The position numbers and the translations under genes are program-made. A stretch of DNA of 64,000 nucleotides from Lachnospiraceae bacterium (GTDB lineage: Bacteria > Bacillota > Clostridia > Lachnospirales > Lachnospiraceae): positions 186,001 through 250,000 of the forward strand of contig JAILGF010000071.1 of NCBI GenBank assembly GCA_024696945.1, given 5' to 3'. The notes under the pieces are model-generated. The model was not told the DNA's origin. It searched no databases and was given only the letters and a program-made list of their open reading frames with translations. This document shows, in pieces, positions 1 through 64,000 of the stretch. Position 1 is the first letter of the stretch; the number at the start of each line of letters is the position of its first letter.

Positions 1-774
1 AGAGATACTCAGTGTATGACGGAAGAGAAGAACCATCACATGATCATTAAAAGCTTTGAAACCGACGGCAGCTTTGAGCCGGTGGAAGAGTATGGTTACA
101 ATATCGAGTTTATCGGTGACAGCCTGACCTCGGGTGAGGGCTGCGGCCTTACCAAGAGAGTTGAATGGATACCGGTGATCTTTGACGCCACAGAGAATTA
201 TTCCTATAAGACTGCCAAAATACTAAACGCAGGTTATCAGGTTATCTCAGAGAGCGGATGGGGTCTCTATGCTTCATGGGACGCCAATCTGAACAACGTA
301 CTTCCCGATTATTATGAAAAGACCTGCGGAACTTCGAAGGACTCTGTAAGCATAGCTATGGGAGCGCATGAGGAATGGGACTTTGCGGGACCTGAAATGG
401 ATGCTGTGATCGTTAATCTCGGAACAAACGACAACGGAGCCTTAAAGACAGGGAAATTTGAAAGAGAAGCCTTTATTGAGGCCTTTAAGGATAAAGGAAG
501 GGAATTCCTTAAAACCATAAGAAAACATAACAATTCCTGTATGATAGTCTGGGCTTACGGAATGCTAGGAAACGATATGGAGCCGTATATTAAAGAGCTC
601 ATAGGATCTTACAAGGCAGAATCGGGGGATACGAGAGTGGAATACCTGAGACTTCCCGAATGCATCGGTGATGATCTTGGGGTAAGAGCCCATCCCACAC
701 CCGCCGCTCACGAGAAGATTGCAAGATGCTTGGCCGAACATCTTCAATCCTTACAGGCTTTTATGTTAAGGTAA
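1..774 (+). CDS. CE2-type SGNH/GDSL acetyl esterase, 5' truncated by window edge
   Basis: This is a serine esterase of the SGNH fold, most like carbohydrate esterase family 2, which removes acetyl groups from polysaccharides. Counting from the first ATG in the window (position 16), the nucleophile block is IGDSLTSGEG with Ser36. The oxyanion block is VNLGTNDNG, and the Asp/His block near the C-terminus is HPTPAAHEKIA. CE2 enzymes carry an N-terminal beta-sandwich before the catalytic domain, and the residues just ahead of IEFIGDS look like the usual linker. The frame stays open to base 1, so the true start is probably outside the window and the ATG at 16 is internal. Family assignment is fairly sure; the substrate is inferred. 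Confidence 0.8.
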   Translation, partial: RDTQCMTEEKNHHMIIKSFETDGSFEPVEEYGYNIEFIGDSLTSGEGCGLTKRVEWIPVIFDATENYSYKTAKILNAGYQVISESGWGLYASWDANLNNVLPDYYEKTCGTSKDSVSIAMGAHEEWDFAGPEMDAVIVNLGTNDNGALKTGKFEREAFIEAFKDKGREFLKTIRKHNNSCMIVWAYGMLGNDMEPYIKELIGSYKAESGDTRVEYLRLPECIGDDLGVRAHPTPAAHEKIARCLAEHLQSLQAFMLR

Positions 775-782
775 AACTAATA

Positions 783-812
783 TGTCATTTTGAGCTTAGC
801 GAAGAATCTTAA
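783..812. repeat. Degenerate GTCATTCTGAG-type intergenic repeat
   Basis: A single diverged copy of the repeat whose core reads like TCATTCTGAGCGNAGCGAAG. It lies between the esterase stop and the rpsT terminator. Better copies are at 2738, 26935, 29470, 48848 and 51712. Confidence 0.6.
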
Positions 813-813
813 C

Positions 814-843
814 AAAAAAGGGACTCGAAATCGAGTCCCTTCA
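814..843 (-). terminator. Rho-independent terminator of rpsT
   Basis: A perfect 10-bp stem (AAGGGACTCG with CGAGTCCCTT) around a short AT loop. Read on the minus strand it is followed by a run of six T. It sits about 20 nt beyond the rpsT stop codon and could also stop transcripts coming from the left. Confidence 0.9.
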
Positions 844-861
844 CTGTTTCTTTGCAAAAAA

Positions 862-1125
862 TCAGTTAAGTGTGTTTACAGCCTTCTGAAGATTTGAAAT
901 CTTATGAGCTACTGTATTTTTATGGTATACTCCCTTAGCACCTGACTTATCAAGATAAGCAGCAGCCTCTTTTAGAGAAGCAGCAGCAAGCTCCTTGTCG
1001 CCGGCAGCCACAGCAGCAAGAACCTTCTTTGATAATGTCTTAGCCTTGGACTTGATCATCTTATTTCTAAGTGTCTTTGTCTCGATAACCTTGATTCTTT
1101 TCTTTGCAGATTTAATATTTGCCAA
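862..1125 (-). CDS. rpsT: 30S ribosomal protein S20
   Basis: S20 binds 16S rRNA early in small-subunit assembly. The 87-residue product begins with the family hallmark ANIKSAKKRI and is Lys/Ala rich throughout, as expected. The start is a TTG at 1125-1123, because the strong ribosome binding site AGGAGGTGAG (1140-1131) ends five bases before it and because S20 proteins begin with M-A-N-I-K. The GTG at 1134 lies inside that ribosome binding site and is rejected. A consensus sigma-A promoter and a structured leader of about 100 nt precede it, and a terminator follows, so it is a one-gene unit. In E. coli rpsT also starts with UUG and is translationally autoregulated, so the rare start may be functional here. 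Confidence 0.97.
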   Translation of the reverse strand: MANIKSAKKRIKVIETKTLRNKMIKSKAKTLSKKVLAAVAAGDKELAAASLKEAAAYLDKSGAKGVYHKNTVAHKISNLQKAVNTLN

Positions 1126-1232
1126 TGTTCTCACCTCCTATTACGCATACTCACAGCCATCCGTTTTTAAGGACGGCATTTGATGACATAGCCGATGAAT
1201 CCGGACACGGACGTTTCATCGAACACATACGC
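1126..1232 (-). promoter_or_regulatory. Structured 5' leader of rpsT
   Basis: The leader between the promoter and the TTG start can form two stem-loops. One pairs 1193-1199 with 1215-1221 and has a small inner TCCG/CGGA helix. The other pairs 1156-1162 with 1171-1177 and has one G-U pair on the transcript. A role in S20 autoregulation is inference; no known leader family is recognised. Confidence 0.5.
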
Positions 1233-1237
1233 AATAG

Positions 1238-1265
1238 ATTATATCAAACAAATTGAAAAAGTCAA
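1238..1265 (-). promoter_or_regulatory. Sigma-A promoter of rpsT
   Basis: On the minus strand, -35 TTGACT (1265-1260) and -10 TATAAT (1243-1238) are separated by 16 bp. It is close to consensus and correctly placed about 110 nt upstream of the start codon. Confidence 0.85.
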
Positions 1266-1300
1266 TAACTTTTTTAAAAAAACTTATTTTAACAGCCGAA

Positions 1301-2680
1301 CTATTTTAAGAACATTTTGAGCATCATACCGTACAGTTTTTTATAAGGCTGATATCTCATGGGAAGATCGAGCCATGTTTTCTTGTCCAGGATACTTTTT
1401 TTGTGTGAGAATGTATCGAAACCTGCTCTACCGTGATAAGCGCCTATGCCCGACTCACCAAATCCGCCAAAGCCCATATTGTTGGTAGCAAGATGGACTA
1501 CACAGTCGTTGATGCAGCCGCCGCCGAATGCCAGTTTGGTGGTAACATATTTTATTTTCTGTTTGTTTTTACCAAAGTAGTAACCGGCAAGAGGATGAGG
1601 TTTAGTATTAAGGAGGCTAACCAGCTCACGCAGATTAGTGAATGTGAGTATCGGCATGATAGGTCCGAAAATCTCTTCCCCCATGATCTTATCATCCCAG
1701 GTAACGTTATCCATGACGGTGGGTTCTATACGGAGCTTTTTGATGTCATGATATCCGCCATACACGATTTTTTCTTCATCAAGGAGATTTACAAGGCGGT
1801 TGAAGTGCTTTTCGTTGATTATCTTTCCGTAATCAGGATTGCTTAATGCGGAGTCGGAATACTGTCTGGAAATCTCATGCTTTACAGCTTTGATAAATTG
1901 GTCTTTAATGCTTTCTTCTACATAGATATAGTCAGGAGCAACACAGGTCTGACCGCAGTTTAAATACTTTCCGAATACAATACGTCTGGCTGCAAGCTTG
2001 ATGTTTGCGTCTTTATCAACTATGCAGGGGCTTTTACCGCCGAGCTCCAATGTTACGGGCGTTAGGTTCGGCGCAGCAGCTTTCAGCACTTCGCGTCCAA
2101 CATTTTTACTGCCGGTAAAGAAAATGTAATCAAATTTCTGGGCCAGAAGGCTCTTGTTTTCCTTACGACCGCCGGTAATACAGGTTACATATTCAGGAGC
2201 AAATACAATATCGATCATTTTGCGAATTGCTTCGGAGGTGTTGGGAGAGTAAGCGCTGGGCTTTACTATACAGGTATTTCCTGCTGCTATGGCATCCACT
2301 AAAGGCTCGATTGTCAGCAGGAAAGGATAGTTCCAGGGACTCATGATAAGCACTGTGCCGTAAGGAACGGATTTGATAAAGCTTGAACTGTGGAATTGTA
2401 CAAGAGCAGTCAGGACATGTTTGTTTATTGCAAAACGCGGTGTGTTCTTTATCATATATGAGATTTCTGCAAGAGTGAGTCCTGTTTCGCACATATAGCT
2501 TTCAAACTCGCTCTTTCCCAAGTCTGCCTTGATGGCGGCATTCAGCTCATCCATATGCTCGTGGATATAGCGCCTTAATCTCTTTAACGCTTTAATTCTA
2601 TATGAAACATTGTATGTATGCCCTTCTGCAAAGAATTTGCGCTGGGCATCTATTTTTGTTTTGATTTCTGATTCTGTCAT
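1301..2680 (-). CDS. NAD(P)-dependent aldehyde dehydrogenase, class 3 type
   Basis: Oxidises an aldehyde to the acid using NAD(P). The 459-residue length and lack of an N-terminal extension match class 3/YwdH-like enzymes. Visible motifs are PWNYP (residues 115-119, substrate and cofactor pocket), FTGS (188-191, nucleotide loop), ELGGKSP (212-218, with general base Glu212) and GQTCVAPDY with catalytic Cys246. An AGAAAGG ribosome binding site lies just upstream of the ATG at 2680. It follows an iron alcohol dehydrogenase on the same strand, separated by about 157 bp that contains an inverted repeat pair. The two could form an alcohol-aldehyde-acid route, but the substrate cannot be read from the sequence. 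Confidence 0.92.
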   Translation of the reverse strand: MTESEIKTKIDAQRKFFAEGHTYNVSYRIKALKRLRRYIHEHMDELNAAIKADLGKSEFESYMCETGLTLAEISYMIKNTPRFAINKHVLTALVQFHSSSFIKSVPYGTVLIMSPWNYPFLLTIEPLVDAIAAGNTCIVKPSAYSPNTSEAIRKMIDIVFAPEYVTCITGGRKENKSLLAQKFDYIFFTGSKNVGREVLKAAAPNLTPVTLELGGKSPCIVDKDANIKLAARRIVFGKYLNCGQTCVAPDYIYVEESIKDQFIKAVKHEISRQYSDSALSNPDYGKIINEKHFNRLVNLLDEEKIVYGGYHDIKKLRIEPTVMDNVTWDDKIMGEEIFGPIMPILTFTNLRELVSLLNTKPHPLAGYYFGKNKQKIKYVTTKLAFGGGCINDCVVHLATNNMGFGGFGESGIGAYHGRAGFDTFSHKKSILDKKTWLDLPMRYQPYKKLYGMMLKMFLK

Positions 2681-2737
2681 TTGGTGTGCCTTTCTGGGTT
2701 TTATTTAAATGTACATATATATGAAAATCAGTGCTAT

Positions 2738-2807
2738 GTCATTCTGAGCGAAGCGAAGAATCTTATGCTATTTAGTGAAAAAGATCCTTCGCTACGCTCA
2801 GGATGAC
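2738..2807. repeat. Inverted pair of GTCATTCTGAG-type repeats
   Basis: Two 27-bp arms (2738-2764 and 2781-2807) face each other across 16 bp. The left arm begins GTCATTCTGAGCGAAGCG and the right arm is a slightly diverged reverse complement ending CTCAGGATGAC. The transcript could fold into one long hairpin between the two dehydrogenase genes. Confidence 0.85.
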
Positions 2808-2837
2808 AACAAGTGAGGGCATCTTGAGTTAAAGTCA

Positions 2838-4043
2838 TTAGTTTTTTTGCATGACCATATAATAGAATTTCTCCAGCTCCTTTGCTGTCATCAGCTTCGG
2901 TACGGGATAGATGGGATTTCCTTCTTTCTCGGCAATCTTTGCGAGACCGGGGATATCTTCCTCTTTGATGCCATCAATAGTATCAGGCACATTGAGATCG
3001 CGTTTCATCTGCTTTACAGCTTCTATAAACTTCTTTGCGCCTATTTCGTGTGAGTCATGTATATCCGAGATACCTATGACGCATGCTAACTGATGTAGCT
3101 TTTCATAAGCGCTTTTGCCATATTCTTCAAGTACAAAGGGTAGGAGGACAGCGTTTGCCAATCCGTGAGGGGTATTGTATTTGCCTCCTAAGGAGTGTGC
3201 CACGCAGTGTACATATCCCACATATGATGTGGTAAATGCACTGCCTGCGAGGTATGAGGCATGGAGCATTTTCCTGCGTGCATGGAGGTTGGTCGGATTA
3301 TTGTATGCCTCAAATATATTTTCAAATATAAGTCTTACAGCGTGTCTTGCATCACGCTTTGAGCTTTTTACTAAGGAACGTCCGATATAGGCTTCGACAG
3401 CATGGGTCAAGGCGTCCATACCTGTGGTAGCAGTCAGATGCTTGGGCAAACTTACCGTGATCTTAGGATCAAGTACAGCATATCTGGGAATAAGAGGAAA
3501 ATCGCTTATCTGATATTTATGCCTGGTCTCGGAGTCTGTAACAATAGCGGCAACGGTTACTTCGCTGCCCGTACCGGCAGTAGTAGGTATAGCGATGATC
3601 AAAGGCAGTTTTTTAAGTACCTTGAGGATACCTTTCATCTTTATAAATGGAGTATGAGGTCTGGCAATTCTTACTGCAGCAGCTTTCGCACAGTCCATGG
3701 AAGAGCCTCCGCCGAATCCGATAAAGGCTTCGCATTCGTTTTCAATATATGCGGTAGCGCAGTCTTCAATGATATCTGTGGTTGGATTCGGTACGGTTTT
3801 ATCGAATATTACGCAGTTTACACTTGCTTTCTTTAGAGCTTCCTCAAGTTCCAAGGTAAGTCCGTGGGCACGGATGTCCTTATCGGTGACCAATAATACA
3901 TTTTTAGCTTCTTTGTTTTTGAGCATGGCAGCCAGTTCCTGCATGTTGTCAAGTATGGTTGGCTTTCTGTATGGGAGCAGTGGGATAGCAGCATGCATTG
4001 CCTGTTGAAATGTTCTGCAATATGCAGCTTTGATGATGTTCAT
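2838..4043 (-). CDS. Iron-containing alcohol dehydrogenase
   Basis: A group III metal-dependent dehydrogenase that interconverts alcohols and aldehydes with NAD(P)H. The 401-residue protein has the nucleotide-binding GGGSSMD (111-117), the TTAGTGSE stretch (154-161) and the metal ligands Asp210, His214, His279 and His293 (by analogy with FucO). The segment AHSLGGKYNTPHG is the family signature. The ATG at 4043 has an AGGAAAAGAAG ribosome binding site. It is the first gene of a minus-strand pair with the aldehyde dehydrogenase. The substrate is unknown. Confidence 0.93.
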   Translation of the reverse strand: MNIIKAAYCRTFQQAMHAAIPLLPYRKPTILDNMQELAAMLKNKEAKNVLLVTDKDIRAHGLTLELEEALKKASVNCVIFDKTVPNPTTDIIEDCATAYIENECEAFIGFGGGSSMDCAKAAAVRIARPHTPFIKMKGILKVLKKLPLIIAIPTTAGTGSEVTVAAIVTDSETRHKYQISDFPLIPRYAVLDPKITVSLPKHLTATTGMDALTHAVEAYIGRSLVKSSKRDARHAVRLIFENIFEAYNNPTNLHARRKMLHASYLAGSAFTTSYVGYVHCVAHSLGGKYNTPHGLANAVLLPFVLEEYGKSAYEKLHQLACVIGISDIHDSHEIGAKKFIEAVKQMKRDLNVPDTIDGIKEEDIPGLAKIAEKEGNPIYPVPKLMTAKELEKFYYMVMQKN

Positions 4044-4228
4044 TCTTCTTTTCCTGGTTTCTTATAATATTTGGGATAGTACCCAAAGGATTATTTTATC
4101 AGTATTTTTTGAAAAGTCAAGCATGTAATAATAAAAACTACATTGTAAGTTTATTAAAACCATGTATTTTGATTCAAAGAACCGCCACGGTGATTGCAAG
4201 ATTATCGGAAACTAATTTTCTGAAAACC

Positions 4229-4257
4229 TTGACAAGTCTTATATGGAGCCGTATATT
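4229..4257 (+). promoter_or_regulatory. Sigma-A promoter of folC
   Basis: TTGACA (4229-4234), 17 bp, TATATT (4252-4257), about 90 nt upstream of folC. The rest of the 4044-4347 intergenic region is AT-rich, and I see no gene or known RNA motif in it. Confidence 0.75.
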
Positions 4258-4347
4258 ATTTGTAAAAAAGTCTAACAAAACCTAACAACTCGGTTTATAG
4301 AGCTGTATTATTTAGAAGAAGGGATAATGATAAAAAGGACTACTATC

Positions 4348-5751
4348 ATGGATTACACTGCTTGCTTGCAATACATAAAAGAAATACCCTGGACTACGAG
4401 AAAGGTAGGCCTGCATAGGATAAAGGCTTTACTTAAGGCTTTAGGAAGACCGGATAAAGACTTAAAATTTATCCATGTGGCAGGAACCAACGGTAAGGGA
4501 TCTGTATGTGCTATGCTGGATGCGGTACTTAGAGCAGCCGGATTAAGAACCGGACTTTTTACTTCCCCACATCTTGAGAAATATAATGAGAGGATGAAAG
4601 TTAACGGGAAAGATATTTCTGATAAAGAATTTGCAGAGGTTATTTCTAAAGTTAAAAAGGTATCGGATGCACTATCAAAAAAGCATGACAAAACTTTAAG
4701 GATTAAAGGTATAGAAGGAAAAGATAGCAGTAAAAAGAGAAATATGGAATGGGAGTCACCTTCTGAGTTTGAAGTACTAACCGCCGCTGGTTTACTTTGG
4801 TTTAAAGAAAAGAAGTGCGACATCGTTATTCTGGAAGTTGGCCTTGGCGGCGAGTTTGACAGCACAAATGTCATAGAAGACAAAGAACTTGCTATTATTA
4901 CGCCCATAGGCTTTGACCATACAGCTATACTTGGCAACTCATTAGGAGAGATTGCTTCTGCTAAGGCGGGGATAATCACAAAAGGTTGTGATGTCATCTG
5001 TTCAAGACAAAGCAGGGAAGGTCTGATAGCTAATGACTATCCGCTGAGAGAAGTTGTCAAGCAAAAAATGGAAATACTTAACGTGATATCTTCAAAATGT
5101 ATGGAAATGCACGCAAAGATGCATGTACCGGATACTTTCGGATTTAAGCTGATCTCAAAGGATATAGACGGACAGGTATTCAGATCAAGATACTATGATG
5201 AACCTTTGAGGTTGAATTTTATAGGTGAGTATCAGTTACTAAATGCCTTGACAGTTTTGGAGGCAGTGAAGGTATTAAATAAAAAAAATAAAATAATTAG
5301 TGAAAAGGCAGTAAGAAAAGGACTTGAGACTGTCACATGGGCAGCGCGCTTCGAAGTTTTAAATCGAAATCCTATCTTTATACTGGACGGAGCCCACAAT
5401 GAGCATGGTATAGATGCTGCTGTAGATGCACTTAGATGGCTGTTCGGGGATAAGAAGATAACTTACATACTCGGAATACTCAGTGACAAAAATATAGACG
5501 CAATGCTGCTTAAGCTATATTCAAATGCCAAGGACTTTATAACTCTTACTCCCGAGTCATCAAGGGCTCTGGCAGGAGAAAAGCTTGCAGAGAGACTAAG
5601 AGGCGCAGGTTTTACTGCGGTAAATTTTGACTCGCCAAAAGAGGCTGTGGAGTATGCACTTGGTAAATCTTCAGGAACGGATGATGTTATATGTTCACTG
5701 GGCTCGCTTTATCTGGCCGGGACTATAAGGGAGTGTTTTTGCCAAAGATAA
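4348..5751 (+). CDS. folC: Folylpolyglutamate synthase / dihydrofolate synthase
   Basis: A Mur-ligase family enzyme that adds glutamate to folates using ATP. The P-loop GTNGKGS is at residues 46-52, followed by TSPHLEKYNER and, later, the GFDHTAILG and LDGAHNEHG segments typical of FolC. The start at 4348 places the P-loop about 45 residues in, as in B. subtilis FolC, and has AAAAGG nine bases upstream. An in-frame ATG at 4327 has a ribosome binding site only three bases away and is less likely. It is the first gene of the one-carbon block. Whether it also makes dihydrofolate from dihydropteroate cannot be told from the sequence. Confidence 0.93.
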   Translation: MDYTACLQYIKEIPWTTRKVGLHRIKALLKALGRPDKDLKFIHVAGTNGKGSVCAMLDAVLRAAGLRTGLFTSPHLEKYNERMKVNGKDISDKEFAEVISKVKKVSDALSKKHDKTLRIKGIEGKDSSKKRNMEWESPSEFEVLTAAGLLWFKEKKCDIVILEVGLGGEFDSTNVIEDKELAIITPIGFDHTAILGNSLGEIASAKAGIITKGCDVICSRQSREGLIANDYPLREVVKQKMEILNVISSKCMEMHAKMHVPDTFGFKLISKDIDGQVFRSRYYDEPLRLNFIGEYQLLNALTVLEAVKVLNKKNKIISEKAVRKGLETVTWAARFEVLNRNPIFILDGAHNEHGIDAAVDALRWLFGDKKITYILGILSDKNIDAMLLKLYSNAKDFITLTPESSRALAGEKLAERLRGAGFTAVNFDSPKEAVEYALGKSSGTDDVICSLGSLYLAGTIRECFCQR

Positions 5752-5822
5752 TCCTTGAATGTAAGAATGGAATGTGGTATATTTAGACTATCAATTTAGA
5801 TAATGGAGGTTTGATATATAGT

Positions 5823-7517
5823 ATGTATAAGTCAGACATTGAGATTGCACAGGAAAACGAGATGCTGCCGATAGACGAGATAGCCAAGAAGGCCGGTATC
5901 GATGAGAAGTATGTTGAGCATTACGGAAAATATAAGGCAAAGATAGATTTAAGCCTGCTTAAAGAGAGCACCAGACCGGATGGAAAGCTGATACTGGTTA
6001 CAGCTATCACACCTACTCCTGCAGGAGAAGGAAAGACTACCACTACAGTAGGTCTGGCAGACAGCCTGCAGAAAATAGGAAAGAATGTTGTAGTTGCCCT
6101 TCGTGAGCCTTCACTTGGACCGGTATTCGGTATCAAGGGCGGTGCAGCCGGCGGTGGATATGCACAGGTAGTACCCATGGAGGATATCAACCTTCACTTT
6201 ACGGGAGATATGCACGCAATAGGAGCTGCAAACAACCTGCTTGCAGCTATGCTTGACAATCATATCTATCAGGGTAATGCACTCCGCATCGATCCCAGAC
6301 GTATCACTTGGAGAAGATGTGTCGATATGAACGACAGACAGCTCCGTTTTGTGGTTGACGGTTTGGGCGGAAAAGTAAATGGTACACCTCGTGAGGATGG
6401 ATATGACATAACTGTTGCTTCTGAGATCATGGCAGTCCTTTGCCTTGCTTCAGATATTGTAGATTTAAAGAAGAGAATAGCAAGGATAATCGTTGGATAT
6501 AATTATGATGGCGAACCTGTGACCGCAGGTGAGCTCCACGCTGAAGGCGCTATGACAGCGCTGTTGAAGGATGCGCTTAAGCCTAATCTGGTACAGACCT
6601 TGGAGCATTGTCCTTCATTTGTACATGGAGGACCTTTCGCAAATATCGCTCATGGATGTAACTCTATCGTAGCTACACGTATGGCTTTAAAGCTTGGTGA
6701 TTATGTAGTTACAGAGGCAGGATTCGGTGCCGATCTTGGAGCTGAGAAATTCCTTGATATAAAGTGTCGTTTTGCAGGACTTAAGCCTAATGCAGTAGTA
6801 GTTGTAGCAACTGTACGTGCATTAAAGAATCATGGCGGAGTACCTAAGGCTGAGCTCAATACTGAAAACCTTGAAGCTCTTGAAAAAGGTATGCCTAACC
6901 TCTTACAGCATGTTGAGAATATCACAAAGGTATATAAGCTACCCTGCGTAGTAGCTATTAATGCATTCCCTACAGATACAGAGGCAGAGTTAGAGCTGGT
7001 TAGAAAGAAGTGCTCAGAGCTCGGTTGTAATGTAGCCCTTTCAAAGGTATGGGAAAAGGGCGGCGAAGGCGGTATAGAGCTTGCAGAAGAGGTTGTAAGA
7101 CTTTGTAATGCTACAGATGCTAACGGAGAACCTCTCAACAAGGACTTCTCATTCAGCTATGACCTTGACTTAAGCATAGAAGAAAAGCTTGAGGCTATCG
7201 CAAAGAAGGTATATCATGCAGACGGTGTAGTATTTACCGCTCAGGCAAAGAAGGATATTGATAACCTGACAAAGATCGGATTTGCTAATGTTCCTATCTG
7301 TGTCGCTAAGACACAATACAGCTTCTCAGATGATGCAAAACTGCTCGGAGCACCTAAGGGCTTTGAGATTACAGTACGTTCACTTAAAGTATCAGCAGGC
7401 GCAGGCTTTATCGTAGCACTTACCGGCGACATCATGACCATGCCCGGCTTGCCTAAGGTACCTGCAGCTGAGAAGATCGATGTGGACGAGAACGGCAAGA
7501 TATCAGGACTGTTCTGA
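5823..7517 (+). CDS. fhs: Formate-tetrahydrofolate ligase
   Basis: Makes 10-formyl-THF from formate, THF and ATP. The 564-residue protein is near the family length. It begins [10 protein letters not shown], the usual N-terminus, and has the P-loop [10 protein letters not shown] (64-73). It also has the glycine-rich [19 protein letters not shown] region and ends with [22 protein letters not shown]-like residues common to the family. The ATG at 5823 is preferred over a TTG at 5811 that touches the GGAGGT (5805-5810), although the 12-base spacing is long. It lies downstream of folC and upstream of fchA. Confidence 0.97.
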
Positions 7518-7544
7518 TTAGGTGTTATTTGAAAGGGAATAAAT

Positions 7545-8180
7545 ATGTTGGATGGAAATCTCACAATTAACGAATTTATAGAAAAGCTTGGCAGCAAGGA
7601 CGCGGTTCCCGGAGGCGGTGGAGCAGCAGCTCTTACGGCATCTCTGGGCATATCCCTTTGCAAGATGGCAGCAAACCTCACTGTAGGAAAGAAAAAGTAT
7701 GCTGATGTCGAAGCAGAGATGTATGACATTATCGCTGAGTGCGATAAACTTTCAGCAGAATTCATCGAACTAATCCAGAAGGATGCTGACGGTTTCCTTC
7801 CTCTGTCAAAAGCTTATGGTTTGCCTACCGAGACCGAAGAGCAGAAGAAGTACAAGGAAGAAACCTTAGAGTGTGAGCTTGTACATGCTGCAGCGGTTCC
7901 TTTCGAGATAATGGAAAAATGTGCACGAGCTATCGAACTATCTGCCATAGTAGCAGAGAAGGGTTCAAAGCTTGTGGTTAGTGATGCGGCATGCGCAATA
8001 AATACTTGTATGTCAGCATTAAAGTGTGCTTCTCTTAACGTTTATATAAACACAAAATTCATGAAGGATAAAGAGAAGGCTTTTGAATTAAATGAAAAAG
8101 CAGATAAGCTGATTTCTGATAGTAGTGAACTAGCTGACAAAGTATTTTGCGAAGTTATGAATTCAATGAAGAATTCATAA
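7545..8180 (+). CDS. fchA: Methenyltetrahydrofolate cyclohydrolase (FTCD_C family)
   Basis: A 211-residue all-helical protein related to the C-terminal domain of formiminotransferase-cyclodeaminase. Stand-alone versions in clostridia act as 5,10-methenyl-THF cyclohydrolase (FchA). The N-terminal signature VPGGGGAAALTASLG is present and the length fits. A GAAAGGGA ribosome binding site precedes the ATG. Its place directly after fhs supports a cyclohydrolase rather than a histidine-degradation role. This matters because FolD in the same block lacks two cyclohydrolase residues. Confidence 0.88.
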   Translation: MLDGNLTINEFIEKLGSKDAVPGGGGAAALTASLGISLCKMAANLTVGKKKYADVEAEMYDIIAECDKLSAEFIELIQKDADGFLPLSKAYGLPTETEEQKKYKEETLECELVHAAAVPFEIMEKCARAIELSAIVAEKGSKLVVSDAACAINTCMSALKCASLNVYINTKFMKDKEKAFELNEKADKLISDSSELADKVFCEVMNSMKNS

Positions 8181-8218
8181 AATTAATCAGAGTTCCACCA
8201 CACCGGAGCATAAAACAT

Positions 8219-8782
8219 ATGGACAAAAAGACTCTCCGAAAACAGAAGATGCAGGAAAGAGACAGCCTGAGTGCGGAAACACTTCAGGCTTTTTCTGATA
8301 TTATTACCGATAAAGTATTGGGGCTTGAGGAGTTCAAACAGGCGGAAACTATCCTGTGCTACGTATCCTGCAGGAGTGAAGTAAATACATGCAGGCTTAT
8401 AGAAAGTGCCCTAAGAACAGGTAAAACGGTCGGAGTACCAAGAGTTCAAGGAGATATAATGCACTTTTACAAAATACGAAGCTTTGATGACCTTGAACCC
8501 GGATATTTTGGAATACTTGAGCCAAAGCCTGAAGAAAACAACCTTATTACCGAAATAGAAAACAGCTTAATAATCGTTCCCGGTCTTGCATTTGACAGAG
8601 ACCTTAACCGTATAGGCTACGGAAAAGGCTTTTACGACAGGTACTTTGCGGATTATGCGGATAAACACTTTATAAAGTGCGGTATAGCCTTTGACATGCA
8701 GATATGTGAAAAAATAGAGAACGATCAATATGACCGGCCTCTTGATATGCTCGCTACTGAGAAAAGAATTATCAATGCTTGA
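8219..8782 (+). CDS. 5-formyltetrahydrofolate cyclo-ligase
   Basis: Converts 5-formyl-THF to 5,10-methenyl-THF with ATP. From the ATG at 8219 the protein is 187 residues, normal for the family, and starts [17 protein letters not shown]. The conserved C-terminal signature [12 protein letters not shown] and the VPGLAFD segment are clear. An in-frame upstream start at 8147 would add 24 atypical residues that overlap fchA, so it is rejected. The gene overlaps the end of the opposing chemoreceptor gene by 11 bp. Confidence 0.92.
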
Positions 8783-10472
8783 ACTTCTTTACTATTGAAT
8801 TAAGTCTTTCTGAGTCCTTGGTATTATCGACAAGAAGATCGTCCGAAAGAGTGGTAGCCTTTACAATTTCTACATTCTTGCCGGCTATATCAGCAATCCT
8901 GTTGGTAGCATTCTCTACCTGACTGTTAATTCCGTCTATGGATGAAACGATTTCGCTAATGGAAAATGAAAGCTCCGAAGCCAATCGGCTGATGGTATCC
9001 ATGTTTACGCCGAAGGACTTTGCATCGGCAGCATACTGTGTTCCTACATCGGACAGCTCTGAAAAACCGGGAATGACATTGTTATCAATGAAAGCAATTA
9101 TATGGTTTAAGGCATCCGTCATCTTCTTAACTGAATTGCTAACCTCTGCAACGATCGAATTAATGCGGTTTACGCTTTCTGTAGATTGATTTGCAAGTTC
9201 GCCTATCTCACTTGCAACTACGGCAAAGCCCCTGCCCTGATCACCGGCTCTTGCAGCTTCTATTGCGGCATTGAGTGAGAGCATTGAAGTCTGCGTTGAA
9301 ATAGCTCTGATGGAATTGGTAAGAACCTGGATCTTTTCAACTGACTTTGCATCAGCCAATGCGTTTGCAGTCTGTTCACGAAGTTCTTTGTAAATATTCC
9401 TTGTTTCTTCTATTGAGGCATCGGAAGCGGATTTAAGATTATTGGCTCTTGCGATAACCGTACGGGCCAGATCCGAACCTTCCGAGGAATGATTCTCAAT
9501 ATCCTCTGTTTTATCCTTTATACTGTTGATATTATTCTCGATAAGTTCCGTGGAAGCAGCCGTAAGCTGGAGATTTTCTTCAAGCTCCTTGGTAGAAGTG
9601 GAGTTTTTGGTGGATTTATCGGTTATTACGGTTGAGAGATCCTGTATCTTTCCGGAACTGTCCTTTACTGCGGTGGAAACCTCGGTGAGCTCAAATACAA
9701 TATCTGAAAGCTCTTTCCTTAAAGTCGTAAGAGCTTTAGCAATCGAACCGCACTCATCCTTACGTTTATCAAGCTTAAGAGTTTCGAGATCGTTATTTAG
9801 ATCCATATTCTTAAGCTTTTCTGATACTGTTACCAGCTGTCTGAACGGACGAGTGATAAACAGAGCGATAATAAAGACGATCAATATAAATATGAGACTT
9901 ATGAATGCTGCGGAAAACAGGAAGGAAAGACGCTGATCACTGATGGTATCAAGGATATCGTCTTTATCAAGAGTTATAACAAGGATGGAGTGATCAACAT
10001 CGGAAACATGGAATGCGGCAAATTTTCTTTCACCCTTAAAGAGATATTCTATAACCTCTGGTGCCCTGTAGAATCCGCTTCCTATTTCGGCTACGATTCC
10101 CTGAACGGCGGTATTTTCAATCGGCTGTCCGATCCTTTCGGACTTGGGATGGTAGAGTGTTATACCCGCTGAACTGGCGAGATAAGCATATCCGGAGGAA
10201 TAACCACTGATGTTTACTTTGGAAAGGATGTTGCCATATTCCGCGGTGGTAAGCTCATTACCGGAATTGTCAAGCAGTTCCTCGTCAAGTATCTGCCCAT
10301 AGGATATGGCTAGGTTTAGCATATTGTCGGATATGGAGTCTATATATAGATCGCGCATTTTGTTTGAAGCAACAAAGCTTAACGAAATGGCGGTGATGAT
10401 TATTGAACATGCTGAAAGCAGCACAACTTTAAATGTCAGACCAAAACGGTGCTTATTTTCGCTTTTTCTCAT
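8772..10472 (-). CDS. Methyl-accepting chemotaxis protein with Cache sensor
   Basis: A 566-residue transmembrane chemoreceptor. TM1 is about residues 14-36. The extracellular sensor (about 37-182) carries the Cache signature [14 protein letters not shown] (97-110). TM2 is about 183-207, followed by a HAMP linker, and the cytoplasmic coiled coil has the hairpin-tip signature [24 protein letters not shown] (split 399-422). It should couple an unknown small ligand to CheA/CheW, which are not in this window. It interrupts an otherwise co-directional folate block and runs against it, so it is probably an independent unit. Confidence 0.94.
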
Positions 10473-10580
10473 AGGATATCTTAGCCTCCTCCGTTTCAGA
10501 AGTCATTGTACAACAGCTTATTTAAATAATTTTACCATATTCTCATATATAAAACAAGAAAAATTTTACGAATGTTTAGT

Positions 10581-10609
10581 TGAATAATCTCAAGAAAAAT
10601 GTTATAATG
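10581..10609 (+). promoter_or_regulatory. Sigma-A promoter of folD
   Basis: TTGAAT (10581-10586), 17 bp, TATAAT (10604-10609), giving a leader of about 23 nt before the folD start. Confidence 0.75.
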
Positions 10610-10638
10610 AAAATAGTTTGTTATTTAAGGAGGTCAAA

Positions 10639-11502
10639 ATGGCGGCTGTTGTTAAAGGGGCCGATGTTGCCTTGAAATTAAAAGAGGATATAGCCTGTCG
10701 CCTCGAGAAGCTGAGGGCTGACGGCAGGGATGCTAAACTGGCTATACTCTCGGCCGGAGATGACCCGGCCAATGCTTCTTACGAACGCGGCATTATTAAG
10801 GTCTTTACTTCCCTCGGTATAGCACATGAGAAGGTGGTTCTTGAGGAGGGCATTACCCAGCAGGAATTTGATGAAGCATTTACAAAGCTTAACGAGGATG
10901 CTTCCGTGACCGGCATATTGGTTTTCAGACCTCTTCCAAAGCCTTTGAGCATAGAATTTGCGGCTAAGACCATCAATCCCGATAAGGATATTGACTGCAT
11001 GGGATATATCAATCAGGCTCTTACCGCTATGGGAAGCAGGGAGTGTTATTATCCGTGTACCGCTGAGGCAGTTCTTAAGTTCCTTGAATATGAGAATTAT
11101 GACCTTGCATATAAAAACGTTGTGGTAATAGGCAGAAGCACCGTTGTCGGACGGCCGCTTGTTTCAATGCTTATTTCGAGAAATGCAACGGTTACCTGCT
11201 GCCATACCAAGACAGCCGACATAACCGATAGAATAAGCAATGCGGATGTGATAGTAACTGCAGCAGGTTCGACAGGACTGTTAAAAGGCGAAATGCTGAA
11301 AAATGCAAAGGAGGATTGCTTCTGCATAGATGTTGGCATTAATATGCGCAAGGACGGACAGGGCATATGCGGCGATATAGATTTCGAAAGCGTTGAACCG
11401 CTCGTCGGAAGGATCACAACCGTTCCCGGAGGGGTTGGTTCCGTAACAAGCACATTGCTTGCGGAACATGTTGTAAGGGGAGCGGAGATAATGAGGAGGT
11501 AA
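10639..11502 (+). CDS. folD: Methylene-THF dehydrogenase FolD, cyclohydrolase residues altered
   Basis: FolD normally oxidises 5,10-methylene-THF and then hydrolyses methenyl-THF. The 287-residue protein has the dehydrogenase Rossmann signature VVVIGRSTVVGRPLVSML, the PCTAEAVLKF segment and the C-terminal TTVPGGVGSVTS. The catalytic Tyr is Tyr48, but the Lys four residues on (human K56, E. coli K54) is Ile52. The conserved Gln of VQLPLP is Phe96 in VFRPLP. Asp119 of the DxD motif is kept. Human K56 and Q100 are needed for cyclohydrolysis, so this enzyme is probably dehydrogenase only, with FchA at 7545 doing the other step (inference). AAGGAGGTC lies just before the ATG. The stop is immediately followed by the next gene. 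Confidence 0.93.
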   Translation: MAAVVKGADVALKLKEDIACRLEKLRADGRDAKLAILSAGDDPANASYERGIIKVFTSLGIAHEKVVLEEGITQQEFDEAFTKLNEDASVTGILVFRPLPKPLSIEFAAKTINPDKDIDCMGYINQALTAMGSRECYYPCTAEAVLKFLEYENYDLAYKNVVVIGRSTVVGRPLVSMLISRNATVTCCHTKTADITDRISNADVIVTAAGSTGLLKGEMLKNAKEDCFCIDVGINMRKDGQGICGDIDFESVEPLVGRITTVPGGVGSVTSTLLAEHVVRGAEIMRR

Positions 11503-11505
11503 ATA

Positions 11506-13110
11506 ATGAGCATAGATGAATTTAAGCAGAAAGCCAATGAGATAAAGGAAAGTCTTGAACCGAAGGTTAAGGAAACCGCAAAGAAGGCAGGCAAGAAGGT
11601 TAAAGCTGCCGGAGAAAAGGTTTCAGATTTTGCTTCTGAGCATTTCGGCAAAAAAGAAGATCCTGATGAAAAGGATATAGTTGAAGCAGAATACAGGGAG
11701 GTTCAGGAAGAGACTGCAGAGGAACCTGCAACTGAAGAAACTGCTGCCGAAGAGCAGGCAGCAGAGAATACTTCCGCTTCTGAAAGTTCAGGAAAGAACA
11801 AGAAGCAGAGCAAGAAAACAGGTAAAAGGAATAGCAAGAAGAGTAAGGCTGAGAAGGAGGCTCCTGCTAAGGAGGAAACTCCCGATACGGACGCTCAGGT
11901 AGAGACTGCAGTTGAGGAAACAACAGAGACAACAGAATCTGTTAAGGAAGCTGATGATGCAGAGAAGAGTGAGAATGCTGAAACTCTTGAAGCAGCCGAA
12001 GAGTCTGAAGCAGTGGAAGAAGAAACTTCCGAAAAAGAACACGAATCTGAGATAGAGCGTATCGAAGGCGTTGTTGTTGGCACAATGAAGGATAAATTCG
12101 GACAGTTTAAGACCAACGTTCTTCCCAAGGTAAAGGATGTTGCCTCAAATGTTGGCGACAAGGTAAAGGAAACTGCTCAGGATCTGGCTCCGAAAGCTAA
12201 GGAGACTGTTCAGAATGTCGGAAATAAGATAAAAGAGACAGTACAGGATTTAGGTCCTAAAGCTAAAGAAACCGTTCAGAACATCGGACCGAAGGCAAAG
12301 GAAACTGCTCAGAACGTTGGCTCTAAGATAAAGAAAACTGTTCAGGACTTTGCACCGAAAGCAAAGGATACAGTGGTCGATACTGCAAAGAATGTCGGCC
12401 CCAAGATGTACGAGGGTGCCAAGAAGGCCGGTGAGACCATAAGCTTCCAGGGATACAGGCTTCGTAAATCCATAGGTAAAAAGTTTAAGAATTCCATAAA
12501 GAAAAAATTAGGGATCGGTGATTCTGACGATTCCGACGGAATAAAGTATTACGAGGTTAAAAAGAAAAAGACCAACAGACTTATCGCTCATACGAGAACG
12601 GTTCTTACACATAAGAAAATGGTATTCAAGCATTGTGTGAAGGCAGGCATTCCTCTTCAGGGGATCACACACGACCTTTCAAAGTTTTCACCTACAGAAT
12701 TCATATATGGTGTAAAATTCTACAAGGGCGATAAGAGCCCCAATGAGGGAGAGCGTGAGGACCACGGCTTTTCTTATGCTTGGATGCATCACAAGGGAAG
12801 AAACAAGCACCACTTCGAATACTGGAACGATTACAACATCGAAGCCAACAAGGCACTGCCTGTAAAGATGCCTTTGAAGTACGTTATAGAAATGTTCTGT
12901 GACAGGGTTGCGGCAAGTAAGGTATATCTTAAGGATCAATACACGAACAAGAGCCCTTACGAGTACTTTGATAAGGGAAGATCCCGCAGGACCATACATC
13001 AGGAGACAAGTGATTTCCTTGAGAAATTACTAAAAATGCTCGCAGAAAAAGGTGAGCCGTATACATTCATGTTTATCAAGTGGTATATGAAGCACCACAA
13101 GGACTATTGA
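11506..13110 (+). CDS. DUF5662 protein with acidic and LEA-like repeat N-terminus
   Basis: A 534-residue protein of unknown function. Residues about 1-200 are charged and low-complexity: Lys/Ala amphipathic segments, then long Glu/Ala/Thr runs and a KKSKKTGK-type basic patch. Residues about 209-312 are roughly 11-residue repeats of the type PKAKETVQNVG, resembling LEA group 3 or apolipoprotein-like amphipathic helices. Residues about 347-534 match DUF5662, with conserved HDLSKFSPTEF and HHKGRNKHHFEYW stretches rich in likely metal-binding His/Asp. There is no signal peptide or membrane segment. Its ribosome binding site AGGAGG lies within the last codons of folD, so the two are translationally linked. 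The enzymatic role is unknown. Confidence 0.85.
   Translation: MSIDEFKQKANEIKESLEPKVKETAKKAGKKVKAAGEKVSDFASEHFGKKEDPDEKDIVEAEYREVQEETAEEPATEETAAEEQAAENTSASESSGKNKKQSKKTGKRNSKKSKAEKEAPAKEETPDTDAQVETAVEETTETTESVKEADDAEKSENAETLEAAEESEAVEEETSEKEHESEIERIEGVVVGTMKDKFGQFKTNVLPKVKDVASNVGDKVKETAQDLAPKAKETVQNVGNKIKETVQDLGPKAKETVQNIGPKAKETAQNVGSKIKKTVQDFAPKAKDTVVDTAKNVGPKMYEGAKKAGETISFQGYRLRKSIGKKFKNSIKKKLGIGDSDDSDGIKYYEVKKKKTNRLIAHTRTVLTHKKMVFKHCVKAGIPLQGITHDLSKFSPTEFIYGVKFYKGDKSPNEGEREDHGFSYAWMHHKGRNKHHFEYWNDYNIEANKALPVKMPLKYVIEMFCDRVAASKVYLKDQYTNKSPYEYFDKGRSRRTIHQETSDFLEKLLKMLAEKGEPYTFMFIKWYMKHHKDY
12130..12440 (+). repeat. LEA-like 11-residue repeat array within the DUF5662 gene
   Basis: Tandem imperfect 33-nt units encode PKAKETVQNVG-like 11-mers with Lys/Glu spacing that gives amphipathic helices. 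The DNA units are diverged, so this is an old protein repeat rather than a recent slippage array. Confidence 0.75.
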
Positions 13111-13138
13111 TTAAAAAATTTGGAAGGATATTAAAGAA

Positions 13139-15475
13139 ATGGACTTGATAAAGAACAAGGTATATTTAGTTAACGGAGAACTGCTTAATGCAGATGAGGC
13201 AGCAGGCAAGGGAGTAAATGTTAATGATGCAACTCTCAGGGACAATACCATAAGCTTTGGTATTATGAGCAAGCACAATACATCAGGTGATAATGAGAAG
13301 TTCAAGATAAAGTTTGATAAGATCACATCACATGATATTACCTATGTAGGTATCATCCAGACAGCCAGGGCCAGCGGACTTGAAAAGTTCCCTATCCCCT
13401 ATGTACTTACAAACTGCCATAACTCACTCTGTGCAGTAGGCGGTACTATCAACGAGGATGACCACATGTTTGGTCTGACAGCCGCAAAGAAGTACGGCGG
13501 AGTATATGTACCCCCTCATCAGGCAGTTATCCATCAGTTTGCAAGAGAAATGCTTGCAGGCTGCGGAGATATGATACTTGGTTCTGATTCTCATACCAGA
13601 TACGGTGCTTTAGGCACCATGGCTATCGGTGAAGGCGGCGGAGAACTGGCTAAGCAGTTGCTCGGACGTACCTATGATGTAAACAGGCCTGAGGTTATCT
13701 GTATATACCTTACAGGAAAGCCTAATTTTGGTGTAGGACCTCACGATATGGCTCTGGCACTTGTAGGTGCAACATTTGATTCTGGCTTTGTAAAGAACAA
13801 GGTACTCGAGTTTGTTGGACCCGGAGTAAAGAACTTAAGCGTTGATTTTCGTATCGGTATCGACGTAATGACAACTGAGACCACATGTCTTTCATCTATT
13901 TGGGAGACAGATGAGGCTGTTGAGGAATGGCTTGATATCCATGGAAGAAAGAATGCATATAAGCCTTTAAGCACAAACGGCGCTGCATGCTACGACGGAG
14001 CAGTGGTTATCGACCTTTCTTCTATCAAGCCCATGATAGCTATGCCTTTTCATCCTTCAAAGGCTTATGCCATAGCTGATGTTAAGGCTAATCTTAAGGA
14101 TTATCTCCATGAGTGCGAGGAAAGAGCAAAGGTAAGCTTTGGCGATAAGTGTGAGTACTCGCTTATGGATAAGATCATAGACGGTAAGCTCTATGTAGAG
14201 CAGGGTATCATCGCAGGCTGTGCAGGCGGCGGATTTGAGAATATCTGTGAAGCAGCTGATATCTTAAAGGGTGCAGATATAGGAAACGGTAAGTTCTCAC
14301 TCAGTGTATATCCCGCATCCATGCCTGTATATATGGAGCTTGTTAAAAACGGTGCGGCAGCAGAGCTTATCGAAGCCGGTGCAGTTATCAAGACAGCATT
14401 CTGCGGTCCCTGCTTCGGTGCAGGAGATACTCCCGCAAACAATGCATTCTCAATCAGACACAGTACACGTAACTTTCCTAACCGTGAGGGTTCAAAGATC
14501 CAGAACGGGCAGATCTCTTCAGTTGCACTTATGGATGCAAGGTCCATCGCAGCTACTGCAGCTAACAAGGGCTTCCTTACAGGTGCAGATGAGCTTGAGG
14601 GTATCGAGATCAATAAGTACAAGTATTTCTTTGATAAGACTATATATGACAGACGTGTCCTTGACTGCGTAGGTAAGGCTGATACATCGGCTGAGATCCA
14701 TTTTGGTCCCAATATCAAGGATTGGCCCAAGATGAATGAGCTGGCCAATAACTTACTTATCAAGTGTGTAAGTGAGATCCATGACCCTGTTACCACTACA
14801 GATGAGCTTATCCCTTCAGGTGAGACTTCATCATACAGATCAAATCCTTTGGGACTTGCAGAGTTTGCTCTTTCACGTAGGGATCCTGACTATGTTGGTG
14901 AGTCAAAGAAGGTCAGAGCAGTAGAAAAGGATAGACAATTAAGAATGGCTAAGGCAGCAGGGCTTAATACTCCCGATGCTGAGATCGATCAGTACGGATT
15001 TGCAAAGGATGCCGGTGAGCTTAAGTCTGAGTACGAGACAGTACTTAAAAAGGTTGCTGACAGCTTCAAGGTAGCAGAGAAGGATGTATGTCTCGGAAGT
15101 ACTATCTTCTGTACAAAGCCCGGTGACGGCTCTGCACGTGAGCAGGCTGCATCATGCCAGAAGGTACTCGGTGCATGGGCAAACATTGCAGGAGAATATG
15201 CAACCAAGCGTTATCGTTCAAACCTTATCAACTGGGGTATGCTTCCTTTCCTTTATGCAGGCAATGAGATCCATAAGGGTGATTATGTATTCGTACCCGA
15301 TGTACGCAAGGCTCTTACCGACAAGGTTGATGAGATAAAGGCATATGTATTTAGTTCAAACGGCTCAGGTGCATTCACAGATGCCAAGGAAGTAGTATTT
15401 ACTCTCGGATCACTCAGCGATGATGAGAGACAGATAATACTTGACGGATGTCTGATAAACTTTTACAGAAATTAA
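13139..15475 (+). CDS. Aconitase-family hydratase (YbhJ/AcnA type)
   Basis: A 778-residue [4Fe-4S] hydro-lyase, probably interconverting citrate and isocitrate. The cluster ligands appear as the Cys of AGCAGGG (in place of the usual GSCTN) and the pair in AFCGPC. The GSDSHTRYGALGTMAIGEGGGE block is intact. The C-terminal swivel domain has GDGSAREQAA and NLINWGMLPF, matching the substrate-binding GSSREHAA region. A GGAAGGA ribosome binding site precedes the ATG. A citrate role is supported by icd about 8 kb downstream, but members of this subfamily are often labelled only hydratase and other substrates are possible. Confidence 0.88.
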   Translation: MDLIKNKVYLVNGELLNADEAAGKGVNVNDATLRDNTISFGIMSKHNTSGDNEKFKIKFDKITSHDITYVGIIQTARASGLEKFPIPYVLTNCHNSLCAVGGTINEDDHMFGLTAAKKYGGVYVPPHQAVIHQFAREMLAGCGDMILGSDSHTRYGALGTMAIGEGGGELAKQLLGRTYDVNRPEVICIYLTGKPNFGVGPHDMALALVGATFDSGFVKNKVLEFVGPGVKNLSVDFRIGIDVMTTETTCLSSIWETDEAVEEWLDIHGRKNAYKPLSTNGAACYDGAVVIDLSSIKPMIAMPFHPSKAYAIADVKANLKDYLHECEERAKVSFGDKCEYSLMDKIIDGKLYVEQGIIAGCAGGGFENICEAADILKGADIGNGKFSLSVYPASMPVYMELVKNGAAAELIEAGAVIKTAFCGPCFGAGDTPANNAFSIRHSTRNFPNREGSKIQNGQISSVALMDARSIAATAANKGFLTGADELEGIEINKYKYFFDKTIYDRRVLDCVGKADTSAEIHFGPNIKDWPKMNELANNLLIKCVSEIHDPVTTTDELIPSGETSSYRSNPLGLAEFALSRRDPDYVGESKKVRAVEKDRQLRMAKAAGLNTPDAEIDQYGFAKDAGELKSEYETVLKKVADSFKVAEKDVCLGSTIFCTKPGDGSAREQAASCQKVLGAWANIAGEYATKRYRSNLINWGMLPFLYAGNEIHKGDYVFVPDVRKALTDKVDEIKAYVFSSNGSGAFTDAKEVVFTLGSLSDDERQIILDGCLINFYRN

Positions 15476-15493
15476 AAAAGGAGTATGCCCGGT

Positions 15494-16066
15494 ATGAAAC
15501 TTCTTGAGGATAGGATTAAAAGCGAAGGAAGGATACTTCCCGGTAATGTTCTGAAGGTTTCTTCATTTCTTAACCATCAGCTGGATCCAACTCTTATCAT
15601 GGAGCTTGGAAAGGAATTTGCCCGCCTTTTTGAAAAGGAGGCTCCCAACAAGATCCTTACGATAGAAACATCCGGCATACCTATTGCATTTGCAACGGGA
15701 GCGGCTTTAAAAATCCCGGTTATATTTGCTAAAAAGCATAAGACAAGTAATATTTTCGGCGATGCTTATAACAGTGTGGTACATTCATATACTCATGGAT
15801 GTGACTATACCGTTATCGTTGAGCGTGAGTTCCTGAATCAGGGAGACAGAGTGCTGCTTATAGATGATTTCCTGGCTAACGGCAAAGCACTTGACGGTCT
15901 TCTTGAAATAGTCGAACAAGCGGGAGCCAAGGCTGTTGGCGCCGGTATCGCCATTGAAAAAGGATTTCAGGAAGGTGGGGCTAGGCTCCGTTCAAACGGT
16001 CTGAAAGTGGAATCACTTGCAATTATTGACCATATGGACGAAAACAGCATTACCTTTCTTGAATAA
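15494..16066 (+). CDS. xpt: Xanthine phosphoribosyltransferase
   Basis: Salvages xanthine to XMP using PRPP. The 190-residue protein aligns along its length with B. subtilis Xpt: SFLNHQLDP near the N-terminus, FAKKHKT in the middle, and the PRPP loop VLLIDDFLANGKA. The ATG at 15494 is preferred over one at 15485, which lies one base from the AAAGGAG. It follows the aconitase by 18 bp and precedes a nucleoside ABC transporter, so the purine salvage genes are grouped. I see no purine riboswitch in front of it. Confidence 0.95.
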   Translation: MKLLEDRIKSEGRILPGNVLKVSSFLNHQLDPTLIMELGKEFARLFEKEAPNKILTIETSGIPIAFATGAALKIPVIFAKKHKTSNIFGDAYNSVVHSYTHGCDYTVIVEREFLNQGDRVLLIDDFLANGKALDGLLEIVEQAGAKAVGAGIAIEKGFQEGGARLRSNGLKVESLAIIDHMDENSITFLE

Positions 16067-16096
16067 ATTTTTTTAAATCAAAGGAGTGTAAAACAA

Positions 16097-17359
16097 ATGA
16101 AAAGAAACAAATGTATGAGACTCATCGCTCTTTTAGCGGTAGCAGTCTTTACAATCTGCTCATTAGCAGGCTGTGGCAATGGAGACTCAAACAAAACTGA
16201 CAATGGCTCAAGCAGCTCGTCATCGAATGCTTCATCGGCATTGGCTAACATCAAGGTCGGCCTTATCTGCCTTCATGATGAGAATTCAACCTATGATCTG
16301 AACTTCATCAATTCTCTTGAGAATGCAAAGAAGAAGCTTGGTTTATCCGATGATCAGGTCATCATTAAGAAAAATGTTCCCGAGACCAACGAATGTAAGG
16401 AAGCAGCTTTCGACCTTGTTGACCGTGGCTGCAACATTATTTTCGCAGACTCATTCGGACATGAGCCTTATATGATCGAAGCAGCAGCTCAGTATCCCAA
16501 TGTTCAGTTCTGTCACGCTACAGGAACTATGGCTCATACCGAACAGAAAGCAAATTTCCACAATGCGTTTGCTTCAATCTACGAGGGACGTTATCTTGCA
16601 GGAATCGCTGCAGGAATGAAGCTTAACGAAATGATCGAATCCGGCAAGATCACAGCAGATCAGGCTATTATGGGTTATGTAGGAGCATATACTTACGCAG
16701 AGGTTATTTCAGGTTATACATCCTTCTATCTTGGCGCTAAGTCAGTATGTCCCAGCGTTACAATGAAGGTTCAGTTTACCGGTTCATGGTATGATGAGAC
16801 AGCAGAAAAGGAAGCAGCTACAAAGCTTATTTCATCTGACTGTGTTCTTATCTCACAGCATGCTGACTCGATGGGTGCACCTACCGCTTGTGAGAATGCA
16901 GGTATTCCCAATGTTTCATACAACGGTTCAACAAAGGATGCTTGTCCTAATACCTTTATCGTAAGCTCACGTATTGACTGGGCACCTTACTATGAGTATG
17001 CTATCAAGGCAGTTGCAGAAGGCAATAGGATAGACTATGACTGGACAGGAAATATCTCAACCGGTTCCGTTCTTCTTACAGAGGTTAACGAAAAAGCTGC
17101 AGCTGCAGGCACACAGGATGCAATTAATAAAGCCATTGAAGACTTAAAGGCAGGCAAAGTACATGTATTTGATACTTCTGCATTCACAGTTGGCGGAAAG
17201 ACTCTTGACAGCTATAAGGCTGATGTTGATACCGATGATAATTATACACCCGATACCGAGGTTATCAGCAATGGATATTTCCATGAATCGGAATTCCGCT
17301 GCGCACCTTATTTTGATCTGCGTATAGACGGTATCACAACACTTAACGAAATGTATTAA
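16097..17359 (+). CDS. PnrA/BMP-family nucleoside-binding lipoprotein
   Basis: Extracellular substrate-binding lipoprotein of a purine-nucleoside ABC importer. The signal peptide ends in the lipobox LAGC (Cys26), followed by a Ser/Asn-rich linker. The BMP domain starts at IKVGLICLHDENSTYD and contains FADSFGHEP and the YEGRYLAGIAAG region typical of PnrA. The 420-residue length is a little above the family norm because of the linker. It is followed by a stable hairpin and then the ATPase and two permeases of the same system, the order found in nupNOPQ-like operons. Confidence 0.93.
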   Translation: MKRNKCMRLIALLAVAVFTICSLAGCGNGDSNKTDNGSSSSSSNASSALANIKVGLICLHDENSTYDLNFINSLENAKKKLGLSDDQVIIKKNVPETNECKEAAFDLVDRGCNIIFADSFGHEPYMIEAAAQYPNVQFCHATGTMAHTEQKANFHNAFASIYEGRYLAGIAAGMKLNEMIESGKITADQAIMGYVGAYTYAEVISGYTSFYLGAKSVCPSVTMKVQFTGSWYDETAEKEAATKLISSDCVLISQHADSMGAPTACENAGIPNVSYNGSTKDACPNTFIVSSRIDWAPYYEYAIKAVAEGNRIDYDWTGNISTGSVLLTEVNEKAAAAGTQDAINKAIEDLKAGKVHVFDTSAFTVGGKTLDSYKADVDTDDNYTPDTEVISNGYFHESEFRCAPYFDLRIDGITTLNEMY

Positions 17360-17374
17360 GCTTCGGTTTTTTAT

Positions 17375-17406
17375 ACGGGCATTCACAGAAAACTGCGGAT
17401 GCCCGT
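17375..17406 (+). terminator. Intercistronic hairpin between binding protein and ATPase
   Basis: An 8-bp perfect stem (ACGGGCAT with ATGCCCGT) with a 16-nt loop, not followed by a T run. It more likely protects the 3' end of the binding-protein message or attenuates weakly than acts as a full terminator. Confidence 0.5.
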
Positions 17407-17440
17407 AGATTTATACAGAATGACAATAGGGGGAGCACTT

Positions 17441-19006
17441 GTGGATAATGCGCATAAAGGCGGGGTACCCGCTCTTCAGCTTCAGAATATTTCAAAAAGA
17501 TTCGGTGAAGTTTTAGCAAACGACCATGTAAGCATGAGTGTGGATCATGGTGAAATAATGTCGATCCTCGGCGAGAACGGAAGCGGAAAAACCACCCTCA
17601 TGAATATGATCGCCGGCATTTATTTCCCTGACAGCGGAAAGATTTTTGCCGACGGAAACGAAGTCGTGATACGTTCACCGAAGGACGCGTTCAAATATAG
17701 GATCGGTATGATCCACCAGCATTTTAAACTGGTCGATGTTTTTACCGCAACCGAAAACATTATATTAGGTCTGGAGGATAACGGTAAATATAACGTAAAG
17801 CAGTGTGAGGAGAGAGTAAAGGAAATAGCCGGACAATACGGCTTTGAAATAGACCCTTCACGAAAGATTTACGAGATGTCGGTATCTGAAAAGCAGACCG
17901 TTGAGATAATAAAGGTTCTTTATCGCGGAGCCGATATCCTTATCCTTGATGAACCCACAGCAGTTCTTACTCCCCAGGAAATAGAAAAACTTTTTGCGGT
18001 TCTCCGTCGTATGCGTGATGACGGAAAAGCGATCATTATCATTACACATAAGCTGAACGAGGTAATGTCCCTTTCGGACAGAGTGACCGTTCTTTGTAAG
18101 GGTAAGTATGTAGGCACGGTAAAAACTTCCGAAACCGACGAAGCCAAGCTTACCGAGATGATGGTAGGGAAAAAGATTTCCCTTGACATTGAACGTACAG
18201 AGCCCAAGAACGTTGTTCCGCGCCTTAACGTTAAGGACCTCAGCTTATGCAGTCACGAAGGAACGGAGATACTTAAGGGCATATCCTTTACGGCAAATGC
18301 CGGTGAGATATTGGGAATAGCGGGTATAGCCGGAAGCGGACAGCGTGAGCTTTTGGAATCCATAGCCGGTCTGTTGAAAGCAGAGGGCAGGATTGATTTC
18401 ATGTCCCCAGGCAGTAAAAAGACGGAGTCGCTTATCGGAAAAACTCCGCGTCAGATACGTAATCTCGGAGTAAAATTCTCGTTTGTGCCCGAAGACCGTA
18501 TCGGTATGGGCCTTGTAGGAAATATGGACATTGTTGATAATGTCATGCTTAGAAGCTATAACAACGGAAGTTCCCTGTTCTTAAATAGGAAGGAACCGCG
18601 CAGCATGACCGACAGACTTATCTCAGAGCTTGAGATAGCAACGCCGAGCCCTAAAACCCTGGTAAGGCGTCTGTCAGGCGGAAATGTACAAAAGGTTCTT
18701 GTAGGACGTGAGATAGCGGCAGATCCCACAGTGCTTATGGTAGCTTATCCGGTCAGGGGCCTTGACATCAATTCATCCTTTGCTATTTATCATCTTCTCA
18801 ATCAGCAGAAGAAAAACGGAGTGGCGGTTATATTTGTCGGTGAGGACCTTGATGTCCTTCTTGCACTGTCGGACAGGATCATGGTAATAAGCTCCGGAAA
18901 AGTCACGGGAATAGTGGATGCACGTACATCCACCAAAGAGCAGATAGGTCTGCTCATGACAGGAAATGCACACGAGAAGGAGGACTCAAGCCATGGCGCA
19001 AAATGA
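17441..19006 (+). CDS. Nucleoside ABC transporter ATP-binding protein (NupO/YufO type)
   Basis: A 521-residue protein with two fused ABC ATPase domains that powers the PnrA importer. The first domain has the complete Walker A GENGSGKTT, signature MSVSEKQ and Walker B ILDEPTAVLT. The second has the divergent AGIAGSGQRE, LSGGNVQK and VAYPVRGLDI, where the usual catalytic acidic pair is missing, as is normal for this family. The GTG at 17441 is chosen because AGGGGGAG sits six bases upstream; the in-frame ATG at 17399 overlaps the hairpin and has no ribosome binding site. The stop overlaps the next gene. Confidence 0.93.
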   Translation: MDNAHKGGVPALQLQNISKRFGEVLANDHVSMSVDHGEIMSILGENGSGKTTLMNMIAGIYFPDSGKIFADGNEVVIRSPKDAFKYRIGMIHQHFKLVDVFTATENIILGLEDNGKYNVKQCEERVKEIAGQYGFEIDPSRKIYEMSVSEKQTVEIIKVLYRGADILILDEPTAVLTPQEIEKLFAVLRRMRDDGKAIIIITHKLNEVMSLSDRVTVLCKGKYVGTVKTSETDEAKLTEMMVGKKISLDIERTEPKNVVPRLNVKDLSLCSHEGTEILKGISFTANAGEILGIAGIAGSGQRELLESIAGLLKAEGRIDFMSPGSKKTESLIGKTPRQIRNLGVKFSFVPEDRIGMGLVGNMDIVDNVMLRSYNNGSSLFLNRKEPRSMTDRLISELEIATPSPKTLVRRLSGGNVQKVLVGREIAADPTVLMVAYPVRGLDINSSFAIYHLLNQQKKNGVAVIFVGEDLDVLLALSDRIMVISSGKVTGIVDARTSTKEQIGLLMTGNAHEKEDSSHGAK

Positions 19007-20096
19007 ACAAAAGGTTAAAGAACCTCTGTTCCATATAGCAAAGCGGAGCAGTATCGTCTGGTGGAAGGCTTGGCTCATCCGTTTAGCCGTTATCCTTGTT
19101 GCTCTGATGATAAGCGGTCTTGTTTCTTTCCTTTTGACGAAAGAAAATCCGCTCGAGATATATTCGGTAATAATTTCCGGTGCCTTCGGTACTGAACGGC
19201 GTATTTGGAACCTGATGCAGAATCTTGCCATGCTGCTATGTATCTCCATTGCAATAACACCGGCCTTTAAAATGCGTTTTTGGAACATCGGAGCAGAGGG
19301 ACAGGTGCTTGTCGGAGGTCTTGCATCGGCACTCTGTATGATCCTTTTTGGAGATAAGCTGTCAAATCCTTTGCTTATCCTTGTTATGGTGATCACGAGC
19401 ATTCTTGCCGGTGCAATCTGGGCTTTGATCCCTGCAATCTTCCGTGCTCGCTGGAATACCAATGAAACGCTGTTTACTCTTATGATGAATTACATAGCCA
19501 TACAGCTGGTAGCATTCTTTACCTACAAGTTTTCTGTACCTAAAGGCTCGGGACAGGTTGGTATCATCAACAGGACTACCAAGGCGGGCTGGCTTCCGGT
19601 TTTGGGGAATCAGGAATATCTGCTGAATATCCTGATCGTGCTGATAGTGACGATAGGCATGTTTGTGTATCTAAAATTCAGCAAGCATGGATATGAGATC
19701 ACCGTAGTGGGTGAAAGCCAGAATACGGCTCGTTATATAGGAATATCGGTTAAAAAAGTAATTATAAGGACGATGCTTATTTCGGGAGCATTATGCGGTA
19801 TCGCAGGTCTGTTGCTGGTGGCAGGGACCGATCACACAATATCAAGAGATACTGTTGCAGGGCGTGGTTTTACAGCCATCATGGTATCGTGGCTTGCAAA
19901 ATTCGATCCCATATTCATGATACTTACTGCATTCCTGGTGGCCTTTCTTGACAAGGGTGCCGCAGAGGTATCGACTCAGTTCGGACTGAACAGATCTTTT
20001 TCCGATATTATAATGGGAATCATTATTTTCTTTATCATAGGCAGTGAATTCTTTATTCAATATACCGTTAAATTCAGGCGAAAGGAGGAGGCTTAA
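18993..20096 (+). CDS. Nucleoside ABC transporter permease (NupP/YufP type)
   Basis: A 367-residue multi-pass permease of the BPD_transp_2 family with about 8-10 hydrophobic segments. The motif MRFWNIGAEGQVLVGG is diagnostic of this nucleoside importer group. The start at 18993 has AAGGAGGAC ten bases upstream and overlaps the ATPase gene by 14 bp. It pairs with the permease that follows. Confidence 0.93.
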   Translation: MAQNEQKVKEPLFHIAKRSSIVWWKAWLIRLAVILVALMISGLVSFLLTKENPLEIYSVIISGAFGTERRIWNLMQNLAMLLCISIAITPAFKMRFWNIGAEGQVLVGGLASALCMILFGDKLSNPLLILVMVITSILAGAIWALIPAIFRARWNTNETLFTLMMNYIAIQLVAFFTYKFSVPKGSGQVGIINRTTKAGWLPVLGNQEYLLNILIVLIVTIGMFVYLKFSKHGYEITVVGESQNTARYIGISVKKVIIRTMLISGALCGIAGLLLVAGTDHTISRDTVAGRGFTAIMVSWLAKFDPIFMILTAFLVAFLDKGAAEVSTQFGLNRSFSDIIMGIIIFFIIGSEFFIQYTVKFRRKEEA

Positions 20097-20098
20097 AC

Positions 20099-21076
20099 AT
20101 GTGGATAGATTTCTTACGAAGAGCGTTTATGCAGGCTATTCCTCTGCTGTTTGGTTCAACCGGTGAAATAATTACCGAAAAATCCGGCAACCTTAACCTT
20201 GGTATCCCCGGTGTAATGTATGCCGGCGGTATAGGCGGTGTTATAGGCGCCTTCCTTTACGAACAGAACGCAGCTTCCATCAACCCATTCCTTGCGATCC
20301 TTATCCCGTTGCTATGTTCTCTGGCATTATCGCTGTTAATGGGACTTATCTATTGCTTCCTTACAGTAACCTTAAATGCAAATCAGAATGTAACCGGTCT
20401 TGTTCTTACAACCTTTGGAGTAGGTATAGGAAACTTCTTTGGAGGTTCACTGGTCAAGCTTGTCGGAAGTGACGTTCCTTCAATCAACCTGAATGCCACA
20501 AGTAATTATTTCAGGGCTACGCTGCCCTTTGCCGATAAGCTGGGATGGTTCGGACAGCTGTTCCTGTCTTACAGCTTCCTTGCATATCTTGCCATAGTTA
20601 TTGCTATAGTTATGGCTGTAATATTAAAGAAAACACGTGTCGGTCTGCATTTAAGAGCTGTCGGAGAAAATCCTGCAACAGCTGACGCTGCCGGCATCAA
20701 AGTTGAAAAATATAAGTATCTTTCTACCTGTGCGGGCAGTATGATAGCCGGGCTCGGCGGATTGTATTATGTAATGGACTATGCAAACGGTGTATGGTCC
20801 AATGACGGTTTCGGCGACCGCGGATGGCTTGCCATAGCACTGGTAATATTTGCTATGTGGAAACCGAACTTTGCAATTGCCGGTTCTATCCTTTTCGGCG
20901 GATTATACATTATTCATAATTATATTCCGAACCTGGATGTAAGCGGGCAGGAGCTTTTCAAAATGGTTCCTTATGTCGTAACAATTCTTTTCCTGATATT
21001 TACAAGCATCGGCAAGAGCCGTGAGGCACAGCCTCCGGCATCACTGGGGTTATCCTATTTCAGAGAGGAACGTTAA
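20099..21076 (+). CDS. Nucleoside ABC transporter permease (NupQ/YufQ type)
   Basis: A 325-residue second permease of the PnrA-type importer. The ITEKSGNLNLGIPGVM motif and the AVGENPATADAAGI loop are typical. AAGGAGGAGG lies ahead of the ATG, two bases after the previous stop. It completes the system: binding protein, double ATPase and two permeases. Confidence 0.94.
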   Translation: MWIDFLRRAFMQAIPLLFGSTGEIITEKSGNLNLGIPGVMYAGGIGGVIGAFLYEQNAASINPFLAILIPLLCSLALSLLMGLIYCFLTVTLNANQNVTGLVLTTFGVGIGNFFGGSLVKLVGSDVPSINLNATSNYFRATLPFADKLGWFGQLFLSYSFLAYLAIVIAIVMAVILKKTRVGLHLRAVGENPATADAAGIKVEKYKYLSTCAGSMIAGLGGLYYVMDYANGVWSNDGFGDRGWLAIALVIFAMWKPNFAIAGSILFGGLYIIHNYIPNLDVSGQELFKMVPYVVTILFLIFTSIGKSREAQPPASLGLSYFREER

Positions 21077-21077
21077 T

Positions 21078-22865
21078 TTGAAAAACAACTATATTAACAA
21101 GAATCTGTTTTTATACTGCGGACTCCAAAAGGAAGAGCTTGAGAATATTTATCCGCAGATCATGGAAAGAAATGTCAAGCTGATATCCAATTGTAATATA
21201 GGTATTATAATATTTGGATTAACGCTGCTTGTCGTCATTTCCATGCTTGGATACAGTACTGCTGCTTACTGGATACTTGTAGCCGGTGGTGCGGTATTAT
21301 TCCTTATAAAATTCTTGCTGAAAAAGTTTAAAGGCAAATTTGACATACTGTACTGTTACGCTTTCCTGATAGTGGTAATGGTGTTTGGAATGGCGCTGAG
21401 CCTCCAACCTGCAAATATCAATTTCCCCTCTACGGCCTTTGTGGCTTTCCTTGTACTTTTGCCTATCACGGTGAACGACAAGCCGTTTAGAATGGGACTG
21501 TTTATACTTATTACAACTGCGACATATCAGGTTCTGTGTTTTTATATTAAAAACGGAGATGCGTTTGCAGCAGATATAATCAACACGGTAATCTTTTCCA
21601 TATTGGGATTCATCCTTTATATTATGATATCAAACAGAAGTGTCAGGGAAATCTTTTTCTGGACACAGGCTGCCGAAAAGGACCGCATACAGGAGGAGGC
21701 ACGCATAGCAGAGCGTGCCAACAGGGCAAAGAGCAATTTCCTTGCGAATATGTCCCATGAGATCAGAACTCCGATGAATGCTATTATAGGTCTCGATGAA
21801 ATGATCATTCGGGAATCAAATGACGAGACCGCAAAAAAATATGCCGCTGATATTAAGAGCGCAGGCGGAACACTGCTTTCGATAATCAATGATATACTTG
21901 ACTTAAGTAAGATCGAAACCGGAAAAATGGAGCTTGTTCCGGTAAATTATGAAGTTTCGTCGGTTATCAACGATATAGTCAATATGACCGAGAAAAAGGC
22001 AGAGGATAAGAAACTGAAATTCATCATGAACGTAGATAAAGACATTCCTTCTGTTTTAAACGGTGATGAAATACGTATCCGCCAGATATTGCTTAATCTT
22101 ATTAATAACGCAGTCAAATATACTGAATACGGAAGTATAAAAGTTGATATATCCTTTGACAGAAATGCTTCGGTTCTGAAAGCTGTTGTAAAGGATACCG
22201 GAATAGGTATCAAGGATGAGGATAAGGAAAGACTGTTTAATCTTTTCCAGCGTCTTGATGAAACAAGAAACAGGAATATCGAAGGTACCGGTCTGGGATT
22301 AAATATCTCAATGCAGCTGGCTAAAATGATGGATGGCGATATAGCTGTAGAGAGTGAATACGGAAAAGGTTCGACATTCACAGTAAAGGTGGTTCAGAAA
22401 ATCGCAGACGGTACTCCTATCGGTGATTATACCAAACGACTTGAAGAATCAAGAAAGGCAGAAAAAGAATATAAGCCCCAGCTTGTTGCGCCCGACGCAA
22501 AGATACTTGTTGTTGACGATAATGACATGAATCTTAAGGTATTTAAGTTCCTGCTTAAGAACACCAAGATCAACATAACGACCGTCCTGTCAGGTGTTGA
22601 GACACTGGAGCTGCTTAAGAGCAATAAGTATGACGTCATATTCTTGGATCAGATGATGCCCGGCATGTCAGGAATCGAAACCCTGCAGTACATTAAGGAG
22701 CAGAAGCTTGCTGAGGGTACTCCCGTTGTGGCACTGACCGCAGATGCGATTTCAGGTGCAAGGGAAATGTATATGGAGCAGGGATTTACCGATTATCTGG
22801 CTAAGCCAATAATCTATGAAGAGCTTGAGAAGCTTCTTTTGGAATATCTGGGCAAAAATAATTGA
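21078..22865 (+). CDS. Hybrid sensor histidine kinase / response regulator
   Basis: A 595-residue membrane sensor. Residues about 40-185 form roughly six hydrophobic segments and a short coiled linker follows. The HisKA motif NMSHEIRTPMNAIIG has His227. HATPase boxes are NLINNAVKY (N box), DTGIGIKDED and GTGLGLNI. A C-terminal receiver has VVDDND and phospho-acceptor Asp524 (FLDQMMPG). No separate output domain is visible, so the signal must pass to another protein. A TTG at 21078 is taken as the start because AGAGAGGAA is seven bases upstream, just past the permease stop. Its position at the end of the nucleoside transport operon suggests co-transcription; the signal is unknown. Confidence 0.9.
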   Translation: MKNNYINKNLFLYCGLQKEELENIYPQIMERNVKLISNCNIGIIIFGLTLLVVISMLGYSTAAYWILVAGGAVLFLIKFLLKKFKGKFDILYCYAFLIVVMVFGMALSLQPANINFPSTAFVAFLVLLPITVNDKPFRMGLFILITTATYQVLCFYIKNGDAFAADIINTVIFSILGFILYIMISNRSVREIFFWTQAAEKDRIQEEARIAERANRAKSNFLANMSHEIRTPMNAIIGLDEMIIRESNDETAKKYAADIKSAGGTLLSIINDILDLSKIETGKMELVPVNYEVSSVINDIVNMTEKKAEDKKLKFIMNVDKDIPSVLNGDEIRIRQILLNLINNAVKYTEYGSIKVDISFDRNASVLKAVVKDTGIGIKDEDKERLFNLFQRLDETRNRNIEGTGLGLNISMQLAKMMDGDIAVESEYGKGSTFTVKVVQKIADGTPIGDYTKRLEESRKAEKEYKPQLVAPDAKILVVDDNDMNLKVFKFLLKNTKINITTVLSGVETLELLKSNKYDVIFLDQMMPGMSGIETLQYIKEQKLAEGTPVVALTADAISGAREMYMEQGFTDYLAKPIIYEELEKLLLEYLGKNN

Positions 22866-22868
22866 TTG

Positions 22869-22897
22869 TTGACATTTTGTTGCGTAAAATCTATAAT
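22869..22897 (+). promoter_or_regulatory. Perfect-consensus sigma-A promoter
   Basis: TTGACA (22869-22874), 17 bp, TATAAT (22892-22897), starting four bases after the hybrid kinase stop codon and about 27 nt before the next gene. It should drive the protease-like gene and possibly icd. Confidence 0.9.
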
Positions 22898-22923
22898 TAT
22901 TCAGATGTGGGTGTTTACAATAT

Positions 22924-23508
22924 ATGATAAAGATCAGACTTAAAAACAGACCATACGGTTTTATTTATGCGGAATCGCTTCCTAAGGAGGGCTTTACCGA
23001 GATAAAGATACCCGTGGCGGCGGAGAGGGTTGCCATTACCGGGGATTATTTCGAGATAGCCGACAATCACTGCGCAGCGATATGCACAATGAACACCTTA
23101 CTGCTGTTGAGACAGCATCAAAAGGGCGATGTCAGAAAGCACCGTTTCGGGAACGATTATCTGCAGATTTTTAAGAATATCCACAAAATAGTGGGAAACG
23201 GTCCCATAGTTTTTTACAAACCCAAGTTTAACAGGTTTTTTAAGTCGAAGGGCTCAAAGGTCCGTGTGGCTCCGATATCGCAGTTAGGCGAAATAGAGTC
23301 GGCAATACGCGAAAGGACACCGGTTTCATTGCTGGTAAATGCCGGAATAACACATTGGCACTGGATACTTGTTATCGGTGTAAGGAAGTATATCAACGGG
23401 GATATTTACCTGAATATACTTGACGGATGGAACAAAAGAACCGACCGATACCTGAAATATACCGGCAGGGATACGTTTATCAGGGCACTGAAGCCTGTTT
23501 ACCGCTGA
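22924..23508 (+). CDS. Papain-like (C39-like) cysteine protease-fold protein
   Basis: A 194-residue cytosolic-looking protein with no signal peptide. A candidate triad is visible: Cys50 in DNHCAAIC, His146 in [10 protein letters not shown] and Asp167 in NILDGWN, in the order and context of C39/papain-like peptidases. Such folds also occur in transglutaminase-like or non-proteolytic proteins. It has its own consensus promoter and is followed by icd, 32 bp after its stop. No peptide substrate or bacteriocin transporter lies nearby, so its role is open. Confidence 0.75.
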
Positions 23509-23540
23509 CAAGAATTAGTAGAAGAGAGAGGAAAAAGGAA

Positions 23541-24749
23541 ATGGACAAGATCAAAATGACAACTCCCCTTGTTGAGATGGATGGGGATGAGATGACAAGG
23601 ATTATCTGGAAGATGATAAAGGACGAACTGCTCTGCCCTTATATCGATTTAAAGACAGAGTATTACGACTTAGGACTTAAATATAGGGACGAGACCGACG
23701 ATCAGGTAACGGTTGACTCGGCAAACGCTATAAAGAAGTACGGAGTAGGCGTTAAGTGCGCAACTATTACTCCCAATGCGGCACGTGTAACCGAATATAA
23801 CTTAAAGCAGATGTGGAAGAGCCCCAACGGCACCATCCGTGCGATCCTTGATGGAACCGTTTTCCGTGCTCCGATTATTGTAAAGGGAATTGATGCTTAC
23901 GTTCCTCATTGGAAGAAGCCTATAACGATCGCACGTCATGCATACGGAGATATCTATAAGGCAACCGAGATGAAGATTGATCGTCCCGGAAAGGCTGAGC
24001 TTGTATTTACCGATGCAGACGGAAATGAGACCAGGGAACTCATACATGATTTCAAAGCACCCGGAATAATCCAGGGCATACATAACCTTGATGCTTCAAT
24101 TGAAGGCTTTGCAAGAAGCTGTTTCAATTTCGCACTGGACACAAAGCAGGATCTTTGGTTTGCTTCAAAGGATACCATTTCCAAAAAGTACGATCACCGT
24201 TTTAAGGATATATTTGCGGATCTTTATGAGAATGAGTATAAGGCTAAGTTTGAGGTTCTTGGTATCACATACTTCTATACATTGATCGATGATGTAGTCG
24301 CACGTGTAATTAAGTCCGATGGCGGATTTATCTGGGCATGCAAGAACTATGACGGCGACGTAATGAGCGATCTTCTTGCAACCGCATTCGGTTCACTCGG
24401 AATGATGACCTCAGTGCTTGTTTCTCCTGACGGAAAGTATGAGTATGAGGCTGCTCATGGAACGGTTCAGCGTCATTATTACAAATATCTTGACGGACAG
24501 CCTACATCAACAAATTCCGTTGCAACCATATTTGCATGGACGGGAGCGTTAAAGAAGCGCGGTGAGCTTGACGGTATCGCAGAGCTTTCAGCATTTGCGG
24601 AAAAGCTTGAAAAGGCTACTATCGCTACAATTGAAAACGGAACAATGACAGGTGATCTTGCACTTATCAGCAAGCTTCCTAATGTCAATAAGGTAAATAC
24701 TTTAGAGTTCATACAAGCTATAAGGGCTGAACTCGAGAAACTTTTGTAA
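23541..24749 (+). CDS. icd: NADP-dependent isocitrate dehydrogenase
   Basis: Oxidatively decarboxylates isocitrate to 2-oxoglutarate. The 402-residue protein belongs to the eukaryote-like homodimeric class: [11 protein letters not shown] at the start, [16 protein letters not shown] as the substrate loop and [10 protein letters not shown] with [11 protein letters not shown] near the nucleotide site. The ATG at 23541 has GAAAAAGGAA directly upstream; an upstream in-frame start would run back into the protease gene. Together with the aconitase at 13139 it supports 2-oxoglutarate and glutamate synthesis. Confidence 0.96.
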
Positions 24750-24781
24750 GAGTGGTAATTTGGGGAAGTTGAGGTAAAAAC

Positions 24782-24943
24782 ATGGAAATAATTCAGGAAA
24801 TGTTTTCTATGAATCCGGGCGTGGTTATCGCAATAGTCGCATTCTTTATCATGGTGCTTATAGCTATAATAGCAGCAGTAGTGGCAGCCGTAGCTACAAC
24901 TGCAGGCATCGAGACCAGGGACGGCGAAGGAACCAATGAATAA
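24782..24943 (+). CDS. 53-residue single-pass membrane protein
   Basis: A small open frame between icd and the NhaC-like gene, with GAGGT upstream of its ATG. Residues 13-39 form one strongly hydrophobic segment rich in Val, Ala and Ile, with a short N-terminus and a charged tail (GIETRDGEGTNE). It resembles in shape, but not in sequence, the small subunits of membrane complexes. The tight, same-strand placement 49 bp before a cation antiporter fusion gene suggests a partner role (inference). Confidence 0.65.
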   Translation: MEIIQEMFSMNPGVVIAIVAFFIMVLIAIIAAVVAAVATTAGIETRDGEGTNE

Positions 24944-24992
24944 TAAAATCAATTTGAGACACAAACACCGAGAAAAAACTTGGAGATAATTT

Positions 24993-26927
24993 ATGTCTGA
25001 AAGACAGATTGATGAACAGTATATATGTGATTTCTTCGGTATTTCTGACAGCCCTTCGGGAAAAAAGGAGCTGGAGGAGATAAAGAAGAAGCTTATAAAG
25101 GTCACCTTCGAAAACGGCAAGGATATATGTAAGGTAAATGAAGATGCCGACGGGATGTATTTCCTCGAATCGGGAACTGCCGAGGTTCTGAATGCTGACG
25201 GTGAGCAGATCAATATCATGCATGAAGGGCAGTATTTCGGTGAATACGGAGTACTGTCAGGTCAGAAGCGCCTATCTACAGTGAGATCCCTTGGAAAAAC
25301 CGTGATGTATAAGCTGGAGAGTAAGGATATGATGAAGATCATATCTAAGCATCCGGACATATATGGAAAGCTGATGAAAAGGGTTTACGGGGAGGTTTCC
25401 AACAAGCATTCTCAGATACTTGCACTCTCAGGAATGAAAAAAGGGATCCTGAGGCACCCGTCGAACCAGCTACCCATGAGCAAGCTTCAAGTGCTCATTC
25501 AATACGATTGTCTGGCTCTGATATATATCCTAGCAGGGATTTTCGTACCGAAGGATTCTTCGTGGCCTTTATTTTTATTACCTCTTGCTTTGATGCTCGT
25601 ATATGTTATCATAACCAAAAGGACTATAGAATCGCTTATTGTTGCGGGCTTGTTAGAGGTAATACTTATTTACAGAGCCGAACCTGCATCGGGGTATGCG
25701 GTGGCTCTTGTAGATACCATGTCTTTCGTTGATAACGCCTTTACCGTGTTGGTTATGGCACTTATGGGAGGGATGGTAAATCTTATCGTGGCCTCAGGCG
25801 GAGTAACCGCATTCAAAAAGTTCTCCGACAGGGTATGTACCACTAGAAAAAAAGTATTTTTTACATCTCTCGGCATTATGGCGGTAACATCAATAGATGA
25901 TGGCCTAAACATGATGTGTGCTTCGACAGCAACTCATTCAGCAGCTGCGAAGAACGGTATTGTCCGGGAAAAGCTCGGCTTGTTTTACAGCATGCTTCCG
26001 ACTGTCTTGTCATCATTTATCCCCATGTCACTCTGGGGAATATTCGTTGTCGGTGCAATGACTGCCTCCACAGGAAAGGATACTATTTCTTTATTCTGTA
26101 AATCCATACCGTTCAATTTCTTTTCAATAGTTACAGTAATTTTCATGGTTCTTCTTGGCTTGAGAAAGCTGCCTCAGACCAAACAGTTAAAGGCCGCAGA
26201 AGAGCGGTATAAAAACGGCGGAAAGCTTTGGCCTAAGGGTTCTGAGAAATATCTGAACGTAAATGAGCCTGAGGTATGGGGAAAGATTATTAATGTAATC
26301 CTTCCGATTATAGTTCTTGCGATTTCATCATTGCTTCTCAGAAGCTTGTTTGACGGAAGCTTTATTCTTGACAGCTCCTGCGGACTTGTGGCAGCGTTGA
26401 TCTTCATGTTTATATTTTACTGTGCACAGGGGATTATGGCTCCTGAACAGTTTATCGAGCATCTGATCACGGGAATCGCAAATTCAACGCTTCCGATAAT
26501 AATGTATCTTCTCACTATGTGTTTTTCAACGCTTCTGGAGTCCTTATCGATCGACAGTTATATGATGGATACGCTCGGAGCGTTTAAAGGAATGGCACCG
26601 GTGGTTCCCGCAGTACTTTTTATAGTATCCGCATTGCTTACCATTGCACTTGGATCATCTTGGTCCATGTATGCAATTATTTTCCCTATTACCGTAAGGC
26701 TGATCACTGCAATGGGACTTTTCCCTGCATTATGTATAGGAGCAGTTGCCGGAGCCGGTATAGCCGGTGAAAAGATATGCATGTTTACCGCGGATGCACT
26801 GAACGTCGGAACATCGATCGGCTGCAACCCTGACGAGATACGCAGGGTAAGGATACGTTACAGTCTGATAATAGCAGGCATTGCAGCCTTGGGATATCTT
26901 ATCGCGGGAATAATTGCAGCTATCTGA
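24993..26927 (+). CDS. Cyclic-nucleotide-binding domain fused to NhaC-like antiporter
   Basis: A 644-residue fusion. Residues about 30-135 are a cNMP-binding beta-barrel, with the phosphate-binding cassette FGEYGVLSGQKRLSTV retaining its Glu and Arg. Residues about 165-644 hold roughly 11-12 hydrophobic segments of the NhaC/ion-transporter superfamily, with SIDDGLNMM and the C-terminal GEKICMFTADALNVGTSIG region. NhaC exchangers move Na+ against H+. Here the N-terminal domain could gate transport by a nucleotide (inference). TTGGAGATAA precedes the ATG. Confidence 0.85.
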   Translation: MSERQIDEQYICDFFGISDSPSGKKELEEIKKKLIKVTFENGKDICKVNEDADGMYFLESGTAEVLNADGEQINIMHEGQYFGEYGVLSGQKRLSTVRSLGKTVMYKLESKDMMKIISKHPDIYGKLMKRVYGEVSNKHSQILALSGMKKGILRHPSNQLPMSKLQVLIQYDCLALIYILAGIFVPKDSSWPLFLLPLALMLVYVIITKRTIESLIVAGLLEVILIYRAEPASGYAVALVDTMSFVDNAFTVLVMALMGGMVNLIVASGGVTAFKKFSDRVCTTRKKVFFTSLGIMAVTSIDDGLNMMCASTATHSAAAKNGIVREKLGLFYSMLPTVLSSFIPMSLWGIFVVGAMTASTGKDTISLFCKSIPFNFFSIVTVIFMVLLGLRKLPQTKQLKAAEERYKNGGKLWPKGSEKYLNVNEPEVWGKIINVILPIIVLAISSLLLRSLFDGSFILDSSCGLVAALIFMFIFYCAQGIMAPEQFIEHLITGIANSTLPIIMYLLTMCFSTLLESLSIDSYMMDTLGAFKGMAPVVPAVLFIVSALLTIALGSSWSMYAIIFPITVRLITAMGLFPALCIGAVAGAGIAGEKICMFTADALNVGTSIGCNPDEIRRVRIRYSLIIAGIAALGYLIAGIIAAI

Positions 26928-26934
26928 TCATTAT

Positions 26935-26961
26935 GTCATTCTGAGCGTAGCGAAGAATCTT
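26935..26961. repeat. GTCATTCTGAG-type intergenic repeat, single copy
   Basis: One 27-bp arm (beginning GTCATTCTGAGCGTAGCG) immediately after the antiporter stop codon, without a facing partner. Confidence 0.8.
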
Positions 26962-27011
26962 ATAAATATGGAAATTGAAATAGATATACAGACGAAAGGA
27001 TAACGTAAAGT

Positions 27012-27509
27012 ATGAAAACATTGATAGTAATCGATATGCAGAATGATTTCATCGACGGAAGTCTTGGAACCAAGGAAGCCGTTCAGATAGTAGAGAATGT
27101 AAGATGCAAAATAGATGAATACAGGAAAAACGGCGACAGGGTAATCTTTACCAGGGATACGCATTATGATGATTACATGGATACCAATGAAGGTAAGCAT
27201 CTGCCCGTAGTTCACTGCATAGAAGGTACTAAGGGCTGGGAGATAAGGGACGGACTTATCTTTGACGGAGCGGATATAATTAATAAGCCAAGCTTCGGAT
27301 ATACCGGCTGGGGAGATTATGATTTTGAAGAGGTTGAGCTGGTAGGATTATGCACGGATATCTGCGTAGTTTCCAACGCTTTGATAATTAAGGCTCTGTT
27401 CCCTGAGATTAAGGTAAGCGTTGATCCCAAATGCTGTGCTGGAGTAACTCCCGAATCCCATGAGGCAGCACTTACTACAATGAAAATGTGCCAGATCGAG
27501 ATTGATTAA
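27012..27509 (+). CDS. Nicotinamidase-like cysteine hydrolase
   Basis: A 165-residue isochorismatase-fold hydrolase. The catalytic triad is Asp8 (IDMQND), Lys92 (INKPSF) and Cys118 (GLCTDIC). Metal-ligand positions typical of nicotinamidases are present: Asp49 and His51 (RDTHYDD) and His68 (HCIEGTKGWE). This favours nicotinamide or pyrazinamide deamidation over isochorismate hydrolysis. It lies alone between a repeat and the histidine promoter. Confidence 0.88.
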   Translation: MKTLIVIDMQNDFIDGSLGTKEAVQIVENVRCKIDEYRKNGDRVIFTRDTHYDDYMDTNEGKHLPVVHCIEGTKGWEIRDGLIFDGADIINKPSFGYTGWGDYDFEEVELVGLCTDICVVSNALIIKALFPEIKVSVDPKCCAGVTPESHEAALTTMKMCQIEID

Positions 27510-27515
27510 AAGACA

Positions 27516-27538
27516 TTTGTGCGGTTCAGCCGTACAAA
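27516..27538 (+). terminator. Possible terminator hairpin after the nicotinamidase-like gene
   Basis: A 9-bp stem (TTTGTGCGG with CCGTACAAA, one G-U) and a 5-nt loop just past the stop, followed by an AT-rich stretch rather than a clean T run. Confidence 0.45.
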
Positions 27539-27561
27539 ATTCTGAAATTTTAAAAATTTTC

Positions 27562-27591
27562 TTGACAAGATATAGGTTTGTTCGATATAAT
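27562..27591 (+). promoter_or_regulatory. Sigma-A promoter of the histidine genes
   Basis: TTGACA (27562-27567), 18 bp, TATAAT (27586-27591). The -10 box lies inside a perfect inverted repeat, so the promoter is probably repressed by a bound protein. Confidence 0.85.
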
Positions 27592-27599
27592 ACGAACAA
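27578..27599. promoter_or_regulatory. Palindromic operator over the his -10 box
   Basis: TTGTTCG, eight bases, CGAACAA: a perfect 7-bp inverted repeat centred on the -10 hexamer. The geometry suits a dimeric repressor. It differs from the Firmicute LexA box, which has the half-sites in the opposite order. The cognate regulator is not identifiable here. Confidence 0.65.
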
Positions 27600-27633
27600 T
27601 TCAATTTGCTAATCTGCTAATCTGGTAACATGT

Positions 27634-27653
27634 TATCACTTCACAGTGATAAA
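27634..27653 (+). promoter_or_regulatory. Leader hairpin upstream of hisZ
   Basis: A perfect 8-bp stem (TTATCACT with AGTGATAA) and tetraloop in the short hisZ leader, preceded by a doubled CTAATCTG. The leader is too short for a T-box. Any role is unknown. Confidence 0.45.
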
Positions 27654-27677
27654 GCAAAGATATAAAAGGTGAAAAAC

Positions 27678-28778
27678 ATGAATAAGCGACTTTATACGAC
27701 TCCCGAAGGAGTACGTGACGTATATGACGGTGAATGCAGGCGGAAGCTTGACCTTGAGGCAAAGCTCAGAAGCCGTTTGCATCTGTATGGTTTTGAGGAT
27801 ATTGAGACACCTACGTTTGAATATTTTGAGGTATTCAGCGAGGAACGCGGTACCGTAAAAGCAAGGGATATGTACAAGTTCTTTGACAGGGACGGAAATA
27901 CCCTTGTTTTAAGACCTGATATGACTCCTTCCATCGCAAGGTGTGCGGCAAAGTATTTTAAGGATGAAACAGGACCTGTAAGATTCTGCTACTGCGGTCA
28001 TACATTTATAAACAACTCTGAATATCAGGGAAAGCAGAAGGAAACAACACAGCTTGGATGTGAGCTTATAAATGACTCGTCCGTTATCGCGGATGCTGAA
28101 ATGCTGGCAGCAATGATCGACTGTTTGCTCGAAGCCGGTCTTAAGGAGTTTAGGATTGATATCGGGGACGTCCGTTTCTTTAAGGCTTTGGTCAACGAAT
28201 CAGAGTTAGAAGAAGATAAGATCCAGGTTTTAAAGGATTATATTGTTGATAAGAACAGCTTCGGTCTGGTGGATTTCCTTAAGGAAGAAAATGTATCCGC
28301 GGACATGATAGAAATATTCAAACTGCTTCCTTCGCAGTTCGGCGGAGTTGAGTGCCTTGACAGCATCAGCACGATCACATCGAACCAAGAAGCTTTATCA
28401 GCCATCAGCCATCTGAAAAAGCTTTATGAAATGATGAAGGCCTATGGCTTTGAAAAGTATGTGGGTTTTGATCTTGGAATGATAAGCAAGTATGAATATT
28501 ATACAGGAATTATATTCCATGCGTTTACATATGATGTAGGTGAGCCGATAGCGTCCGGCGGAAGATACGATAACCTTGTTGGACAGTTCGGAAAGAAGGC
28601 AGCAGCCATAGGAATGACCATTATTACGGAAAAATTGCTTCTGGCGCTCACCAGACAGGGATTGCTTTCTGCTGAGAATTCTGTTCCGGAAATAATAGAT
28701 GCCCAAGGAACCGAAAGCGATGCGATAAAAAAAGCAGCTGCCCTTAGAAAAGAAGGCAAGAGCTGTATATTACGTTAA
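27678..28778 (+). CDS. hisZ: ATP phosphoribosyltransferase regulatory subunit
   Basis: HisZ is a catalytically inactive histidyl-tRNA synthetase paralogue that activates short-form HisG and mediates histidine feedback. The 366-residue protein begins with TTPEGVRDVY and keeps the class II synthetase motifs LRPDMTPSIARCAAKYF and the late GGRYDNLVGQFG. It lacks the C-terminal anticodon domain. The ATG at 27678 is used because AAAAGGTG lies six bases upstream; the in-frame GTG at 27669 is inside that site. It is the first gene of the operon, directly followed by hisG. Confidence 0.95.
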   Translation: MNKRLYTTPEGVRDVYDGECRRKLDLEAKLRSRLHLYGFEDIETPTFEYFEVFSEERGTVKARDMYKFFDRDGNTLVLRPDMTPSIARCAAKYFKDETGPVRFCYCGHTFINNSEYQGKQKETTQLGCELINDSSVIADAEMLAAMIDCLLEAGLKEFRIDIGDVRFFKALVNESELEEDKIQVLKDYIVDKNSFGLVDFLKEENVSADMIEIFKLLPSQFGGVECLDSISTITSNQEALSAISHLKKLYEMMKAYGFEKYVGFDLGMISKYEYYTGIIFHAFTYDVGEPIASGGRYDNLVGQFGKKAAAIGMTIITEKLLLALTRQGLLSAENSVPEIIDAQGTESDAIKKAAALRKEGKSCILR

Positions 28779-28792
28779 CCGGGTAAAAAGAT

Positions 28793-29437
28793 ATGAGAAA
28801 AATAACAATAGCCCTTGCAAAGGGCCGACTGGCTAAACAGTCAATGAAAATACTTAATCAGCTTGGTATCAGATGTGATGAAATGAACGATCCGGATACC
28901 AGAAAGCTTATATTCGAAGATCCCGAGCACGGATTCAGGTTCTTCCTTGCAAAAGCAAACGATGTTCCCACATATGTTGAGCATGGTGCCGCTGATATCG
29001 GTATTGTAGGAAAGGATACCATCGTTGAAGAAAACAGGAGCCTGTATGAGGTCCTTGACTTAAATCTCGGAAAATGCAGAATGTGTGTTGCAGGTCCATC
29101 AAGTGCAAAAGAGTGCCTTAACAACGGTTCATTGATAAGGGTTGCAACCAAATACCCTAAAATAGCTAAGGACTATTTCAATAATACAAAGCACCAGACG
29201 GTAGAAATAATAAAGCTTAATGGTTCTGTTGAGCTTGCTCCTATAGTCGGGCTCTCCGAGGTTATAGTGGATATTGTTGAAACCGGTTCAACACTCCGTG
29301 AAAACGGGCTGGAGGTTTTAGAGGAAATCCTTCCTCTTTCCGCAAGAGTAGTGGTTAATAAGGTTAGCATGAAGATGGAGCAGGAACGTATCACTAAACT
29401 GATCCGTGACATGAAGCAGATCGTGGAGTCATCGTGA
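28793..29437 (+). CDS. hisG: ATP phosphoribosyltransferase, short catalytic subunit
   Basis: First step of histidine synthesis, joining PRPP to ATP. At 214 residues it is the short form without the regulatory ACT-like domain, so it needs HisZ, encoded immediately upstream. Family segments include ALAKGRLAKQS, the GAADIGIVGKD loop and the PRPP-binding IVDIVETGSTLRENGL. The stop is 14 bp of intergenic away from hisZ on the left and a repeat lies on the right before hisD. Confidence 0.96.
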   Translation: MRKITIALAKGRLAKQSMKILNQLGIRCDEMNDPDTRKLIFEDPEHGFRFFLAKANDVPTYVEHGAADIGIVGKDTIVEENRSLYEVLDLNLGKCRMCVAGPSSAKECLNNGSLIRVATKYPKIAKDYFNNTKHQTVEIIKLNGSVELAPIVGLSEVIVDIVETGSTLRENGLEVLEEILPLSARVVVNKVSMKMEQERITKLIRDMKQIVESS

Positions 29438-29469
29438 GTAAAGTTCGTCACGGCATCATGGGTGTAATT

Positions 29470-29496
29470 GTCATCCTGAGCGTAGCGAAGGATCTT
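29470..29496. repeat. GTCATTCTGAG-type repeat between hisG and hisD
   Basis: One 27-bp arm (GTCATCCTGAGCGTAGCG...) inside the histidine operon, unpaired. Read-through must cross it if hisD depends on the hisZ promoter. Confidence 0.75.
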
Positions 29497-29540
29497 AAAA
29501 AAGTTTAATATAGTAGCTTTATAGGCAGGAGGTTGATAGA

Positions 29541-30833
29541 ATGAGGATAGTTAAATTAGATGAGAATTCAAAGAAGGATCTGCTGGTCAAGCTTTTAAAG
29601 AGAAGCCCTTCACAATATACCGAATATGAGAATACTGTTGCTCAGATTATCGAGAATATCAGGGCAGGAAAAGACAGGGCACTTTTTGATTATACAAAAC
29701 AGTTTGATAAATGCGATATAAATGCGGACAATATCGAGGTAACCGAAGAAGAGTTCAAGGAGGCTTATGAAACCATAGATCCCGAGCTTTTGGGTACCAT
29801 CAGAAAGTCTGCAGCAAATATTAAGAAATTCCATGAAAAACAGAAGCAGAGAAGCTGGTTCGATACGGATGAAAACGGAATCTTCTTAGGACAGAAGGTA
29901 ACCGCGATAGAGAAGGTCGGAGTATATGTTCCCGGCGGAAAGGCAGCACTTGCTTCTTCAGTTCTTATGAATATCATTCCTGCTAAGGTTGCGGGCGTAG
30001 CAAGCATTAATATGTGTACACCTCCCAATGCGGAAGGCAAGGTAAATAACGCGATACTTGTTGCTGCAAAGGAAGCGGGTGCTGACAGAGTATTTAAGGC
30101 AGGCGGAGCACAGGCTATAGCCTCCATGGCTTACGGTACCGAATCCATTCCGAAGGTTGATAAGGTTGTAGGCCCCGGAAATATTTATGTTGCACTTGCA
30201 AAAAAGAGAGTTTACGGAAACGTTGGTATAGATTCGATTGCCGGCCCCAGCGAGATACTGGTACTTGCCGATGAGACTGCAAATGCCAGATTTGTTGCTG
30301 CAGATCTGTTGAGCCAGGCAGAGCATGACGAGCTTGCTTCCGCTATACTTATTACAACCAGTCAGGAACTTGCTGAAAAGGTTTCTGATGAGGTTAAGGC
30401 ATTTACAGAGAAGCTTTCAAGAAAGGCCATTATCGATAAATCACTTGAGAACTATGGGTATATCCTTGTTGCGGATACTATAGATGAAGCAATTGATGCA
30501 GTAAATGAGATAGCTTCCGAGCACTTGGAGGTTCTTACAAAGGATCCTTTTGTAACTCTTTCAAAGATAAGGAACGCAGGCGCAATATTCCTCGGTTCAT
30601 ATTCAAGCGAGCCTTTGGGAGATTATTTTGCAGGTCCTAACCACATCCTTCCTACCAACGGAACCGCAAGATTCTTCTCAGCACTTTCCGTTGATGATTT
30701 CATCAAGAAATCAAGCGTTATCGCATATTCAAGAGAGGCACTTGAGTCGATCCACAAGGATATAGAGAGATTTGCCGAGGCAGAGGGACTTACTGCTCAC
30801 GCAAATTCGGTGGCTGTACGCTTCGAAAAATAA
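29541..30833 (+). CDS. hisD: Histidinol dehydrogenase
   Basis: Oxidises L-histidinol to histidine in two NAD+ steps with a catalytic zinc. The 430-residue length is standard. Visible blocks are KVGVYVPGGKAALASSVL, the nucleotide region VDKVVGPGNIYVALAK, IAGPSEILVLAD and the zinc/base segment SQAEHDELASA. SEHLEVLT and AGPNHILPT follow. AGGAGGTTGATAG precedes the ATG. HisB follows 18 bp after its stop. Confidence 0.97.
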   Translation: MRIVKLDENSKKDLLVKLLKRSPSQYTEYENTVAQIIENIRAGKDRALFDYTKQFDKCDINADNIEVTEEEFKEAYETIDPELLGTIRKSAANIKKFHEKQKQRSWFDTDENGIFLGQKVTAIEKVGVYVPGGKAALASSVLMNIIPAKVAGVASINMCTPPNAEGKVNNAILVAAKEAGADRVFKAGGAQAIASMAYGTESIPKVDKVVGPGNIYVALAKKRVYGNVGIDSIAGPSEILVLADETANARFVAADLLSQAEHDELASAILITTSQELAEKVSDEVKAFTEKLSRKAIIDKSLENYGYILVADTIDEAIDAVNEIASEHLEVLTKDPFVTLSKIRNAGAIFLGSYSSEPLGDYFAGPNHILPTNGTARFFSALSVDDFIKKSSVIAYSREALESIHKDIERFAEAEGLTAHANSVAVRFEK

Positions 30834-30851
30834 ATAGGCTTGGAGGAGTAT

Positions 30852-31436
30852 ATGAGAACAGCGGAAGTTAGCAGAAAAACCAAGGAAACCGATATTTATA
30901 TAAAGCTGGATCTTGACGGTACAGGTAAATCCAATATCGACACCGGCATAGGCTTCTTTGATCATATGCTTATAAGCTTTGCAAAGCACAGCTTTATAGA
31001 TCTGGAGGTAAAGGTAAAAGGAGATCTTCAGGTTGACGGACATCACTCGGTAGAGGATACCGGAATTGTGCTTGGAGAGGCTTTGAAAAAGGCTTTAGGT
31101 GATAAAGCCGGTATAAAGAGATACGGAAGCAGCATTCTTCCGATGGATGAGACTCTTGTCCTTGCAGCTGTTGATTTCTGCGGAAGACCGTATTTAAATT
31201 ACAACCTCACATTCACAATGCCCAAGATAGGTGAGCTTGACAGCGAGCTGATAAGAGAGTTCTTCTATGCAGTTTCATATTCAGCTGCAATGAACCTTCA
31301 CATAAAACAGCTGGACGGAACAAACTGCCACCATATCGCCGAGGCTGCATTTAAGGCATTCGCAAAAGCAGTGGATGAGGCAAAAACTGTAGATCCGAGA
31401 GTGTCAGGCACACTTTCAACCAAGGGTAGTCTGTAA
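30852..31436 (+). CDS. hisB: Imidazoleglycerol-phosphate dehydratase
   Basis: Manganese-dependent dehydratase of histidine synthesis. The 194-residue protein has both pairs of metal motifs: FFDHML with DGHHSVEDTG, and the later MNLHIKQLDGTNCHHIAEA. It is the stand-alone form without a fused phosphatase. The ATG at 30852 has GGAGGAG three to four bases upstream; a TTG at 30840 overlaps that site and is rejected. After it the operon is broken by an oppositely oriented gene. Confidence 0.96.
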   Translation: MRTAEVSRKTKETDIYIKLDLDGTGKSNIDTGIGFFDHMLISFAKHSFIDLEVKVKGDLQVDGHHSVEDTGIVLGEALKKALGDKAGIKRYGSSILPMDETLVLAAVDFCGRPYLNYNLTFTMPKIGELDSELIREFFYAVSYSAAMNLHIKQLDGTNCHHIAEAAFKAFAKAVDEAKTVDPRVSGTLSTKGSL

Positions 31437-31437
31437 A

Positions 31438-31468
31438 ATCAATCACAGAACCGTCCCGCTGATTGATC
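31438..31468. terminator. Inverted repeat between converging hisB and tmcAL
   Basis: ATCAATCA and TGATTGAT flank a 14-15 nt GC-rich loop between the two convergent stop codons. There is no T tract, so termination is only a guess. Confidence 0.35.
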
Positions 31469-31485
31469 AATGATTGAAAATTATA

Positions 31486-32802
31486 TTATAAAATGATTGG
31501 ACCGGTTTTAAGATCTTCTGTAAAACCGGTCTTGAATTTTTCAAAGCAGACCTGTGCGTAAAGATTTGAAGCATATACATCAAGCTTAAAGCAAGGATTG
31601 TTTAAAGGACCGTCTGCAGGTTTGGTAACAATATCTATCAGCTCGGAATAACGCAGATTCCTTAAGAATTCAGAACATGTTTTCTTAAAACCGAGCACAC
31701 GTAAATAAGGCTTTTGACTATCTGACGCGGAAACAGAAGAGCTATAATCCTGCTGCAGGAAACGATAAGCATCAGTATAAGCCGGACACAGCAATATCCT
31801 GAAAAGAGCCCTGCTTATGGCTGTATATGTAAAGCATTTTGATTTGAGATCCATAATAAGATCGGAAATAATAAGCTTCTTACCTCTGAATTCTATCAGC
31901 TTGTGGATAAGGTCAGGGTTTATATCCGGAATAGAAAACAGCTCCTCATCAGAACAGGAATTCAGACGCATGTAGAGCATGGAGCTGAAATCGTTTTCAG
32001 TGATTGGAAGATATTTTCCATAGTTATCTGACACGATTTTTAGTACATCATTTGAAAGGGAGTTGTTAAGAGGCGAAAAATCAGGAGTTCCGGAAGTACC
32101 GACTAAATTTTCTAAAAAGTCTCTGATTGCAGTTGCGGAAGACAAATTTTTTAATTCCGGATCAAAATGATCTGCACCGATTCTTTTGATCGCCATAATT
32201 TCGGGAAGGTTTATTACATTCACCGGATCCTTACACTCATCGGGTTCAGGTGTGGAATTAAGCTTCTTTAGCCTCAGAAGCGCACGGATGTATTCTATTC
32301 CAAGAAGATTGTTAGGAGTATAGAGCAGCGATTGGAGATTCCCCAGAGCATCGCTTAAGGCCTTTGAAAATGCGGAAGGATAGGATAGACCGCTCTTTAT
32401 CTGGGCGGACAGTTCTTCCTTAAACTCAGGGGTTGCGGTATATTCCTCAATAATAGAGGCACATTTTACAAGAGCTTCGGTATCACCGCATTCACTTCCG
32501 AAACAGAGCCAGTCTATCTGACCGGTGGAGAGCAGCAGCTTTAAAGCTCCCTCCGCAAACATCTCGGCACTGCCGAGGCTGTAAATGACAGGAAGCTCAA
32601 ATACGATATCGGCACCGTCCTTAAGAGCCATTTCGGTCCGCAGATTTTTGTTGCATACGGCAGGAGCGCCGCGCTGGACAAAATCCCCGCTCATTATGAC
32701 GACGCAGCAGTAGGCACCGGTGAGCAGCTTGGCCTGCTCAATCAGGTACTTGTGGCCATTATGGAAAGGATTGAATTCTGCGATTATTCCTACGGTTTTC
32801 AT
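31486..32802 (-). CDS. tmcAL: tRNA(Met) cytidine acetate ligase
   Basis: TmcAL (formerly YlbM) activates acetate with ATP and acetylates the wobble cytidine of elongator tRNA-Met. The N-terminus GIIAEFNPFHNGHKYLIEQA carries the nucleotidyltransferase HxGH motif, followed by MSGDFVQRGAPAV. The 438-residue length matches the family. It is on the minus strand between hisB and hisA and has no link to histidine synthesis, so it divides the pathway genes into two units. Confidence 0.92.
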   Translation of the reverse strand: MKTVGIIAEFNPFHNGHKYLIEQAKLLTGAYCCVVIMSGDFVQRGAPAVCNKNLRTEMALKDGADIVFELPVIYSLGSAEMFAEGALKLLLSTGQIDWLCFGSECGDTEALVKCASIIEEYTATPEFKEELSAQIKSGLSYPSAFSKALSDALGNLQSLLYTPNNLLGIEYIRALLRLKKLNSTPEPDECKDPVNVINLPEIMAIKRIGADHFDPELKNLSSATAIRDFLENLVGTSGTPDFSPLNNSLSNDVLKIVSDNYGKYLPITENDFSSMLYMRLNSCSDEELFSIPDINPDLIHKLIEFRGKKLIISDLIMDLKSKCFTYTAISRALFRILLCPAYTDAYRFLQQDYSSSVSASDSQKPYLRVLGFKKTCSEFLRNLRYSELIDIVTKPADGPLNNPCFKLDVYASNLYAQVCFEKFKTGFTEDLKTGPIIL

Positions 32803-32930
32803 TGACGGCTCCTTTATTTGAATATAGTTTGATCATACTTTGATTTTACTTTTTAAGTATATCATTAAAAATACTAAATGTATAGATTGCAATTAATGAT
32901 TTTTACTTGCTAATTCATAGGGATTTATGG

Positions 32931-33006
32931 TATTATATAACAAAGATGCGAAGCATCGTTTTATTACCGCGGAAACGCAGAAGGCATTTTCGCGGTAACG
33001 TTGACA
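32931..33006 (+). repeat. Two-hairpin leader element, copy 1 (before hisA)
   Basis: Starts with a -10-like TATTATATAAC, then hairpin 1 (GATGC-GAA-GCATC, 32945-32957) and hairpin 2 (32966-32996, stem ACCGCG.../...CGCGGT), ending near TTGAC. The hairpin-2 stem base pair that is A-T at 52513 is C-G here, a compensatory change. A possible -35 TTGCTA lies at 32907-32912. It is 27 nt upstream of the hisA start. Confidence 0.8.
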
Positions 33007-33032
33007 AAGTGTATATGGAAAAGAGGCAAAAT

Positions 33033-33767
33033 ATGAGAATTTATCCCGCTATCGATATCAGAGGAGGCAAATGCGTAAGGCTTCGCCAGGGTGTGTTTGC
33101 CGACATGACAATATATAACGACGATCCTGTAAGTGTTGCATTGGGCTTTAAGGAAGCCGGAGCCGAATACATCCACGTAGTAGATCTTGACGGAGCACTG
33201 GAAGGATACAGCGTAAATGCTGAGGTTATCTCAAAGATAGCCAATGAAACCGGACTCCCGGTGCAGACCGGCGGCGGTATCAGGACGTTGGAGAACATCG
33301 AAACAAAGCTTAAGGCAGGAGTGGCCAGGGTTATCATCGGTACTAAGGCTGTTAAGGAGCCTATGTTTATGAAGGCAGCTCTTGACAAATTTGGTGCTGA
33401 ACACATAGTGGCAGGCCTGGACGGAAAATTTGGAAAGGCTGCTGTCGCAGGCTGGGAAAAAGAAAGCGAATTCGATATTATTGATCTGGCATTGAAATTC
33501 AAGGGTTACGGCTTAAGGACAGTCGTTTATACCGACATTTCAAGGGACGGTATGCTTACAGGTCCCGACTATGATTACACTTCAAGGCTTGTAAACGAAA
33601 CAGGACTTGATATCATCGCATCCGGCGGCATAGGATCGGCGGAGGATATTGACAGAATAGCCGAAAAGGGTGTCGAAGGAGTTATTACCGGTAAGGCTAT
33701 CTATGAAGGAAAGATCGACCTAAAGGAAGTACTGAAGAAATATAGGAATACACCATCAGCCGACTGA
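33033..33767 (+). CDS. hisA: ProFAR isomerase
   Basis: HisA performs the Amadori isomerisation of ProFAR to PRFAR on a TIM barrel. The 244-residue protein has the catalytic Asp in [10 protein letters not shown], the phosphate-binding GGGIR and ASGGIG loops, and the second Asp in [10 protein letters not shown]. The ATG at 33033 with AAGAGG upstream is the family start; longer in-frame starts run into the two-hairpin element and are rejected. It begins the second histidine unit. Confidence 0.96.
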
Positions 33768-33817
33768 AACAGAATGAGTCGTATGAGGTGCATATAAAAG
33801 CAGGAGTTAGTGATAGG

Positions 33818-35131
33818 ATGAAAAAGATAATTACTTATATCAATTGTGAAAACGAAACTATAGAAAACTGTGTCAACAGCTGTAGGGAATACGAAAATAA
33901 CGGTGCAGATGAGCTGTATATTTACAGTGCAGCAGAATCGGAGGAGGAGCACGAGAATCTTTTCGCTCTGGTAAAAGAGGTTGTAAGGCGTGTAGATATC
34001 CCTGTAATGATCGGAACAAGGGTAAAAAGATTTGAGGATATAAAGAAAGCATTCTATACCGGTGCAAAGAGTGTAGTTTTAAGGTATAGCGACATTCAGG
34101 GCAATGACCTTATTAAGCAGGGGTGTGAGCGTTTCGGAAAAGACAGTATTGTTATTGAGATCAATATGGATCCTGAGACTGCTACTGATGTATTTACCGA
34201 TAAAGAAACCTTTGATTCGGATTATTACGGTGCCCTTCTTTTTAAGCACGTTGTTATATCCGAAAAACTGAAAAATACCATAAAGGATATGAAGGTACCG
34301 GTTATTATAAGGGACAGCCTTATAAGGAACGATATACTCTCGCTTATTTCTATTGAGAATGTATCGGGTATAGCAACCAATTTCTATGCTTCAAAATCAC
34401 TTCCTTCAGACGTGCCTTTTATAGACGGACCCAGCACTCAGGCCGGAAGCGGAATTATGCAGGTTAAGAGAAGCCTTAAGGAAGACGGTGTTGATGTTAA
34501 TACCTTTGACAGCAAGCTTAAATACAGCGACCTTAAGAAAAACAGCGATGGTATGGTGCCTGTTATAGTTCAGGATTACAGAAATAACGAGGTCCTGATG
34601 CTCGCCTACATGAATGAGGAAGCCTTCAACAAGACGGTTGAAACAGGTATAATGACATATTTCTCAAGATCCAGGCAGGAGCTTTGGATAAAGGGACTGA
34701 CATCAGGACATTACCAGTATGTTAAGGAACTTATAGCAGACTGCGATAACGATACACTTCTTGCAAAGGTTGAACAGATAGGCGCTGCATGTCATACGGG
34801 AAACAGGTCATGCTTCTTTAATGAAATGCTCAAGCATGAATATGAAGAGAAAAATGCATATGCTGTGCTTAAAAATCTGTATGACGTTATTGTTGACAGA
34901 AAGCTTCATCCCAAGGAAGGGTCATACACCAATTATCTTTTTGACAAGGGTATTGACAAGATACTTAAGAAATGCGGAGAAGAGGCAACCGAGATTGTGA
35001 TCGCCGCAAAAAATCCAAATGCGGAAGAGCTTAAGTACGAGATAGCCGATTTTCTCTACCATGTTTCTGTACTTATGGTAGAGTGCAAGGTTGATTGGGA
35101 AGACATTGTTGAGGAATTATCAAAACGATAA
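33818..35131 (+). CDS. hisIE: HisF-like domain fused to HisI-HisE
   Basis: A 437-residue three-part protein. Residues about 1-210 are a HisA/HisF-like TIM barrel, but the first-strand catalytic Asp and the basic residue after it are missing ([14 protein letters not shown]) and the usual glycine-rich phosphate loops are eroded, so it is probably inactive as HisF. Residues about 235-335 are HisI, phosphoribosyl-AMP cyclohydrolase, with ADCDNDTLL and CHTGNRSCF metal ligands. Residues about 345-437 are HisE, phosphoribosyl-ATP pyrophosphatase, with GEEATE and EIADFLYH. Together HisIE catalyses steps 2 and 3. The ATG at 33818 is the likely start. A genuine hisF, hisH or hisC is not in this window. 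Confidence 0.9.
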
Positions 35132-35160
35132 ATAGTTTCAGATTTTGGGGTAGGTAGATT

Positions 35161-35352
35161 ATGGAAAACGGGTTAAAAAACTGTCCGTTCTGCGGATCGG
35201 CAGATATACACATAATTGACAGGATAGACTGCTCAGACGGTCTGCACACCTATTATCATGCAAGATGCAAGGAATGCGGTGTATCTACAAATGAATATTC
35301 TTCTCAGTTTGACGCCATTGTGGCATGGAACAGGAGAGCAGAAGATAATTAA
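35161..35352 (+). CDS. Lar-like small zinc-ribbon protein
   Basis: A 63-residue protein with CPFCGS near the start, CKECG in the middle and a closing AIVAWNRR, the pattern of Lar restriction-alleviation domains. Lar in phage Rac modulates EcoKI, but most chromosomal members are uncharacterised and the four-Cys knuckle only shows zinc binding. It follows hisIE by 29 bp and precedes a strong terminator, so it ends that transcript. Confidence 0.8.
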   Translation: MENGLKNCPFCGSADIHIIDRIDCSDGLHTYYHARCKECGVSTNEYSSQFDAIVAWNRRAEDN

Positions 35353-35375
35353 AGCAGGGATACCCTGCTTTTTTT
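35352..35375 (+). terminator. Rho-independent terminator of the hisA unit
   Basis: An 8-bp stem (AAGCAGGG with CCCTGCTT), a 3-nt loop and a run of T. It begins at the stop codon of the zinc-ribbon gene. Confidence 0.92.
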
Positions 35376-35417
35376 AATAAAACGTTTGCGAATAAAACTG
35401 TTATTATCGGTGGCGCG

Positions 35418-35449
35418 ACAGGCACGTCATCGATAAGGGTTATGCCTGT
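35418..35449. promoter_or_regulatory. Inverted repeat before the sugar ABC operon
   Basis: ACAGGCA and TGCCTGT separated by 18 nt, ending about 15 nt before the binding-protein start. It could be an operator or a leader hairpin. No convincing -35/-10 pair was found with it. Confidence 0.4.
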
Positions 35450-35464
35450 AATAAGGAACGAAAA

Positions 35465-36766
35465 ATGTACCATTATAAAACTAAACGTATAAAAACAAAA
35501 AGGTTTGTCGGGAGTATATTTCTTTGTCTGGTCTTAGGATTACTGCTTGCCGGCTGTTCTATGTCTTCAAAAGGCAGTGTTTATTGGCTGAATTTTAAGC
35601 CCGAATCTGATGAAACGCTCCACGAAGTGGCGGAGATGTATGAAAAACAGACAGGTGTCAGTGTAAAGGTTGTGACTGCTGCTTCCGGAACATACGCACA
35701 GATGCTTAACGCCGAGCTTGATAAATCTCATCCGCCGACAATAATTGTCCTAGGAAACAACGACCTTGTATCAAAGTGGGCCGACTGCTGTATTGACTTA
35801 AGGGGAACCGCGATTGAAAAGGAACTTAATACCGACAGCTACAATTTCTATGATAATGAAGGAAGGCTTGTTTCGATAGGGTATTGCTATGAATGCTACG
35901 GTATAATAGTAAATAAGGACCTGATAGAAGGATCCGGCCATTCAATGGATGAGCTTGTAAATTTCGAAGGCTTAAAAGCTGTGGCAGAGGATATACATAC
36001 AAGGGCGGCTGAACTTGGGTTTGACGCATTTTCTGCATCGGATATGGACTCTTCGTCATCCTGGCGATTTACCGGTCATATGGCAAACCTCGAATACTAT
36101 TATGAGGAAAGAGATGCAGGCGGCTGGAGCGAATGCCCTTCGTCATTAAAGGGAACGTATATGGAAAATTTTAAGAACCTGTATGATCTCTGTATAAATA
36201 ACAGCACGGTCCGTCCGGAAACTCTGGCAACCGGAGGGCATGATGCGGAAAATGAGTTTAAGACGGGAAAGGCGGCATTTTTTGTAAATGGTTCATGGGA
36301 ATATGACGCAGTTTCAAAGGATGTTCCTTCAGCAACCATGATTCCCTACTACTGCGGTGTGGAAGGCGAGGAAAAGGCGGGACTTAACTGCGGTACAGAA
36401 AACTGTTGGGCGATCCCTTCGCTATGCTCAGAAGAAGATATACAGGCGACAATGGATTTCCTTGTGTGGTGCGTAACGGATCCCGAGGCGTCAAGAAAGC
36501 TTGTTGATACCTTTGGAGTAATGCCGTACAAGAATTCTGCGGAATCCCGCAACGGATTTTTGGCAGCCGCCAATAAGTATATTGACAACGGGTGCTATAT
36601 TATGGATTGGGCCACAAGCTATCAGCCTAATGTCGATAACTACAGGGCAGGTCTTGTTTCGGCACTGAATGAGTACAATTCTGACAGATCAGACAGTAAC
36701 TGGCAAAAGGTGAAAACTGCATTTGTGGAAGGATGGGCTTCTAATTACAAGGAGGCGCACCAATGA
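35465..36766 (+). CDS. Sugar ABC transporter substrate-binding lipoprotein
   Basis: A 433-residue family 1 solute-binding protein. The signal peptide ends in the lipobox LAGC (Cys31). The mature part starts like other oligosaccharide binders (VYWLNFKPESDETLHEVAEMYEKQTG) and includes FKTGKAAFFVNGSWEY, the usual SBP signature. Two permeases follow with 4-bp ATGA overlaps and no ATPase gene, so a shared MsmK-type ATPase elsewhere is expected. The sugar is unknown. Confidence 0.92.
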   Translation: MYHYKTKRIKTKRFVGSIFLCLVLGLLLAGCSMSSKGSVYWLNFKPESDETLHEVAEMYEKQTGVSVKVVTAASGTYAQMLNAELDKSHPPTIIVLGNNDLVSKWADCCIDLRGTAIEKELNTDSYNFYDNEGRLVSIGYCYECYGIIVNKDLIEGSGHSMDELVNFEGLKAVAEDIHTRAAELGFDAFSASDMDSSSSWRFTGHMANLEYYYEERDAGGWSECPSSLKGTYMENFKNLYDLCINNSTVRPETLATGGHDAENEFKTGKAAFFVNGSWEYDAVSKDVPSATMIPYYCGVEGEEKAGLNCGTENCWAIPSLCSEEDIQATMDFLVWCVTDPEASRKLVDTFGVMPYKNSAESRNGFLAAANKYIDNGCYIMDWATSYQPNVDNYRAGLVSALNEYNSDRSDSNWQKVKTAFVEGWASNYKEAHQ

Positions 36767-37659
36767 TGAAAAAAAGAGAACTGACGATATATCAAAAATC
36801 AATAAGCAAATGGGGATGGCTTTTCCTGGGTCCGATTATGGCAGCATTTGCCATAGGTTTCTTATGGCCGTTCCTGCACGGACTTTATCTGGCGTTCTGC
36901 GACTTTAGGCTTGTTTCCGAGGCAAAGTTTACGGGATTTTCGAATTTTGAAAAAGCGTTTTCGGATGAAGGCTTTAGGCATTCCTTCTTGTTTACTGCCA
37001 TATTTACGATAGTCAGCATGACACTGATAAATGTACTGTCATTTATGGTGGCTTATTATCTGGCTAAGGAAATAAAAGGAACAAAACTTTTCAGAACCGT
37101 ATTTTTTATGCCGAACCTTATAGGCGGAATAGTACTTGGCTATCTCTGGTCCATGATATTTGACGGATTCCTGTCCATGTTTGATACATCGGTACTGATG
37201 GACAGCAGATTTGGCTTCTGGGGACTCATCATAATGCTCTGCTGGCAGCAGATAGGATATATGATGATTATCTATATTGCAGGCTTTAAGACTATAGACG
37301 GTTCAATGCTTGAAGCTGCAAAGATCGATGGGGCTAACGGCAGACAGACGCTTTTTAAGGTTATGATCCCGAATATGATCCCGGCTATTTCAATCTGCCT
37401 ATTCCTCGCTCTGTCAAACGGATTTAAGCTTTTTGACCAGAACCTGGCTCTGACTGCCGGTCTGCCGATCACTATGAGCGTAGACGGTTCAATGGTAAAG
37501 GATACCGAGATGATGGCACTCAATATCTACAATACCTTTTACGGACAGAGCAGCTTCGGACACGGAGTTGCGCAGGCTAAGGCGGTTATCTTCTTTATAC
37601 TGGTTGCTGCACTTGGCATAATTCAGCTAAAGCTTACGAACAGGAGGGAGAAGGTATGA
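36763..37659 (+). CDS. Sugar ABC transporter permease, MsmF/MalF type
   Basis: A 298-residue permease with six predicted membrane segments. The EAA loop is EAAKIDGANGRQTLFKVMIPNM, which contacts the ATPase. Its ATG overlaps the binding-protein stop (ATGA), indicating coupled translation. Confidence 0.93.
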   Translation: MMKKRELTIYQKSISKWGWLFLGPIMAAFAIGFLWPFLHGLYLAFCDFRLVSEAKFTGFSNFEKAFSDEGFRHSFLFTAIFTIVSMTLINVLSFMVAYYLAKEIKGTKLFRTVFFMPNLIGGIVLGYLWSMIFDGFLSMFDTSVLMDSRFGFWGLIIMLCWQQIGYMMIIYIAGFKTIDGSMLEAAKIDGANGRQTLFKVMIPNMIPAISICLFLALSNGFKLFDQNLALTAGLPITMSVDGSMVKDTEMMALNIYNTFYGQSSFGHGVAQAKAVIFFILVAALGIIQLKLTNRREKV

Positions 37660-38486
37660 AAAAACACAGAATTGCCGTAACTGTTTTTACTGTTGTAAGC
37701 CTTTTGTATGTTCTTCCCATGGTCGCTGTGGCAATCAATTCTTTTAAGAAGAACACATATGTAAGATCGGAAACGTTTTCGCTGCCTGATTCGGAATCCT
37801 TTGCGGGAGTTGACAACTTTGTTAAGGGAATGACCTTCGGAAATTATCCGTTTGCGAAGAGTGTTATTTACAGCGTATTGATCACCATTCTCTCAACGGC
37901 GCTTATACTGCTTTTTGCGTCAATGGCTGCATGGTTTATCGTAAGGGTAAACAATCTGATATGTAAGATTTTCTATTATCTCTGCATATTCTCAATGGTA
38001 GTTCCGTTCCAGATGATAATGTACACCTTGGCAAGAACGGCGGACAAGCTGAGTCTCAATACTCCGTTCACCATTCCTATCATATACTTGGGAGTCGGTG
38101 CCGGTATGGCAATATTTATGTTCACCGGATTTGTAAAGTCGATACCGATGGATGTTGAAGAAGCAGCAGCCATAGACGGCTGCGGTCCCGTGAAAACATT
38201 CTTCAGCATTGTTATTCCTATGATGAAGCCCACGCTTATTTCTGTAGGTATCCTTGAAATAATGTGGATATGGAACGACTATCTGCTTCCTATGCTGGTT
38301 CTTGATATTACGGAATACAGGACGATTCCGATACATATCCAGTACCTCAAAGGCAGTTACGGAACTGTAGATCTCGGAGCAACAATGGCTCTGATACTAT
38401 TAAGCATCATCCCGGTTATCATATTCTATGTTTCATGCCAGAAGCATATTGTGGAAGGTGTGGCAGCAGGAGCTGTGAAGGGATAA
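37656..38486 (+). CDS. Sugar ABC transporter permease, MsmG/MalG type
   Basis: A 276-residue permease with six membrane segments and the EAA loop EEAAAIDGCGPVKTFFSIVIP. It overlaps the previous gene by ATGA. It ends the transporter operon; a GC-rich hairpin follows. Confidence 0.93.
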   Translation: MKKHRIAVTVFTVVSLLYVLPMVAVAINSFKKNTYVRSETFSLPDSESFAGVDNFVKGMTFGNYPFAKSVIYSVLITILSTALILLFASMAAWFIVRVNNLICKIFYYLCIFSMVVPFQMIMYTLARTADKLSLNTPFTIPIIYLGVGAGMAIFMFTGFVKSIPMDVEEAAAIDGCGPVKTFFSIVIPMMKPTLISVGILEIMWIWNDYLLPMLVLDITEYRTIPIHIQYLKGSYGTVDLGATMALILLSIIPVIIFYVSCQKHIVEGVAAGAVKG

Positions 38487-38500
38487 GACAAAAAATAAAG

Positions 38501-38525
38501 GGCCGCATCCGTGATGGGTGCGGCC
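38501..38525. terminator. Bidirectional terminator hairpin
   Basis: A 10-bp GC-rich stem (GGCCGCATCC with GGGTGCGGCC) with a 5-nt loop. A T-rich tract follows on the minus strand, serving the opposing gene, and an AT-rich tract on the plus strand, serving the transporter operon. Confidence 0.75.
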
Positions 38526-38535
38526 GCTTGTATAT

Positions 38536-39108
38536 TTATTTAATCTTGATATTCAGTTCTTTGGTTGTATCGTTGGCAAGCACGATCTTGATCTTATATT
38601 CGCCGGGCTCATCAAATATATAACTGTTATCGGCAATATTTTCACCGTTTATCGTAAATACCTTTATTGCATTCTTGGAAGATACGGTCATTTCTTTGCC
38701 AACCTTGTAAGTTTTGTTGTTCTTAACGCCTTTAACCTTTATCTTACTGTAGTTGTATGCCTTTTTACTTGATACGGCAACACATCTTTCTTCGCCATTG
38801 GCAAATTCCTTCCCGAAGGTGACGGTTTTCTTACCGGTCTTTTCACCGTTGGTATAATAGATTTTGAAAGGTGTTGTTACATTAAGCTCATAAACTCCGA
38901 ATACGGTTGACATTTCACTGTAAGACGAGCTGTAGCTTGTTATGAAGTTATCAAATAAAGAAACTTCTACCTTTTTGGATGTGGCAGTTATAATGGGGGT
39001 TGTGAAAGAAGTTAAATCTGTAGCTCCTTCGGTATCCTGGAAGTCGGGATCAAGGGATTCGGTTGTGAACTTAAAACAGGATGCTCCTTGTATAATTATA
39101 GTGCCCAC
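38536..39108 (-). CDS. Hypothetical beta-rich protein, doubtful 5' end
   Basis: A 190-residue open frame read from a GTG. The composition (Lys, Thr, Val and Asn rich) and segments such as KIKVKGVKNNKTYKVGKEMTV suggest an extracellular beta-sandwich protein like those of surface repeats, yet no signal peptide is encoded. Two in-frame stops sit just upstream and the ribosome binding site is weak, so the gene may have lost its 5' end. A terminator follows it on the minus strand, which supports a real or formerly real gene. No family is recognised. Confidence 0.45.
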   Translation of the reverse strand: MGTIIIQGASCFKFTTESLDPDFQDTEGATDLTSFTTPIITATSKKVEVSLFDNFITSYSSSYSEMSTVFGVYELNVTTPFKIYYTNGEKTGKKTVTFGKEFANGEERCVAVSSKKAYNYSKIKVKGVKNNKTYKVGKEMTVSSKNAIKVFTINGENIADNSYIFDEPGEYKIKIVLANDTTKELNIKIK

Positions 39109-39412
39109 TAGCCTTTACTTATCGGCAGGGCGGTGTTTTTAACATATGATCATAATATCATATTTTGACAGATAATTCAATATACTGTTTATGCTTTTAG
39201 TGCTTAAAGCCGGTAACTGAATGATAAGAATACGCTTGAAATTAGGACAGTATGTAAAAAGGAAGAGTGCCTGCTTCATTTTAGGGATGATTGTTCTTCT
39301 TTTGATCCGACAAAATATATTGGGCTTCATAACACCTTAAAGTTAAGGTATAACGAAATATGAAAATTTTATTAAATATGATATTTTATAGGGGAAAGAA
39401 TACCGTTATTTA
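39109..39412. other. Intergenic region without a supportable gene
   Basis: About 300 bp of AT-rich DNA between the diverging hypothetical gene and the CAP-domain gene. Short open frames exist on both strands but none has a good ribosome binding site with a protein-like product. The right end leads into the promoter at 39413. Confidence 0.5.
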
Positions 39413-39441
39413 TTGTAAACAGCATTAGATTGAGGTATAAT
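39413..39441 (+). promoter_or_regulatory. Sigma-A promoter of the CAP-domain gene
   Basis: TTGTAA (39413-39418), 17 bp, TATAAT (39436-39441), with an AAGGAGG ribosome binding site at 39464-39470. Confidence 0.75.
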
Positions 39442-39480
39442 CTGTGTAATAGATTTAATCTATAAGGAGGTAATGTAACA

Positions 39481-42336
39481 ATGAAGAAAAACAGAACTTT
39501 CACTTTTTGTGATGCTTGGCAGAGAGTTGCCGTTTTAACGGTTCTTATGCTTCTGCTTGTTTATGTCGGATTCGGTTCGGTTTCGATAAAAGCCGACGAT
39601 CAGACCTCTAAGGGTATCAATGTTAAGACACCTTCCCAGATGGAGATCAAAAAAAGGATCAGCTCCATTAAGGATTTAAAGACGGAATACAAGGAAAACC
39701 CCGACTTTACAGCTCCTTATGCTGCAGGAAGCCTGACCGATGCCACCCTTCAGAATGCAGTAGATTGGGTGAATGCATGTCGATTCATTGCCGGCATTCC
39801 GGACAACGTTACTCTTGATGATAATTATACGAAATTAACACAGGCATCAAGTATTGTTAATTATATAAACGAAACTCTTTCACATTATCCTGAGAAGCCT
39901 AACGGAATGGATGACGATCTGTTCAATTTAGGATATGAAGGCTCAAGCAGCAGCAATATTGCACGTGGAAGCGGTAAATATTTGGTAAACGGTACTTCTG
40001 TTTACTCTATGATAGTACATTGCTGGATGGATGACGGTGATTCGAAAAATATTTCAAAAGTCGGACACAGAAGATGGATCCTGAACCCTTCGATGCAAAA
40101 AACCGGTTTCGGCTGTGTATGGGGAGATGCCGGAAGCTACGGTGGAAGCTATTTTTCAGCTATTTATGCTACGGATAATGCTTTTGGAAAAACGGATAAT
40201 TACGGAGTAGCATGGCCCGCTCAGAATATGCCGATATCTTTCTTTGAGTCCGATTATCCTTGGAGCATCTCAATGGGGTATGACGTTCCCGATGATACAA
40301 AGGTTACTCTTACAAGACAGAGTGACGGAAAGTCATGGAATTTTTCAAAGGGTTCAACTGATTTTTATACCGAAAACAGCAATTACGGACAGAAGGGCTG
40401 TATCATTTTCAGGCCTTCGGGTATTTCATCATATAATCACGGGGACGTGTTTGAGGTAGTTATTACCGGTACCGGACTGGATGTTAAATATTATGTAAAC
40501 TTCTTTGATCCGGACAAGATCTCGGATTCACCTACGAAGGAACCCACAAAGGAACCTACTCCGGGACCTACCAAGGAGCCTACAAAGGAACCTACAAAGG
40601 CTCCGAGCAATTCAGATGTATTGGGTGATGTATCGGGAGTGAGCTTCAGTTATACCGATATCCGCTCAAACAAGACCGTGAAGTTTTCGGGCAGTGACGG
40701 CACACCTAAGGTTCTGGTATTAGGCGGTGTCGGCTCATGTGCCAATACTATGAATTGTATTGGTACGCTTTCAAAGTTGTACGGACAGGTTGACGGCAAG
40801 CTGGAAATTTATACTGTTGATATCGTAGAGAACACAGAGGCTACGATAAAGGGATATTTATCCGACAACAATATCGTTTCCGATATACACTGTGCTTCTT
40901 TGGAGAGCTTTGATCCGAATTACAAGTTATATTCGACAGTTCTTGGAATGATGGATACAGGAGACGGTTGGTGGACCATGCCGGCAGTTCTTTATATCAA
41001 CGGTAAAGGTGAGGTCCTCGCAAAGACACTTGCTTACCAAAAGCCCGACGATATTAAGACCGATCTGTCCAAGATAGTAAGCTTTAAGAAGGAGACTACA
41101 CCGGCTCCTACAAAAGAACCCACAAAGACTCCTACACCCGAGCCTACAAAAGAAGTAACACCCGAACCTACCAAGGAAGTAACACCCGAGCCCACCAAGA
41201 AAGTAACACCCGAACCTACCAAGGAAGTAACACCTGAGCCCACAAAGACTCCTACAAATGTTCCGACACAGGAAATACCCCAGGATAAAGGTGAATTATA
41301 TGGCGGTGAGTTCAGCTTTAAGGATGCTTCGACATCTTCATCAGCCACTTTAAATCTCGGGGACGGAACAAAAAAGATCATTGTTATAAGCGATCTTATG
41401 AATTGCTGGTATACCATGGATATCCTTGATACGATCAATTCTCAGGTATCAGGTTCCGATATTCAGCTTTTTATGATCGATACAAAGGGAACGTCTGCAG
41501 ATACCCTTTCAGCATATCTTGAAAACTATTATCTTGACGGAGAGTTTTACTGTACTCCTGAAAAGAAGCTGAATGCTTCGGGTAATTTAAGCTGGGATGA
41601 TGTAAAGCAGAAGATTTTCAGTGCGGCTGGAATCAAATCCTCAGGTCGCAGAAAGAACAGCTATGTAACACCTCTGATCGCTTACGTTGACGGAAGCGGA
41701 AATATAGTTAAGACAACAACGGGTTATGTTGATTATTCAGACATTCAGGGTGATATAAACATACTGAACGGAAACGGCAGCGGAAAGAAGCCCGGAAGAA
41801 GGGCAGGAGAAGTAGCTCCCGTTATCAGTACCAAGACTGCAAAGTCAGGAGAGGTTACGCAGACAGTTCTGCTGACCGACGTAAAGGGTGCACAGACACT
41901 TACCGTGACGAAGGCTTCGGAATCAGAGCTAGAAGAACTAAAGTTTAGCATAAACGGAAAGAAAGCAAAACTTGTTCTGTTCGCGACAGAAGGAAATGAG
42001 CTTACAGTACCGGGTTATGTAAAGCTTGACGGAAAGAAATATTATGTTAAGTATGTTTCTAAGCTTGCATACGGTAATAACGAGAGTGTATCCGAGGTTA
42101 CATTTGGAAAGTATGTTTCAAAGATTTATAAAAATGCCTTTAAGGGAATGAAACAGCTTTCGGTCATCAATATTAACGGAGCTAAGCTTAAGAGCGTCGG
42201 AAAGAACGCCTTTAAGGGAATTGCAAAGAATGCAGTATTCAATATCTCAGGTACCGATGAGCAATTTAACAATGCAAAGGAGCTTATTATTGCTTCAGGT
42301 GTTGCAAAGACGGTTACCTTTAACCATGTTGACTGA
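39481..42336 (+). CDS. Secreted CAP / thioredoxin-like / leucine-rich modular protein
   Basis: A 951-residue exported protein. Residues 16-37 are the signal peptide core. Residues about 70-210 are a CAP/SCP domain (NAVDWVNACRFIAG, VGHRRWILNP). A Pro-Thr-Lys-Glu linker (about 351-378) leads to a thioredoxin-like domain (about 379-535) with GSCANTMNC in place of CxxC. A second linker (about 541-602) of PEPTKEVT repeats leads to a second thioredoxin-like domain (about 603-760) that keeps only the first Cys (MNCWYTM). The C-terminus (about 800-951) ends in BspA-like leucine-rich repeats (VSKIYKNAFKGMKQL). No sortase motif is visible. The function is unknown; cell-surface adhesion or redox roles are guesses. 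Confidence 0.85.
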   Translation: MKKNRTFTFCDAWQRVAVLTVLMLLLVYVGFGSVSIKADDQTSKGINVKTPSQMEIKKRISSIKDLKTEYKENPDFTAPYAAGSLTDATLQNAVDWVNACRFIAGIPDNVTLDDNYTKLTQASSIVNYINETLSHYPEKPNGMDDDLFNLGYEGSSSSNIARGSGKYLVNGTSVYSMIVHCWMDDGDSKNISKVGHRRWILNPSMQKTGFGCVWGDAGSYGGSYFSAIYATDNAFGKTDNYGVAWPAQNMPISFFESDYPWSISMGYDVPDDTKVTLTRQSDGKSWNFSKGSTDFYTENSNYGQKGCIIFRPSGISSYNHGDVFEVVITGTGLDVKYYVNFFDPDKISDSPTKEPTKEPTPGPTKEPTKEPTKAPSNSDVLGDVSGVSFSYTDIRSNKTVKFSGSDGTPKVLVLGGVGSCANTMNCIGTLSKLYGQVDGKLEIYTVDIVENTEATIKGYLSDNNIVSDIHCASLESFDPNYKLYSTVLGMMDTGDGWWTMPAVLYINGKGEVLAKTLAYQKPDDIKTDLSKIVSFKKETTPAPTKEPTKTPTPEPTKEVTPEPTKEVTPEPTKKVTPEPTKEVTPEPTKTPTNVPTQEIPQDKGELYGGEFSFKDASTSSSATLNLGDGTKKIIVISDLMNCWYTMDILDTINSQVSGSDIQLFMIDTKGTSADTLSAYLENYYLDGEFYCTPEKKLNASGNLSWDDVKQKIFSAAGIKSSGRRKNSYVTPLIAYVDGSGNIVKTTTGYVDYSDIQGDINILNGNGSGKKPGRRAGEVAPVISTKTAKSGEVTQTVLLTDVKGAQTLTVTKASESELEELKFSINGKKAKLVLFATEGNELTVPGYVKLDGKKYYVKYVSKLAYGNNESVSEVTFGKYVSKIYKNAFKGMKQLSVININGAKLKSVGKNAFKGIAKNAVFNISGTDEQFNNAKELIIASGVAKTVTFNHVD
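41137..41250 (+). repeat. 24-bp tandem repeat coding PEPTKEVT linker
   Basis: Four full and one partial 24-bp units encode the eight-residue PEPTKEVT linker. The units are nearly identical, so copy number may vary between strains. Confidence 0.9.
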
Positions 42337-42374
42337 TACTCTGACAGATAAAATTCTTAATTGACAAATAAAGA

Positions 42375-42413
42375 AAAGTGAGGGTTGCATACTAAAGCGA
42401 CTCTCACTTTTTT
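42375..42413 (+). terminator. Rho-independent terminator after the CAP-domain gene
   Basis: AAAGTGAG...CTCACTTT closes a stem that extends to about 14 bp with G-U pairs, followed by a T tract. Confidence 0.85.
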
Positions 42414-42414
42414 A

Positions 42415-42443
42415 TTGTAAATATATTGTGATTAAGGTATAAT
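42415..42443 (+). promoter_or_regulatory. Sigma-A promoter joined to two-hairpin element copy 2
   Basis: TTGTAA (42415-42420), 17 bp, TATAAT (42438-42443). The predicted start of transcription falls at the 5' edge of hairpin 1. Confidence 0.75.
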
Positions 42444-42509
42444 ATAACAAAAGATGCGAAGTATCTTTTGTTACCGAGAAAACACCGGAGGCGTTTTCGA
42501 GGTGACATT
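42438..42509 (+). repeat. Two-hairpin leader element, copy 2 (before esterase)
   Basis: After TATAATATAAC, hairpin 1 (42446-42472) has a 12-bp stem around GAA with one G-U pair. Hairpin 2 (42473-42503) has ACCGAGAAAAC pairing imperfectly with GTTTTCGAGGT. The element ends GTGACATT, about 48 nt before the start codon. Confidence 0.82.
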
Positions 42510-42556
42510 AATTTATGCAGAAACATAAAAAATGAGAGGATTATCAAGAAAATAAG

Positions 42557-43480
42557 ATGATGCATACAAATGAAAAACTAATGAAGGCTCTTAAAGCTGT
42601 TAATTTCATTTCGGGAAAATCTATGACGGAGTCTGAGCTAATAAAACACCGTAAGCTTGTTGAATGGGTCGGACGTATGGCTGCACCTAAGGGGGATGTA
42701 AGGATCAAATCGTTTATGATTGGAGAAATGCCTTGCGAAGCCATAAAACCTGATTATGCACATAACCCTTCGTACTGCGTGCTTTATGCTCATGGAGGAG
42801 GATATATTGCAGGTGGCTTAGACTATTCAAGAATTCTTGGAGTAAAAATGGCGATCGCAACAGGCTTTACAACGTATTCATTTGCGTATCGTCTGGCGCC
42901 GGAGCATCAGTACCCTTCAGCGCTGGAGGACGGGCTGAAGATCTGGGATTATCTGGTAAATGAAAAATATTCACCCGATCATATCATTTTGGCAGGGGAT
43001 TCAGCAGGAGGAAATCTTGCACTTTGCCTAGTGCAAAGACTGATGTCTGAGGGAAAACCTCTTCCAAAGGCACTTATTCTTTTCAGCCCGTGGACCGATA
43101 TGACGGAAACTTCAGAGACCTATGAGATTAATAAGGACATTGATCCGATACTTTCAAGGGATTATGTTTTAAATGCTGCAGTGGCATATACAGGCTGCAA
43201 AGAGGACGGAGATATCATTCTTTCAGATCCGAAGTTTAGCCCGCTAAACGGAGATCTGAAAGGCATGCCTCCTGTATATATAATGGCAGGCAGAAACGGT
43301 ATACTGCTTAATGACAGCATAAGACTAAAAGAAAAACTGACCGAAGCCGGAGTAAGGGTAAAGCTTGATATAGAGGAAAAGGGCTGGCATGTTTATCCTC
43401 AGATGCCGATACCGATGGCGACACGGGCAATGAAGAGACTTGCAAAGCATGTATCCGAAATCATTTATGGAAACAAATGA
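42557..43480 (+). CDS. Alpha/beta hydrolase, HSL-type esterase
   Basis: A 307-residue intracellular esterase of the hormone-sensitive-lipase group. The oxyanion motif is HGGGYIAGG and the nucleophile elbow is GDSAGG, with an Asp in DPILSRDYV and a late His in GWHVYPQ. It heads a cassette with an acyltransferase-like gene (8 bp beyond its stop) and a zinc-ribbon membrane protein, suggesting ester chemistry on a shared, unknown substrate. The ribosome binding site is poor, with AAGAAAA upstream of the ATG. Confidence 0.9.
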   Translation: MMHTNEKLMKALKAVNFISGKSMTESELIKHRKLVEWVGRMAAPKGDVRIKSFMIGEMPCEAIKPDYAHNPSYCVLYAHGGGYIAGGLDYSRILGVKMAIATGFTTYSFAYRLAPEHQYPSALEDGLKIWDYLVNEKYSPDHIILAGDSAGGNLALCLVQRLMSEGKPLPKALILFSPWTDMTETSETYEINKDIDPILSRDYVLNAAVAYTGCKEDGDIILSDPKFSPLNGDLKGMPPVYIMAGRNGILLNDSIRLKEKLTEAGVRVKLDIEEKGWHVYPQMPIPMATRAMKRLAKHVSEIIYGNK

Positions 43481-43487
43481 GGCGATA

Positions 43488-44738
43488 ATGGAAAGTAATA
43501 ACTGGTATAAAATAGATAACGTAGCTAAGGTTTTTCTTGCTACTGTGGGGAAGAGGGACACAAGGGCCTTTAGGGTGAGCTGTACCCTAAAAGAGGATAT
43601 AGATCCTGAGCTTTTACAGAAAGCTGTTCTCTCTGCAATCCAGGAAAGACCTCATGTACAGGTTAGGATCAGAAGAGGTCTGTTCTGGCATTACATGGAG
43701 GATACGGACATAAGTCCGAAGATTTCCGAAGAGCATGACAGGATTTGCCCGCTTCTTTATGTTCCGGCAAAAGCAATGCTTCATTATCAGGTGACATTTT
43801 TTAAGAAAAGGATAAACCTTGATATGTTCCATGCACTTACGGACGGGACAGGGGCACTGGAATTCCTTAATATTATAGTACTTGACTATCTTAAACTGAA
43901 GTATCCCGGAAGGCTGACGGATGTAACGGTACATTCGGGCGCATCCAGGGATGACTTAAGCCAGGACAGTTACAGACAGTTCTTTGGAAATAAAAATCTG
44001 CAAAGAAGTACTTCAAATAAGAATGCATATCATATGGGAGGACTTAAGCTCCCCTACGATCAGCTCCAGTTTTTTGAGATACATATGCCCGTAGCCCAGG
44101 TAATTCCTAAAGCCAAGGAACTAAAAGTATCCCTTACAAGTTATCTTGGAGCTGCATGGATGTTGGCGATCAGAGACGAGATGCCGCCACGAAAGCGAAA
44201 TCTTCCTGTGACGATCTCACTTCCCGTGAATCTAAGGAATTATTATCCGTCACATACGGCCAGGAATTTCTTTAACAGTGTAAACGTTACCCATGTATTT
44301 GAAAGTGATATCACTCTGGAAGAGCTTGCGTCTGAATTTGATATCACACTCAAAAGCCAGCTTACGGAAGAAAACATAAAGAAGCAGATGGACAGCTTCG
44401 AAACCATGGAATATGTGGCGCCGGTAAGGGCAGTGCCGTTATTTATAAAACAGCTGGTGGTACGGCATTTTACGAAAAAGTCAAACAAAAAGGTTTCAAT
44501 GGTATTTTCAAATCTCGGAATTCAAAATCCGCCTGAAGAGTTAAAAGAGTACGTTGACGGCTACAGTGGTTTCTGCAGTACCAATACTATGTTTTCCACG
44601 ATGTTTGGGTATAAGGGAGAATTGACGCTGGGTGTTTCTTCAGCGTATATGAATACCGGAGTGATAAAGAATTTTGTCAGAGGTCTTTCAGCGGCAGGTG
44701 TTGATATAAGGGTTTATGCTACGGAGGTCATCAGATAA
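43488..44738 (+). CDS. Condensation-domain-like acyltransferase (alcohol acetyltransferase type)
   Basis: A 416-residue protein of the CoA-dependent acyltransferase/condensation fold. The catalytic HxxxDG motif is HALTDG in DMFHALTDGTGA. A late FSNLG segment matches the region that closes the active-site tunnel. The ATG at 43488 is chosen because GAGGCG lies just upstream, overlapping the esterase end. Acceptor and acyl donor are unknown. Its stop overlaps the start of the next gene by one base. Confidence 0.82.
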   Translation: MESNNWYKIDNVAKVFLATVGKRDTRAFRVSCTLKEDIDPELLQKAVLSAIQERPHVQVRIRRGLFWHYMEDTDISPKISEEHDRICPLLYVPAKAMLHYQVTFFKKRINLDMFHALTDGTGALEFLNIIVLDYLKLKYPGRLTDVTVHSGASRDDLSQDSYRQFFGNKNLQRSTSNKNAYHMGGLKLPYDQLQFFEIHMPVAQVIPKAKELKVSLTSYLGAAWMLAIRDEMPPRKRNLPVTISLPVNLRNYYPSHTARNFFNSVNVTHVFESDITLEELASEFDITLKSQLTEENIKKQMDSFETMEYVAPVRAVPLFIKQLVVRHFTKKSNKKVSMVFSNLGIQNPPEELKEYVDGYSGFCSTNTMFSTMFGYKGELTLGVSSAYMNTGVIKNFVRGLSAAGVDIRVYATEVIR

Positions 44739-45406
44739 TGAAAAAATGTCCTTACTGTAAGATAGAAGTCGGAGGCAATACCGACAAATGTCCGTTGTGT
44801 CAGAGTAGGCTGAACGGGGAAGCGGAGCAGGCATATTTTCCTAAGATGGAGGCCCTTCAGTTCAGATCATTCCTTTATAAGCTTCAACTGCTTATTGTTT
44901 GGGCGGTAATAATTGTCAGTATAGGGCTTGATTTTATTGTGCCGGTCAGACTGCCTTCGTACCCTGATCTTCACTGGAGCTTATTGCTTGCTATGTGGCT
45001 CGTGGCTTTTGAATTTCTGATCATGAGACAGTTCAAACCCGGAACAGGTTCGGCACGAAAAGTAACAATGATGGTTATTATCATTCTTGGTATGCTGACT
45101 ATCACTGCTTATTATCTTGGGTTTGTTCAGATAGTACTTGAGCTGGTTATTCCTGTAGTTATCACAGGAACAGTTATTGCCAGCTTTGTATTGACATTGG
45201 TTGACAAAAACGGCAACGCAATGGCCTACTTTTTGACAGACCTTCTGTTCGGAGTTATTCCGAGCATAGTTTTATACATTTGTTACAGAACGATGCCACT
45301 GGCATGGATGATATGTATGATCGTGAGCCTGATACTTGTCGTAGGAACCGTTATTTTTAAAGGAAGGTCCATGACAGGTGAAATCCAGAGAAGATTTAAT
45401 CTATAA
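44738..45406 (+). CDS. Zinc-ribbon membrane protein, DUF6320-like
   Basis: A 222-residue protein with an N-terminal four-Cys zinc ribbon (CPYC and CPLC) followed by about six hydrophobic segments. It shares one base with the end of the acyltransferase gene (TAATG), so translation is coupled. Similar ribbons followed by membrane helices occur beside acyltransferases in related bacteria; the biochemical role is unknown. Confidence 0.8.
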   Translation: MKKCPYCKIEVGGNTDKCPLCQSRLNGEAEQAYFPKMEALQFRSFLYKLQLLIVWAVIIVSIGLDFIVPVRLPSYPDLHWSLLLAMWLVAFEFLIMRQFKPGTGSARKVTMMVIIILGMLTITAYYLGFVQIVLELVIPVVITGTVIASFVLTLVDKNGNAMAYFLTDLLFGVIPSIVLYICYRTMPLAWMICMIVSLILVVGTVIFKGRSMTGEIQRRFNL

Positions 45407-45553
45407 ACTGTTACTATTCTGCAATTAACCTTGTTTAATCTGCAACTAACATAATTGAAAAGAGTTACTTTTTATTTATAATGGAATTATAGTTGTTACA
45501 GTTAGTATTTGTATGTTTCAATACAGACATGGTTGATCAGAGGAGCGTTAAAA

Positions 45554-46603
45554 GTGAAGGATAACAATACAAAAGCATTTGATAAGGTTGATATGATTTC
45601 TCCGGTTGATCTGCTCCCTATTCAGGGAATAGAGGCACCTTTTGATCTCCCTTCTGATGAGAAGAAAAAGGATGGTCCCGGCATATCCGGTGAAACGAAG
45701 AAAAAAGATAAAGCATGGTATGAGGATCGTTCGGATAATGGTGAATATCAATATTCGGAATACCAATCATCAGACAATACAAACAGATATAATGGTATTA
45801 ACATAGATCCGGCAAGATTATATCAGGAAGAAGAGGCATTAAGAAAGAAGCTTGCAGCCCAGAAAAAGAAAAAGATCACTTGGATCGTTGCGGGAATTGT
45901 ATTCTCGATAGCTGTCATGATGACTTTGTTTACAATTATGAGAGCTTATATTTATTCACCTTATGCAAGTAAAAATTGGCTGTTTTCTGACAGAATAATC
46001 GATGACTACAGGGAAGATCCTGAAGAGCGTATGCTTTATCAAATAGAGGATACATACGGTACATTAGATTTAAATACAGAATACCTCAATTCTGAACGCG
46101 CGGAGTTTAATCCCCATCTGATCGAATATACAAATACGTATGAAAGATGTTTGTACTTTAGGGTAAAAGCATTACAGGAAAGAATTACAGTTACGTTAAA
46201 TGTAAAAATGTTCGATAAATATGGAAATCAATTTGCCGAAAGCCAAGGTGTAGCTCAGGAACTACCTATGGGAGCCGAGGGAATTGTACCTGTAATGTTT
46301 CAGCTTAATCCTTATATGGATTTAAATGGCGTAGTGTATATGATCAATGAGGAGGTTTATCCTTCATCTTATTCTCCGGCACCTGCAAAGAAGGTAATAG
46401 ATGAGGTAAAAGAAAAAGGTGATACATTATATGTTACATTGTCCGGAGGCAGTTATACAAATAAATCCGCTTACGTTGTTTTCTTTAAAAACGGACAAGT
46501 TGTTGATGTGCAATTCGACATACGCTATGAAGACACAGATAAAGTAGTTCTGGAATATGACCTATATTATCCTGATTATGATAACTATATTATCTACTAT
46601 TAA
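45554..46603 (+). CDS. Single-pass membrane protein of unknown function
   Basis: A 349-residue protein starting at a GTG with AGAGGAGCG ten bases upstream. The first 105 or so residues are charged and hydrophilic, probably cytosolic, with KKKDG and EYQSSDN patches. One membrane segment follows (ITWIVAGIVFSIAVMMTLFTI), then a C-terminal outside domain of about 200 residues with alternating beta-like segments. No family is recognised. It follows the esterase cassette by about 150 bp and ends in a terminator. Confidence 0.75.
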   Translation: MKDNNTKAFDKVDMISPVDLLPIQGIEAPFDLPSDEKKKDGPGISGETKKKDKAWYEDRSDNGEYQYSEYQSSDNTNRYNGINIDPARLYQEEEALRKKLAAQKKKKITWIVAGIVFSIAVMMTLFTIMRAYIYSPYASKNWLFSDRIIDDYREDPEERMLYQIEDTYGTLDLNTEYLNSERAEFNPHLIEYTNTYERCLYFRVKALQERITVTLNVKMFDKYGNQFAESQGVAQELPMGAEGIVPVMFQLNPYMDLNGVVYMINEEVYPSSYSPAPAKKVIDEVKEKGDTLYVTLSGGSYTNKSAYVVFFKNGQVVDVQFDIRYEDTDKVVLEYDLYYPDYDNYIIYY

Positions 46604-46620
46604 ATAGGCAGAGAAAAAAA

Positions 46621-46663
46621 AGACTGTGGAAAATGTTTTAATTGTTACGTTTTTCACAGTCTC
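46621..46663 (+). terminator. Terminator between converging genes
   Basis: AGACTGTG and CACAGTCT bracket a pairing of A- and T-rich inner arms and are followed by CTTTATG. It may serve both strands. Confidence 0.75.
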
Positions 46664-46738
46664 TTTATGTTTATTTATTTCGTAGTAATATTTAATATAC
46701 GGTTAATTATATACGGTCAATCTTTCAAGCAAGGAAAA

Positions 46739-48649
46739 TCATACAGTGAATTCAAAATAAATACCGTATCTTTGCTTATGCTGCTTATAATGGGTCACAA
46801 ATGTCAGGTTTGAATCAGTATCCTTGAGTGTAAAGCTGAGATCGTCGGTATTGTTTCGTATCATATGATTATTTATATCGGACATAAATTCTTCTACGGT
46901 TCCGAAATTGATCTTTATAGTATCGGTTCCGGAACTTATCTTGTTTTTAGGGATGAATTTATCCTTGGGAATAGTAACCGCAACACCTGTCATTGTTGTT
47001 TCCATGTCGTCGGATCCGAGTGCTGCAGATAATACTACAGGACCATATGTAAATCCATAGACATTTTTGTTGTCGGGAAGACTGCTGCATTCAACCTTCA
47101 TGGGGATTTCTGCAGTGATAACGGTTCCATCGGTAAACGGTCCTTCCAGCACTGCAAATGTTTTAGCCTTATCGTCATTAATACTATAATTTATTTTTTG
47201 GGGATGTGAACTGTCGGGAGTGGTTATACAAAAATGTATATCTTTACAAGCCCATGCAGGAACCCTGATCAAGATGTTCTTTTTACACTCTCCGGATACG
47301 GTTATGCTTACGGTGTTGCCCTCGGGGATATCACTATTCAGAGTAAGACCAAAGCCATCGCCTTTAAATTCTGAAGAGAAAAATTGGTTTATGATCACAC
47401 TGTCATCGGTTTTCAAGAAAAAGCTTTCACCCAATTTGGCGAAATTTTCCATTCCTGTTCCTGTACAGCACCAGAATTTATCCGTAGGATTCCCATAGGT
47501 TTTGAAATATCCTGTTGCCATGGACTGGAAATAGGTGGTCATACCGGTTTCGGGGTTTTGGGAAGAGAGTATCTGATTGATGAAAGCTTTTTCGTACCAA
47601 TCAAGATAGTTCTTATTGCCTGTTGCCTTGAACAGAAGCATGGTAAGCTTGAGCATGTTATAAACGTTGCAGGTTTCACAGTTACAGTTGGTACGTTCTT
47701 TATCAAGGACATAGTCTAATCCGAAATGTTCCCATTCGCTGTTACCTCCGGTTATGTAGGTATGACATTCGGTTACAAGCTTCCAGAAGGCTACACCTGC
47801 CTGTAACAGATATTCGTTGCCTGTTACATAATATCCTTGAACGGCTCCCACAAACTTAGGGATGGTTGTGTTGGCATGAATATTGTTAAGAACGTTGTCA
47901 CCGGGTTTCGCATTTATAATCCTGTCATAGAGCTGCTTATCAACAAAAGCCCATGCCGCTTCGAGATGCTTGGGGTTGTTTGTAAACGTATATGTGTCAA
48001 ACAATACATCGTTCATTCCGCCGTATTCGATGTCGAGTACCTGACGGTGAGTCTTTTCGTCCCAGCTCGATGTACGACCGTAGGTCCAATCTGAAAGAGA
48101 AGAGAGGATCTGAAGCGCGTTCTCTCTTAAAGATTCAAAATTTCCCGGAAGCTTTACTACAGCCAGAAGTCCCTCGTATATTTTATGAAGGGTATACCAC
48201 GGAACCCATGATTCCTTGATGATATCGGTTTTTCCTTCTTCAACCAGGTCGAACTGAAGCTCAACGTTATTTTTATCCTGTATAATCGCACCGAATATAA
48301 AACCGGTACCAAGGGCGTCTTGACACTCTTTTAGTCCGTTTATGATATGGGTTATTATAGAAAGAAGCTTTTCCTTCTGTACTTTATCGGAATTTGCGGA
48401 TTCAAAAGCATATACACAGGCAGCAAGATAGTGTCCTAATGTATGCCCGCCAATTAGCATGTTTTCCCATCCGCCGTAACGGGTAAGGCCTTCCTTTTTA
48501 ATGCCCGCAGTCTCGTAAAAACCTGCAAGCAGCTTCTCGGGATTGAGAGAAGTAAGATAGCGTACTTCTTTTTCAAAAGCATTTGCAAGATACGGGTCGG
48601 TAAGCTTTACAGAACTTAAAGGATAAAGGGTATACTTTGTGTTGATCAT
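46739..48649 (-). CDS. GH127 beta-L-arabinofuranosidase
   Basis: A 636-residue cytosolic glycoside hydrolase of family 127, which releases beta-linked arabinofuranose. Zinc and catalytic residues match Bifidobacterium HypBA1: Glu325 and Cys327 in NCETCNVYNML, and Cys394-Cys395 in FWCCTGTG, one of which is the nucleophile. An acid/base Glu lies in GGNSEWEHFG (about 305-307). The N-terminal GGWE and GHTLGHYLAA segments are typical. No signal peptide is present, so imported oligosaccharides are the substrate. It diverges from an AraC regulator that probably controls it. Confidence 0.92.
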   Translation of the reverse strand: MINTKYTLYPLSSVKLTDPYLANAFEKEVRYLTSLNPEKLLAGFYETAGIKKEGLTRYGGWENMLIGGHTLGHYLAACVYAFESANSDKVQKEKLLSIITHIINGLKECQDALGTGFIFGAIIQDKNNVELQFDLVEEGKTDIIKESWVPWYTLHKIYEGLLAVVKLPGNFESLRENALQILSSLSDWTYGRTSSWDEKTHRQVLDIEYGGMNDVLFDTYTFTNNPKHLEAAWAFVDKQLYDRIINAKPGDNVLNNIHANTTIPKFVGAVQGYYVTGNEYLLQAGVAFWKLVTECHTYITGGNSEWEHFGLDYVLDKERTNCNCETCNVYNMLKLTMLLFKATGNKNYLDWYEKAFINQILSSQNPETGMTTYFQSMATGYFKTYGNPTDKFWCCTGTGMENFAKLGESFFLKTDDSVIINQFFSSEFKGDGFGLTLNSDIPEGNTVSITVSGECKKNILIRVPAWACKDIHFCITTPDSSHPQKINYSINDDKAKTFAVLEGPFTDGTVITAEIPMKVECSSLPDNKNVYGFTYGPVVLSAALGSDDMETTMTGVAVTIPKDKFIPKNKISSGTDTIKINFGTVEEFMSDINNHMIRNNTDDLSFTLKDTDSNLTFVTHYKQHKQRYGIYFEFTV

Positions 48650-48716
48650 AGTTGCCTCCTTGTATATTAATGTTATTTGCAGTGTAATTTGTGATGTTTA
48701 TCTAATTCGCGTAATC

Positions 48717-48722
48717 ATTATA
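48717..48722 (-). promoter_or_regulatory. Candidate -10 box of the GH127 gene
   Basis: TATAAT on the minus strand, about 70 nt upstream of the GH127 start. No good -35 box is visible, which would fit dependence on an activator such as the divergent AraC protein. Confidence 0.4.
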
Positions 48723-48847
48723 AAACATTGCTATTCACAATAAAATACCAAAATGTTGCATTTGGTGTGAAAATGTTATATAATTATATTATGATTATAA
48801 ACTACGATTATATACTATAGTCAGCAATACAATAAATTTGAGATTTT

Positions 48848-48917
48848 GTCATTCTGAGCGTAGCGAAGAATCTTGTAGCTATGGTGTTTAAAGATCCTTC
48901 ACTTCGTTCAGGATGAC
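48848..48917. repeat. Inverted pair of GTCATTCTGAG-type repeats
   Basis: Arms 48848-48874 and 48891-48917 face each other across 16 bp between the divergent GH127 and AraC genes. The right arm ends at a spurious ATG (48913) upstream of the true regulator start. Confidence 0.85.
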
Positions 48918-48939
48918 AAAAAAGAGGATAGAGATATAC

Positions 48940-49794
48940 ATGGATAAAATAAATTTCAATATAGAAAATGGTTTCAGCTATCATTGGAGCGGTCGTTTTA
49001 TAGCCCCGAATGAAAACTGGATACATATGACAAGGGAACTGGTGGATTATGAGCTGGTACTCGTAACCGAGGGAATACTTTACATAGAATGTGATGGGAC
49101 TGAATATATCGTAAAAGAAGGAGAATATCTGATAATGTCACCTTCGAAGCTGCAGAAGGGAACGAAATCGGGATATTGTTCTTTCTATTGGGTACATTTT
49201 GATGCTGATGAAATGCACACAGGCTCAAAAGATGATAAAATATCGGATGAAGAGAAAAATAAGGGGTGGCTGAACATCAAGAGACAATCTGTCTGTAAAT
49301 ATAAAGAGCGTACCATCATCCTATTAAAAGAACTGCAGGATTCCGACAAAAGATACAGGGATCAGAACCTTAACAATTTCCTGACCGGTGCATTGCTTAC
49401 TGAGATATCGCTTCAAAATAGAGAGAACTCAGGATCAAAAGAACTGCATTCCAAAGAGCAGCTTAATTCTGATATAAAGACTTATATATCCTGGCATATA
49501 TCGGAATCACTGCGTATAGAAGACCTGGCTGCATATTTTGAATATAACGAAAAATACCTTACGACGCTGTTCAGGAAGCTGAACGGTATACCTTTGAAGC
49601 AGTATATATTGAGAGAAAAAATAGAATATGCCAAGTCTGTGCTTACGGAATCCAACACTACTGTATCTGAGGTGGCATATTCAATAGGTTTCTCGGATGT
49701 ACATAACTTTTCAAATGCTTTCAAGAATATTACCGGCATGGCTCCGGGGGTATATAGAAGGCAGTATGATCAGCATAGCATTTTTGATAAATAA
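48940..49794 (+). CDS. AraC-family transcriptional regulator
   Basis: A 284-residue regulator. Residues about 15-90 are an AraC-type cupin (YHWSGRFIAPNENWIHMTRELVDYEL, split). The C-terminal 100 residues hold two helix-turn-helix motifs (LRIEDLAAYFEYNEKYLTTLFRK and TVSEVAYSIGFSDVHNFSNAFK, each split). The ATG at 48940 has AGAGGATAGAG upstream; the in-frame ATG at 48913 is part of the repeat arm. Divergent placement suggests it senses a sugar and activates the GH127 gene. Confidence 0.92.
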   Translation: MDKINFNIENGFSYHWSGRFIAPNENWIHMTRELVDYELVLVTEGILYIECDGTEYIVKEGEYLIMSPSKLQKGTKSGYCSFYWVHFDADEMHTGSKDDKISDEEKNKGWLNIKRQSVCKYKERTIILLKELQDSDKRYRDQNLNNFLTGALLTEISLQNRENSGSKELHSKEQLNSDIKTYISWHISESLRIEDLAAYFEYNEKYLTTLFRKLNGIPLKQYILREKIEYAKSVLTESNTTVSEVAYSIGFSDVHNFSNAFKNITGMAPGVYRRQYDQHSIFDK

Positions 49795-49811
49795 AAATTA
49801 TAAAAAAGTTG

Positions 49812-49840
49812 TTGACAAATCTAAGTAAACAGTATATACT
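49812..49840 (+). promoter_or_regulatory. Sigma-A promoter of ylxM-ffh
   Basis: TTGACA (49812-49817), 17 bp, TATACT (49835-49840). Confidence 0.85.
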
Positions 49841-49846
49841 ATCCGA

Positions 49847-49871
49847 GGTGTAAAGAAAAAAACTTTACACC
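49847..49871 (+). promoter_or_regulatory. Inverted repeat at the ylxM transcription start
   Basis: GGTGTAAAG and CTTTACACC form a perfect 9-bp stem around seven A residues, placed 7 bases after the -10 box. It could be a 5' stabilising hairpin or an operator. Confidence 0.55.
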
Positions 49872-49919
49872 CTGCATAAAAAGTGTTTTAAACTGTGATA
49901 ATTACAGACTATAGAGTAT

Positions 49920-50267
49920 ATGAGTACAGGAAACGCCGATGAAGCTTTAAAGGAGATCGTTGAACTTACAAGGCTCTATGATGTATATGGAGCGCTCCTT
50001 TCTGAGCACAAGAAAGAAATATTTGAAAGCTATGTCTTAGACAATTACTCGCTGGCAGAGATAGCAGAGCAGGTTAATTTAAGCAGACAGGGCGTAAGGG
50101 ATATAGTGAAGCGTTGTTCCAAAGAACTTCAGGAAGCTGAAAACAAGCTGGGCTTTTTGAAAAAGATGGACAATGTTTCCGAGATGGTTGAAAAAACACT
50201 AAAGAAAACAGATGATATTGAAATAAGGGGCGAATTAAGAGAAATCCTTTCTTTGTTAATGACGTGA
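49920..50267 (+). CDS. ylxM: YlxM-family helix-turn-helix protein
   Basis: A 115-residue protein with a sigma-70 region 4-like helix-turn-helix (NYSLAEIAEQVNLSRQGVRD) in its first half and a charged helical tail. YlxM is encoded next to ffh in Firmicutes and modulates SRP GTPase activity in streptococci. The ribosome binding site before the ATG is weak. ffh follows 47 bp downstream of its stop. Confidence 0.9.
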   Translation: MSTGNADEALKEIVELTRLYDVYGALLSEHKKEIFESYVLDNYSLAEIAEQVNLSRQGVRDIVKRCSKELQEAENKLGFLKKMDNVSEMVEKTLKKTDDIEIRGELREILSLLMT

Positions 50268-50314
50268 CCGGATGATCGATCAGAGAAAAGTCCCTGTTAT
50301 TGAAAGGAATACAG

Positions 50315-51676
50315 ATGGCATTTGAGTCACTAAGTCAAAAATTACAAAATGTCTTTAAAAACCTGAGGGGTAAGGGCAGGCTCTCGGAGGCCGATGTTAA
50401 ATCAGCCATGAGAGAGGTAAAGATGGCATTGCTTGAAGCGGATGTTAGCTTTAAGGTTGTAAAGAGCTTCATAAACAGTGTCACCGAACGTGCCGTAGGT
50501 CAGGATGTTATGAACTCCCTGACACCCGGACAGATGGTTATAAAGATTGTTAATGAGGAACTGACTGCTCTGATGGGCAGTGAGACCTCCGAGATAGAGC
50601 TTAAGCCCGGTAATGAGATAACCACCATTATGATGTGCGGTCTTCAGGGTGCCGGTAAAACTACTATGGCAGCAAAGCTTGCCGGTAAGTTTAAGTCAAA
50701 AGGAAGAAAGCCTTTGCTGGTAGCCTGCGATATCTACAGACCCGCAGCTATAGATCAGTTGAGGATAAACGCCGGGAAGGTTGGCGTAGATTTCTTTGAG
50801 ATGGGTACAAGCCATGCTCCCGTTAGTATTGTTAAGGCAGCCTTAGAGCATGCAAAGAGCAATAACGAAAACGTGGTGATCATAGACACAGCAGGTCGTC
50901 TCCATATAGATGAGGAGATGATGGAAGAGCTTATCACCGTTAAGAATGAGGTAAACATCGACCATACGGTCCTGACTGTCGATGCCATGACAGGACAGGA
51001 TGCGGTAAACGTAGCCGAGACATTTAATTCAAAGCTTGAGATTACCGGTGTTATCCTTACCAAGCTCGACGGCGATACCCGTGGCGGTGCAGCTCTTTCA
51101 ATCAAGCACGTTACCGGAAAGCCTATTTTGTATATAGGTACCGGTGAAAAGCTTACCGATGTCGAGCAGTTCTATCCCGACAGAATGGCTTCACGTATCT
51201 TAGGTATGGGTGATATCCTTACTCTTATCGATAGGGCTGAAGCACAATTCGATGAGGAAAAGACCAAGGAGCTTGAAAAGAAGCTCCGTAAGGCAGAATT
51301 TGATTTTAACGATTATCTTGACCAGATAGCTTCCATGAAGAAGATGGGCGGTCTTTCGAAGATAATGGAGATGCTTCCCGGAATGGGAATGAATGTCTCA
51401 CCGGATGCGGACATGAGCGGAGGCGAGGCTGCATTAAAGCAGGCTGAGACCATAATCGGTTCAATGACAAAGGCTGAAAGAGCCAACCCCGATCTTTTGA
51501 ACGTTTCAAGAAAGAACAGGATAGCTAAGGGCTCAGGTGTTGATATTGCCGATGTTAACCGCTTTATAAAGCAGTTTAACGAGACCAAGAAGGTTATGAA
51601 ACAGTTCTCAGGAGCTATGAAGCCCGGAAAGAAAGGCTTCAAGATGCCGTTCTTTGGAAAAAACAAATTGTTCTAA
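50315..51676 (+). CDS. ffh: Signal recognition particle protein
   Basis: GTPase of the signal recognition particle that delivers nascent membrane proteins to FtsY. The 453-residue protein has an N-terminal helical bundle (MAFESLSQKLQNVFKNL), the P-loop GLQGAGKTT, DTAGRL (G3) and TKLDGDTRGG (G4) motifs, and a C-terminal M domain ending in the Met- and Lys-rich GAMKPGKKGFKMPFF. The ATG at 50315 with GAAAGGA upstream is preferred over an upstream TTG. Its SRP RNA partner is not in the window. Confidence 0.97.
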   Translation: MAFESLSQKLQNVFKNLRGKGRLSEADVKSAMREVKMALLEADVSFKVVKSFINSVTERAVGQDVMNSLTPGQMVIKIVNEELTALMGSETSEIELKPGNEITTIMMCGLQGAGKTTMAAKLAGKFKSKGRKPLLVACDIYRPAAIDQLRINAGKVGVDFFEMGTSHAPVSIVKAALEHAKSNNENVVIIDTAGRLHIDEEMMEELITVKNEVNIDHTVLTVDAMTGQDAVNVAETFNSKLEITGVILTKLDGDTRGGAALSIKHVTGKPILYIGTGEKLTDVEQFYPDRMASRILGMGDILTLIDRAEAQFDEEKTKELEKKLRKAEFDFNDYLDQIASMKKMGGLSKIMEMLPGMGMNVSPDADMSGGEAALKQAETIIGSMTKAERANPDLLNVSRKNRIAKGSGVDIADVNRFIKQFNETKKVMKQFSGAMKPGKKGFKMPFFGKNKLF

Positions 51677-51711
51677 TTCTGCTTGATATTTCGTGTCTGA
51701 TGATACTTGTT

Positions 51712-51765
51712 GTCATTCTGAGCAAAGCGAAGAATCTTAAGATCCTTCACTTCGTTCAGGATGAC
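51712..51765. repeat. Abutting inverted pair of GTCATTCTGAG-type repeats
   Basis: Two 27-bp arms (51712-51738, 51739-51765) meet with no spacer, forming a long near-perfect palindrome between ffh and rpsP. It could act as a transcript-ending or stabilising hairpin. Confidence 0.88.
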
Positions 51766-51812
51766 AAATATCTGGCAGTATAAATAGAAAATAATATAGG
51801 AGGTAATATACA

Positions 51813-52058
51813 ATGGCAGTAAAGATCAGATTAAGAAGAATGGGTGCTAAGAAGAACCCTATCTATCGTATTATCGTTGCTGATGAGAGATCACCCAGAG
51901 ATGGAAGATTCATCGCAGAGATCGGTACATATGATCCTAACCAGGAGCCTGCAGCATTCAAGATCGATGAGGATGCAGCTAAGCAGTGGTTAAACAATGG
52001 CGCACAGCCTACTGACATCGTTGGAAAGCTTTTCAAGAAGGCCGGAATCGAAAAATAA
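51813..52058 (+). CDS. rpsP: 30S ribosomal protein S16
   Basis: An 81-residue S16 beginning [20 protein letters not shown] with the family [18 protein letters not shown] motif. A strong AGGAGGTAAT is eight bases upstream. It heads the usual rpsP-khpA-rimM-trmD order. Confidence 0.98.
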
Positions 52059-52076
52059 ATAAAGAGGTGATAAGCA

Positions 52077-52307
52077 GTGAAGGAATTAGTCAGAATTATT
52101 GCTACATCACTGGTAGATCATCCGGAACAGGTAGAGGTAACCGAGACAGAGACCGAGGAACAGGTTACGGTTTCGCTCAAGGTTGCGCCGGAGGATATGG
52201 GAAAGGTCATAGGAAAACAAGGCCGTATCGCTAAGTCCATACGTACGGTTGTAAGGGCTGCCGCTGCTGCAAAGGATGACAGAAAAGTTGTAGTAGATAT
52301 TGTGTGA
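52077..52307 (+). CDS. khpA: KH-domain RNA-binding protein KhpA
   Basis: A 76-residue KH protein with the GxxG loop in VIGKQGRIAKSIRT. KhpA works with KhpB as a small-RNA chaperone in Firmicutes. It starts at a GTG with AGAGGTG upstream, 18 bp after rpsP. A terminator after it separates it from rimM. Confidence 0.95.
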   Translation: MKELVRIIATSLVDHPEQVEVTETETEEQVTVSLKVAPEDMGKVIGKQGRIAKSIRTVVRAAAAAKDDRKVVVDIV

Positions 52308-52332
52308 GCTACACAAGAAAGATCTTAACTAG

Positions 52333-52373
52333 AGAGGTATGCGTGTTATATTACGGCATGCCTCTTGTTTTTT
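52333..52373 (+). terminator. Rho-independent terminator after khpA
   Basis: AGAGGTATGC pairs with GCATGCCTCT (one G-U) around a 13-nt loop, followed by TTGTTTTTTT. Confidence 0.9.
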
Positions 52374-52430
52374 TGCTTATTATAATGTATACTATCAACT
52401 GATATCATGGTCTGTTTTGTTACAAACTAA

Positions 52431-52468
52431 GTGAAGGATCTTGTAATCTTAAAGGAGCAAGATTCTTC
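52431..52468. repeat. Remnant of a GTCATTCTGAG-type repeat pair
   Basis: GTGAAGGATCTTG and CAAGATTCTTC face each other and resemble the inner ends of the repeat arms seen at 48848 and 51712. The outer halves are gone. Confidence 0.5.
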
Positions 52469-52474
52469 CGGATT

Positions 52475-52552
52475 TTAATATAACAAAACGAGATGCGAAG
52501 CATCGGTTTTTTACCGAGAAAACGCTGAAGGCGTTTTCTCGGTGACATTGAC
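52475..52552 (+). repeat. Two-hairpin leader element, copy 3 (before rimM)
   Basis: Following TTTAATATAAC, hairpin 1 (core GATGCGAAGCATC, 52492-52504, extended by AAAAC/GTTTT) precedes hairpin 2 (52513-52543), a perfect 13-bp stem ACCGAGAAAACGC with a five-base loop. It ends GTGACATTGAC, 20 nt before the rimM start. The khpA terminator just upstream means rimM needs its own promoter, which the element's 5' box may supply. Confidence 0.85.
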
Positions 52553-52571
52553 AAGAAAAAGAGAATTAAAA

Positions 52572-53081
52572 ATGGAAAAAGATGATAGATTAAGGGTTGG
52601 CGTGATCACTTCGCCGCATGGGGTTCACGGAGAGGTAAATGTATTTCCGACAACGGATGATCCCAAAAGATTTAATAGACTGAAAAAAGTTTATCTGGAT
52701 AAGAAAAAGGAACTTATACAATGCGAGATAGAAAGTGTTAAGTTCTTTAAAAACATGGTAATTCTGAAGTTTGTTGGGATGGATGACCGTAACGAGCTTG
52801 AAAAATTCAGGCAGTGCGATCTGCTGATAGACAGGGAAGATGCTGAGCCTTTAGGGGAGGATGAGTATTTTATATGTGACCTTTTGGGGCTTGACATTGT
52901 TGACGAGCAGGGTGAAAAAATCGGAATCCTTAAGGACGTAATGACATCTGCGGCAAATGATGTTTACGTTGTTGAAAAGAATGACGGCAAGGAGTTATTG
53001 ATACCGGCTATCAGGGACTGTATACTTGAAACTGATCTTGAGAAACGTACCATCAAGGTACATTTGCTGCCCGGGCTGTAA
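52572..53081 (+). CDS. rimM: 16S rRNA processing protein RimM
   Basis: RimM helps assemble the 30S head and binds S19. The 169-residue protein has the N-terminal GVITSPHGVHGEVNVFPTTDDP motif and a PRC-barrel second half (EYFICDLLGLDIV). The ATG at 52572 has a weak AAGAGAA site; a GTG at 52542 lies inside the repeated leader element and is rejected. The next gene is unusually a lipoprotein rather than trmD. Confidence 0.95.
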   Translation: MEKDDRLRVGVITSPHGVHGEVNVFPTTDDPKRFNRLKKVYLDKKKELIQCEIESVKFFKNMVILKFVGMDDRNELEKFRQCDLLIDREDAEPLGEDEYFICDLLGLDIVDEQGEKIGILKDVMTSAANDVYVVEKNDGKELLIPAIRDCILETDLEKRTIKVHLLPGL

Positions 53082-53144
53082 AAAAGATTGTTAAAGAAAT
53101 GACAGTTGAAAGCTTTTGATATTTGGTCAGAAAACGGAGATATT

Positions 53145-54185
53145 ATGAGAGTTAAAATCTTGTCAGGAGTACTGTTGTTGATAACTGCCATATTTTTATC
53201 TGCATGTACATCTGAAAATAACGATAACAAATCTACAGGGACTCCATCTATAACGGATACTCAGACAGTAACCGATACTCCGATACCTACTGCAGAGGTG
53301 ACAGACACTCCGATACCTACAGCTGAGGCAACGGATAATCCCACACCTACTACGGAAGTAACGGATACACCAATACCTACAGTGGAGATAACAGATACAC
53401 CGGTTCCGACAGAAGTCGAGATCGAAGGAGATAAGGATATGCCAACAGGAAAATGGTACGATAAAAACGGAAGCACCATCCTTGAATTCAAGGGCAGCAA
53501 AATGTATGCAACATGGTGGAGCGGAATGGAAGAACCCGAAGAATACGACGTTGCCATAGAAGATGAGGGCTATGCAAAATACATAATCAATACCCGCGAT
53601 GAGTACGGCAAGGGCTTTGGCATTATGTCCAGACTAGAGATAAGGGAAGACGGCACTTTGAGCGCTTATGAAGAAATCCTGGACGGTGAAAGCCATAGCT
53701 ATAAATTCGTTCCCGAAGACAAAATAGAGGAAGAACGTGCGGTAAAGGATTTTTCCATAGAGATGCCAAAGGTTATTGAATCGAGAGAAATTAAAAACTT
53801 TCAGCTTACACTCAGCCATTATTATATAGAAGATTTAGGTGAGGGTACATATTCCTGGGAAATCAAGAAAAATGAGGACGGGAAATACGTTTCGGAGTTT
53901 AGCGGTATGGGTCCTTCATATGTAATAATCCGGGATAGCCAAGAGGTTGATGATTCTTTTATCGAAGGTGTATTAAAGCTTCTTGATGATGAAAAGGTTG
54001 CCGAAAATAACGGTATGTTTTTCTCTCATGACGAAAACGACTCAGAGTATTACCTGTACATTACCTTCGATTCCCGTGAGAAAATATATATTAGAGCAGG
54101 AAGCAAGGCACTTGACAAATGGCCTCTGGACAACAAAAAGTTTATTGATTATGCCATGAGCATTATTTCTTTAGAGGATTTATGA
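53145..54185 (+). CDS. Lipoprotein with TDTPIPTAEV repeats
   Basis: A 346-residue lipoprotein with lipobox LSAC (Cys21). A Thr/Pro/Glu-rich stalk of five roughly ten-residue TDTPIPTAEV-type repeats (encoded at 53271-53417) spans the cell-wall region. The C-terminal 240 residues form a mostly beta domain starting MPTGKWYDKNGSTILEFKG, like DUF-type lipocalin-like domains, but no family is certain. It lies between rimM and trmD and its stop overlaps the trmD start, so it is co-translated with a tRNA methyltransferase; this is unusual. Confidence 0.85.
   Translation: MRVKILSGVLLLITAIFLSACTSENNDNKSTGTPSITDTQTVTDTPIPTAEVTDTPIPTAEATDNPTPTTEVTDTPIPTVEITDTPVPTEVEIEGDKDMPTGKWYDKNGSTILEFKGSKMYATWWSGMEEPEEYDVAIEDEGYAKYIINTRDEYGKGFGIMSRLEIREDGTLSAYEEILDGESHSYKFVPEDKIEEERAVKDFSIEMPKVIESREIKNFQLTLSHYYIEDLGEGTYSWEIKKNEDGKYVSEFSGMGPSYVIIRDSQEVDDSFIEGVLKLLDDEKVAENNGMFFSHDENDSEYYLYITFDSREKIYIRAGSKALDKWPLDNKKFIDYAMSIISLEDL
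53271..53417 (+). repeat. 30-bp tandem repeats coding a Thr-Pro stalk
   Basis: Five imperfect 30-bp units in the lipoprotein gene. Confidence 0.85.
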
Positions 54186-54946
54186 AATATATAGTTCTTA
54201 CTTTATTTAAGGAAATGGTCGAATCCGCCATGAACACCAGCATCATGGGACGCGCCATAGAAAAAGGACTTATTAAGCTGGACGTAATAGATATAAGGGA
54301 TTACGCATGCAATAAGCACAACCGTGTAGATGACTACCCCTATGGTGGGGGAGCGGGCATGGTTATGCAGGCTGAACCCGTGTATAAGGCATGTGAGGCA
54401 GCAAGGGCATTGGCTGGATCAGATGAAAATGCCGGTAATGATTGCGAACTGGGCCACGGACGTACAAAACTCATATATCTTTCGCCTATAGGACGTACCT
54501 TTACTCAGGAGGTTGCTAAGGAACTGGCTCAGGAAGAGAATCTTATCTTCCTTTGCGGGCATTATGAAGGTATTGATGAGAGAGTGTTGGAGATGGAAGT
54601 GGATGATTACATCTCGCTCGGTGATTTTGTGCTTACCGGCGGAGAACTTCCTGCCATCTGTATAATGGATGCTGTTGCACGTTTGGTTCCGGGAGTGCTG
54701 AATAACGATGACTCTGCTTCCGATGAGAGCTTTGAGGGGAACACACTGGAGTATCCGCAGTACACGAGGCCTGAAGAGTTTATGGGAAAGAGGGTTCCCG
54801 ATGTACTTCTTTCAGGACACCATGCGAATATCAAGCAGTGGAGAAGGGAGCAGTCCCTACTTCGTACAAAGGAAAGAAGACCGGATCTGATGGATAAGGT
54901 CGAGCTTGACAAAAAGGATATAAAATTTTTAAAAAGTCTTGAGTGA
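54182..54946 (+). CDS. trmD: tRNA (guanine37-N1)-methyltransferase
   Basis: Methylates G37 of tRNAs using SAM through a trefoil-knot fold. The 254-residue protein has the knot motifs FLCGHYEGIDERV and ISLGDFVLTGGELPA and the tRNA-binding RPEEFMGKRVPDVLLSGHH. It overlaps the lipoprotein stop by 4 bp and the next gene begins directly after. The usual downstream rplS is absent. Confidence 0.97.
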   Translation: MKYIVLTLFKEMVESAMNTSIMGRAIEKGLIKLDVIDIRDYACNKHNRVDDYPYGGGAGMVMQAEPVYKACEAARALAGSDENAGNDCELGHGRTKLIYLSPIGRTFTQEVAKELAQEENLIFLCGHYEGIDERVLEMEVDDYISLGDFVLTGGELPAICIMDAVARLVPGVLNNDDSASDESFEGNTLEYPQYTRPEEFMGKRVPDVLLSGHHANIKQWRREQSLLRTKERRPDLMDKVELDKKDIKFLKSLE

Positions 54947-54975
54947 TCGATACGATCAAGGTTTTGGAGGAAGAC

Positions 54976-56028
54976 TTGAAAAAAGAGCTTAAGCATCTGA
55001 ATATGATAACGATATGGGGAATAACCGGCATACTTGCAGTATTGACCGGTCTTCTTATCGTGCTTTTTTTATCATTTAATAAGACGCTTGGCAGAAAAGC
55101 ATCGGATAAAACCTATGATAAGTATTATGTTATGATCACCGACGATCCTTCTTCATCCTTCTGGCAGTCGGTATATACCTCTGCGCTAGCTGAGGCAAAG
55201 AAACAGAATGCTTATATAGAAATGATAGCAGACAATCTCTCCAGGGATTATTCACAGACAGAGCTTATGGAGATAGCTATTTCTTCCGGTGCTGACGGAA
55301 TAGTTGTTACCGCGGGCGAGATGGAGGGAATGAAGGAGCTTATTGACAGGGCACATGCTGCAGGAATTCCTGTGATTACGCTCTTAAACGATAATGCACA
55401 GTCGGAGAGATTAAGCTTTGTCGGTATCGCCAATTATAATCTGGGCAGGGAATACGGAAAGCTTCTTATTGAAATGGTAGACAGCAAGACATTCCCCGGA
55501 GATACCGTTAATGTAACCGTTTTATTGGATGCGGGTATTGAGGATTCGGGGCAGAGCGTATTGGCGTTTGCTATACAGGATGCAGTAAAAATGGACCAGG
55601 CAGAGCATATTAGGCGTAAGCCTATAGAAATAGAGCTGGCAGCAGTAGATGCATCAAATACCTTTTCGGTGGAGGAATCCGTCAGAAATCTTTTCTTAGG
55701 AGGTAAGGAGAATATTCCGGACATTGTTATCTGTCTGAATGAAAACGATACTAACAGTGTTTATCAGATGGTTGTTGATTATAATGAGGTAGGTCAGGTA
55801 AATATTTTGGGGTATTATGACTCCGATACCATATTGAAGGGAATAGAAAGAGATGTTATCTATGCAACGCTTTCGGTTGATACCGACCAGATGGGAAAAT
55901 ACTGTATAGATGCACTTACCGAATATTATGAGATGGGAAATACCAGCCAGTATTTCACCGCGGACAGTTATGTTATTAAGAAGTCCAACGTCGGTGAATA
56001 CAGGAAGGAGGAGCTGAATGATCAATAA
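54976..56028 (+). CDS. Membrane-anchored sugar-binding sensor protein
   Basis: A 350-residue periplasmic-binding-protein fold of the ribose/xylose type (Peripla_BP_4) with an uncleaved N-terminal membrane segment (ITGILAVLTGLLIVLFL) and no lipobox. The binding domain starts at KYYVMITDDPSSSFWQS and includes SSGADGIVVT and GIPVITL. The TTG at 54976 is chosen since GGAGG lies five bases upstream. It overlaps the histidine kinase start, so it is likely the ligand-sensing partner of that kinase, as in the XylFII-LytS pair of Clostridium beijerinckii. Confidence 0.85.
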   Translation: MKKELKHLNMITIWGITGILAVLTGLLIVLFLSFNKTLGRKASDKTYDKYYVMITDDPSSSFWQSVYTSALAEAKKQNAYIEMIADNLSRDYSQTELMEIAISSGADGIVVTAGEMEGMKELIDRAHAAGIPVITLLNDNAQSERLSFVGIANYNLGREYGKLLIEMVDSKTFPGDTVNVTVLLDAGIEDSGQSVLAFAIQDAVKMDQAEHIRRKPIEIELAAVDASNTFSVEESVRNLFLGGKENIPDIVICLNENDTNSVYQMVVDYNEVGQVNILGYYDSDTILKGIERDVIYATLSVDTDQMGKYCIDALTEYYEMGNTSQYFTADSYVIKKSNVGEYRKEELNDQ

Positions 56029-57499
56029 GTTCCGAAACCTTCCTTTAAGGATTAAAATGGCAAGCATTTCTTTATTTGTAAATATGCTTGTTTTCCTGAT
56101 AAACATCGTCCTTTTGCTGGCCATGAACAATATGTCGGACAAGATAGATACGGTTTACCAGGCTAACCTTCAGTTAAACGAGATCTCGTCGGCTATAAAT
56201 GACGTTCAGGACAGCATGACCGAATACCTTGATACCAAAACCAGTGATTCCCTTGAAAAATATTATATAAGCTCCCAGGCTTTTACCGAACTGATCGAGA
56301 CTTTGGGCAGCAGCATTACCGAAAGCAGACAGGGAAGAATGGAACGATCCATAAAGAGTATGGCCGATACTTACCTTGATGAGGTAAGCCAGACCATTGA
56401 TGCAAAGCGTGGCAGGAACATAGAGAAATACAGAACGAGATATGAGGAAGCGACAAGGCTTTACGGATATATCAATACCTATATATACAGCTTAAACAAT
56501 GAGCAGTTTAAGGAAAACTCCGAAAACTATCGTGAAATGCTTACTGCATTCGGGCGTTTCGAGGTAATGGGCAACGTGATAATGGTTGTGGTCATTATTG
56601 CAACGACACTTCTGATCTTAAGGCTTACCACAAGCCTTATCAGGCCTTTAAGGTCGCTTACGACAATGGCGAACCGTGTTGCCAAAGGAGATTTTGAGGT
56701 TTCCACTGTTCCTGTTAATTCCACTGATGAAATAGGTATTGTTACTAAGGCTTTTAATAAGATGGTTGTCAGCATTCAGGACTATATAGAGAAAATGAAG
56801 CAGAGTGCCGAAACCGAAAGAATGCTGAAGGAAAAAGAGCTTATGATGGAAACTCACCTGAAGGATGCCCAGCTTAAATATCTTCAGGCACAGATAAACC
56901 CTCACTTCCTTTTTAATACACTTAATGCGGGTGCACAGCTGGCAATGATGGAGGGAGCTGACAAAACTTATGAATACGTTCAGGTCATGGCAGAGTTTTT
57001 CAGGTATAATGTTAAAAAAGGCTCAAGAAACGTTACCATAGGTGAAGAGCTTGAGCTGGTTGACAATTATATCTATATTCTCAACGTTCGTTTTTCAGGT
57101 GAGATACATTATGAAAAGGAAGTTGACCAAAACCTGTTGAATGTCGAAATGCCAAGCATGATACTTCAGCCCATAGTTGAGAACTGTGTAAACCACGGTA
57201 TCAGAGAGATGATGGGCGAGGGTAAGATAAAGATGAGCGTATATTCCTTGGACAATACCGCTTGTATAAGGATTGAAGACAACGGTGCCGGTATGGATGA
57301 GAAAACCGTAGAAAACCTTAAAAACGGACGCCCCACTTCAGAAAAAAAGGATTCGAACGGAATAGGAATGGATAATGTATATGCCCGCTTAAAGCTTTTT
57401 ACGGAAACGGACGACTGCTTCTCCATTGAAAGCGACGGACCTGGCAAGGGTTCAAGATTTACAATATATCTTGATATCAAGGACAGGGCAGAAGTGTAA
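56018..57499 (+). CDS. YesM-type sensor histidine kinase
   Basis: A 493-residue membrane kinase. TM1 is about residues 15-36, an extracellular helical region follows, and TM2 (about 188-208) leads to a HAMP domain. The His_kinase motif QAQINPHFLFNTL has phospho-acceptor His296, and the ATPase has VENCVNHGI and GIGMDNVYARL. A GGAGGAG site lies six bases before its ATG at 56018, overlapping the sensor gene end. It should phosphorylate the AraC-type regulator that follows. Confidence 0.93.
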   Translation: MINKFRNLPLRIKMASISLFVNMLVFLINIVLLLAMNNMSDKIDTVYQANLQLNEISSAINDVQDSMTEYLDTKTSDSLEKYYISSQAFTELIETLGSSITESRQGRMERSIKSMADTYLDEVSQTIDAKRGRNIEKYRTRYEEATRLYGYINTYIYSLNNEQFKENSENYREMLTAFGRFEVMGNVIMVVVIIATTLLILRLTTSLIRPLRSLTTMANRVAKGDFEVSTVPVNSTDEIGIVTKAFNKMVVSIQDYIEKMKQSAETERMLKEKELMMETHLKDAQLKYLQAQINPHFLFNTLNAGAQLAMMEGADKTYEYVQVMAEFFRYNVKKGSRNVTIGEELELVDNYIYILNVRFSGEIHYEKEVDQNLLNVEMPSMILQPIVENCVNHGIREMMGEGKIKMSVYSLDNTACIRIEDNGAGMDEKTVENLKNGRPTSEKKDSNGIGMDNVYARLKLFTETDDCFSIESDGPGKGSRFTIYLDIKDRAEV

Positions 57500-57536
57500 C
57501 GAGAAAACGCTGAAGGAATTTCCTGGGAGACATTGA
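57498..57536 (+). repeat. Truncated two-hairpin element, copy 4
   Basis: Only the hairpin-2 half is present: AACGAGAAAACGCTGAAGG aligns with the 52513 copy and GAGACATTGA with its end. The right arm is eroded, so pairing is weak. It overlaps the kinase stop codon and is 23 nt before the next start. Confidence 0.7.
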
Positions 57537-57559
57537 TATAATAGTTTGGGAGAGATCGG

Positions 57560-59140
57560 ATGTATAAGATAATGCTTGCGGATGACGAGGGTATAGTAAT
57601 AGACTCTCTGAAATTCATAATACAAAAAGAATTTGGTGATGAATGTACGGTCGAATTTGCAAAGACCGGACGTAACGTTATCGAACTTGCGGAATCATTC
57701 AGGCCCGATATTGCCATAATGGACATTCAGATGCCGGGTATAAACGGTATAGATGCCATGCGTGAGATCCGCAAAAACAATGAAAAGGTGATCTTCATTG
57801 TTATGTCCGCATATGATAAGTTTGATTACGCAAAGGAAGCCATGAAGCTTGGTTCCATAGAATATATCACCAAACCCATGGAGCGTACCAGGATAGTCTC
57901 TGCTTTAAAGAAGGCTATGAACATGGTTCAGGAGGATAAGAACCGCCGTTCCAATGACCTTATGATCAAGGAAAAGCTTGAGACGGTCGTACCTATTCTG
58001 GAAAACGGTCTTATCTACAATATTCTTTTCCATGAGTATTTTGACGAGGATATTGAAAACTATAAAACCATGCTGGGGATAAGCTCGGAAAACGCATATA
58101 TGATGATACTCGTTTCGGGAGACGCAAAAGAAGGAAACCATATGACAAATGCACTGGGCTCAAGTGTTAAGCTGCAGCAGAACTATAAGGTGATACGGGA
58201 ATATATCAAGCTTTATTTTAATGGCATAGTTGGCTCTGTAATGAGCAATAAGATCGCAGTCATGATCCCGTGCGATTATGAAGAAATGGATTATACGGGG
58301 CGAGTAAGCGTTATCACCAATGCCCGTGAGATGATAAGAAAGCTCAGCCAGATAACGGACATTGCATTCCGTGTAGGCATCGGTAAGGTAAAGCCCCTTT
58401 CAAGAATGGATAATTCATACAGAGAGGCGGTAAATGCACTTCTTATAACCACAAATACCGTGGCACATGCCGATGATCTTCCCATAGGATGTGATTTTAA
58501 GGGCGAATATCCTATAGATCTGGAGATAAAGCTTTTTGAGGAGATTGCAAAGGGCAGGACAGATACCGCTCTCTCCGTAGCAAGGGATTTCTTTGAATGG
58601 GTAAAGACAAAGGATATTATGGATGCAAGGCTTAAGATACTTGAATTTGTTATGAGGGCCGAGACCATTGCCTATGAAAACGGACTTACCTATAAGATAG
58701 AGGACCGGCGCGATTATCTTCCCAAGGTCATGCAGGCTCCGGATATTGAAAGCCTTTGGGAGTGGTTCAGGGAAAGGATAATATTTTCAAGTACCAGCGT
58801 TGCCGAGAAGAAAACGGAAAGTGCATTTGACGTTGTAGAGGCCTCAAAAAAATATATCGAGGCAAATTATACTAAGAATATCACCTTGGATGATCTTTCT
58901 ATGGCAGTTAATATCAGCTCATATTATCTAAGCCGTATATTTAAGGAGAATACCGGGGAAAATTTCATAGATTATCTTACAAGGCTCAGGATAGAACGGG
59001 CAAAGGAGCTGCTCAGCACCACCCAATATTCCATGAAGGAAATAGGTGTAATGTCAGGATATCCCGATCCAAATTATTTCAGCAAAACGTTTAAGAAAAA
59101 TGTAGGTGTTACTCCTACAGAATATAGAGAGGGCACGTAA
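57560..59140 (+). CDS. AraC-type response regulator (YesN type)
   Basis: A 526-residue regulator. The receiver (1-120) has Asp55 in IMDIQMPG and KPMERTR near the end. A middle region of about 280 residues has no clear family. Two AraC helix-turn-helix motifs form the C-terminus (about 425-526), ending SGYPDPNYFSKTFKKNVGVTPTEYR (split). GGGAGAG precedes the ATG. It is the likely transcription activator of the sugar transport genes that follow. Confidence 0.93.
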   Translation: MYKIMLADDEGIVIDSLKFIIQKEFGDECTVEFAKTGRNVIELAESFRPDIAIMDIQMPGINGIDAMREIRKNNEKVIFIVMSAYDKFDYAKEAMKLGSIEYITKPMERTRIVSALKKAMNMVQEDKNRRSNDLMIKEKLETVVPILENGLIYNILFHEYFDEDIENYKTMLGISSENAYMMILVSGDAKEGNHMTNALGSSVKLQQNYKVIREYIKLYFNGIVGSVMSNKIAVMIPCDYEEMDYTGRVSVITNAREMIRKLSQITDIAFRVGIGKVKPLSRMDNSYREAVNALLITTNTVAHADDLPIGCDFKGEYPIDLEIKLFEEIAKGRTDTALSVARDFFEWVKTKDIMDARLKILEFVMRAETIAYENGLTYKIEDRRDYLPKVMQAPDIESLWEWFRERIIFSSTSVAEKKTESAFDVVEASKKYIEANYTKNITLDDLSMAVNISSYYLSRIFKENTGENFIDYLTRLRIERAKELLSTTQYSMKEIGVMSGYPDPNYFSKTFKKNVGVTPTEYREGT

Positions 59141-60184
59141 GTGAAAAGATTTTTGGCCTATGCCTTGATAATGGCAATGCTCGTTATGCTTTGCGGATGT
59201 TCTTCGAAGGAAAACCCCGAAGACCAGAATACAGGTAAAGAGGATGACAAAATACAGATAGCCATGAGCTTTGATTCATTTGTCATCGAACGCTGGCAGC
59301 GTGACAGGGATATTTTTGTATCTACCGCAAAGGAACTCGGGGCTACCGTAAATGTTCAGAATGCGAACGGAGACGTTGAAAAGCAGAAGGAGCAGATTGA
59401 ATACTTTATCAAAAAGGGTGTGGATGTAATAGTAATAGTCTGTATCGATTCCGATTCCCTAAAATCTACGGTCCAGAAGGCAAAGGAAGAGGGAATTAAG
59501 ATAATAGCATATGACAGATTGGTTGCCAATTCGGATATAGATCTTTATATCACCTTTGACAACGAGATGGTAGGAACCATGATGGCAGAAGCATTATCCA
59601 AAAACGGAGCGTCCGGCGGACAGGTTATAATGCTTGAAGGCTCGCCTTTGGACAATAATGTAAATGCTGTTGAAAAGGGCTTCCTTAGGGTGTGCGAGAG
59701 GGAAGGCATTACGGTTCTGGACAGTATTTTCTGTGACGGGTGGCGTGCCGAGATAGCAGCGGATTATATCTATGATCACGAGGATAATATAGCAAAGGCA
59801 AACGGAATAATGTGCGGAAACGACAACCTGGCAGGCCAGGTAATAAGAGCACTTTCTGAAAAGAGACTTGCCGGAAATCTGCCCGTCGTAGGTCAGGATG
59901 CCGACCTCGAGGCATGTCAGAGGATCGTTGAGGGAACTCAGACCATGACGGTGTATAAGCCTGTTGACATGCTGGCAAAACGTGCGGCGGAGTGTGCGAT
60001 AGATCTTGCCAATGGCAGGAAGGTTTCTGGAGTGGATGTTACGACCATAAATGACGGTACCTATAACATTCCCTACATAGGCTTAAGCCCGATAGCCGTT
60101 ACAAAGGAAAATATTGACGAGGTTATAATAGGAAGCGGCTTCCACTTAAAAGAGGATGTATATCTCAATATGCCGGCTAAATAA
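59141..60184 (+). CDS. Sugar-binding lipoprotein, XylF type
   Basis: A 347-residue lipoprotein with lipobox LCGC (Cys20). The domain has the ribose/xylose-type binder sequence (FDSFVIERWQRDRD, KGVDVIVIVCIDSD, and NDNLAGQVIRAL). It starts with a GTG that directly follows the regulator stop; GAGAGGG lies upstream. It is the second of three binding proteins in this locus and closes the sensor operon before a terminator, so it may deliver sugar to the sensor rather than to the transporter. Confidence 0.9.
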   Translation: MKRFLAYALIMAMLVMLCGCSSKENPEDQNTGKEDDKIQIAMSFDSFVIERWQRDRDIFVSTAKELGATVNVQNANGDVEKQKEQIEYFIKKGVDVIVIVCIDSDSLKSTVQKAKEEGIKIIAYDRLVANSDIDLYITFDNEMVGTMMAEALSKNGASGGQVIMLEGSPLDNNVNAVEKGFLRVCEREGITVLDSIFCDGWRAEIAADYIYDHEDNIAKANGIMCGNDNLAGQVIRALSEKRLAGNLPVVGQDADLEACQRIVEGTQTMTVYKPVDMLAKRAAECAIDLANGRKVSGVDVTTINDGTYNIPYIGLSPIAVTKENIDEVIIGSGFHLKEDVYLNMPAK

Positions 60185-60221
60185 AACCGATTTTTGTGTA
60201 TAGTAAATTCTTGCTGACAAG

Positions 60222-60260
60222 AGCAGTGCATGACAAAAAAGTGCACTGCTTTATTTTTTA
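60222..60260 (+). terminator. Rho-independent terminator of the sensor operon
   Basis: A 9-bp perfect stem (AGCAGTGCA with TGCACTGCT) and an 11-nt loop followed by TTTATTTTTTA. Confidence 0.9.
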
Positions 60261-60318
60261 TTACAATATAATTTCATAAAAATATCAAGATGTGTAATAA
60301 TTATTTCCCTGCGAGATG

Positions 60319-60327
60319 TGATATGAT
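60319..60327 (+). promoter_or_regulatory. Extended -10 promoter of the sugar transporter genes
   Basis: TGATATGAT gives an extended -10 (TG-N-TATGAT) about 45 nt upstream of the binding-protein start. No clear -35 box, which fits activator-dependent control by the YesN-type regulator. Confidence 0.5.
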
Positions 60328-60372
60328 ATTAACTGTAAGCAATAAAAATTCATTTTTTATAGGAGGTATAAA

Positions 60373-61497
60373 ATGAAAAAAAGAATTTTAGGCGTATTAC
60401 TTGTTTGCGTAATGGTTTTTTCACTTCTGACCGCATGCGACGACAAAACACCGAGCAGCGATAGCGGATCAAATGCATCAAGTAGCACAACATCAGTCAA
60501 TGATGTTAAGGGAACCAAGGTCGGCGTAGCAATGCCTACAAAGGATCTTCAGAGATGGAACCAGGATGGTGACAACATGAAGAAGCAGCTTGAAGCAGCA
60601 GGTTATACTGTAGATCTTCAGTATGCATCAAATGATGTTGCTACTCAGGTATCACAGATCGAGAACATGATCAGCTCAGGCTGCAAGGTTCTGGTTATCG
60701 CTTCTATCGAAGGTGATTCACTCGGAACAGTTCTTGAGCAGGCTAAGGAAAAGAACGTTAAGGTTATCGCATACGATCGTCTTATCATGAACTCAGACGC
60801 AGTTACCTACTATGCAACATTTGATAACTACATGGTTGGTACAAAGCAGGGCGAGTACATTGAGAGCCAGTTAGGCCTTAAGGACGGCAAGGGACCTTTC
60901 AACATCGAGCTCATTACTGGTGATCCCGGTGACAACAACGCAAGATTCTTCTTCGGCGGCGCTATGGATGTTCTTCAGAAGTACATCGACAATGGTCAGC
61001 TCGTAGTTAAGTCAGGTCAGGTTGATTTCGCTACATGTGCAACTCAGAGCTGGTCAACAGAGAACGCTCAGAACAGATTTGATGCCATCATTTCTGCAAA
61101 CTATTCAGACGGAACACAGCTTGACGCAGTTCTTGCTTCTAACGACTCAACAGCTATGGGTGTTACAAACTCACTCGAAGCTAACTATGAAGGCAATCAT
61201 AGCAATTGGCCCATCATTACCGGACAGGATTGTGATAAGCCCAATGTTAAGAACATGATCGCAGGAAAGCAGGCAATGTCAATCTTCAAGGATACACGTA
61301 CTCTTGCAGAAAAGACAGTAGAAATGGTTGACGCTATCATCAAGGGTAAGGAAGCTCCCGTTAACGATACAAAGACTTATAATAACGGAACCGGTATTAT
61401 TCCTTCATACCTTTGCGAGCCGGTATTTGCTGATGCAACCAACTACAAGAAGATTCTTATCGAATCAGGCTACTATACAGAGGATGATCTTAAGTAA
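60373..61497 (+). CDS. Sugar ABC transporter binding lipoprotein (ChvE/XylF type)
   Basis: A 374-residue lipoprotein with lipobox LTAC (Cys22) and a Ser-rich linker. The Peripla_BP_4 domain has PTKDLQRWNQDGDN, SGCKVLVIASIEGD, IAYDRLIMNSDAV and a GNHSNWPIITGQDC loop, closest to ChvE-like monosaccharide binders. The strong ribosome binding site AGGAGG is optimal. Codon choice is markedly biased (GAAGCA, AAGG, TCA), as for highly expressed genes. A hairpin separates it from the ATPase gene. Confidence 0.94.
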   Translation: MKKRILGVLLVCVMVFSLLTACDDKTPSSDSGSNASSSTTSVNDVKGTKVGVAMPTKDLQRWNQDGDNMKKQLEAAGYTVDLQYASNDVATQVSQIENMISSGCKVLVIASIEGDSLGTVLEQAKEKNVKVIAYDRLIMNSDAVTYYATFDNYMVGTKQGEYIESQLGLKDGKGPFNIELITGDPGDNNARFFFGGAMDVLQKYIDNGQLVVKSGQVDFATCATQSWSTENAQNRFDAIISANYSDGTQLDAVLASNDSTAMGVTNSLEANYEGNHSNWPIITGQDCDKPNVKNMIAGKQAMSIFKDTRTLAEKTVEMVDAIIKGKEAPVNDTKTYNNGTGIIPSYLCEPVFADATNYKKILIESGYYTEDDLK

Positions 61498-61515
61498 TTT
61501 AAACAAAAATAAGCA

Positions 61516-61545
61516 CAGGCGGGATCCGTCCCGCCTGCTGTTTTG
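61516..61545 (+). terminator. Intercistronic hairpin after the binding protein
   Basis: A 9-bp GC-rich stem (CAGGCGGGA with TCCCGCCTG) and tetraloop followed by CTGTTTT. It probably lets only part of transcription reach the ATPase and permease, giving excess binding protein. Confidence 0.8.
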
Positions 61546-61583
61546 AGAAGAACAAAGTTAAGCATTGAATGGGAGGATTAAAA

Positions 61584-63110
61584 TTGGCTAAAATACTGCT
61601 TGAAATGAAAGATATAACCAAAACCTTCCCCGGTGTTAAAGCACTCAGTAATGTAAATCTTAAGGTGGAAGAAGGCGAGGTACATGCTCTTGTAGGAGAG
61701 AACGGTGCCGGAAAATCCACTCTGATGAATGTTTTAAGCGGAATTTACCCTTATGGTTCATATGAGGGTGACATCGTCTATGACGGTGAGGTTTGTAAGT
61801 TTAATAAGATAAAGGATAGTGAAGCAAAGGGAATAGTAATTATTCACCAGGAGCTGGCACTTGTTCCGTATATGACAATTGCCGAGAACATGTTTCTTGG
61901 TAATGAACGCGGAAAGAAATTCAAGATCAATTGGAATGAAACGAATGATCTTGCGGCAGAATACCTTAAGATGGTCGGTCTGAAGGAACAGCCGCAGGTT
62001 CTGATTAAAGATATAGGCGTGGGCAAACAGCAGCTTGTTGAAATAGCAAAGGCTATGGCTAAAAAAGCAAGACTTTTGATACTGGACGAGCCCACAGCAT
62101 CTCTGAACGAGGAAGATTCGAAAGCACTTTTGGATCTGATCTTAAAGTTTAAAAAAGAAGGTCTTACTTCAATCATTATTTCCCATAAGCTTAATGAGGT
62201 ATCGTATGTTGCGGACAAGATCACGGTTATCCGTGACGGCTGTACCATTGAGACGCTTACCAAGGGAGTTGATGATTTCTCGGAAAGCCGTATCATAAAA
62301 GGCATGGTAGGAAGAGAAATCGAAGACCGTTTTCCTAAACGTGAAAAGCATATCGGAGATATTAAGCTGGAGGTTAAAAACTGGACGGCTTATCATCCCG
62401 TATATTTTGAACGGAAGGTTGTCGATAACGTGAACTTCAACGTTCGCAAGGGGGAGATAGTAGGTATTTCCGGACTGATGGGTGCCGGTCGTACAGAGCT
62501 GGCTATGAGCATCTTCGGAAAATGCTACGGAGACAAAATTTCCGGTCAGACGTTTATTGACGGTAAAGAGGTTCATATGAATTCCGTAAAGGAAGCCATT
62601 GAACACAAGCTTGCATATGTTACCGAAGACAGAAAGGGCAATGGACTTATCCTTTCAAATTCGATAAAGATCAATACCACATTGTCTAATCTGAAAGGTG
62701 TAAGCAAGCATAAAGTCATCAATAAGGATGATGAGTATGCTGCAGCAGCGGATTATAAACAGAAGCTTGCAATAAAGTGTCCTACGGTTGAACAAAACGT
62801 AGGAAATCTTTCCGGCGGTAACATGCAGAAGGTATTGCTTGCAAAATGGATGTTTGCAGATCCTGATATACTGATCCTTGATGAGCCGACAAGAGGTATT
62901 GATGTCGGTGCCAAGTATGAGATCTACTGTATCATGAATCAGCTGGTTGCAGAGGGGAAATCGGTTATCATGATATCTTCCGAAATGCCTGAGATCCTTG
63001 GCATGTGTGACAGGATATATGTAATGAACGAAGGTAAAATAGTTGGGGAACTTGATGCATCCGAAGCTTCACAGGAAGCAATCATGTCTCATATTATTAA
63101 GGCTAGTTAG
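61584..63110 (+). CDS. Sugar ABC transporter ATP-binding protein (XylG/GguA type)
   Basis: A 508-residue double ATPase that drives monosaccharide uptake. The N-terminal domain has GENGAGKST, the [10 protein letters not shown] signature region and [11 protein letters not shown]; the C-terminal domain has [18 protein letters not shown] and [14 protein letters not shown]. The TTG at 61584 is chosen because GGGAGG sits seven bases upstream and the in-frame ATG at 61569 overlaps that site. Confidence 0.94.
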
Positions 63111-63120
63111 GAGAGTCCAA

Positions 63121-64000
63121 ATGAACAATAATAAAGCACTTGATTTTGTTAAAAAATATACGATGGTAATCGTTCTTGTTCTGGTATTTGCAATGTTTGC
63201 GATAACTACCGGAGGAGATATCCTTCTTCCTGCAAACATCTCAAATATCATCTCACAGAATGCTTACGTGTTTATTCTTGCAACAGGTATGCTGCTCTGT
63301 ATATTGACAGGCGGTAACATCGATCTTTCAGTAGGATCCGTTGTCTGCTTCGTTGGTGCTGTAGGTGCAAAGCTTATGGTTGAAGCAGGCCTCAATATGT
63401 ATCTCGTAATAATTATCATGCTTGCTGTAGGTACAGCAATAGGTGCTTTCCAGGCCTTCTGGATCGCATATGTCAGAATTCCTCCGTTCATTGTTACTTT
63501 GGCCGGTATGCTTGCATTCAGAGGTTTAAGTAACGTTGTATTAAACGGTATGACGGTTTCTATCAAGGACCAGAAGTCATTCGTTGATCTTTTCGGTGGC
63601 GGAGCAAATTGTTATATATCGGATATATTCGGTTTTGACGGTATCAACGGATTATGTCTTATAGTTGGTATTACTTGCGCAGCAATATTTGTATTCCTTC
63701 AGTTTAAGAAGAGAATGACAAAGGTCAAGAAGAACTATGAGGTTGAATCTGCTGCAGCATTTTGGATCAAAACATGCATTATAGCCGCAACGATCGTTGC
63801 TTTCACATTCAGACTTGCACAGCATAAGGGTATTCCTACTGTTCTTATCTGGGTATGTCTTGTTATCCTGGTATACGGATATATCACTTCAAATACCACT
63901 GTAGGACGTGCGTTCTATGCAGTAGGTGGAAATGAGAAGGCTACCAAGCTTTCAGGTATCAATACAAATAAGGTTTATTTCCTGGCATACACCAATATGG
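63121..64000 (+). CDS. Sugar ABC transporter permease, 3' cut by window end
   Basis: The first 293 codons of a BPD_transp_2 monosaccharide permease (XylH/GguB type). It reads MNNNKALDFVKKYTMVIVLV with later LTGGNIDLSVGS and IPPFIVTLAGMLAFRG, the family motifs, and about seven membrane segments so far. GGAGAGTCC precedes the ATG, 10 bp after the ATPase stop. No stop codon occurs before base 64000, so the gene continues beyond the window. Confidence 0.93.
   Translation, partial: MNNNKALDFVKKYTMVIVLVLVFAMFAITTGGDILLPANISNIISQNAYVFILATGMLLCILTGGNIDLSVGSVVCFVGAVGAKLMVEAGLNMYLVIIIMLAVGTAIGAFQAFWIAYVRIPPFIVTLAGMLAFRGLSNVVLNGMTVSIKDQKSFVDLFGGGANCYISDIFGFDGINGLCLIVGITCAAIFVFLQFKKRMTKVKKNYEVESAAAFWIKTCIIAATIVAFTFRLAQHKGIPTVLIWVCLVILVYGYITSNTTVGRAFYAVGGNEKATKLSGINTNKVYFLAYTNM

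Follow-up and report, generated by a model that had tools for sequence, protein, structure and literature searches.

The insertion sequences of the IS200/IS605 family carry subterminal hairpins, have a guide sequence 5' of the hairpin foot and a target flanking the left end, and use the lagging-strand template (PMC6006769). The lagging-template bias is not universal, since a second report gives the IS605 copies of its host as free of strand bias, with 10 of 22 on the leading strand (PMC7290912). PATEs (palindrome-associated transposable elements), which are non-autonomous, are described for Haloquadratum walsbyi as lacking terminal inverted repeats, bearing palindromes near their ends and making no target duplication (PMC3119063).

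Here we present a short repeated element found in a window of 64,000 nucleotides, this being the whole stretch of DNA analysed, from the MAG of a Lachnospiraceae bacterium. The element is mobile, non-autonomous and present in many copies within one Lachnospiraceae genus known from rumen MAGs, and it probably is a palindrome-ended derivative that moves as single-stranded DNA in the PATE manner of the IS200/IS605 group. It resembles PATEs in being too short for a transposase, in having a conserved short 5' target outside the element and in its high copy number beside few intact tnpA genes; it is unlike them in its host, a rumen bacterial genus, in its target, TATAA, with an enrichment at stop codons and, to a mild degree, at -10 boxes, in its modular forms of 70 and 150 nt with GNA triloops, and in that no same-ended IS605-type relative was found (PMC3119063). 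With IS608 and ISDra2 it shares subterminal hairpins, the left-flank target, a guide-like sequence and the lagging-template bias, and it departs from IS200/IS605 in having no transposase gene and in a possible guide pairing that is longer, up to 9 bp (PMC6006769). One guide sequence could serve both element ends, unlike the situation in IS200/IS605. REP/BIME sequences are likewise short palindromic intergenic repeats, and RAYT-like genes are found in many of the same genomes; the present element differs from REP/BIME in its one-sided TATAA target, its greater length and its modularity, and in not adjoining the RAYT-like genes. The pneumococcal BOX is, like the element here, an intergenic modular hairpin repeat in which optional middle parts lie between constant ends.

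Three copies lie in the window, all on the plus strand, before hisA, an esterase gene and rimM, exactly where the initial annotation had placed a repeated two-hairpin element. All were delimited from the sequence and a covariance model, and all are of the short form. The rimM copy (52484..52552, +) is 69 nt long and runs from CAAAAC to ACATTGAC; the TATAA target to its left (52479..52483, +) is host sequence, the TAA of which pairs with a TTA of the element in most copies. In the fold, hairpin 1 (52485..52510, +) consists of AAAAC/GTTTT around GATGC-GAA-GCATC, and hairpin 2, which is the right-end hairpin (52513..52543, +), has the perfect 13-bp stem claimed for it. The rimM gene (52572..53080, +; PF01782, E 6e-24) starts 19 nt 3' of the element. 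At hisA, a promoter-like pair (32907..32936, +), composed of a -35 TTGCTA (32907-32912) and a -10 TATTAT (32931-32936) with a spacer of 18, is followed by a TATAA target (32936..32940, +) that overlaps the last base of the -10, by the 65-nt copy (32941..33005, +) and, 27 nt 3' of it, by the start of hisA itself (33033..33750, +; PF00977, E 1e-78); the reported change of a stem pair from A-T to C-G in this copy, with pairing kept, was borne out. The third copy (42448..42512, +), also 65 nt and with the right end ATTAAT, stands behind a TATAA target (42443..42447, +) and a promoter-like pair (42415..42443, +) with -35 TTGTAA (42415-42420), -10 TATAAT (42438-42443) and a spacer of 17. About 44 nt downstream is an alpha/beta hydrolase (esterase-like) gene (42557..43460, +), with ATG at 42557 or 42560 (PF07859, E 1e-47 for the frame from 42560).

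The three copies have in common a layout of TATAAC, a GATGC-GAA-GCATC (or GTATC) hairpin, a hairpin of the ACCGAG... type and a GTGACATTGAC-like end. Within the window, GATGCGAAGYATC with zero mismatches occurs only at these three plus-strand sites, and the ACCGAG-type arm with up to three mismatches gives 23 matches against 7.0 expected, six of the 23 being both arms of the three copies. Against the covariance model of the core, which covers 62 positions and was built from 12 seed copies, they score 74.7-85.0 bits, which is no independent test because all three are among the seeds; the additional copies elsewhere in the genome do provide one. Their folds are better than those of dinucleotide shuffles both as DNA (z -3.6 to -6.9) and as RNA (z -4.5 to -6.7); in the hisA copy, the outer helix described below is absent from the DNA fold. 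At gathering scores Rfam had no match to the window, and for one long copy it returned two matches, both with E>1 and neither at gathering score, in agreement with the earlier remark that no described family could be recognised. In the open-licence literature no such repeat was described for Butyrivibrio or Lachnospiraceae among the matches listed.

Apart from matches of the covariance model, the counts of copies, ends, contexts, orientation, outer helices, promoters and targets reported here come from fuzzy pattern scans, with genes taken from a home-made ORF caller and not from curated annotation; for loops, ends, contexts, duplications and outer helices the left end was found by its likeness to TAACAAAA or TATAACAAAA, which favours TAA. 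The element exists in two size classes, of about 70 nt (short) and about 150 nt (long), with the ends 5'-CAAAAC...GTGAC(A/T)TTGAC-3'. The long form adds two hairpins, (AA)GATATCCCCCACC...GGTGGGGGGAGATC(TT) and TTTCAGGCGGGG...CCCCGACTGAAA, within the same outer helix, and the folded top strand accordingly shows one left-end hairpin in the short form and three in the long form, plus the right-end hairpin. In 61 short and 35 long copies the right end reads (A/T)TTGAC, which was outside the search word, with no strong motif beyond it. There are no terminal inverted repeats, and palindromes lie near both ends, as PATEs are defined.

Hairpin 1 had initially been described as a GATGC-GAA-GCATC core; the core stands, and the hairpin usually extends further, with an outer helix TAACAAAA/TTTTGTTA around GATGC-GNA-GCATC. 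The loop under the GATGC-GCATC stem is GGA in 64, GAA in 45 and GTA in 4 of 160 copies, that is, a GNA triloop; GNA triloops, and the GCGAAGC hairpin, are very stable in DNA. Hairpin 2 has a GA/GA internal loop in 46 of 68 distinct rows, and some of the others have pairs in its stead, such as GA/TC. Directly 5' of the right-end hairpin is an internal GTTTTGTTA, which pairs with the left end and the target TAA; all nine pairs of the resulting outer helix, TAACAAAAC/GTTTTGTTA, are formed in 98 of 141 copies. Two-sided changes in this helix number 27, compared with 10.5 in shuffles that leave the kinship among copies in place (maximum 19 in 1000), and L152, L039 and L262 are clear single cases. 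In the hairpins of the 68 distinct core rows, two-sided changes are seen at 10 pairs, compared with 4.4 in shuffles of the same kind; with the partners slid by one column there are also 10 such pairs, with 29% of cells paired versus 88%, and the 12 seed rows alone show no covariation beyond shuffles.

That the stems covary speaks for a different reading, in which the element is an RNA-level module (a leader, intercistronic or 3' hairpin) kept for mRNA stability or regulation, in whatever way it spread, and its coding-strand bias reflects RNA function. The ratio of G-T wobbles to A-C mismatches, 39:19, points the same way; the excess is mild, and mutation bias could also produce it. Taken with the evidence on insertion sites and orientation given below, including that from sites in relatives, and with the lack of an Rfam match, which also counts against it, we hold this RNA-level explanation to be unlikely.

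The target is sharply defined. TATAA stands immediately before the left end in 69 of 76 copies in which that end was located by CAAAA(C/T)AGA alone, with the flank unused, a count that repeats the target count without the TAA-favouring search. In the 61 short and 35 long copies it is present at 89-100% per position in the left flank, where TAA was within the search word, and C is the first element base. At four tandem joints, TTTGAC is followed by (C/T)AAAA, so that TTGAC occupies the place of TATAA; it follows that the element brings the first C/T and does not bring TATAA. What had been listed as a "TATAATATAAC box" belonging to the element is the host -10 together with the TATAA target. In 138 copies, target duplications of four bases or more do not exceed those in shuffles; three-base flank identity at offset 0 occurs in 17 copies against 12.9 shuffled (maximum 16 in 300 shuffles), the exception among 18 combinations of length and offset, 17 of which were within shuffles.

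These properties bear on the idea that the repeat is a MITE with terminal inverted repeats mobilised by a DDE transposase, or a rolling-circle derivative of the IS91/Helitron kind. Small size, many copies and non-coding content are compatible with either, and a hairpin near the 3' end without duplication also fits IS91/Helitron types; against a DDE MITE stand the lack of a terminal inverted repeat and of any clear target duplication, and against IS91 the finding of a Y2 transposase (PF04986) in only 1 of 24 genus genomes, with no element near that locus. We therefore regard an origin of this kind as very improbable.

Among 76 copies outside called ORFs, 18 have the target TAA as stop codon of the gene on their left, compared with 20 among 695 intergenic TATAA sites (11 of 87 copies overlap a called ORF and were excluded from the gene-context counts). 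Under another definition of stop-codon landing the figures are 33 of 138 copies and 88 of 1010 controls. Some copies lie directly behind a -10-like box, as an RNA-level module might; a good -35/-10 pair ends just 5' of the junction in 16 of 105 non-stop copies, compared with 70 of 922 controls at the same score. This association is mild; the link with promoters that the window shows is therefore not general, and the mildness argues against the RNA-level explanation, as does the occurrence of copies at any transcript position. Copies are found also after stop codons, between operon genes and between convergent genes, and a general role as a shared 5' UTR control element, one of two functions first proposed, is not upheld.

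Sites without the element were found in relatives: 7 of 7 at hisA, 11 of 11 at rimM and 10 of 10 downstream of pgi, where 2 of the 10 retain TTATAA. A model search of 30 relative stretches, from these three loci and one other site, gave a single match, with E 0.087 and on the opposite strand. The copy in genome G006 that lies between genes we take, from reading them, to be those for ATP synthase subunits c and b has no counterpart in any of the 5 relatives read, which carry TGTAA around the stop codon; at a second operon site, in G012, 4 of 4 relatives are without the element and one of the four shows TATAA. Most element-free sites are without TATAA itself, and that few show it is due to the divergence of the relatives. 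Being missing from the sister sites compared, the element is young at the hisA and rimM loci of the window, and its absence there from all relatives aligned counts both against a shared 5' UTR control element and against a conserved RNA-level module. On the other side, copies are apparently common to two species each at the same place in two cases (L066/L067 and L065/L079), as retention for an RNA function would have it.

Of the 7 element-free relatives aligned at hisA, 6 have a -35/-10 pair, spaced by 17-18 nt, in the corresponding position, and the seventh has the -10 only; with this older -10 in the relatives, the element landed about 4 nt behind the hisA -10 and did not bring the promoter. 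Of the other function first proposed, a promoter-carrying mobile repeat, the mobility thus stands (many copies, sharp ends, element-free sites in relatives, no Rfam match), and the promoter has to be given up, as the promoter-like pair occurs in relatives lacking the element and TATAA is the target. The only near-identical empty site (98%), in G016, has TTTAACAAAATAGAA at the joint, representing neither a clean insertion nor a clean excision; it may have arisen by deletion and not be a site that the element never entered. A stretch with permease-like genes (L029/L314; G000 C186 and G016 C172), 98% identical in two species that are much more diverged at the other sites compared, has the element in one of them only and is a probable recent transfer.

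Orientation was compared with GC skew in 60 stretches from five genomes (1.0 Mb), which were chosen around known high-scoring copies and are not a random sample: 81 of 87 copies run along the skew, against 509:417 for non-coding TATAA sites (P 4e-15), 13 of the 87, at locus edges or far from genes, being counted for orientation and not for context. In the genome of the window, the figure is 20 of 23, with 23 of its 40 model matches examined. GC skew usually marks the leading strand in Firmicutes, and if it does so here, with replication direction taken from GC skew and gene strand, the TATAA-bearing strand is the lagging-strand template. Within tandem gene pairs, sense copies exceed antisense copies by 37:2 (of 49 short) and 16:3 (of 27 long), compared with 276:216 for control TATAA sites, and tandem operons on the lagging strand, in which fork direction and transcription separate most cleanly, hold only about 1-3 copies. 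The sense excess is what an RNA-level module would show, and selection against antisense insertions may also play a part. Between divergent or convergent genes, however, 17 of 21 copies, and 7 of 8 in the window's own genome, again follow the skew (together 24 of 29, P 0.0017); transcription cannot explain this bias, as either orientation is sense to one gene, and it weighs against the RNA-level reading. With an orientation that is strongly non-random and stems that covary, the element also does not behave as the plain MITE or REP to which random orientation without covariation would have pointed. Both properties are explained at least as well by replication-coupled single-strand transposition as by RNA function. 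From genomes only, such a replication-strand signal gives an inexpensive means of telling single-strand transposition from RNA selection for any bacterial repeat. The element also cautions that a hairpin "leader" repeated upstream of unrelated genes need not be a riboregulator.

The sequence, copies, ends and target, the lack of clear duplication, the element-free sites, the skewed orientation and the conserved pairing are the data from which we infer a single-strand mechanism with its cut sites, a guide and an enzyme acting in trans. A trans-acting HUH tyrosine transposase (Y1) would cut after TATAA at the left end and after the terminal TTGAC, and the excised strand would be joined to the lagging-strand template 3' of a further TATAA, without target duplication. 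The likely guide is the internal GTTTTGTTA, given its pairing with both the left end and the target TAA. TATAA, frequent both in -10 boxes and at stop codons (...TA TAA), would stay intact 5' of the insertion, and insertions at these places would hence become mRNA leaders, tails and intercistronic hairpins while leaving genes unbroken; the transcribed leaders, for example at hisA, are probably by-products. More tentatively, the element may represent an undescribed single-strand lineage whose fold includes its own target (TAA followed by CAAAAC, with the internal GTTTTGTTA), whose pairing guides targeting and whose preference for TATAA steers it to stops and -10 boxes in a "do no harm" fashion, adding hairpin leaders and tails at forks and moved in trans by an HUH enzyme, perhaps of RAYT type. 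If true, this would be a clear case of a target choice that spares promoters and stop codons while giving host genes structured RNA, in a common rumen bacterial family.

Candidate enzymes were sought in the genus genomes, which are mostly incomplete MAGs. The Y1 domain PF01797 gave 25 matches, in 12 of 24 genomes, with an element match within 1.5 kb on either side of 0 of the 25 loci; TnpB (PF07282) was present in 7 of the 10 genomes of the 24 in which it was sought, with no such gene bracketed by element copies. Among 34 wider loci (18 Y1, 15 TnpB and one Y2) there were three scattered element matches, none bracketing such a gene. As no TnpA, TnpB, RAYT or IS91 gene at the loci searched in the genus genomes is bracketed by the ends of the element, membership of the IS200/IS605 type is unproven.

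Of the 15 genus genomes with the element, 10 have RAYT-like Y1 genes (210-265 aa), and of the 9 that lack it none has (one-sided P 0.0015, a value that ignores kinship and completeness, both of which confound it). This co-occurrence favours the view that the element is of the REP kind and owes its dispersal to a RAYT (TnpA-REP) transposase resident in the genome. Against it, at least 7 of the 11 RAYT-like genes with flanks read adjoin other repeats, of the GGGGTCAGACCCC or GGGGACGGTTCT type, no RAYT-like gene is bracketed by the element, and no element match lies within 1.5 kb of the RAYT-like loci, wider stretches giving two matches at least 1.6 kb away; moreover, genome G007 (81% complete) has at least 83 element matches and no Y1 or Y2 match. 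To our knowledge, a one-sided TATAA target is not a REP feature. Dispersal by a resident RAYT thus appears improbable, and movement in the PATE manner remains the reading we prefer. The window's genome has two RAYT-like Y1 genes (L188 and L189; G000 C211 and C57), which are flanked by GGGGTCAGACCCC and GTGACATTGGGGACGGTTCT-type repeats, two further repeat families of the same genome.

The genome of the window, a 3.9-Mb MAG that is 86% complete, contains 40 model matches at E<=1, 12 of them above 74 bits and 30 at E<=0.003, a few being the reverse strand of the palindrome. In a scan of 61 genomes at E<=0.001, matches were found in 15 of 24 genus genomes, including the window's own, and in 1 of 37 others; the latter, G058, was rejected as an unrelated perfect palindrome. 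G007, G012 and G016 have at least 83-88 model matches each, and in G012 and G007 many copies lie near contig ends, which is usual for high-copy repeats. At E<=1e-4, matches among 299 family genomes were found in that of the window and, weakly, in four others; of three family matches inspected outside the genus, two were rejected as unrelated perfect palindromes. An exact-core scan of genome contigs gave 104 stretches, and the 80 listed are all "Lachnospiraceae bacterium" MAGs, several titled sheep rumen or goat omasum; these records do not confirm the name Butyrivibrio used in the initial annotation. Viral contigs had 0 exact core matches.

Right-end-only copies are also present, and these are not predicted by the single-strand transposition model, to which the tandem joints at TTGAC and the lack of a Y1 match in the copy-rich G007 are likewise ill suited. 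Of 109 right ends lacking the usual left end, 19 were followed 170 nt upstream, and a second left end was found only in tandem or decayed copies; L053 and L234 have the last hairpin only, directly after TATAA. A few right-end-only copies are fused to terminator-like hairpins: in L125 (near 305, +) and L130 (near 1565 of the minus strand) the joint with the terminator-like sequence is at GTTTTGTTACC, and looks as if the terminator had replaced the left half. A remnant, TATAATAAAACAGAGGTGACATTGAC, in L367 (1152-1177, minus strand; G006 C83) has its left end fused to its right end, with the hairpins gone.

Two sequences resemble the element in part. The third family match outside the genus, in G126, of another Lachnospiraceae genus, consists of tandem repeats whose right hairpin is similar to that of the element: at about 1498-1720 of L382, three tandem 76-nt repeats lie upstream of a gene that, by reading, is presumably pheS, and each consists of GGCGAAGCC plus a CACCGAGAAAACG...CGTTTTCGAGGTG hairpin strongly resembling hairpin 2. 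At about 1451-1560 of L069 (G013, same genus) there is a diverged relative with other stems on the same plan, comprising a TTAAGAAA/TTTCTTTAA outer helix, a GCGAAGC mini-hairpin, a right hairpin and a TTTGAC end.
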